A stretch of DNA of 31,240 nucleotides, taken from positions 19,609 to 50,848 of the IMG/VR virus record IMGVR_UViG_3300030390_001700. One strand, given 5' to 3'. Position 1 is the first letter of the stretch. Every line of letters begins with the position of its first letter. The translations under genes were made by a program, and so were the position numbers. The notes beneath the pieces were generated by a model that did no database searches, had not been told where the DNA came from, and saw only the letters and a program-made list of their open reading frames with translations. Shown in pieces: positions 1 through 31,240 of the stretch. Origin of the DNA: a virus.

Positions 1-1
1 A

Positions 2-97
2 GCTGCTACATCTGCTTTAGATGCAATGAGTTTACACTTCTTAACTGAAAGATGTTTAATTACTCAAGGTGCTAACAATTTCATGTTAATGAAATAA
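2..97 (+). CDS. C-terminal fragment of a phage gene, possibly major capsid protein
   Basis: An open frame enters from the left edge and ends at TAA 95-97, giving 31 residues that finish in FMLMK. No start is visible, so the gene is partial. The tail contains ALDAMSLHFLTERCL. Its place directly before a strong terminator and before the head/connector genes fits a major capsid protein, which in many short-tailed phages ends a highly expressed unit just upstream of the connector genes. That identity is inference from position; too little protein is visible to see a capsid fold. Confidence 0.45.
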   Translation, partial: AATSALDAMSLHFLTERCLITQGANNFMLMK

Positions 98-111
98 GCA
101 CTGTTTATATT

Positions 112-144
112 AAAGAACCGGGGCTTCGGCCTCGGTCCTTTTAT
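112..144 (+). terminator. Rho-independent terminator with UUCG tetraloop
   Basis: A GC-rich stem ACCGGGGC / GCCTCGGT (one G-T wobble) closes on a TTCG loop. It is extended by AAAG/CTTT across one A-C mismatch and followed by a T-rich run (CCTTTTATTTATT). C(UUCG)G is an exceptionally stable loop and common in intrinsic terminators. It lies 15 bases after the stop of the leading partial gene and 27 bases before the next start. It probably reduces read-through from the upstream, likely capsid, gene into the connector genes. Confidence 0.85.
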
Positions 145-170
145 TTATTAATTTTATTATATATTATATT

Positions 171-1010
171 ATGTCAAAAAAAACAAAAAAAGCTTACGCA
201 GGAGATCCTGGTGATGAGCATGTAGAAAAAGTAGTAACACCGGTTATGGAAACTCCAAAACCAAAAATTAAAGCTGAACCTAAAAAACCAACTTGGGAAA
301 TAAAAGATAGGGTTTATTATTTAAAAGGTAATAAAAAACCTATATCATACATGTTAAAAAGTTCTAATCTATATTGGTTTGACGAGGAAAAAGGTTATGA
401 AAGAGAACTTAAACACACTTCTAATCAAAAATCTCCTTTTGTAGATGAAATGAAAGGTGACCAAAGACTAGCGCATGTTATATTTAGAGATGGTGTTTTG
501 TTTGTTGAAAGACAAAAAACAACTTTACAAAAACTTTTATCTTTATATCACCCGCACAAAGATGTTGTTTATTATGAATATAAACCTGTTGTTGAAGCTG
601 CTAATCAAATTGAAGTATTAGAATTAGAAGCTGACGCAATACTAGCCGCTAGAGATATGGATGTAGATATGGCTGAAGCTATATTACGTGTTGAGAAAGG
701 TTCTAGCGTGTCTAAGATGAGTTCTAAGGAGCTTAAACGTGATTTATTATTATTTGCTAGAAACAACCCTGCGTTGTTCTTAGAACTAGCTACTGATGAT
801 AATGTTCAACTTAGAAACTTTGGTATTAAAGCTACAGAGCTTGGTATTATTAAACTAAGTTCAGATCAAAGAAACTTTTTATGGGGATCAAATGATAGAC
901 CTGTAATGGTAGTTCCTTTTGATGAGCACCCATACACCGCTTTAGCACATTGGTTTAAAACTGATGAAGGTATGGAAATCTATTCAAATATAGAAAAACG
1001 ATTAAATTAA
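171..1010 (+). CDS. Phage structural protein downstream of the capsid gene, function unknown
   Basis: This 279-residue protein has no signal peptide or membrane segment. Residues 1-40 are Lys/Pro/Glu-rich and look disordered. Residues about 41-130 form a compact mixed region with KDRVYYLKGNKKPISYML, WFDEEKGYERELK, KSPFVDEMKGD and FRDGVLFVERQKTTLQKLLS. The second half is predicted helical and acidic. I recognise the central motifs only as a type seen after capsid genes in uncultured marine phages and cannot assign a named family. It is the first gene after the terminator and is followed by a GC-rich hairpin. A head-associated or connector role is inferred from position. The ATG follows an A/T leader with no Shine-Dalgarno sequence. 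Confidence 0.8.
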   Translation: MSKKTKKAYAGDPGDEHVEKVVTPVMETPKPKIKAEPKKPTWEIKDRVYYLKGNKKPISYMLKSSNLYWFDEEKGYERELKHTSNQKSPFVDEMKGDQRLAHVIFRDGVLFVERQKTTLQKLLSLYHPHKDVVYYEYKPVVEAANQIEVLELEADAILAARDMDVDMAEAILRVEKGSSVSKMSSKELKRDLLLFARNNPALFLELATDDNVQLRNFGIKATELGIIKLSSDQRNFLWGSNDRPVMVVPFDEHPYTALAHWFKTDEGMEIYSNIEKRLN

Positions 1011-1016
1011 TCAAAC

Positions 1017-1055
1017 TGTAGGAGCGGTCGCTCTACGGGGCGATCGCAAACTACA
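1017..1055 (+). promoter_or_regulatory. GC-rich two-stage RNA hairpin between the first two connector genes
   Basis: The inner stem pairs GCGGTCGC (1024-1031) with GCGATCGC (1040-1047), eight pairs with one G-T wobble and an 8-base loop. An outer stem pairs TGTAG (1017-1021) with CTACA (1051-1055). A competing fold, GTAG-G-AGC with GCTCTAC, is also possible. No U-tract follows, so this is not a classic terminator. It may be an mRNA processing or stability element, or an attenuator, in the 55-base gap. The GC content stands out sharply from the surrounding AT-rich DNA. Confidence 0.6.
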
Positions 1056-1065
1056 ATAAAGAAAT

Positions 1066-1743
1066 ATGGTAAATATAGACGATGTATATCAAAAAGTTTT
1101 AGCAATAGCTAACAAAGAACAAAGAGGTTATATAACCCCACAAGAGTTTAATTTATTTGCCGATCAAGCTCAGATGGATATATTTGAGCAATATTTTTAT
1201 GATATAGGCCAGTTTGGTAGAATTCCTGGTAACGATACAGAGTACGCTGATATGTTAACTTTATTAGAAGAAAAAATAGTTATATTTAAAAACATACAAC
1301 TACTAAACTTCCAAGATCCTTATTACGAAAAACCTCAACAACTTTACAGGGTTGGTACTTTAGAAACTGGTTTTGGCGAAATAGAGCAAGTTACTCACAA
1401 AGATTATTTAAATATTAAGCTATCACCTTTAGCAAAACCAACATTAAAAAGAGCTGTATACGTTGACACACCTCAAGGTTTTAGAATTTACCCTACTTTT
1501 ACAAATAACGTGCAATGTCACTATGTTAGAAAACCTAAAAAAATTAAGTGGGGCTATGTTGTTGTTGGCGAGCACGCTCTTTATGATGCAACAACATCAA
1601 TAAACTTTCAGCTACACCCGTCAGAAGAAAATAATTTAGTTGTAAAAATATTAGCTTTGGCTGGCTTAGCTATAAAAGATCCAAATTTATACCAAGCTGC
1701 AGCTGGAGAAGACAATAAGAATATTCAACAAGAAAAAGCATAA
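1066..1743 (+). CDS. Probable head-tail adaptor/ring protein
   Basis: A 225-residue soluble protein. The helical N-terminus (VNIDDVYQKVLAIANKEQRG, then YITPQEFNLFADQAQMDIFE and a conserved-looking YFYDIGQFGR) resembles a small structural protein found in the connector region of uncultured marine podophages. Residues 110-170 are beta-rich. Size and position between the capsid end and the nozzle-type gene fit a connector/ring protein in the T7 gp11 or P22 gp4 role, but that is inference from order rather than detected homology. The ATG follows CAATAAAGAAAT with no Shine-Dalgarno. The stop is 3 bases before the next start, so the two are probably translationally linked. Confidence 0.75.
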   Translation: MVNIDDVYQKVLAIANKEQRGYITPQEFNLFADQAQMDIFEQYFYDIGQFGRIPGNDTEYADMLTLLEEKIVIFKNIQLLNFQDPYYEKPQQLYRVGTLETGFGEIEQVTHKDYLNIKLSPLAKPTLKRAVYVDTPQGFRIYPTFTNNVQCHYVRKPKKIKWGYVVVGEHALYDATTSINFQLHPSEENNLVVKILALAGLAIKDPNLYQAAAGEDNKNIQQEKA

Positions 1744-1746
1744 CAT

Positions 1747-3189
1747 ATGGGATTACTAGATGGAATTATACAAAAACAAGATCCGGTAACAGGCGCTGGA
1801 GAACTTATTGATTTAGGTTTAAACGCTAAAATTTATTATGAAGGACCAGATGGCGTGCAACAAAGTGGTAATGCTAATTACGGTAATTACCAGTTTTTTT
1901 CACTAGAAGATATTATAAACTCTTTTTTAGTAGCTTATGTTGGTGAAGGAAAAATAATAAGTAAAACGAGTAGAACTGATGTTGCTTTTCACGCACAAAG
2001 ATCTTTAGCTGAATTAAGTTTTGATACTTTAAAATCTGTAAAATCTTATGAGCTGCAAGTTCCAGCAACTTTAACCTTACCACTACCGCAAGACTACGTT
2101 CATTATACTGCAATTTCTTTTATAGATAATGCTGGTATAAAAAGAAATTTATACCCAATACATAAAACTTCAAACCCAGTTGCTTATCAACAAAACGCGG
2201 ATGGTAGTTTAAAATTTGAAGACAACGTTTGGCAAGACTTAGTTACTGGTTTGTATCAAGAATACGGTATTACAAGAACTTACGATTCGTTTGGAAATCC
2301 TATAGCTTCTGGCACTCACTATACAGCTAATAGTTCTTTTAAATCAAAAATACCTTTACCTAAGTTTGTTAAAGAAACTAGAGTTAGTGTAACTGGTGAA
2401 ACTCGTGTCAACCCAGGTAACGGAAACAATAACACTAACTATATATTTTATGGTGGTGGAGGACAGTTTGATATGAAAATATTATTTCATGGAGACTATC
2501 CAGACATGGAAGTTGGTCAATCAGTTTTTGGACCTGGCATACCTATAAATACTACAGTATCTGCTGTTTCTGAAACTACAACTGGTAATTACAGAGGTAC
2601 TACAATAACTATTACAAACCCAGATTATGAAGCGGACTTACTGTTAGACACGCCAACAACAACCGCTGGAAGACCTTTAAATAATATGGTGAAAGAAACA
2701 GAAGTTATAGTTGTTGATTTAAACAGAGAATCTAAAGCTTGGAAAAATTACAAATCACATAGTTCAGCAAGTACAACTCATGATCACAATGATTATGACA
2801 ATGATAATAGGTTTTTTGGAGAAGGCCAGAGATACGGTATTGATCCTCAATACGCACAAGATAATGGTTCTTACTATATAGATGACAACACAGGTTTAAT
2901 TCATTTTAGTTCAGCTTTGTCAGAAAAAACTATAGTGTTAGATTATTTAAGCGACAGTCTTGGTTCTGATTCTGAAATGAAAGTTCACAAGTTTGCTGAG
3001 CAAGCAATGTATATGTGTATAGCATACGCAATATTATCAACACGTGCTAACGTGCCAGAATACGTAGTAAGAAGATTTAAAAAAGATAAGTTTGCAGCCA
3101 CAAGACAAGCAAAACTAAGACTATCAAACTTAAAGTTAAGCGAATTAACTCAAATACTTAGAGGTAAATCTAAGCAAATAAAACACTAA
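1747..3189 (+). CDS. Probable connector/tail adaptor structural protein
   Basis: A 480-residue protein without signal or membrane segments. Residues about 50-150 (FFSLEDIINSFLVAYVGEGK, TDVAFHAQRSLAELSFDTLK, LPLPQDYVHYTAISFID) resemble ring/adaptor proteins of short-tailed Bacteroidota phages, in which a helical bundle leads into a beta domain. A Gly/Thr-rich insert at about 240-310 holds a GQSVFGPGIPINTTVSAVS motif, a beta module that also appears in modified form in the 431-residue protein downstream. The C-terminus is helical and very basic (VVRRFKKDKFAATRQAKLRL), suggesting nucleic acid or portal contact. It starts 3 bases after the previous stop and ends 3 bases before the nozzle gene. 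The role is inferred from order and motifs. Confidence 0.75.
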   Translation: MGLLDGIIQKQDPVTGAGELIDLGLNAKIYYEGPDGVQQSGNANYGNYQFFSLEDIINSFLVAYVGEGKIISKTSRTDVAFHAQRSLAELSFDTLKSVKSYELQVPATLTLPLPQDYVHYTAISFIDNAGIKRNLYPIHKTSNPVAYQQNADGSLKFEDNVWQDLVTGLYQEYGITRTYDSFGNPIASGTHYTANSSFKSKIPLPKFVKETRVSVTGETRVNPGNGNNNTNYIFYGGGGQFDMKILFHGDYPDMEVGQSVFGPGIPINTTVSAVSETTTGNYRGTTITITNPDYEADLLLDTPTTTAGRPLNNMVKETEVIVVDLNRESKAWKNYKSHSSASTTHDHNDYDNDNRFFGEGQRYGIDPQYAQDNGSYYIDDNTGLIHFSSALSEKTIVLDYLSDSLGSDSEMKVHKFAEQAMYMCIAYAILSTRANVPEYVVRRFKKDKFAATRQAKLRLSNLKLSELTQILRGKSKQIKH

Positions 3190-3192
3190 TAT

Positions 3193-6100
3193 ATGCCGGA
3201 GATTAAACACGTTTTTAATCAAGGTAAGATGAACAAAGACCTTGATGAAAGACTAGTACAAAATGGTCAATACAGACACGCTGTCAATATACAAGTGTCA
3301 ACCTCAGAAGGTTCTGATGTTGGTGCAGTTCAAAATATACTTGGCAATACAAATGTTTTTATAAACAATCAAATAGCACCAGGTTCTAAATGTATTGCAG
3401 CTATTTCAGATGAAAAAGAAAATTGTTTTTATTGGTTTGTTTATCACTCTACAAAAAGCTTGATACTAAAACACAAACAAGGTAATATAAATTTTATATT
3501 TGTAGACACTCTTAATGTTTTAGAATTTTCTTCAAAACTAATTACTGGTATTAATATTTTAGATAACTTTTTATTTTGGACGAGTAGTGAAAGTGAGCCT
3601 AAAAAAATAGATGTAAAACTTTGCGAGCAAGGTACTAATCAAGGTGGTCACTACCACACAAAACTAGTAATACCTGACAGAGGATTAAATGTAAACTATG
3701 CTTTAAATTTCCAAAAAGAGCACATCACGGTTATAAAACCTTGTCCAAAATCTAAACTTCTTGTAGAACCAAATTATGATACTGAGGCTTCTGCAAAAGC
3801 TTCGTTTGACTTTGCAGATGGTGGTGGGTTATTGCCTGTTGGTGAAGAAGGTACTATATCTTTTACAAACTTTGTCCCAAACAGTGTTTATTTTGAAGTA
3901 GGTGATAGAATTAAAATGCTAGATGAAACCTCAACAGGAAGTTTAACAGTTACAGATCAAGTAAGAATACAAATAATAGATCAAGATACTGCAAACAATA
4001 CTTATTCTTTTAGAATATTATCTATATCACCAATAACACCAACAACTCTAACAGTATACAATTGTGTAAAAGAAAGCTCTGATTTAATATTTCCACGTAA
4101 ATTTGTTAGGTTTGGTTATAGATACAAGTATAATAGCGGTGAGTATTCTACCATATCATCTTTTACAGAGCCAATATTCAAACCAGGTTCTTTTCAATAT
4201 AATCCTAAAAAAGCGTACAACACCGCTATGGAGAACAATTTAGTTTCTTTAAAGTTAAGAAACTTTATATCAAGACACACTCCGTTAGACGTGGTTCAAG
4301 TTGACATACTCTACACGGAATCAGACTCTCCTATTATATATCTTGTTGATAGAGTAAAATATACAGACTCACCAAGCGTTTATGTTGGTGAAGGTCCTAG
4401 TAGAAATTATATAAATAGTTGGAACGCTAATTTATACGAAATTACAGCAGACTTAATATATGCTGCAATACCAGACAATCAACTATTAAGATCTTATGAT
4501 AATGTTCCAAAAAAAGCTTTAGCGCAAGAAGTTACTGGAAACAGAATTGTATATGCTAATTACGAGCAAAATTACGATATAGATAACAAACCTATTATTA
4601 GAGGTGATTATGTTTCAAGATATATTGATAACAAGCATTTTGACGTTGAGTACGTTAATAACTATACTAATATTTTAAGCGTTTCAGAAACACCTGTTAT
4701 ACTAGGTGAAGGGCAACAGTCTTTAAAGTCTATGAGAGATTACCAAATAGGTATTTCTTACATAGATAATTATGGTAGACAAACACCTGTTTTTACTAGT
4801 AATGAATCGCAGTTTAAAATACCTAAAAAACATGGTGCTTACAAAACAAAAATACAAGGTAAAGTACTAACAAATCCACCTACTTGGGCTAGTGCTTTTA
4901 AAGTTTATGTTAAAGAAACTTCAACTGAATATTACAACTTGGCAATGAGTAGAGTTTACACCGCCTCTGACGGAGACTTGTGGTTAGCTTTTCCATCATC
5001 TGAAAGAAATAAAGTTGACGAAGAAACTTTTTTAATATTAAAAAAACCTACAGACTCTAATTCTTTAGTTAAAGAAGAGGCTAAGTATAAAGTTCTTTCA
5101 ATAGAAAACGAAGCTCCTGACTATATAAAAACGGAAATAAATCCTTTAACAGAAATAGAGGCTGGTACAAACACAGGTACCAATAACGCTCAGTTGCTTT
5201 TTGGTTCAAACGGACCAACTGCTAATAGTAGAACTTTTGACATAGATGAAACTATATATTTAAACAATAATTCATCTCCACTTGAACAAATAAAAGAAGA
5301 CGTGTATATAGCTTTTAAGCATGCTGGTGTTAACAGTGATATTAACGATTACACTTCAAGATACAAAGTCCAAAATATTTCTTTAGCCAACGGTATATAT
5401 AGCGTTACTTTAGAAAAACTTTTTACTACAGCCGATGCTAGTTTGATATATCCTGACTATCCAGCTACAACAGCAGGTAATCCTGCGGCGATAAACACAC
5501 AGTCTAATTTAAAATTAGCTCTATATACTGGTAAAGTTATTAACAAACCAGAATTTAAAGGTGTATTTTTTGTAAAGATAAATGCTGACGACGTTGCTCA
5601 ACAGTTTATAGTTCCTAAATCTACTGGCTTAACAAACTATGAAATAACAAACGTAGCGCATGCTCATTATTTTTCTGATACAGCAGCGCCTAACGTAACA
5701 ACTGGAACAACAGAAAGCTCTAATACTGGTAGCACAACAATAGGTAGAACAAACAGTAAAGATGAGTGGAAAAAATTATTAGACTTTGGTGCAACTTCAA
5801 ACCCTTTATTACCAAATTCTACTGGAGATATTATTGGTGGATTTTTTATTGACAAATCTTGTTATGTTGGAGTGCATCCTATTGGTAGCGCGGATAATGA
5901 TGACACAAACAATCCTAATCACGTGCGATTTACTAGAAATATAGATAGCACAAACAACAGTGAAATAGAGTTTGGTAAAGGTGTTTATCAAGAAAATGGT
6001 GATTGGTATGTAGAACTTTCTTATTCTAAGATAGGTACATCAGCTAGAAATGATAAAGAAGGTATTAATAACCAAGGTTTTATGAAGCTTAGACACATGA

Positions 6101-8685
6101 ATAACGCTGAGATATGGCAGCCTGGTAACAATTCAACTGCTTTGTCAGATTATCAAAATAATTACGGCGGTAAAGACAATGAGTTAAAAGAGATTATAAA
6201 TAAAATAACAGCAAACTCTAAGTTTAAAATAAAAAACAATGATAATAAAAATCAAGTTTTTACTATAAAAAGTGTTGAAGTAGAAAAAAGATATAACTAT
6301 TTAAACTACGCAGATCTTTACGGTGCTTACCTGGACTATGGTATTAACAGAGATTATGATAATGATTATAAACCTACTTATACTTCTTTTTGTGCACCAC
6401 ACAATAGACGAATAACTTATAAAATAAATTTAGGAAGTGATCATGATTTTGGAGAAGTATTTATAGGAGGTGTTAAAGTAATAGAAGTTAGTGACAGCTC
6501 TTCAACCGTGATGGGTACTTCTTCTTCTATATCACTACAATTTGTTACTGAAAAAACTAGTGACAATACTGACTCTGTAGTTAGCAATAACCCAGCTATA
6601 TTTGAAACAGAGCCAAAGAAAACAGCTGATTTAGATGTTTATTACGAAGCTAGTGAAGCATTGCCTTTGTCTTTAAATCAAAGTAATAACGAAATTTTTG
6701 CGCCAAAAGGTAGTGTTGTAACTTGTCCTGCTAGGCCTGATACCGTTAACACACAAAATATAACTTTTGTAAGGTCTTGGATAAACAACATAGTATATTT
6801 AAGCGCACCGCTTGATTTAGTTATTTATCAACCACCTGGAAAACCTCCTGTAAGACTAATATTTACAAAACAAGATAGTAGTTACAATACTGCTTATATA
6901 GATTTAGCAGCAACAAACATCTCTAACCTACCTCCAAACGCTTACGTAATAAAAACAAACGTTTCTAAAAATCCTTTTGCATTATCTTGGTTTAATTGCT
7001 TTTCATTTAACAATGGTGTTGAATCAAATAGAATAAGAGATGATTTTAATGCTATTACTCTTGACAAAGGTGTTAAAGCTAGCTCTGTATTAGAAGAAGT
7101 TTACAAGACTGAAGTAAGAAAAAATGGTTTAATATATTCTGGAATATACAATAGCGATAGTGGTGTAAACAATTTAAATCAATTTATACAAGCAGAAAAA
7201 ATAACTAAAGATTTAAATCCTACATACGGTAGTATACAAAAGTTATTTAGTAGAAATACAGATTTAGTAGCTTTTTGCGAAGACAGGGTTGTAAGAATAT
7301 CTGCAAATAAAGACGCTATATTTAACGCTGATGGTAATCCTCAATTAATAGCTTCAAATAGAGTTTTAGGACAAACAATACCATTTACAGGTGATTACGG
7401 TATATCAAAAAATCCTGAAAGTTTTGCAAAAGACAGTTATAGAGCTTATTTTGCAGACAAACAAAGAGGTTCTGTGATTAGACTTTCAAAAGACGGTTTA
7501 ACACCTATATCAGATTATGGTATGTCTGATTATTTTAAAGACTCTTTAGGTTCTACCTCTGCAACAAAACTCATAGGTACTTATGATGATAGAAAAGGTG
7601 AATATAATTTAACAATACCAGCTTTGTCAGCTACAGCTTCGTTTAAAGAGTCTGTAAACGGTTGGTCAAGTTTTAAATCGTTTATACCAGAACAAGGTAT
7701 TAATGTTAGTAATAACTATTATACTTTTAAAAAAGGAATACCTTACAAGCACCATGTAGAAGTTGATCAAGCTGGAAACAGTGTTGATAGGAATACTTTT
7801 TACGGTACATATAAACCTTCGGTAATTTCTGTTTTATTAAACGACGCTCCAGACGTTATAAAATCTTATAAGACTTTAAATTATGAAGGGTCTCAGTCAA
7901 ATGTTAATATTGAAACAACAAATGTTAACACTGGTTATTATAATTTAGAAAATAAAGATGGTTGGTCAAATACTTTAATAGAAACTGACAAGCAAAAAGG
8001 TAGTGTTTCTGAGTTTATAGAAAAAGAAGGTAAGTGGTTTAATTATATAAAAGGTGATAACGATGAAATAAAAACTGATGAGTTTTCTTTTCAAGGTGTT
8101 GGAAGAGCAACTATTGTAGATTTTGATCCTACTTTATTTCCTGTTTTTAGTGGTTGTACAAATGCAAATGCAGACAACTATGATCCAGCGGCAACTGTAG
8201 ATGATGGAAGTTGTACTTACACACCTACACCACCCGTGCAGCTAGTTGGTGGTTGTATGGACAGTCTTTCTAGTAATTATGATCCTGATGCTGATTACGA
8301 TGATGGAAGTTGTTTGTTAATATCCAACCCAGTTCCTGGTTGTATTGATCCTAGTGCTATAAACTTTAATCCGCTGGCAACTGTAGACGACGGTAGCTGC
8401 ATAGTACCTGTTCTTGGCTGTACAGATCGTAATGCAACTAATTTTGATCCAAACGCTAATACTAATGATGGGTCATGTATTTACAACCTTACAGGTACTG
8501 GAGGTTCTGGACCAAACTCTAATACAAATAGTGGTGGTGGAAATCAAAATGCAATTCCAGGTTGTATGGATCCTTTAGCTGATAACTATGACCCACTAGC
8601 AACTTATGATGATGGTACTTATTGTACTTACAGTCCAGCGCCTGGTTATAGTTTAACTATAGAAGATTTAAACGATGATGATTAA
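3193..8685 (+). CDS. Giant tail nozzle/stabilisation-type protein with C-terminal GCxD repeats
   Basis: An 1830-residue virion protein. Its N-terminus (VFNQGKMNKDLDERLVQNGQ, then YRHAVNIQVS and VGAVQNILGNTNV) matches the opening of nozzle/stabilisation proteins such as the T7 gp12 type and crAss-like muzzle proteins, where an annotation-like loop precedes a beta-propeller. Residues about 1354-1460 carry propeller-like strands (NTDLVAFCEDRVVRISANKD, RAYFADKQRGSVIRLSKDGL, SDYGMSDYF). Residues 1654 to about 1812 hold five cysteine-paired repeats of the form GC(T/M/I)D..A.N(Y/F)(D/N)P.A...(D/N)DGSC; the last, GCMDPLADNYDP...DDGTYC, has an extra residue before its second cysteine. A Gly/Asn-rich linker precedes the fifth copy and the tail is acidic. 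The repeats probably add a surface-exposed, perhaps calcium- or glycan-binding, rim. Size is above the usual for T7 gp12. Confidence 0.8.
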   Translation: MPEIKHVFNQGKMNKDLDERLVQNGQYRHAVNIQVSTSEGSDVGAVQNILGNTNVFINNQIAPGSKCIAAISDEKENCFYWFVYHSTKSLILKHKQGNINFIFVDTLNVLEFSSKLITGINILDNFLFWTSSESEPKKIDVKLCEQGTNQGGHYHTKLVIPDRGLNVNYALNFQKEHITVIKPCPKSKLLVEPNYDTEASAKASFDFADGGGLLPVGEEGTISFTNFVPNSVYFEVGDRIKMLDETSTGSLTVTDQVRIQIIDQDTANNTYSFRILSISPITPTTLTVYNCVKESSDLIFPRKFVRFGYRYKYNSGEYSTISSFTEPIFKPGSFQYNPKKAYNTAMENNLVSLKLRNFISRHTPLDVVQVDILYTESDSPIIYLVDRVKYTDSPSVYVGEGPSRNYINSWNANLYEITADLIYAAIPDNQLLRSYDNVPKKALAQEVTGNRIVYANYEQNYDIDNKPIIRGDYVSRYIDNKHFDVEYVNNYTNILSVSETPVILGEGQQSLKSMRDYQIGISYIDNYGRQTPVFTSNESQFKIPKKHGAYKTKIQGKVLTNPPTWASAFKVYVKETSTEYYNLAMSRVYTASDGDLWLAFPSSERNKVDEETFLILKKPTDSNSLVKEEAKYKVLSIENEAPDYIKTEINPLTEIEAGTNTGTNNAQLLFGSNGPTANSRTFDIDETIYLNNNSSPLEQIKEDVYIAFKHAGVNSDINDYTSRYKVQNISLANGIYSVTLEKLFTTADASLIYPDYPATTAGNPAAINTQSNLKLALYTGKVINKPEFKGVFFVKINADDVAQQFIVPKSTGLTNYEITNVAHAHYFSDTAAPNVTTGTTESSNTGSTTIGRTNSKDEWKKLLDFGATSNPLLPNSTGDIIGGFFIDKSCYVGVHPIGSADNDDTNNPNHVRFTRNIDSTNNSEIEFGKGVYQENGDWYVELSYSKIGTSARNDKEGINNQGFMKLRHMNNAEIWQPGNNSTALSDYQNNYGGKDNELKEIINKITANSKFKIKNNDNKNQVFTIKSVEVEKRYNYLNYADLYGAYLDYGINRDYDNDYKPTYTSFCAPHNRRITYKINLGSDHDFGEVFIGGVKVIEVSDSSSTVMGTSSSISLQFVTEKTSDNTDSVVSNNPAIFETEPKKTADLDVYYEASEALPLSLNQSNNEIFAPKGSVVTCPARPDTVNTQNITFVRSWINNIVYLSAPLDLVIYQPPGKPPVRLIFTKQDSSYNTAYIDLAATNISNLPPNAYVIKTNVSKNPFALSWFNCFSFNNGVESNRIRDDFNAITLDKGVKASSVLEEVYKTEVRKNGLIYSGIYNSDSGVNNLNQFIQAEKITKDLNPTYGSIQKLFSRNTDLVAFCEDRVVRISANKDAIFNADGNPQLIASNRVLGQTIPFTGDYGISKNPESFAKDSYRAYFADKQRGSVIRLSKDGLTPISDYGMSDYFKDSLGSTSATKLIGTYDDRKGEYNLTIPALSATASFKESVNGWSSFKSFIPEQGINVSNNYYTFKKGIPYKHHVEVDQAGNSVDRNTFYGTYKPSVISVLLNDAPDVIKSYKTLNYEGSQSNVNIETTNVNTGYYNLENKDGWSNTLIETDKQKGSVSEFIEKEGKWFNYIKGDNDEIKTDEFSFQGVGRATIVDFDPTLFPVFSGCTNANADNYDPAATVDDGSCTYTPTPPVQLVGGCMDSLSSNYDPDADYDDGSCLLISNPVPGCIDPSAINFNPLATVDDGSCIVPVLGCTDRNATNFDPNANTNDGSCIYNLTGTGGSGPNSNTNSGGGNQNAIPGCMDPLADNYDPLATYDDGTYCTYSPAPGYSLTIEDLNDDD
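8152..8634 (+). repeat. Five GCxD/DDGSC cysteine-framed repeats in the nozzle protein
   Basis: Five degenerate copies of a roughly 21-residue unit begin with Gly-Cys and end with Asp-Asp-Gly-Ser-Cys or a close variant. Spacers are 8-25 residues and differ in sequence. The Asp-rich end (DDGSC) resembles short calcium-binding loops, and the two cysteines of each unit could pair. The same unit occurs once in the next gene and about a dozen times in the secreted protein near 23.4-25.4 kb. Confidence 0.85.
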
Positions 8686-8696
8686 AAATATATAAT

Positions 8697-9965
8697 ATGC
8701 CAGTAACTTTTAACACAAACAATAATTACGATGTTGAGATAGTAACAGAGCCAGATGTGCTTAACCCTACTGTTATAAGATACAGCTCAGATACTAATAC
8801 TCCTTTTGTAGAAGTGAAAATAACACCAAGGACAATGCAATATCCTTTACTTGCTGGTAATATGAATTTTAACAGCTTGCCTAGATTTATAAAGCATGAG
8901 CCAAGCTTAAACGTTAATTTTTCTTGTACGCCAGCATCTTCACCGCATGGCATCAACAGCAGTCTTCCTTATGAAGAAATTATAACAAGTGGAAACGTAT
9001 ATCTTATAGGAACCTCTTGTTCTAGTGCCGGTACAAATATGGTAACTACTTCTTCGCAAGGTCCTTTTCAATCAGAAAGAAATAACGCTACAATATACGG
9101 TGATTTATCAGCTAATGGCGTTGCGTGGACAAACGTTGTTTGGATTGAAGTTTATGAAGCTGATAATGGTGATATGATTAACGATCAAATTACACCAGAA
9201 TCATACGAGGATTTACAACTTTGGAACACACATGGCTTATATCCTTTAATAACAAATAACGTTAACCCTCAGTATATCAGAGCGTTTGTTTTTCTTGAAT
9301 ACGGGCCTAACGGACCTGCTGGACTATCAAGCAACGTAAACATACAAATTGATATAGACGAAGATTTACCTGTATATGGTTGTACTGATCCTACAGCTAC
9401 AAACTACGATGCTAGTGTAACAATAGATGATGGAAGTTGTATAATTCCACCACCACCAAACGTACTTACTTTACCTCCTTTTACGATGGGTCACACGGTG
9501 CTACAACCTCTTGTTGATGTTAATTACCCAGCTACTAGTGATTTACGTATTATGGTTGAGCTTACTGTTGATGTTCTACCTGCATTATATATCCCTTTTC
9601 CTAATCTTCCGGTAACTTACGAAATAACTGAATTATATTATATAGACGCTAATGGTGTTCAAGTTACCGTAGAGCGTACAACTAACAGTAGTTTGCTAAA
9701 CCCACCGTATGGATTAGCTCCTACTGCACCTGGAAATCAGGTTTACGTGTTTAACTCGGGATTTGCACCAAATATAATAACATTCCCAACACCTTATAAT
9801 ATAACATTGTCTGTTCCTCCAAGTATATTAGCAGGAACTGTATATATAGGTGGTGTTTTACTTCCAAATAACATTTTTGGAGGTGGTACCCCTGATGTGT
9901 ACTGCACTGTGTTAGTTACAAACACTGCGTTTACTGCTAGTCACACAGAAATTATAACAATATAA
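8697..9965 (+). CDS. Beta-rich virion protein with one GCxD repeat
   Basis: A 422-residue protein with no signal peptide. Residues 1-220 look like beta domains rich in Asn/Thr/Pro. One cysteine-framed unit, GCTDPTATNYDASVTIDDGS followed by Cys, sits at residues 228-248 and leads into a four-proline run (PPPP) and a second beta domain at about 260-422. The repeat acts as a hinge between the two halves, as in mosaic adhesins. It lies 11 bases after the nozzle gene, whose C-terminus ends in the same repeat, so the two products probably sit next to each other on the tail. No named family is recognised; a tail accessory or receptor-contact role is inference. Confidence 0.7.
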   Translation: MPVTFNTNNNYDVEIVTEPDVLNPTVIRYSSDTNTPFVEVKITPRTMQYPLLAGNMNFNSLPRFIKHEPSLNVNFSCTPASSPHGINSSLPYEEIITSGNVYLIGTSCSSAGTNMVTTSSQGPFQSERNNATIYGDLSANGVAWTNVVWIEVYEADNGDMINDQITPESYEDLQLWNTHGLYPLITNNVNPQYIRAFVFLEYGPNGPAGLSSNVNIQIDIDEDLPVYGCTDPTATNYDASVTIDDGSCIIPPPPNVLTLPPFTMGHTVLQPLVDVNYPATSDLRIMVELTVDVLPALYIPFPNLPVTYEITELYYIDANGVQVTVERTTNSSLLNPPYGLAPTAPGNQVYVFNSGFAPNIITFPTPYNITLSVPPSILAGTVYIGGVLLPNNIFGGGTPDVYCTVLVTNTAFTASHTEIITI

Positions 9966-9968
9966 AAT

Positions 9969-11264
9969 ATGAATACAATAAACAACATAGTTATAGACCT
10001 AAGCCCAATGCGTTCAGCTTCTGAAACCAAACAGTTTACAGTAGTTGGAGATCCTGGTTCTGTGTTTAGTATGGTTGTTACTAATGAAGATAATCATTTT
10101 TATAATTTCTCGGAAGAATTAGATAAAAACGGTCAACTTAAAACAGCTTTAGCTTTTACAGCTACACCGGTAAGTTTACAAGCAAAAACAATAGATGAAA
10201 CCGGTCTTTACACTGGCTCTATAAAATTTCCTAGTATAACCGATGATGATGAGTATGTTATAATTTTATCCGCTGATTCTGCTAGCGATACTTTTTTAGA
10301 TACAACTTTATCTAGTAACAATGTATATATTTTACCAAAAATACATAAGTATGTTGATACAACTGTAACTTTTTCTTTAGTGTCTAGTAGTGCCAACAGT
10401 ACTTACAACACATACCCAAGCAATGTAACCGCTGTAGGTGTTAGTTCGTCTGTTTCTGGAGCTGTAATAACACCAACAACTAAATCAATATCTTTTAATG
10501 TTACTTTAGGTTCTAGCAATTTTGTAATAGCTAGACAGCCTTTAGTTACAGATTTTCAATTTGAAACAACACGTGTTACTAGATCTTCTAGTGACAGTAC
10601 AGGTGAAACAACATATATTGAATTAGACGACATAACTGGTTTGTCATCTCGTATGATTGTTAGAGGTAGTGGTATAGCTAACGCTTCTATTATAAGGCAA
10701 GTAATACCAGGTTATAAAGACTATAATAAATCTTCTGACTTAGAAGATGTGTACGTAGTACCAAAAGCAATTTTTACAAACGATCAAGGAGAACAGTCAT
10801 TAACAGATAGTTCTGGTGGTACAATTTTAATTAGTAATGCCTCAAGTTGGAGTAACAACCTTACATTAACGTTTCAAGGTAGCGTTACAAACATAGAAGA
10901 CTTTAATAGTACTGTGTGTGAAATAAACAACTTAGCCCTTAAAATAGACCCTGTAGTTACAACAACAGATGCTGCGGTTTCTAATAGCACTACAATACCA
11001 ATTACTAGTACAAACGGTATTAAAGCTGCAGAAGGAACTACAATATCTGGCATTGGAGTTGTTGGTACGCCTCACGTAGATGCGGTCAGTAATGGTGTAA
11101 ACGTAACAGCTAGCTCTGCACAGACAATAGAAAATGGTCAAACAATAACTTTTACTGGTAGTAGTAGATCAGCAACAATAACTGCCGATGTTAAAGTTAT
11201 AGAGTATGGAACAGATAACATAACATTAACTTTAGCTTTAGATAATATTTTAACAGTAGTATAA
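9969..11264 (+). CDS. Beta-rich virion structural protein
   Basis: A 431-residue Ser/Thr/Val-rich protein with almost no predicted helix and no signal peptide. It contains at least two divergent copies of a G-x-G-I module: TGLSSRMIVRGSGIANASII (about 222-241) and NGIKAAEGTTISGIGVVGTP (about 351-370), followed by strand-forming stretches such as TIENGQTITFTGSS. The same module type occurs in the 480-residue connector protein. The stop is one base from the next start (TAATATG), indicating coupled translation. Position between nozzle and ejection genes suggests a tail component; the exact role is unknown. Confidence 0.7.
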   Translation: MNTINNIVIDLSPMRSASETKQFTVVGDPGSVFSMVVTNEDNHFYNFSEELDKNGQLKTALAFTATPVSLQAKTIDETGLYTGSIKFPSITDDDEYVIILSADSASDTFLDTTLSSNNVYILPKIHKYVDTTVTFSLVSSSANSTYNTYPSNVTAVGVSSSVSGAVITPTTKSISFNVTLGSSNFVIARQPLVTDFQFETTRVTRSSSDSTGETTYIELDDITGLSSRMIVRGSGIANASIIRQVIPGYKDYNKSSDLEDVYVVPKAIFTNDQGEQSLTDSSGGTILISNASSWSNNLTLTFQGSVTNIEDFNSTVCEINNLALKIDPVVTTTDAAVSNSTTIPITSTNGIKAAEGTTISGIGVVGTPHVDAVSNGVNVTASSAQTIENGQTITFTGSSRSATITADVKVIEYGTDNITLTLALDNILTVV

Positions 11265-11265
11265 T

Positions 11266-11631
11266 ATGCAGATAACATTAACATTTAACAAGCCTTTAAA
11301 TAACTCAATATCAGTTGGTGACACCGCTTGGTACGTGCCAGTTGCTGTAGGTGGTGGTTACAACACTGCTACTGCTAACTCAGTGCAACTTCTTGGCACA
11401 ATTATTTCTGTTAGTGACCAATATTTAAGACCAAAACTTATAGTTAGCAATAATACAATGAGTGTAGCACCAACAATAAACTCTTCTACTTTTATTATGT
11501 TTCAAAAAAATAATAAAGCTAATTTAACTAGTTTAAAAGGTTATTATGCAGAAGCTACACTTGAAAATAACTCAAAAGAAAAGGCAGAGTTATTTGCGGT
11601 TAGCTCTGAGATCGTACAAAGTAGTAAATAA
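11266..11631 (+). CDS. Small tail structural protein, function unknown
   Basis: A 121-residue beta-rich protein. Its C-terminus (LKGYYAEATLENNSKEKAEL, then FAVSSEIVQSSK) is of a type I associate with small virion proteins of marine phages, where a GYYA...K(A/)ELF..SSE motif closes the chain. There is no signal peptide or membrane segment. It is tightly coupled to the 431-residue gene upstream, with a one-base gap. It is followed by a 54-base gap, the longest in this part, that marks the switch from tail to ejection-protein genes. Function is inferred from position only. Confidence 0.65.
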   Translation: MQITLTFNKPLNNSISVGDTAWYVPVAVGGGYNTATANSVQLLGTIISVSDQYLRPKLIVSNNTMSVAPTINSSTFIMFQKNNKANLTSLKGYYAEATLENNSKEKAELFAVSSEIVQSSK

Positions 11632-11685
11632 TGCATAAAAAGTGTAATTATAAATAAATGAACATGAATTTAAAAACAAAGTATT

Positions 11686-12693
11686 ATGCCGGTAGGTAAA
11701 AAGAAAAGTCCAGCTAGGTTTATAGGTGCTGTATCACTTGGTTTAGGTGTGATACAAGGTGCTACGTCTATTATTGGTGGTATACAAGAAAAGAAAAGAC
11801 TTAGAAAAGAAAACGAAAAAGCTCAGAAACAATATGAAGGTTTTAGAGATGATATTAATAAGTTAAAAATAACTAATCCTTATAAAAACTTAAATACTAG
11901 TTTTGAAAACACGTATGAAGACATGACTGTTAATCAAAAGCAGGCTCAGTTTCAAGCTAGACAAGGACAACAAGCAAGGGCAAACATGTTACAAAACTTA
12001 CAAGGTGCTGCTGGTGCTAGTGGTATTGCTGGTTTAGCTCAATCAATAGCAAATCAACAACAACAACAAACCGCTCAAATATCTGCAAACATAGGACAAC
12101 AAGAGTCTAGAAACCAATTATACCAAGCTAGAGGTGCAGACAGTGTTCAAAGAATGGAGCAAAACGCTAGACAAACAATAATGGGTGGTGAATATACAAG
12201 ACAGCAAAATGAAAACCAAAGACAGCTAAACTTAATGGAGTTAAAATCTGGTAGACAACAAGCTAAAAGAGAGTTTAGAACTTCTATGCAAGGTGCAAAC
12301 CAACAAATGTTAGGTGGTGTAGGTGATATAGTAGGTGCTGGACTACAAGGTTTTGCTTCCGGTGGTGGTTTTAGTAAAGATGGTTTTAAAATGGACACGT
12401 TTTTAGGTAGAGATAGTGTCAATACTTTTGGAGATGTAACTGAAATACTTAGTGATGGATCTAAATCAATCACTGGTGCTGGAGGACCAGTAGGAGATGT
12501 TGAAAAAGCAAAGTCTGTGTTTGACGGTATGCAAGCAGTGTCACCTTCTAGCTCAATAGATAGTCAAAAAAATATGCAACAACGAGCAAACCAACTACCA
12601 TCAGATCCAAATGATCCTTACTATCAGTCTGATGAATATTTTAATTCATTAGATCAAGGAATTATTCCTGTTAATATGAGCGGGAAATATTAA
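11686..12693 (+). CDS. T7 gp14-like internal virion (ejection) protein
   Basis: A 335-residue protein. A basic N-terminus (PVGKKKSPAR) precedes a glycine-rich hydrophobic segment, FIGAVSLGLGVIQGATSIIG, at residues 12-31. A charged helix (EKKRLRKENEKAQKQYEGF) and a long Gln/Ala-rich coiled-coil stretch follow to about 200. A second hydrophobic glycine-rich segment (LGGVGDIVGAGLQGFASGGG) lies near 206-226, and the C-terminus is Ser/Asp/Pro-rich and looks unstructured. This layout (membrane-active N-terminus, then Gln-rich helix) and its place first in a short-long-giant gene trio match the T7 gp14 ejectosome subunit that forms a pore in the outer membrane. Homology is not demonstrated; the role is inferred from architecture and order. 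Confidence 0.65.
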   Translation: MPVGKKKSPARFIGAVSLGLGVIQGATSIIGGIQEKKRLRKENEKAQKQYEGFRDDINKLKITNPYKNLNTSFENTYEDMTVNQKQAQFQARQGQQARANMLQNLQGAAGASGIAGLAQSIANQQQQQTAQISANIGQQESRNQLYQARGADSVQRMEQNARQTIMGGEYTRQQNENQRQLNLMELKSGRQQAKREFRTSMQGANQQMLGGVGDIVGAGLQGFASGGGFSKDGFKMDTFLGRDSVNTFGDVTEILSDGSKSITGAGGPVGDVEKAKSVFDGMQAVSPSSSIDSQKNMQQRANQLPSDPNDPYYQSDEYFNSLDQGIIPVNMSGKY

Positions 12694-12705
12694 AAAAATA
12701 ATAAT

Positions 12706-14205
12706 ATGGCAATAGATTTTTACGAATTAGGAAGGAAAACAGGAGCTAAGACAGCTGAAGGTCAAAAAAGTAATTTTGAAGCTTTGACTGGTGGGTTGGT
12801 TAATACTGTTGACAGCATGATAAAAGCTAGTCAGCTTAAAACAGCAGCGTTGCAAGCAGCAATGCCTCAAGGTATAGCTATAGATAAAGTTCCAGAAGAA
12901 CTAAGGGCTCAAGCAACTGAGTTTTTAACTGCAAACAAAAAAGCATATACAGATGCTAGTAAAGTTCTTGCTTCAGGTATAAATCCACAAAGTCAAAGAT
13001 ATAGAAATGCTATTGAAACTATAAACGGCGTTAACACTAAGTTTGAAAACTTAAGCACATCTTTAGAAGGTGTTGCGTTAAAAAGAAAAGCTGCACTAGA
13101 TGATCCTGATGGTTACTCACCAAGCACAAGCAAAGAAGATAGACTTACTTGGGGTAATTTAAGTAATGGCGATTTATATTCTAACATGACGTTTAATGAT
13201 GATGGAACAGTGAACTACACTAACAGTAAAGGCGAGTCTAAGTCTTTTGCTGATTTTAATGTCACACCTCAAAGCTTTGAAGGTCAAAACACTTTCTTAG
13301 CGTTAAATGATAAATTTACTAGCGCAAAATACTCTGGCAAGTCTAATCAATGGAGTATGCATGCTGGTGAAGCAGAGGTTACCGTAAATGCTTTGTTCCA
13401 AAAATTAAAACCAGCAGGGCAAAAAGACATGATGATGGGTGATATTGATTACTTAGAAAAAACTACAGGATTTAAATCTGGAACAGATGAGTATGAAAAT
13501 GCTATTAATGGTATATTAGAAAATCCTAATGATGCCATCGCTGGTTACAAGCAGCATATGTTAAAAACTCTTGAAAACAATTATAATAAACAAACAGGGC
13601 CTAAAGGTAAAGAAGAGGGCAAAGGTGCTGGCGGTTTTACAGGTAGCCAACTTCCTGGACAAGGTTATGTTTCTGCTGAAACAAAAGCAGAGAATAGACT
13701 TAAAATAGATAACAGATCAACTTATGGAGACTACGATGGTTATTACGGTAACTACACGTATAGACCAGACACTGATGATTACACAATTGGTGAAGGTGAT
13801 GATATGGAAGTATTAACGCCATTTGAAGTTTCTAAAAGAGAAGGTGTTGCTAGACCTAACGAGACTGCAAAAGGTTTCAAACAAGTTAGTAAACCTAAAG
13901 TTTTATTTGGAACTGACGAAACGTTTTTCCAACAGACAGAAGAAGAGTTTATAACTAAGTTAGAGCAAAACTATGATATGAGTAGTTATATTGTTGGTGA
14001 GTCTCCGGATGGTATTTTACCAGGTATTTTTACAGACGACCCTTATGAAAGAGTTACAATATCAGATGCGGATGGGAATGCTCTTTTTAGTTTTAGAACT
14101 GATATTGATAATCCCGCTAAAAGAGTTGCTGAAGCAAAAAGATTTAAAAAATGGCTTGAAGACAATAATATTGAACCTAAGTCTACAATGCCTCTTCCAG
14201 CATAA
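12706..14205 (+). CDS. Second ejection-block protein (T7 gp15 position)
   Basis: A 499-residue soluble protein. The first 130 residues are helical and Ala/Lys-rich (FYELGRKTGAKTAEG, SMIKASQLKTAALQAAMPQG). Residues 150-340 are mixed and end in a Gly/Lys linker (KQTGPKGKEEGKGAGGFTGS). A Tyr/Gly/Asp patch (YGDYDGYYGNYTYRPD) and an acidic C-terminal domain follow. No catalytic motif is evident. It sits between the gp14-like and giant polyvalent genes, the place held by gp15 in T7-type ejectosomes, though it is shorter than T7 gp15. I do not recognise a family; a packaged internal protein is the best inference. The ATG follows AAAAAAATAATA with no Shine-Dalgarno. Confidence 0.6.
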   Translation: MAIDFYELGRKTGAKTAEGQKSNFEALTGGLVNTVDSMIKASQLKTAALQAAMPQGIAIDKVPEELRAQATEFLTANKKAYTDASKVLASGINPQSQRYRNAIETINGVNTKFENLSTSLEGVALKRKAALDDPDGYSPSTSKEDRLTWGNLSNGDLYSNMTFNDDGTVNYTNSKGESKSFADFNVTPQSFEGQNTFLALNDKFTSAKYSGKSNQWSMHAGEAEVTVNALFQKLKPAGQKDMMMGDIDYLEKTTGFKSGTDEYENAINGILENPNDAIAGYKQHMLKTLENNYNKQTGPKGKEEGKGAGGFTGSQLPGQGYVSAETKAENRLKIDNRSTYGDYDGYYGNYTYRPDTDDYTIGEGDDMEVLTPFEVSKREGVARPNETAKGFKQVSKPKVLFGTDETFFQQTEEEFITKLEQNYDMSSYIVGESPDGILPGIFTDDPYERVTISDADGNALFSFRTDIDNPAKRVAEAKRFKKWLEDNNIEPKSTMPLPA

Positions 14206-14219
14206 TAAAAATTTAATAA

Positions 14220-17200
14220 ATGCCTAATTACACTGTAGATAATAAAACTTTTACTGAAAAACAAGTTGTAGATCAAGCTGCTAAGCTAGGTGTTACTGTT
14301 GAAGCTTATCTAGCTAATACTGGTTTAAAACTTGAATTAGCTGAAGCAAATCAACAAGAACTACCAGAAGATAAAGGTTGGTTTGAAGACATGCTAACCG
14401 CAATTAGAGGTGGTAGTGCCGCTGGTGGTAGCGTAGGTGAGGCTTTTGACGTGTATAGACAAGGACGAGATATATCAGAGAAAGACTTACAAAACTTTAT
14501 TGAAGCCGCTAAAGCTATAGAAAATAACCCAGAAACTAACGAAGCTGCATCTTGGAGAAAAGATACAAAAAAACATGGTGGTGGTGCTTTAGGTGGATTT
14601 ATGAGTTTGTTAGAAAACCCTGGTTACTTTCCACAGTTTATAGCATCTTCTTTATCTACAATGGCTACTTCATTATTTGACTCAGAAGAAGTTGCTGCTT
14701 CAACAGCGGCTGGAGCTGGAGTTGGTGCTGCGGCAGGATCTACTACCGCTGCTTTAGCTGCTTCAATTGGTGGTCCAATTGGTACTGTTTTAGGTTATAT
14801 TGGTGGGGCTGGAGCTGGGGCTGTAGGTGGTGGTATGGCTGGTTTAGTTGGAGCTATGGAAACTGGATTAACTTTAACAGATTTATTAAGAGACGAACTA
14901 GGAGATAAAGAGTTTAATCAAAAAAATATTAGAGCTTTGTTAAACGACAAAGATGTAATGGACAGAGTTAAGTCTAGGTCTTTGGCTAGAGGACTTACTA
15001 TTGGCGCTGTAGAAGGTTTAACGTTTGGTTTGTCTAGAGGAATTGGTGGTAAAATTCTTGCAAGCGCAGCAACTAAAGGTGCTATTGGCTTATCAAAATC
15101 TGGTTTAAAAACAGGTGCTAGGGTTGCGGCAGCAACAACAGCTATAGAGTCGGTTGGTGGTGGTGGTGGTGAAGCTTTAGGTATGTTAGCAGCTGGTCAA
15201 GAGCTAGTAGGTGAAGAAATATTTTTAGAAGCAATAGGTGAAGCTAAAGGTGTTTTTAACACTTCTGATTTTGTTAGATCTGCATTAACTAAAAGATCTT
15301 ACAAGTTAAATAAAGAAAAAGTAAGCGCTGATAAAATAAGAGAAATTATAGAGAACCCAAATACATCTAATGCTGATTTAGCTAAGATGAATATAGAGGT
15401 AACTGGAGATAATACTTTTGATGATTTTGTAAAACGAAAACAAAACAATGCCGCTATAGACACTCAAATAGACGCAAGAATTACTGACAAAGCTGATAGA
15501 AAAAAATTAGTTGAATTAGAGCTTAAAAGAAGAAAAGCACAAGCCGATGTTAAAAAAGATGGTGCGTTTGAAGTTGTAGATGCTGCGGCAAATTTATTAG
15601 AAGTTGAATTAGAAATTAAAGCTCTTTTAAACAAATACGAAGGTGCGGTTGGTTTTGGTGAAACAACAGAAGCTAAAAACGTTGCTAAAACTATAAGAGA
15701 TATTTCGCTTAGTAAAACTATTGAGTTTTTGCAAAAAAATAAAAAGTTTGTAGGTAAAGATGTTGTTATTGCAGATAACGATGTTGATGCAAAAATTGCT
15801 TATGACAAAGCTGTTGAAGAGTACAACGCTAAAATAGATAGTGGAGAAATTAAAGGTAAAAAAATTGTTGAAGAATACTCTTCTACAGACGGTTTTATTT
15901 TAGGTGATGTTATTGTTATAAATAAAGATGTTGCTGGTAAAACAGGAGCAATAAACGTAGGTGCACACGAGCTATTACACGGTATAGTAGGCAAGCACAT
16001 GAAGAATTTAGACGCTGCGGGTAAAATAAAGTTAGGAAAAAGCTTTATGAACACTTTAACAAAAGAACAAGGTATTGCTGTTAGAAAAAGATTAAAATTA
16101 TACGGGCTAGAAGGTGATGCTGTTTTTGCTTCAGAAGAAATATTTACTGCTTTTTCAGATGCTATTACAAAAGGTGAAATTACTTTTGACGAAGGTGTTT
16201 TTAGTAAGTTAAAAAACATTATACAAGAAATACTTAGAAAAGTTGGTTATAAAAAAGAGTTTGAAAACGGTAGACAAGTTTATAATTTTTTAAAAGACTA
16301 TCAAAAAAGCGTTGAATCTGGTGGAGAGATAAGCTCAAGAGCTAAATCACTAGCTGGTGGTGGTACATACGCTATGGGTAGTCAAGAATCAAGATCAACA
16401 CCACTTGAAGCTATAAATAGCCTTTTACCAGGTAAAATTACAACGCAAGAAGATTACTACAAAGTACTTAATGACCCTAGAATAGCTAGCAAGGCTGGTG
16501 TTGAAAGAGTTTTAGACAACAGAGGAAAATTAGCGCCTGTTATAGAAGCTTATATAGTAAGCAAATCTACAAACTCTGATATGGCTGCGGAAAACATAAA
16601 ATCTGTTAAAAAAAGATTAGCTAACTTTGATCCAGCAGAAAAAAGAGCAGACGGCTCAACTGTTGGGCAAGAAGGTTTTGGTGAGTTTATATTTGCTAAT
16701 GCTAAATTTGGTAAGTTAGATGCTGCTAAAAATTTAGCTGTTAAAGCTGAAAAAACAAAAAGAGAAACAAGCATAGATACTGACGAGGCTAAGGAACTAG
16801 CAGAAACGTCTACATCTACAATAGAAGTAGAGGACAAAACAAAAGCAAGAGACTTAAAAGATTTTAACATTGAAATAGAGGACGGTCTTGTTGACGCTGA
16901 AATTATTGCTGAGGTTGAAGCTTTGTTACAAAAAAACCCAGATGATATTCAGCTTCAAATGGAAAAGTTAATATTAGGCCCTTTACGTAAGTCACTTAAC
17001 AATGTTTTTGGTAAAATAGGTAAAAGCAAAAAAACAGGCAAGGTTGAACCGTCACCTGAGTATGAAAGTCAGATTAGAAACGAATACCCCGAAATAGTTC
17101 AGAGTTTAGGTATAGAAACGATAAGAACAGCATACAAACCTTGGTTTGAAAGAAAAAAAGTACGTACAGAAAAATATAAAGGTGTTAGTCCTAGAACAGG

Positions 17201-20200
17201 TAAACCAACAAACTACGTGAAAGATGTTTTTGAAAACAAAACTAATAAACGTGAGTATATAAGATGGTTTTTAGAAGGTAAACCTGGTGTTTTAACAGAA
17301 AGAAGAACTGCTTTAATAAGACGTATAGCTAGAAGAAAAGCAAAAATAGCTATAGATAATTATATTGAAGCTAACTCTAAAGATCTAGGTAAAGTTGCTG
17401 AAGCTAAATTAAGAATTTTATCAAGAGCAATTGAAGATGTTCAAGTTGAAAAGAAAAGCTTTGACTCTGTTAAGTATAGCAAAGGATTTGAGCAAGAGTT
17501 TAATATGTTGTTTAGGAAATTAGAGCAACGTAAAAAAGGCGGTACTTGGCATTTTAAAAAAGAATTTGAGAAAGAAGCTATAGAAAGAGGATTAGTTGAC
17601 AGTAAAGGAAAAATAAAATCATTTCCTAACAAAGGCATAATCTACGAGCAAGCTTTTGCTGATTACTTTGTTAAAATGGCAAAAAGATTAAATATTAAAG
17701 GCTTCAAGGTAGAATCTTTTATGGCAAGTGAAAAAGGTGGTATGGCTGATTTTATTATGAGCTTTTTTGGTGACGTTGAAAATCATGAAATAAAAGCCTC
17801 AATGACTGCTTTTATGGGTAGCGTTTCTATCTCAAACTTTATTAACGGAAAACTAGAATTTGCAACAGATGTTCATAATGAAATGTTGAACGATCCTAAT
17901 TTTGACATGGATAAGTTTCAAAAAGGTTATATGAAATCAATAGACTTTGCAAACAAGCGTATTAGAGAGTTAAACTTAACAAGAGATAAAGATAAACAAT
18001 ACGCTGAAATAGATCCAAATGTTACTAGTGGTAAACCTCAATTTTTTCCAAAAGAAGTTTATAATGACAAAGACTTTCCTGTAAAAGTTTTTTATGTACT
18101 TGATGGAGATGCTAGCGTTATAGCAAGACACTATAAAGGTAAGGGTGTTAACTCAATTAGCTTTGTCAACACTGGAATAGATGGTGCTGGAGAGATGTCA
18201 TTTCGACTTAACGATGATTCTTTGTTAGAGCTTGAAATGCTAGACGCTGAAACAGTTACTAATTTTACTTTTAGAAACGGTGGAACTAAAATAGTTAATG
18301 GTGAAGAAATGATAGCTGTAAGTCTTGGTGTTCAGTTTAAAATAAAAAAGCTTAACAACAATACTAAAAACGCAATAGACATAACAGATGATGTAGGCTT
18401 TAAAAAAGCTGCAGCTAGACATATTTTTTCTAAATCACCTAAAGCTACACAAGCTTTAAGTAGCGCTGTTAACAATTCAAGGTCTGCTAACAACCCTACA
18501 AAAGGTATTACTATATTAGATTTTGATGACACACTGGCTACAAGTAAATCTTTAATTAGATACACAACTTTAGAAGGTGAAAAAGGAACATTAACACCAG
18601 AGCAGTACGCTAGTACATACCAAGACTTATTAGGTTTAGGATATAAATTTGATTTTTCAGAGTTTAATAAAGTTGTAGATGGTAAAATTGCACCGTTGTT
18701 TCAAAAAGCTTTAAAACTACAAAGTAAGTTTGGTTCTAAAAGTATGTTTGTTTTAACAGCTAGACCTGCCGAATCTGCTCCAGCTATATTTGCTTTCATA
18801 AAAGCTAATGGTTTAAACATACCTTTAGAAAACATAACAGGTTTAGCTAACTCTACATCTGAAGCTAAAGCATTGTGGGTTGCAGAAAAAGTTGGTGAAG
18901 GTTTTAACGATTTTTATTTTGCTGATGATGCATTGCAAAACGTGCAAGCAGTAGATAACATGTTAAATCAATTTGATGTTAAACGTAAGGTACAGCAAGC
19001 TAAAGTTAAGTTTAGTAAATCAACAATGAATGATAGATTTAACGATATACTTGAAAATCTTACAGGCATTGACTCTAACAAAAGATTTGATTTTATAAAA
19101 GGTAGAAAGCGTGGGCAAGGCAAAGGTAAGTTCAGGTTTTTTATACCACCATCACATGAAGACTTTGTAGGTTTGCTTTACAATTTTATGGGTAAAGGTA
19201 AATTAGGTGATGCTCACAGAGATTTTTTAGAAAAATTTTTAGTTAGACCTTTAAATAGAGCTAATAAAGAATATGACACAGCTAGGCAATCTGTGGCTAC
19301 GGATTATAAAAACTTGAACAAGCAAATGCCTGATGTTAAGAAAATGCTTATAAAGAAAACACCTGATGGCGACTTTACATATCAAGACGCTATAAGAGTT
19401 TACTTGTGGGACAAGCATGGTTATAATATACCTGGTTTAAGCCCTGTTGATCAAAAAAGCTTAGTTGAATTAGTTAACTCTGACCCAAGTTTAAAAAGTT
19501 ATGCTGAAAATGTAAACATAATATCTAAACAAAAAAAATATGTTGATCCTACAGATGGTTGGGATAGTGGAGATATACGTATGGATTTAGACGATGCTAC
19601 AGGTAGAATTGGTAGGGCTGAGTTTTTTGCAGAGTTTAGTGAAAACGCTGATATAATATTTTCTAAAGAAAATTTAAACAAAATAGAGGCTGGTTATGGT
19701 AAAGGTGTTAGAGAAGCTTTAGAAGATATGCTTTACAGAATTAAAACTGGTAGAAACAAACCTACTGGTCAAAGTGGTATGGTAAATACACTTATGAACT
19801 GGCTAAACGGCTCTGTTGGTTCTGTTATGTTTTTTAACATGAGATCTGCTTTGTTACAGCAAATGTCTATAGTAAATTATATAAACTTTGCTGATAACAA
19901 TATATTTGCTGTTGCTAAAGCTTTTGCTAATCAAAAACAATACTGGGCTGATTGGGCATTTATATTTAACTCTGACATGCTTAAGCAAAGAAGAGGTGGT
20001 ATTATGACAGACGTAAACGGTGCTGAACTTGCCGCTGATATGCGTAAATCTAAAAGTCCTCACAGATTTTTAATATCTAAACTATTAGAGCTAGGTTTTT
20101 TACCTACACAGATCGGTGATAACATTGCAATTGCAACTGGTGGTGCTTCTTATTACAGAAATAGAGTTAATACATATTTAAGACAAGGTTTAAGCAAGGC

Positions 20201-21095
20201 TGAAGCCGAAGCAAAAGCGTTTACAGATTTTCAAGACATAACACAGTCAACGCAGCAGTCAGCAAGACCTGATATGGTATCACAACAACAAGCATCTGTT
20301 ATTGGTAAAGTTATATTAAACTTTCAAAACGTAACTTCTCAGTTTAACAGGTTGGGTAAAAAAGCTTTTCAAGACATATACAATAGAAGAATATCAAAGC
20401 CCAACACAACTCAAATGCAAAGTGACATATCTAATGCTGCTAGAATAACTTATTACTTTGCTGTGCAAAACGCTATATTTTACACTTTACAAACAGCTTT
20501 ATTTGCTATGATGTTTGATGATGACGAAGAAGATGTTAATAATTTGTTTTTAAAGAAAAAAGAAAGATTAATAAATGGTAGTATTGACTCTGTTTTAAGA
20601 GGTACTGGTTTGTATGGTTCTGTTGTTGCTACGTTAAAAAATGTTGCTATTGCTTTTGCTAGACAAAGAGATGTTAATTACAATCCAGACGAAAGCGCTG
20701 TTATAGTAGAAGCTTTAAATCTTTCACCGGTACTAGGTATTAAAGCTAGAAAAATTGTAAACGCTGAAAAAACTTTAAACTACAATAAGAAAGTTATAGA
20801 CAATATGGAAGATATGGATATTGATAATCCTCAATGGTCAGCTGTAACAAACTATATAGAAGGTTTTACAAACCTACCTCTTAATAGAATTTACAATAAA
20901 ACTCAGAATGTTAGACAAGCTTTAAACAATGACCACAGCAGTTGGGAAAGAATGTTATTGTTTTTAGGTTGGAGTCAGTATAATCTTAACCTTACTAATG
21001 AAAAAATGGACAAGATTAAAGAAAACACAAAGAAAAATAAAAAAACTAAATACAAGCCAAAATACAAATCAAAATATAAATCAAAGTACAAGTAA
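14220..21095 (+). CDS. Giant polyvalent ejection protein: metallopeptidase, PD-(D/E)xK, HAD and LPD38-like domains
   Basis: A 2291-residue protein in the T7 gp16 position, probably packaged and ejected with the DNA. In order: a helical N-terminus; a glycine-zipper hydrophobic stretch at 158-222 likely to enter membranes; a zincin motif HELLH at 583-587, with Glu639/640 in SEEIFTAFSDA as the possible third ligand; a nuclease-like pattern with Glu1143, Asp1177 (GGMADFIM) and Glu1190-x-Lys1192 (NHEIKAS); a HAD phosphatase-like domain at about 1430-1595 (ILDFDDTLA at Asp1434/Asp1436, FVLTARP, lysines near 1550/1557, FADDALQN); then about 1840-2190 resembling large polyvalent protein-associated domain 38 (FFNMRSALLQQMS, DFQDITQSTQQSARPD, GKVILNFQNVTSQFNRL). 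The last 20 residues are a Lys/Tyr repeat (KYKPKYKSKYKSKYK) suited to DNA contact. Domain calls rest on visible motifs; activity is untested. Confidence 0.8.
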   Translation: MPNYTVDNKTFTEKQVVDQAAKLGVTVEAYLANTGLKLELAEANQQELPEDKGWFEDMLTAIRGGSAAGGSVGEAFDVYRQGRDISEKDLQNFIEAAKAIENNPETNEAASWRKDTKKHGGGALGGFMSLLENPGYFPQFIASSLSTMATSLFDSEEVAASTAAGAGVGAAAGSTTAALAASIGGPIGTVLGYIGGAGAGAVGGGMAGLVGAMETGLTLTDLLRDELGDKEFNQKNIRALLNDKDVMDRVKSRSLARGLTIGAVEGLTFGLSRGIGGKILASAATKGAIGLSKSGLKTGARVAAATTAIESVGGGGGEALGMLAAGQELVGEEIFLEAIGEAKGVFNTSDFVRSALTKRSYKLNKEKVSADKIREIIENPNTSNADLAKMNIEVTGDNTFDDFVKRKQNNAAIDTQIDARITDKADRKKLVELELKRRKAQADVKKDGAFEVVDAAANLLEVELEIKALLNKYEGAVGFGETTEAKNVAKTIRDISLSKTIEFLQKNKKFVGKDVVIADNDVDAKIAYDKAVEEYNAKIDSGEIKGKKIVEEYSSTDGFILGDVIVINKDVAGKTGAINVGAHELLHGIVGKHMKNLDAAGKIKLGKSFMNTLTKEQGIAVRKRLKLYGLEGDAVFASEEIFTAFSDAITKGEITFDEGVFSKLKNIIQEILRKVGYKKEFENGRQVYNFLKDYQKSVESGGEISSRAKSLAGGGTYAMGSQESRSTPLEAINSLLPGKITTQEDYYKVLNDPRIASKAGVERVLDNRGKLAPVIEAYIVSKSTNSDMAAENIKSVKKRLANFDPAEKRADGSTVGQEGFGEFIFANAKFGKLDAAKNLAVKAEKTKRETSIDTDEAKELAETSTSTIEVEDKTKARDLKDFNIEIEDGLVDAEIIAEVEALLQKNPDDIQLQMEKLILGPLRKSLNNVFGKIGKSKKTGKVEPSPEYESQIRNEYPEIVQSLGIETIRTAYKPWFERKKVRTEKYKGVSPRTGKPTNYVKDVFENKTNKREYIRWFLEGKPGVLTERRTALIRRIARRKAKIAIDNYIEANSKDLGKVAEAKLRILSRAIEDVQVEKKSFDSVKYSKGFEQEFNMLFRKLEQRKKGGTWHFKKEFEKEAIERGLVDSKGKIKSFPNKGIIYEQAFADYFVKMAKRLNIKGFKVESFMASEKGGMADFIMSFFGDVENHEIKASMTAFMGSVSISNFINGKLEFATDVHNEMLNDPNFDMDKFQKGYMKSIDFANKRIRELNLTRDKDKQYAEIDPNVTSGKPQFFPKEVYNDKDFPVKVFYVLDGDASVIARHYKGKGVNSISFVNTGIDGAGEMSFRLNDDSLLELEMLDAETVTNFTFRNGGTKIVNGEEMIAVSLGVQFKIKKLNNNTKNAIDITDDVGFKKAAARHIFSKSPKATQALSSAVNNSRSANNPTKGITILDFDDTLATSKSLIRYTTLEGEKGTLTPEQYASTYQDLLGLGYKFDFSEFNKVVDGKIAPLFQKALKLQSKFGSKSMFVLTARPAESAPAIFAFIKANGLNIPLENITGLANSTSEAKALWVAEKVGEGFNDFYFADDALQNVQAVDNMLNQFDVKRKVQQAKVKFSKSTMNDRFNDILENLTGIDSNKRFDFIKGRKRGQGKGKFRFFIPPSHEDFVGLLYNFMGKGKLGDAHRDFLEKFLVRPLNRANKEYDTARQSVATDYKNLNKQMPDVKKMLIKKTPDGDFTYQDAIRVYLWDKHGYNIPGLSPVDQKSLVELVNSDPSLKSYAENVNIISKQKKYVDPTDGWDSGDIRMDLDDATGRIGRAEFFAEFSENADIIFSKENLNKIEAGYGKGVREALEDMLYRIKTGRNKPTGQSGMVNTLMNWLNGSVGSVMFFNMRSALLQQMSIVNYINFADNNIFAVAKAFANQKQYWADWAFIFNSDMLKQRRGGIMTDVNGAELAADMRKSKSPHRFLISKLLELGFLPTQIGDNIAIATGGASYYRNRVNTYLRQGLSKAEAEAKAFTDFQDITQSTQQSARPDMVSQQQASVIGKVILNFQNVTSQFNRLGKKAFQDIYNRRISKPNTTQMQSDISNAARITYYFAVQNAIFYTLQTALFAMMFDDDEEDVNNLFLKKKERLINGSIDSVLRGTGLYGSVVATLKNVAIAFARQRDVNYNPDESAVIVEALNLSPVLGIKARKIVNAEKTLNYNKKVIDNMEDMDIDNPQWSAVTNYIEGFTNLPLNRIYNKTQNVRQALNNDHSSWERMLLFLGWSQYNLNLTNEKMDKIKENTKKNKKTKYKPKYKSKYKSKYK

Positions 21096-22141
21096 TGAAA
21101 AAACTAATAGTAATAATATGTATAGCACTAGCTGCTTGCGCAACACCAAAAGACTGTTGTTCGCAAGACTTTAAAAAATATTTTAAATTTGCTACGTTTT
21201 ATGCTGCAGCTAATGGTGGTAATTCCATATCAGATGTTGATGTGTTTTCTGTTACCAATGGTTTGAATACGGTTACAGTTGAAACGCCGTACGATTACAA
21301 CTTAGCTTTAGGTATACGTAAGATCGCTAGGTTTGGATATGAAAACAAAGCACAAACATTTTACGATGGTACCGAAGATTCTTGGTCAGACGGTGCTAAT
21401 GTAGGTAAAGTACGTGGTTTAGAATTTTTGTTTGAAGTAGATTACACTAGACAGCAAGGTATAGATTATTTAGATCAACACCATTTTATTAGATACGTAG
21501 ATGATATGTATATAGTAAAGGGTGAATACTTAGAAGATGGGTTTGCTGATATTAAATACTTCGAAACATCAGAAAGATATAGATATAAAGTTAATGACAA
21601 ATTGTCGTTTAATGCTGGTTTTGCACAGAGATTATCAGAACCTTATGGTTACGATCCTTTAGCAGAGTGGATGTTAAGCAATGGCAATATACATTACACT
21701 TACCTAGCACTACAAGAAGGCTATAACGTCAATGTAGCTGCTAGTGAGTATTATTCTCCTGATGGAGAACTTGTTGCTACAAACAAGGAGGTTTGGGAAG
21801 AGGTTATTATACCTACGATGTTATCAGATTATACTAGTAAAAAACGAAGTGAGCTTGACAACACTATACTACACTCTATAGTTGTTGGTTTTGATTATTA
21901 CAAATATACAAAATCATTTTGGACTCACGCATGGGCAAGTTTTATGCCATACCACATAGACAACGGTGAGTTTTCTTACGAGAAATATAATAATGGTCAA
22001 TGGTTAGATTATAATGGCGGTTTGATATTTGGTTACAAGCAAACAAAGCACTTAGGTTACTTTATTGAAGGTAAATACAATAAATATTGGAATAGAACGT
22101 GGTACGACTTTAAATTTGGAGTAAACTACGTAATCTTTTAA
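21095..22141 (+). CDS. Outer-membrane-like lipoprotein of the envelope cluster
   Basis: A 348-residue protein starting with a lipoprotein signal: KK, a hydrophobic run and lipobox LAAC at residues 12-15, so Cys15 would be lipidated. The mature chain is rich in aromatic, alternating strands (YFKFATFYAAANGG, LEFLFEVDYTRQQ, YRYKVNDKLSFNAGFAQRLS, HLGYFIEGKYN) and ends in WYDFKFGVNYVIF. A C-terminal Phe at the end of an amphipathic strand is the usual signature of an outer-membrane barrel protein. It overlaps the giant ejection gene by one base (TAATG), so it is expressed with the virion genes. It could be a virion decoration, a superinfection-exclusion barrel or a host-envelope remodeller. A lipobox on a barrel is odd, and I cannot choose between these roles. 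Confidence 0.7.
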   Translation: MKKLIVIICIALAACATPKDCCSQDFKKYFKFATFYAAANGGNSISDVDVFSVTNGLNTVTVETPYDYNLALGIRKIARFGYENKAQTFYDGTEDSWSDGANVGKVRGLEFLFEVDYTRQQGIDYLDQHHFIRYVDDMYIVKGEYLEDGFADIKYFETSERYRYKVNDKLSFNAGFAQRLSEPYGYDPLAEWMLSNGNIHYTYLALQEGYNVNVAASEYYSPDGELVATNKEVWEEVIIPTMLSDYTSKKRSELDNTILHSIVVGFDYYKYTKSFWTHAWASFMPYHIDNGEFSYEKYNNGQWLDYNGGLIFGYKQTKHLGYFIEGKYNKYWNRTWYDFKFGVNYVIF

Positions 22142-22161
22142 CTATACTCAAAAATAGAAAA

Positions 22162-22437
22162 ATGGCGAAAGAACTTAATGAAAACACGGGTTTTAATATA
22201 AGCATAAAAACAATGATAGCTGTTGGCTTCGCCATGGTAACTATTATTGGTATGTGGTTTGCTTTACAAGCAGATATAGCTGAAGCAAAAGAGCTACCTA
22301 AGCCAGACATTACTCGCATGGAGTTTAACATGAAAGATGTTAACGTACGTCAATCTATAGAAAACACAGAAAAAGCTGTAGAAGAGTTGAAAATTGATAT
22401 TAGAAGAATGGAAGATAAGATCGATAAACTTAGATAA
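22162..22437 (+). CDS. Small membrane protein with C-terminal coiled coil; holin or spanin candidate
   Basis: A 91-residue protein: a short polar N-terminus, one transmembrane helix at about 17-36 (KTMIAVGFAMVTIIGMWFAL), a proline-bearing linker (ELPKPDI) and an amphipathic coiled-coil tail (IENTEKAVEELKIDIRRMED). The type II-like layout resembles inner-membrane spanins and some holins that sit beside lysis enzymes. The only visible endolysin candidate, the M15 peptidase, lies about 4 kb downstream rather than adjacent, which weakens the lysis call. A membrane anchor for the neighbouring envelope proteins is equally possible. Confidence 0.65.
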   Translation: MAKELNENTGFNISIKTMIAVGFAMVTIIGMWFALQADIAEAKELPKPDITRMEFNMKDVNVRQSIENTEKAVEELKIDIRRMEDKIDKLR

Positions 22438-22443
22438 AATTAA

Positions 22444-22770
22444 ATGAAAAAATTATTACTAATACTTTTTCTAGCATTTGGTTTAAGTGCTAGCTCACAA
22501 ATCGTGGTTACACATTTTAATGCTGAATGGAACGATCCTAATAAAGTAGCATATATAGGTAAGCTTACTGGTTGTGAATTAGTATATGTAGACATAGCAA
22601 AATCACCAAAGCTACAAGAAAAACATGAAATAATTATAGTACCTACCGTGGTAATATATAAAGATGGTGAAGAAGTAAAAAGATTTCAGGCAGACATATC
22701 TTTTAGTATGAAAGCTACTAGAAAAGATATGCAAGCGGTAATTGATGAGTTATTGATGAGTGACTTTTAG
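22444..22770 (+). CDS. Exported thioredoxin-fold protein lacking the CxxC cysteines
   Basis: A 108-residue protein. A signal peptide (KKLLLILFLAFGLSASSQ) ends at about residue 19, after SQ. The mature part reads as a minimal thioredoxin fold: VVTHFNAEWNDPNK where thioredoxins have (F)(A)(E/P)WCGPCK, then CELVYVDI, and the cis-proline strand IIIVPTVVIYKDGEEVKRF with Pro67. Both active-site cysteines are replaced (Asn30 and Asn33), leaving one cysteine, Cys44. It is therefore probably not a disulfide oxidoreductase but a binding or chaperone-like variant acting in the periplasm. Its end overlaps the next gene by 11 bases, so the pair is co-translated. Confidence 0.75.
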   Translation: MKKLLLILFLAFGLSASSQIVVTHFNAEWNDPNKVAYIGKLTGCELVYVDIAKSPKLQEKHEIIIVPTVVIYKDGEEVKRFQADISFSMKATRKDMQAVIDELLMSDF

Positions 22771-23311
22771 ATTATTAATATTATTATTATTTATATCTTG
22801 CACTAAAGAAACCGACGATTTTGGCTATAGAACTTATATAATACCAGAAGGTAAACATAGGTCAGGTAGTTTTTTTAATCACCCAGATAACTCTAGAATT
22901 AACTTTCATTTTATACTAGACGAATCAGCAGAGTATACAACAGAGATACCAGAAAACCAATATGATGTTAACAAGATATATGGTTTTAGTGATTTTGGTA
23001 AAACACACAAAAAATACTCTATAAGATTAGGTTGGAGATATATTGATGGTAACATAGAGCTTTGTTGGTTAAAGCGTGAAAACAATTCAATGTCTTCTGG
23101 CTTTATAAGAAACATAGATATAAACACATCGTATGAAGCGATGATCAACATAGAGACATTTTACTACACTATAACAATAGATGGAGATACTACAAGTGTA
23201 AGAAGAAGGCCTGATGGATTTTGGGGAACAATTAGAAGATATTATTTATATCCTTATTTTGGTGGAAACGAATTTGCACCTCACGATATAACAATAAAAA
23301 TTAAAGAATAA
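22760..23311 (+). CDS. Predicted surface lipoprotein, possibly beta-sandwich
   Basis: A 183-residue protein starting at GTG 22760, inside the end of the thioredoxin-fold gene. The signal (FRLLILLLFISC) places a lipid cysteine at residue 14, followed by TKETDD. A Lys and acidic residues directly after the cysteine are the known Bacteroidota lipoprotein surface-export signature, so surface exposure is predicted. The rest is beta-rich with many aromatics. It ends in YPYFGGNEFAPHDITIKIKE, a closing-strand pattern that recalls concanavalin-like jelly rolls, though that fold is only a guess. The alternating Arg/Lys and Trp/Tyr content would suit polysaccharide contact. The GTG start is chosen because no ATG gives a signal peptide. 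Confidence 0.65.
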   Translation: MTFRLLILLLFISCTKETDDFGYRTYIIPEGKHRSGSFFNHPDNSRINFHFILDESAEYTTEIPENQYDVNKIYGFSDFGKTHKKYSIRLGWRYIDGNIELCWLKRENNSMSSGFIRNIDINTSYEAMINIETFYYTITIDGDTTSVRRRPDGFWGTIRRYYLYPYFGGNEFAPHDITIKIKE

Positions 23312-23315
23312 AATT

Positions 23316-23387
23316 ATGAAAGAAAAAAAATGTGTATGTGGTAAAACAAAAGATACTAACGGCAACTGTGATGGCTCGCATGCGTAG
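23316..23387 (+). CDS. 23-residue CDGSH-like mini-protein
   Basis: A short frame from ATG 23316 to TAG 23387, four bases after the lipoprotein gene. After the basic N-terminus KEKK it reads CVCGKTKDTNGNCDGSHA. This nearly fits the CDGSH iron-sulfur motif C-x-C-x2-(S/T)-x3-P-x-C-D-G-(S/A/T)-H, in which three cysteines and the histidine bind a 2Fe-2S cluster; here there is one extra residue between the second and third cysteines and no proline. It ends one residue after the histidine, so it is just the metal knuckle. Its last bases overlap the start region of the secreted repeat protein in another frame. Very short, but the motif is unlikely by chance. Confidence 0.6.
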   Translation: MKEKKCVCGKTKDTNGNCDGSHA

Positions 23388-25437
23388 TTTACTATCATTT
23401 ATAGTAGCGTTTGTAATAAGTTTTACAATGACTGCTCAAGGTAGTTATTGTGTAAATACTTTAATTAATATAAACCTAGATCAGTACCCGTCAGAAACTA
23501 CTTGGGATATTCAAGATTCTTTAGGTAATGTTCTTATTTCTGGTGGTCCGTATACAAACGTACCTAACTATCAACCACAATTTATTGTTAACTGCTTACC
23601 CGTTGGTGAGTTATCTTTTACTATATACGATTTATATGGTGACGGTTTGCAAGGTAGTATATGGGGTGGACAAGATGGTTCTTACTACGTTATGCAGTGT
23701 GGTGATACTTTAGTTTATGGTGATAGTGCTGCTTTTGGATATGATAGCACACATGTGTTTATGTCTAGTTTTTGCCCACCACCTCCACCTGTACCTGGTT
23801 GTTTAGATGATGATTACTTGGAATACAACCCGTTAGCAAACGTTAGTGATAGTAGCTGTAATACATTAATAGTTTATGGTTGCACTGACAGCACTATGTA
23901 TAACTACGATCCGCTAGCAAACGCTATGGATAATATTGTTCAATGTACTTACGATCTTATACTACACGATTTAATAGGTAATGGTTGGGTTTTTGGAACT
24001 GTACTAGAGATATATCAAGAAGATGACACCACTGCTTTTTTTATGACAAACGGTGGTTTTAACCAAGCGTTTACTATAGACTTGTATGCACCAGCTCCTG
24101 TTAGTGCTAAACTTTTTATTAGTCAACAAGCACAATTTACAGCTGTAGAATGTGGCTTTACGCTAATTGCACCTAATGGTGATACGGCTATAAGTGTTCA
24201 ACCACCTTTCATACAGCCATTTTTATGCTACGAAGGTTTTACTTATTGTGGAAATATATGTGAAGAGGTAGTTTATGGTTGTTTAGATACTTTAGCATTC
24301 AACTATGTTGATAGTGCTAATACAGCTGATGACTGTTTTTATTATCCTGGTTGTATATCTCCAGCATACTTACAATATCACAATGATACTACTAACGCTT
24401 ATTACACAGATTTAAATATACAAGACAGTTGTCAAACACTAGCTGTTTTTGGTTGCACTGACACTTTGTCATTTAACTATGACAGTTTGTCAAACGTAGA
24501 TAACGGCGGTTGTTTACCTGTAGTTGTAGGTTGTATGGATGGTTTTGCTTTTAACTATAATGTATTAGCAAACACACCAGATACTTGTATTCCATTTATC
24601 TATGGTTGTACAAATATAACAGCACTTAACTATGACAGCTTAGCTAATACAGATGACAATAGCTGTATAACACCTGTTTTTGGTTGTATGGATCCGCTAG
24701 CTTTAAACTTTGCACCACAAGCAAACGTAGATGATGGTAGCTGTATAGATGTTGTGTATGGTTGTACAGACGCTACAATGTTTAATTATGATCCGATTGC
24801 AAACGTAGATAATGGTTCTTGTATTCCATTTGTATATGGTTGTACAGACAGTACAGCTTTCAATTATAACCCAATAGCTAATGCTGATAACAATTCTTGT
24901 ATTCCTTACATATATGGTTGCACGGACCCTTCTGCTCTTAATTACTCCGCGCAGGCAAACACGGAAGATTTTAGTTGTATTTCTTATGTTTATGGGTGTA
25001 TGGATAGTTTGGCTCTTAACTATGATCCATTGGCTAACACGGATAACGGTTCGTGCGTCACTATCGTTATGGGTTGCATGGATCAAACGGCGTATAACTT
25101 TAATGCAAATGCTAATATTGACGATTCTTTATCTTGTCGTTATAGCGCAGGTTGTATTACTGGCGACAGCATCCCTTATTGGTTAAATGATCCTTGCTAC
25201 GCTTGGGTTATAGATATTGACAAATATTGCTGTGAAAATGAGTGGGACACTGTATGCCAAGCAACATATAACTATTGCGAAGGCACTTGGGTTGGTCCTC
25301 TGCCATTTAGAACATCAGAGAGAGAGTTAATCAATATAACCGACATATTAGGTAGACCTGCAAAGAAAAATCAAACAGGGGTTTTAATTTACATATACAA
25401 TGACGGTACAACAAAAAAATATTTCAAAAACAAATAA
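23371..25437 (+). CDS. Secreted GCxD-repeat protein with T9SS-like C-terminal tail
   Basis: The start at ATG 23371 (23380 is an alternative) gives a clean signal peptide (RSLLSFIVAFVISFTMTAQG); an upstream in-frame ATG at 23332 would put a non-signal leader before it and lies inside the CDGSH-like frame. The mature protein opens with a flavobacterial domain containing TIYDLYGDGLQGSIWGG. About a dozen GCxD...C repeats follow, with seven near-regular 26-residue units around 24.5-25.1 kb (for example GCMDPLALNFAPQANVDDGS plus Cys) and a non-repeat insert at about 23.96-24.27 kb. A Cys/Trp-rich module (YCCENEWDTVC) precedes the C-terminus, which has ELINITDILGRPAKK and VLIYIYNDGTTKKYF. That closing pattern is typical of C-termini on T9SS-exported flavobacterial proteins. 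A phage-encoded surface protein of the infected cell is inferred. Confidence 0.75.
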   Translation: MARMRSLLSFIVAFVISFTMTAQGSYCVNTLININLDQYPSETTWDIQDSLGNVLISGGPYTNVPNYQPQFIVNCLPVGELSFTIYDLYGDGLQGSIWGGQDGSYYVMQCGDTLVYGDSAAFGYDSTHVFMSSFCPPPPPVPGCLDDDYLEYNPLANVSDSSCNTLIVYGCTDSTMYNYDPLANAMDNIVQCTYDLILHDLIGNGWVFGTVLEIYQEDDTTAFFMTNGGFNQAFTIDLYAPAPVSAKLFISQQAQFTAVECGFTLIAPNGDTAISVQPPFIQPFLCYEGFTYCGNICEEVVYGCLDTLAFNYVDSANTADDCFYYPGCISPAYLQYHNDTTNAYYTDLNIQDSCQTLAVFGCTDTLSFNYDSLSNVDNGGCLPVVVGCMDGFAFNYNVLANTPDTCIPFIYGCTNITALNYDSLANTDDNSCITPVFGCMDPLALNFAPQANVDDGSCIDVVYGCTDATMFNYDPIANVDNGSCIPFVYGCTDSTAFNYNPIANADNNSCIPYIYGCTDPSALNYSAQANTEDFSCISYVYGCMDSLALNYDPLANTDNGSCVTIVMGCMDQTAYNFNANANIDDSLSCRYSAGCITGDSIPYWLNDPCYAWVIDIDKYCCENEWDTVCQATYNYCEGTWVGPLPFRTSERELINITDILGRPAKKNQTGVLIYIYNDGTTKKYFKNK
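23797..25137 (+). repeat. Array of GCxD cysteine-framed repeats in the secreted protein
   Basis: Units start with Gly-Cys-(T/M/L)-D or variants and end with D-(D/N)-(G/N)-S-C or similar. The stretch from about 24,478 to 25,100 is closest to regular at 26 residues (78 bases) per unit, with linkers such as IPFVY, IPYIY and VTIVM. DNA of neighbouring copies is similar but not identical, so the array is old or selected to diverge. Units before 24,350 are degenerate and interrupted. Confidence 0.85.
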
Positions 25438-25449
25438 TAAAAAAATAAT

Positions 25450-25851
25450 ATGGCAACAACAATTGCACAACTAACACTAACAAGCACTGATTTACTAACA
25501 GATACTTTAGCACTTTCTACAGTTGCTTCAATCACTGCACCACACACTAGCGGTTTAAGTAGATCTTCTATTACTTCAACAGCTATAGGCACGGCTTCAG
25601 GCCAAGTAACTGTTGATACTGCTGACGCTTTTGCTGCACCAAACTTTATATATATAAAAAACACAGCAACTTACCATGCTAGCAATAATATTGCACATGG
25701 GTATTTTTCTGGCGATCCTGATGGTGCGGTAATACAACTTCATGGTGGTCAGTTTGCTTACATACCAACTTCTGGTGACTTTACGTTAAAGTTTTTTACT
25801 TCAACTTCTGGAACTGTAATAGAGCATATGGTAATAGGTACAAACGCATAA
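25450..25851 (+). CDS. Small virion-type protein, paralogue of the next gene
   Basis: A 133-residue soluble protein opening with ATTIAQLTLTSTDLLTDTLA and continuing through LSTVASITAPHTSG. The next gene starts almost identically (ATTTATITINSSDLTGDPLA, LSTTATLYKANQT), and both end in a VLEHM or VIEHM motif (here VIEHMVIGTNA), so the two are paralogues. Beta strands predominate, and YFSGDPDGAVIQLHGGQFAY resembles decoration or fibre-associated domains. It follows the secreted-repeat gene after 12 bases and an A/T leader. Placement before the fibre genes suggests a small tail or head decoration protein; no family is recognised. Confidence 0.65.
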   Translation: MATTIAQLTLTSTDLLTDTLALSTVASITAPHTSGLSRSSITSTAIGTASGQVTVDTADAFAAPNFIYIKNTATYHASNNIAHGYFSGDPDGAVIQLHGGQFAYIPTSGDFTLKFFTSTSGTVIEHMVIGTNA

Positions 25852-25886
25852 TAAAAAATTAAACAATAACTAAATAACAAAAAAAA

Positions 25887-26285
25887 ATGGCAACAACAAC
25901 TGCAACAATAACAATAAACAGTTCAGATCTTACTGGTGATCCTTTAGCACTGTCTACTACTGCAACTCTTTACAAAGCTAACCAAACAGTTGGTTTAGAG
26001 AACACAAGCGGTGTAGGTAGAACTAACTCTATTTCTGGTAGCGCTGTAACACTATACGATGGAGACGCTTACGCAAATGGATCTCACAAAGTTTACTTAG
26101 CTAACAAATCTACTGACGCTACAGAGTATTTTACTATAACAATGAATTCTGAGCAAGTTGGTAAATTATACGCTGGTGACTGGATGTTTATTCCTTGGGA
26201 AGCAAACGCTGACACTAATGACATCAAATATCAACCAAGTGTAACTACTGGTATGGTATTAGAGCATATGATTATTTCTGAGTAA
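25887..26285 (+). CDS. Small virion-type protein, paralogue of the preceding gene
   Basis: A 132-residue beta-rich protein related to its upstream neighbour by the N-terminal ATTTATITINSSDL motif and the C-terminal MVLEHMIISE motif. The middle (VYLANKSTDATEYFTITMNS, KLYAGDWMFIPWEAN) is a receptor- or trimer-like beta fold of unknown type. It probably arose by tandem duplication of a small virion gene, with divergence afterwards. The next gene begins three bases after its stop, at a TTG start. Function is inferred only from context. Confidence 0.65.
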   Translation: MATTTATITINSSDLTGDPLALSTTATLYKANQTVGLENTSGVGRTNSISGSAVTLYDGDAYANGSHKVYLANKSTDATEYFTITMNSEQVGKLYAGDWMFIPWEANADTNDIKYQPSVTTGMVLEHMIISE

Positions 26286-26287
26286 AA

Positions 26288-26614
26288 TTGGCAACTTTTT
26301 TTCACAACATAACCACAACATTAACTAAAGATTTATTAGCTGTAGGTGATAACGTTAGTAACTTAAAGTCTATATCTATAGCTAATGTTGACTCTAGTAA
26401 TGAAGCTAAGGTTGATCTTTTTCTAAATAAAGGTGCTGATAATTTTTATATATTAAAAGGTATTAGTATACCGGTGCAAAACACACTGCTATTAGATCAA
26501 GGTGATAATATAGCTTTTAACAATGGTGCTAGTGGTTTTTCTATGAGAATACAGGTAGACAATGGTAGCGGAGTAGCTACTGCGGTAGATGTGATTTTAA
26601 AAAGAGGTGCGTAG
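26288..26614 (+). CDS. Small virion-type protein with TTG start
   Basis: A 108-residue protein starting at TTG 26288, three bases after the previous stop; no in-frame ATG lies nearby, and TTG gives the N-terminus ATFFHNITTTLTKDLLAVGD. It resembles the two preceding proteins in size and in an N-terminal T/L-rich strand, but shares little clear sequence. Segments ISIPVQNTLLLDQGDNIAF and GASGFSMRIQVDNGSG look like a beta sandwich. It overlaps the peptidase gene by one base (TAGTG). Likely a small structural protein; function unknown. Confidence 0.6.
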   Translation: MATFFHNITTTLTKDLLAVGDNVSNLKSISIANVDSSNEAKVDLFLNKGADNFYILKGISIPVQNTLLLDQGDNIAFNNGASGFSMRIQVDNGSGVATAVDVILKRGA

Positions 26615-27069
26615 TGATAAGTAAACACATAAGTTATAAAGAAGGTGTGTATAGCAGAACAGCTATGCGCTGTGATATTAAAAACAATCCTAATGCAGAG
26701 CAAATGCAAGGTATGGTTAATATCGCAGAAGAAGTTTTTGAACCTTTACGTATGTGGGTAGGTGGACCTATAAAAATTAATAGTTTTTTTAGATCACCAG
26801 AATTAAACAAAGCAATTGGTGGTAGTGGTAAGTCACAGCATTGTCATGGGCAAGCCATTGATCTTGACGATACTTTTGGTAGAGCTACTAACGCTGAAAT
26901 GTTTGAGTTTATAAAACAAAATTTAGACTTTGATCAAATGATATGGGAGTTTGGTGATGAAGATAATCCCGACTGGGTGCATGTTAGCTATGTATCACCA
27001 GAACAAAACAGAAAAAGATGCTTAAACGCATACAAAGAAAAAGGCAAAACAAAATATAAAATAATATAA
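26614..27069 (+). CDS. M15-type zinc peptidase, probable endolysin
   Basis: A 151-residue protein of the peptidase M15 (D-Ala-D-Ala carboxypeptidase-like) type, expected to cut peptidoglycan cross-links. The metal motif S-x-H-x-x-G-x-A-x-D is present as SQHCHGQAIDLD (His76, Asp83), and the third ligand is His123 in DWVHVSY; Glu112 in IWEFG may be the catalytic base. The N-terminus includes INSFFRSPELN, also typical of the family. It starts at GTG 26614 overlapping the previous stop by one base. There is no signal peptide, so it would need a holin, or else be a virion-associated lysin. It sits among fibre genes rather than in a lysis cassette. Confidence 0.85.
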   Translation: MISKHISYKEGVYSRTAMRCDIKNNPNAEQMQGMVNIAEEVFEPLRMWVGGPIKINSFFRSPELNKAIGGSGKSQHCHGQAIDLDDTFGRATNAEMFEFIKQNLDFDQMIWEFGDEDNPDWVHVSYVSPEQNRKRCLNAYKEKGKTKYKII

Positions 27070-27073
27070 ATTA

Positions 27074-27343
27074 ATGGCAAAATATATAGGATCAGCTGCA
27101 AGCTTTGCTTCTGCAGCTCCGACAATTACAAATAACATATTTACTACGGACGCAAACTTTGTACACGATCAAGGCTCAACAGCTTCTCAATGGGTTATTG
27201 ATCATAACCTTGGTAAAAAATGTGCGGTAACAGTTGTTGATTCTAGCAATCAAGTAGTTATAGGACAAATCACATATAACAGTAACACTAGAGTTACTAT
27301 AGATTTTGATAGCTCTTTTTCAGGAAAAGCTTTCTTTAATTAA
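27074..27343 (+). CDS. Small tail-fibre-associated protein
   Basis: An 89-residue protein. After an Ala/Ser-rich N-terminus it carries a short beta domain, QWVIDHNLGKKCAVTVVDSS then VVIGQITYNSNTRVTIDF and SGKAFFN. Phage fibre proteins often carry this H-x-L-G...V...D...N-x-V-x-x-x-F pattern, and the C-terminus of the following 777-residue fibre (VNHALGTRDVMVQLYDASSY, NNVAVTFNVAPASND) shows a divergent copy. It may be a trimerising cap or short fibre. It starts four bases after the peptidase stop. Confidence 0.7.
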   Translation: MAKYIGSAASFASAAPTITNNIFTTDANFVHDQGSTASQWVIDHNLGKKCAVTVVDSSNQVVIGQITYNSNTRVTIDFDSSFSGKAFFN

Positions 27344-27375
27344 AAAAATTTAAAACAATATAAAACAAAAATAAA

Positions 27376-29709
27376 ATGGCAAGTATAAAACATTTAGTAG
27401 ACATAGATCTAAATAAAAATCAGCTAACCAATGTTAAGCTGCAGCACATCTCTGGAAACCCTAGTGGAAGTGGTGAGGACTTTGAAGGACGTATATTTTA
27501 CGATAGCGCTGCAAATGCTGTAAAGTTTCACAATGGAACAGAATTTATAGCTGTAGGAACTTCTAACGCAACTGGTGATATAACTGGTGTTACAGCTGGT
27601 GATGGTTTAACTGGTGGTGGTAATTCAGGTGCTGTTACATTAACGGTAAGTGTTGATGACTCTTCAATTGAAACTAACTCAGACGCTATTAGAGTTAAAG
27701 CTGCTGGTATTACTAATGCCATGTTAGCAGGTTCAATAGCAACTGCAAAATTAGCTGGATCAATAACAAACGCAAAATTATCTAATTCATCTATTACAAT
27801 AGATGGCACGGCTACAGCGCTTGGTGGTTCAATTACTACAAACAACACACAACTATCTACTGAAGCTGTTCAAGATATAGTTGGTGCTATGACAACAGGT
27901 AACACTGAAAGTGGTATTACAGTTGCTTATCAAGATAGCGATGGTACTTTAGACTTTACTGTTGGTACTCTTAACCAGAACACAACTGGTTCAGCCGCTA
28001 CTTTAACAACATCAAGAACCATTGGTGGCGTAGCATTTAATGGATCTGCGAATATTAATTTGCCTGGTGTAAATACTGCTGGTAGCCAAAATACTTCTGG
28101 TACAGCTGCGACAGTAACTACAAATGCTAATTTAACAGGACCTATAACATCGTCAGGTAACGCTACAACAATTACTAACGATGCTGTAGATACACAACAT
28201 ATAGCTGATGACGCTATAGAAGAGGAACACATAGGAGCTGGAGAAGTTAAAACAGCCGCAATTGCTGATGCACAAATTACTATGGCTAAATTAGCTAATG
28301 TAGCTACAGACACAATTGTAGGTAGAACAGCTTCAGGTTCTGGAGTACCAAAAGCTATGTCAGCTGCTGAAGTTCGTACAATACTTAATGTTGCTAACGG
28401 AGCAAATGCAAATGTAAACCCTACAACATCTCAAGTTACAACAGCTTTAAATGCTGATTTAGGTGGAAACATTACTATTGGTAATCAAAGTGACGATACT
28501 GTATCGTTTGCTGGTAGTTTAAATGTTGCTGGAGACGTAACTCTTTCTGGTGACGTAGTGTTAGAATCTACAACAAACACAGCTATAAAAGATAAGATCT
28601 TACTATTAAATCAAGGTCAAAGTGGAGCGCCGCAATCAACTGCGGATATGGGTGTTTTATGGTCAAGAGGTCATGGAACAACAAACGGTTTAAACAACGT
28701 TATGTTTATGTGGGAAGAAAGTGATTTAGAATTTCAACTAATAGCTACGCAAGCAACAGGTGCTGAAGCTGCTGGTGTTGCACTTGTTGAAGGAACCGTG
28801 AAAGGTACTAGTGGTTACCAACATTTAAGAGCTGGTAAGTTTATAGGGCCATTAACTGGTAACGTAACAGGTAACGCTTCTGGATCTGCTGGTACAGTAA
28901 CTAGTATAGGTAATCTTACCGGAGATGTAACATCTTCTAACAGGGCAACAACAATAGGAGCTGGAAAAGTTCACCATGCTATGTTAGCTGAAGACTACAT
29001 ATCAGGTCAAGGTTCTCTTACAACACCTGCTCAAACAGACTTATTTGCAATTCACGATACTTCTGCTACGACGGTAAAACAAATATCATTTACAAATCTT
29101 GAAGATAGTATATTTGCAAACATAAACTCTGCTTCTTCACACATAGCTATAGCAGCTGGTGGTGCACTAACGGTAAATACTCTTAATCAAAATACAACTG
29201 GATCCGCTGCTACATTAACTACGCCAAGAGCGATTAATGGAGTTAACTTCAATGGTTCCGCTGCTATAACAGTAACAGCTGCGGCTGGTACTTTAAGTGG
29301 TAATACACTAAAATCCACTGTAGTAGCTTCATCATTAACATCGGTTGGTACACTTTCTGGTGGTAATACAACAGCTACAGTAAGTGATGCATCTGTTAGT
29401 GTGAAAGGTAAGGTTGAACTTGCTACAACAGCAGAAGCTTTAGCTGGTACTGACACAGCAAGAGCGGTTACAGCTGCAGGTTTAGCTGCTAGAAGTTTTA
29501 AAGATACGATTGGTAATGGTTCTGCTACGGCAATAACTGTTAACCATGCTTTAGGAACAAGAGACGTTATGGTTCAACTATACGATGCAAGTTCTTACGA
29601 AACTTTAGTTGCACAAGTTGTTAGAACAGACGCAAACAATGTTGCTGTTACGTTTAACGTTGCTCCTGCTTCTAATGATGTTATAGCTTTAGTAACAAAA
29701 ATAGATTAA
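27376..29709 (+). CDS. Long tail fibre protein
   Basis: A 777-residue low-complexity protein rich in Gly, Thr, Ala, Ser and Asn. The N-terminus (SIKHLVDIDLNKNQLTNVKL, GRIFYDSAANAVKFHNGTEF) is a common fibre adaptor that attaches to the particle. The shaft holds repeated segments such as LNQNTTGSAATLTT (twice) and TNANLTGPITSSGNATTI. A region at about 395-450 (TNTAIKDKILLLNQGQSGAP, VLWSRGHGTTNGLNNVMFMW) forms a more globular part, and the end is an H-x-L-G domain shared with the gene before it. A role in host adsorption is inferred from composition and repeats. No chaperone or tail-spike enzyme motif is seen. Confidence 0.8.
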   Translation: MASIKHLVDIDLNKNQLTNVKLQHISGNPSGSGEDFEGRIFYDSAANAVKFHNGTEFIAVGTSNATGDITGVTAGDGLTGGGNSGAVTLTVSVDDSSIETNSDAIRVKAAGITNAMLAGSIATAKLAGSITNAKLSNSSITIDGTATALGGSITTNNTQLSTEAVQDIVGAMTTGNTESGITVAYQDSDGTLDFTVGTLNQNTTGSAATLTTSRTIGGVAFNGSANINLPGVNTAGSQNTSGTAATVTTNANLTGPITSSGNATTITNDAVDTQHIADDAIEEEHIGAGEVKTAAIADAQITMAKLANVATDTIVGRTASGSGVPKAMSAAEVRTILNVANGANANVNPTTSQVTTALNADLGGNITIGNQSDDTVSFAGSLNVAGDVTLSGDVVLESTTNTAIKDKILLLNQGQSGAPQSTADMGVLWSRGHGTTNGLNNVMFMWEESDLEFQLIATQATGAEAAGVALVEGTVKGTSGYQHLRAGKFIGPLTGNVTGNASGSAGTVTSIGNLTGDVTSSNRATTIGAGKVHHAMLAEDYISGQGSLTTPAQTDLFAIHDTSATTVKQISFTNLEDSIFANINSASSHIAIAAGGALTVNTLNQNTTGSAATLTTPRAINGVNFNGSAAITVTAAAGTLSGNTLKSTVVASSLTSVGTLSGGNTTATVSDASVSVKGKVELATTAEALAGTDTARAVTAAGLAARSFKDTIGNGSATAITVNHALGTRDVMVQLYDASSYETLVAQVVRTDANNVAVTFNVAPASNDVIALVTKID
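27967..28050 (+). repeat. Fibre shaft repeat, copy 1 (second copy at 29179-29262)
   Basis: An 84-base segment encoding TLNQNTTGSAATLTT, then a variable stretch and FNGSA, recurs at 29179-29262 in the same gene with many silent differences. A shorter form (LNQNTTGTAAS) appears at about 30810-30845 in the second fibre. Such blocks are likely sites of recombination between fibre genes. Confidence 0.75.
28099..28164 (+). repeat. Fibre repeat shared between the two fibre genes (second copy at 31134-31199)
   Basis: 66 bases encoding a TAATVTTNANLTGPITSSGN-type segment recur at 31134-31199 as NAATVTTNANLTGHITSSGN. Length is conserved and silent positions have drifted, so the protein sequence rather than the DNA is being kept. 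Confidence 0.7.
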
Positions 29710-29730
29710 TAATAAATTAAATTAAATTAA

Positions 29731-30459
29731 ATGGGTACACACAAAATAAACGCAGACCTAGATGTTAGCGGTGAGGTACAGGGTACCTCGCTAGACATCA
29801 ATGGTGCTGCTAATATATCAGATCATTTAGTTGTTAAAGGAACAACATCATCACCACTTAGTAGTTTATTTTCTGGATCTTTAGTAGTACAAGGCGCTGG
29901 CAATGAAGATCCAATAATAGCAGTAACAGATGTTAACACAACTAATGCCGCCGCTGGAGTATTTCATCAATCAGCTGCAAGCCCAGGTTTTCCCGCTCTT
30001 GTAGTTCAGGCTCATTCTAATGGAAATGAGCAACCTTTAATATCTGCAAGAACAAATGTCAATAACACAACTGGTGTTGGTGGTACAGAAGTATTTAAAG
30101 TGGATGGTGATGGTGATGGTGAGTTTAATGGCTCTTTAACTGCTACTAGCTTAGACATAAATGGTAATGCTGACATATCAGGGACTTTAAAAATTGGTTC
30201 TGGAGCAACGGTCAGTACAATATTAGATGAAGATGCTATGGGTAGTAATAGCGCTACAGCTTTAGCTACACAGCAAAGTATTAAAGCTTATGTAACATCT
30301 TCAGTATCTGCTGCAGGTGGTGGTGATGTAACTTTATCTGGCTCACAAACATTTACTGGTGTAAAAACTTTTGGAACTACTACTAAGCTACAGTTTAGAG
30401 ATTCTGCTGCGTATATTAATCAAGAGATGCTTCTGGAGCTGCTGATCAAGATGATTTAA
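29731..30459 (+). CDS. Second tail fibre, 5' part, frameshifted
   Basis: 242 residues as read. It is clearly a fibre: SGEVQGTSLDINGAANIS and SLTATSLDINGNADISGTL repeat a DINGxADIS unit, and STILDEDAMGSNSATALATQ plus GSQTFTGVKTFGTTTKLQF are standard shaft motifs. The last 11 residues (MLLELLIKMI and the preceding Glu) break this style, while the third frame continues with fibre sequence from 30426. GAGA at 30424-30427 looks like a duplicated GA: removing two bases yields INQDASGAADQDDLRIN without a stop. So the gene is either truncated by a real mutation or carries a sequence error. The intended product continues past the window's right end. Confidence 0.75.
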   Translation: MGTHKINADLDVSGEVQGTSLDINGAANISDHLVVKGTTSSPLSSLFSGSLVVQGAGNEDPIIAVTDVNTTNAAAGVFHQSAASPGFPALVVQAHSNGNEQPLISARTNVNNTTGVGGTEVFKVDGDGDGEFNGSLTATSLDINGNADISGTLKIGSGATVSTILDEDAMGSNSATALATQQSIKAYVTSSVSAAGGGDVTLSGSQTFTGVKTFGTTTKLQFRDSAAYINQEMLLELLIKMI

Positions 30460-31240
30460 GAATAAATAGTTATGGAGCTGTTCATATAAATTTAGATTCA
30501 AATAGCAATAATAATTCTGGAGCTGATTTTAATATTGGACATCATGGAGACAACGATGGTACAATAACAAATTTATTTTCTGTAAGTGGAGAGAACGGTA
30601 ACGTAACTCTAACTGGTATTGTTTTAGACGGTAACACAATTACTGGTATAGACAACGCTAGTGAATTTACTGACAACGATGCACACATAATGACATCAAC
30701 TGCTATTAAAAATAAAATAGCAGATAATGACAATAGTTTTTTAACGTCTGTTCCAAATCACTCTGGTGGTTTAATTACATCAGGTACTGTAGCTGCGGCT
30801 AGAGTAGCAACATTAAACCAAAACACAACTGGAACTGCAGCAAGCACTCCTTTGCTTACAGACGGTGGAACCGCAAGCACACATCCAGGTACAGGTAATT
30901 TATTATACAGTGGACAAACTTCAGCTGGTAGTTCAGTGTTAGGTATGCCAACAGTAAACAATGCTAATGGGATTATTACTTTAAACAAACACTCTGGAGA
31001 ATATAATAGCCAGCTAGGTTTTAGTTCAAATGGTAAAATATATTACAGAAACTTTAACAATGCTGCTATAAATAGCTCTACTGCTTGGACACAGCTTGCA
31101 TTTATAAGTAGTGATATATCTGGTGACACCTCTGGTAACGCAGCAACTGTAACGACTAACGCTAACTTAACAGGACATATCACATCAAGTGGTAATGCCG
31201 CTGTGTTAGGATCGTTTACTGTAGCTCAATTAAGTGCTGC
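30420..31240 (+). CDS. Second tail fibre, 3' part in shifted frame, runs off the window
   Basis: A frame open from after the stop at 30417-30419 to the window edge, with no start needed because it continues the gene before it. Reading from 30426 gives DASGAADQDDLRINSYGAVH, then FNIGHHGDNDGTITNLFSVS, TGIDNASEFTDNDAHIMTST, ATLNQNTTGTAAS and GKIYYRNFNNAAINSSTAWT, all tail-fibre style. It shares a 66-base block (31134-31199) with the neighbouring 777-residue fibre (28099-28164). The C-terminus, probably the receptor-binding end, is outside the window. It is the same gene as 29731-30459, split by a 2-base insertion or equivalent. Confidence 0.75.

Follow-up and report, generated by a model that had tools for sequence, protein, structure and literature searches.

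A giant polyvalent-type phage protein with exchangeable enzyme modules and a short motif at its module junctions

Results

Comparison of the 2291-residue protein encoded in the window (the whole stretch of 31,240 nucleotides analysed here, bases 19609-50848 of the 50.8-kb virus record IMGVR_UViG_3300030390_001700) with its relatives indicated that modules are exchanged against a constant C-terminal end and that module junctions are marked by a short motif, [FY]-S-[KR]-[ST]. With moderate confidence, the protein is interpreted as a polyvalent ejection protein with exchangeable enzyme modules that is cut at the junctions before or after delivery; its presence in the virion, its injection, its cutting and its substrates are what we infer. 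Proteins of the polyvalent kind were already known, and the present comparison adds exchangeable cargo and marked junctions to an earlier sequence-only reading of this DNA. The features are listed in Table 1.

Table 1. Position of the giant protein, its neighbouring genes and its predicted modules in the window.
Feature	Position in window	Strand	Basis
335-aa gene upstream, first of three ejection-type genes	11686..12693	+	synteny with phi38:1 gp99
499-aa gene adjoining upstream	12706..14205	+	synteny with phi38:1 gp100
Polyvalent ejection-type giant protein, 2291 aa	14220..21095	+	single open frame; 81 distinct full or near-full relatives, 1225-3383 aa
N-terminal domain, residues 57-328, glycine-zipper segment ~160-215	14388..15203	+	PHROG_32588 match; own profile
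Zincin-like metallopeptidase domain, residues 563-701, HELLH 583-587, third ligand E640	15906..16322	+	H, H, E invariant in 76 sequences
Module 'midW', residues 773-858; other versions sigma-70 region-2-like	16536..16793	+	hhalign to sigB (92%), sigC (73%)
Helical module 'mid2W', residues 891-1088	16890..17483	+	own profile in 22/81 members
YSKG, residues 1086-1089, degenerate motif, mid2/nuclease junction	17475..17486	+	resembles [FY]S[KR][ST]
Putative PD-(D/E)xK nuclease module, ~residues 1105-1253, E1143, D1177, E1190, K1192; exchangeable slot	17532..17978	+	four invariant columns; predicted alpha-beta-beta-beta
FSKS, residues 1403-1406, slot/HAD junction	18426..18437	+	family-wide enrichment at junctions; background codon usage
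HAD phosphatase domain, residues 1416-1600	18465..19019	+	motifs in 80/81 members; fold match T4 Pnkp 3'-phosphatase
FSKS, residues 1598-1601, HAD/C-terminal domain junction	19011..19022	+	33 members with motif at HAD/C-terminal junction
Constant C-terminal domain, residues 1605-2289, helical	19032..21086	+	identity to relatives; BFVD fold matches

Gene context and family of the giant protein

Sequence relationships place the source as a tailed marine phage related to flavobacterial phages, and the host is probably a flavobacterium, an assignment made by phage relationship only. On re-reading of the sequence, the giant protein was confirmed as one open frame, and every residue number named earlier was correct. 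The gene order is that of gp97-gp101 of Cellulophaga phage phi38:1, with the final three of these genes (201, 549 and 1691 aa) standing where the window has genes of 335, 499 and 2291 aa; in nearly all relatives, the position of the 499-aa gene is held by a gene of 431-992 aa. An 1830-aa virion protein encoded upstream matches structural proteins of the Cellulophaga phages phi38:1, phi40:1 and phi46:3 and of Flavobacterium elemo-group phages, and the remainder of the record encodes a terminase, a portal, a probable capsid protein, GroES and GroEL. As deposited, phi38:1 gp101 is annotated 'structural protein'. The positionally equivalent protein of Flavobacterium phage elemo (3694 aa) is labelled likewise and carries a homologous zincin (E 2.4e-9 with our own zincin profile). 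From the gene order and the structural labels in phi38:1 and elemo, the gene slot is assigned to ejection or cargo proteins, as in crAss001 gp45-gp50 (PMC10172136), which is a positional argument; the placement in the 'T7 gp16 position' proposed earlier is backed by the gene order with phi38:1 gp97-gp101 as a comparison of gene position alone.

Viral contigs were searched in two rounds, giving 17 loci and then at least 247 related places. From the latter, 80 were retained, and after removal of duplicates 81 giant proteins formed the family set. A tblastn search of phage records with the whole protein (E 1e-5) gave no match. Among 84,980 species genomes, a single matching contig was found, the 6.6-kb contig L102 within a Maricaulis MAG, which is probably a phage contig binned into that MAG: all other relatives come from viral contigs, and those in culture have flavobacteria as hosts. 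No Pfam family was recognised in the 2291-aa protein, and its sole PHROG match was phrog_32588 (unknown function; E 1.2e-46, residues 54-423). Profiles made for each part gave the domain order as a variable N-terminus, the zincin, a short module (four versions), a helical module (several versions), the slot, the HAD domain and the constant C-terminus. The predicted model covers residues 1100-2291 at a modest mean pLDDT of 63.

Terminal domains and relation to polyvalent proteins

The profile of the N-terminal domain also matched a 3932-aa LPD38-bearing polyvalent protein (E 2.6e-14). The glycine zipper named in the sequence-only reading is present, but the hydrophobicity of the segment is weak (best 19-residue Kyte-Doolittle mean 1.37). 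In one of 27 N-terminal extensions of relatives (alignment A10), a phage lysozyme domain was detected (E 7e-15), which fits an entry protein.

Identity of the C-terminal domain to that of the window was 46-88% in 16 relatives and at least 56% in 80 loci, and its model matched, in BFVD, phage proteins annotated ART-PolyVal-like or 'large polyvalent protein associated'. The LPD38-like character ascribed to it earlier was not borne out, since Pfam found no LPD domain in 17 members and hhalign against two LPD38 proteins gave E 0.2-0.5; Pfam profile and hhalign thus give no support for placing the C-terminus in LPD38 (PF18857). The protein combines at least two unrelated enzymatic domains, including a zincin, and its gene lies among late virion genes, with terminase, portal, capsid and tail genes upstream. 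By architecture, gene position, BFVD fold matches and the shared N-terminal domain, it fits the broad polyvalent class, so that a polyvalent-type protein with zincin, PD-(D/E)xK and HAD modules in the ejection slot is retained and LPD38 membership is dropped.

Conserved catalytic residues of the enzyme modules

All three catalytic patterns (zincin, HAD and PD-(D/E)xK) exceed chance in the sequence comparison, and the domain identities, which rest on conserved catalytic residues and for the HAD domain also on the predicted fold, are well supported. PDB profile searches with the zincin, HAD, PD-(D/E)xK and EH-module alignments gave no significant match.

In the zincin, where an HELLH motif had been reported, the catalytic residues are kept across relatives (H583, H587 and E640 in 76 of 76 sequences, E584 in 74). 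An HExxH helix with a glutamate as third zinc ligand on a later helix was found, the helical context being that of a relative's model, and the alignment matched the HExxH of aureolysin weakly (E 0.07).

For the PD-(D/E)xK module, an alignment of 25 sequences with 16-38% identity (mean 24%) left E1143, D1177, E1190 and K1192 as the sole invariant columns, which is the expected PD-(D/E)xK catalytic set; the pattern D1177, E1190-x-K1192 noted earlier (E1190-I-K1192 in the sequence) was thus found invariant in these three residues, with E1143 in addition. In the predicted model, E1143 lies on a helix, and D1177 and E1190-K1192 lie on or beside consecutive strands, so that residues and predicted elements together give the helix Glu and the Asp and Glu-x-Lys on adjacent strands typical of this class. 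A fold search with the model returned no PDB match for the nuclease part, which was barely probed because the HAD domain filled the match list.

The HAD motifs of the 2291-aa protein are DFDDT at 1434, LTARP at 1512 and DD at 1569-1570. T1513, A1514, R1515, K1550, D1570 and N1574 were present in 80 of 80 sequences and D1569 in 79, and motif I, DxDxT, could be recognised in every one of the 80, with a single doubtful case. The earlier HAD assignment, from Asp1434/Asp1436 to Asp1569/Asp1570, therefore gained conservation among relatives and a predicted fold that also matches HADs (Z up to 11.2), and motifs and fold together give the DxDxT, T/S, K and DD set in a Rossmann-like core. An apparent loss of the nucleophile in eight members was discarded as mostly an alignment artefact from insertions, DxDxT being present. 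Insertions of ~140-200 residues between motifs I and II, resembling a cap domain, were seen in L036, L040, L041, L046, L055, L059, L062, L091 and L014, and the distant relative L017 (L017:8249-15382) has unrelated sequence in place of the HAD domain.

Against the PDB, the best match of the HAD model was 5uj0, the T4 Pnkp 3'-phosphatase (Z 11.2, rmsd 2.6 over 125 residues), followed by 2ia5 and 1ltq (both Z 10.6) and by other HADs at 9.9 or below. T4 Pnkp thus holds ranks 1-3 of the list, just about one Z unit over other HADs. Sequence similarity to T4 Pnkp is confined to motif I, and R1515, the Arg two residues past the Thr/Ser of motif II, is present in 80 of 80 members. The HAD fold and the motif order DxD, [ST]-x-R, K, DD are common to both, while the phage protein differs from T4 polynucleotide kinase/3'-phosphatase in having no kinase domain. 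HADs like that of T4 Pnkp act on nucleic-acid ends, and the likeness of the model, with its small fold margin, suggests nucleic-acid end repair.

Exchange of modules against the constant C-terminus

Among the 81 members, the slot ahead of the HAD domain holds the PD-(D/E)xK module in 28, an 'EH' module with an invariant Glu-His in 49, and other or unclear content in 4. One of the four, L083, has a PD-(D/E)xK-like pattern on reading, and L058 and L064 hold a third sequence type common to both. The EH module was considered as an HNH nuclease but was left unassigned, since the model puts the E-H at a helix start after two strands, without clear further ligands. The nuclease claim made earlier thus stands for the presence of a PD-(D/E)xK module and falls for a fixed activity, since the slot is exchangeable and at least one other module can take the place of this one.

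Parsimony on a tree of the constant C-terminus counted at least 18 switches of the slot, 32 of the short module and 37 of the helical module; the tree came from a quick search, and these counts depend on it, but near-identical pairs do not. In one such pair, L014 and L015, the C-termini are 98% and the N-termini 80% identical, and the slots differ, PD-(D/E)xK in one and EH in the other. Similarly, the window protein and L016 have 88% identity in the C-terminus against 24% in the cargo.

A motif at the module junctions

The motif [FY]-S-[KR]-[ST] occurs in 132 copies in the 81 proteins, compared with 15 in shuffled sequences. In the stretch from zincin to HAD (the cargo), 57 copies with 54 distinct flanks were found against 4.7 expected, although only about half of the cargo regions (35 of 77) have a strict copy. 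Only 12 of 127 copies lie in module interiors, which make up 64% of residues; this depletion is partly circular, modules having been delimited by conservation, but the enrichment of the motif itself is not. Codons at the motif, those of serine (both TCN and AGY) included, follow background usage, which argues that the motif is selected as protein and rules out a DNA recombination site. Neither phi38:1 gp101 nor the other large virion proteins tested from the window contain it. The motif was also considered as a general feature of polyvalent proteins or related phages, and this was rejected, with single copies at most in phi38:1, phi46:3, elemo and two LPD38 proteins.

The simplest reading of the sequence pattern is that the motif is a processing site, and the processing is probably done by the protein's own zincin. 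The zincins of polyvalent proteins have been proposed to cut these proteins into working units (Iyer et al. 2017, PMC5512222), and the same paper describes P1 DdrB as processed and the N4 virion RNA polymerase as packaged uncut despite its zincin. Given the short conserved motif at the junctions between modules, and the existing proposal of such a role for zincins of this kind, processing of its own polyprotein is a better-supported role for the zincin than the cleavage of defence proteins suggested earlier. The targets named in the sequence-only reading, defence proteins and rival DNA, are conjectural.

A possible sigma-70-like module

The module that follows the zincin resembles, in several relatives, sigma-70 region 2 by sequence. 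In the model of L013 (residues 690-1705), the module region matched the sigma-70 structure 6ca0 with Z 5.8 over 90 residues, and further matches were SigI6 (Z 4.9 but rmsd 19.6) and a Thermus sigma factor (Z 4.0). By hhalign against 185 mostly E. coli ORFs, the four E. coli sigma factors ranked 1, 3, 8 and 34 for version A (random chance 1e-4), 3, 4, 79 and 145 for version C, and 12, 19, 72 and 74 for the weaker version B. The noise floor of single-sequence hhalign is about E 0.01, and the HAD alignment gave one chance match at 0.00075. Pfam and PDB profile searches gave no sigma-70 match for the module, and the window's own version, midW, has no direct sigma match and is linked solely via the sigB and sigC versions, so that the sigma-70 region 2 identity is regarded as a lead.

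Discussion

Under the favoured interpretation, the constant C-terminal domain of ~690 residues, probably serving packaging and passage out of the capsid, and the glycine-zipper N-terminal domain would together carry the exchangeable enzyme modules. The chain would be packed in the virion and exit with the DNA. Either before it is packed or once it has entered the cell, it would be cut at the [FY]-S-[KR]-[ST] junctions, with its own zincin as the probable protease. Cutting would free the nuclease (PD-(D/E)xK here, the EH module in most relatives) and also the T4-Pnkp-like HAD phosphatase; the substrates of both in the freshly infected cell may be nucleic acid or nucleotides. A version in which the protein is a polyprotein with exchangeable warheads, the constant domain delivering nuclease, phosphatase and sigma-like module and its own zincin releasing the parts at an F-S-[KR]-[ST] site, is held only tentatively.

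The enzymes might instead serve phage assembly and DNA handling, the zincin as maturation protease and the nuclease and HAD tidying DNA ends at packaging or at entry, with no host target. The gene belongs to the late virion cluster, the genes searched include no recognisable prohead protease apart from it, and the fold match to T4 Pnkp, taken with its established activity, would suit an enzyme of nucleic-acid ends. Such housekeeping predicts conserved enzymes, however, and the slot switches unrelated modules beside C-termini up to 98% identical, which is expected of cargo under diversifying selection; this explanation is held to be rather unlikely. It is unlikely that the junction motif is an unfolding, threading or linker signal for passage through portal and tail, with a zincin that targets host proteins. 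The location of the motif in linkers would agree with this, as would the partial unfolding on ejection proposed for crAss001 cargo proteins (PMC10172136) and the uncut packaging of the N4 enzyme (PMC5512222); but four residues conserved as protein with free codon choice suit protein recognition over a mechanical linker, and the window's other large virion proteins and phi38:1 gp101 lack the motif. It is very improbable that this is a large ejection-channel protein in which most of the catalytic modules have degenerated into structural remnants: the very low identity of the nuclease module (16-38%) and the missing HAD domain of L017 would be in keeping with decay, but in each of the three enzymes it is precisely the catalytic residues that do not vary, which would not be seen in decayed domains.

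The protein shares with polyvalent proteins, as described in PMC5512222, the giant chain, the zincin hub with unrelated enzymes and the late virion cluster; it differs in having no LPD domain recognisable by sequence, and the words 'haloacid' and 'phosphatase' are absent from the main text of that paper. A constant C-terminus with a switching nuclease slot and a repeated junction motif is not described for polyvalent proteins in its available text. The same paper makes the set wider than the temperate phages and conjugative elements named in the sequence-only reading, since it includes N4-type virion RNA polymerase and a Roseovarius podovirus. The N4 enzyme as presented there is likewise a giant injected podovirus protein with a zincin and a helical injection segment, but no polymerase was recognised in the present phage protein, which has nuclease and HAD modules instead. 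The virion of crAss001 carries the cargo proteins gp45-gp50 (PMC10172136), and as in these and in T7 gp14/gp15/gp16, the genes here follow the tail genes with the giant proteins last; the likeness is positional, the window's giant protein being an enzyme collection and not a transglycosylase channel or RNA polymerase. The MuF polymorphic toxins of temperate phages (PMC5576092) also join a constant delivery part to a variable toxic or enzymatic part, but the exchange here is mid-chain and the phage has no lysogeny signs among the genes searched.

If the favoured interpretation is true, these phages would, like bacterial polymorphic toxins, keep one end of the entry protein constant for delivery and change its armament by exchanging the enzyme modules attached to it. 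The proposal that polyvalent-protein zincins free individual domains would become testable, with the junction motif as a concrete candidate cleavage site, and the at least 247 related places in viral contigs would form a large natural set of alternative modules, with host defences among their possible targets.

Other genes

A PADLOC run gave no match. Chaperonin-like proteins are encoded by the phage, GroEL-like at L019:4909-6474 and GroES-like at L019:11542-12120. In the giant protein of elemo (L021:24917-36001), a DUF3293 domain (E 9e-13) lies immediately ahead of the zincin. A small protein with a signal-like start at 22444-22770 of the window reads as a thioredoxin fold without the CxxC pair, and the product of 26614-27069 reads as an M15-type D-Ala-D-Ala carboxypeptidase or endolysin, the comparable place in elemo having a gene so annotated.
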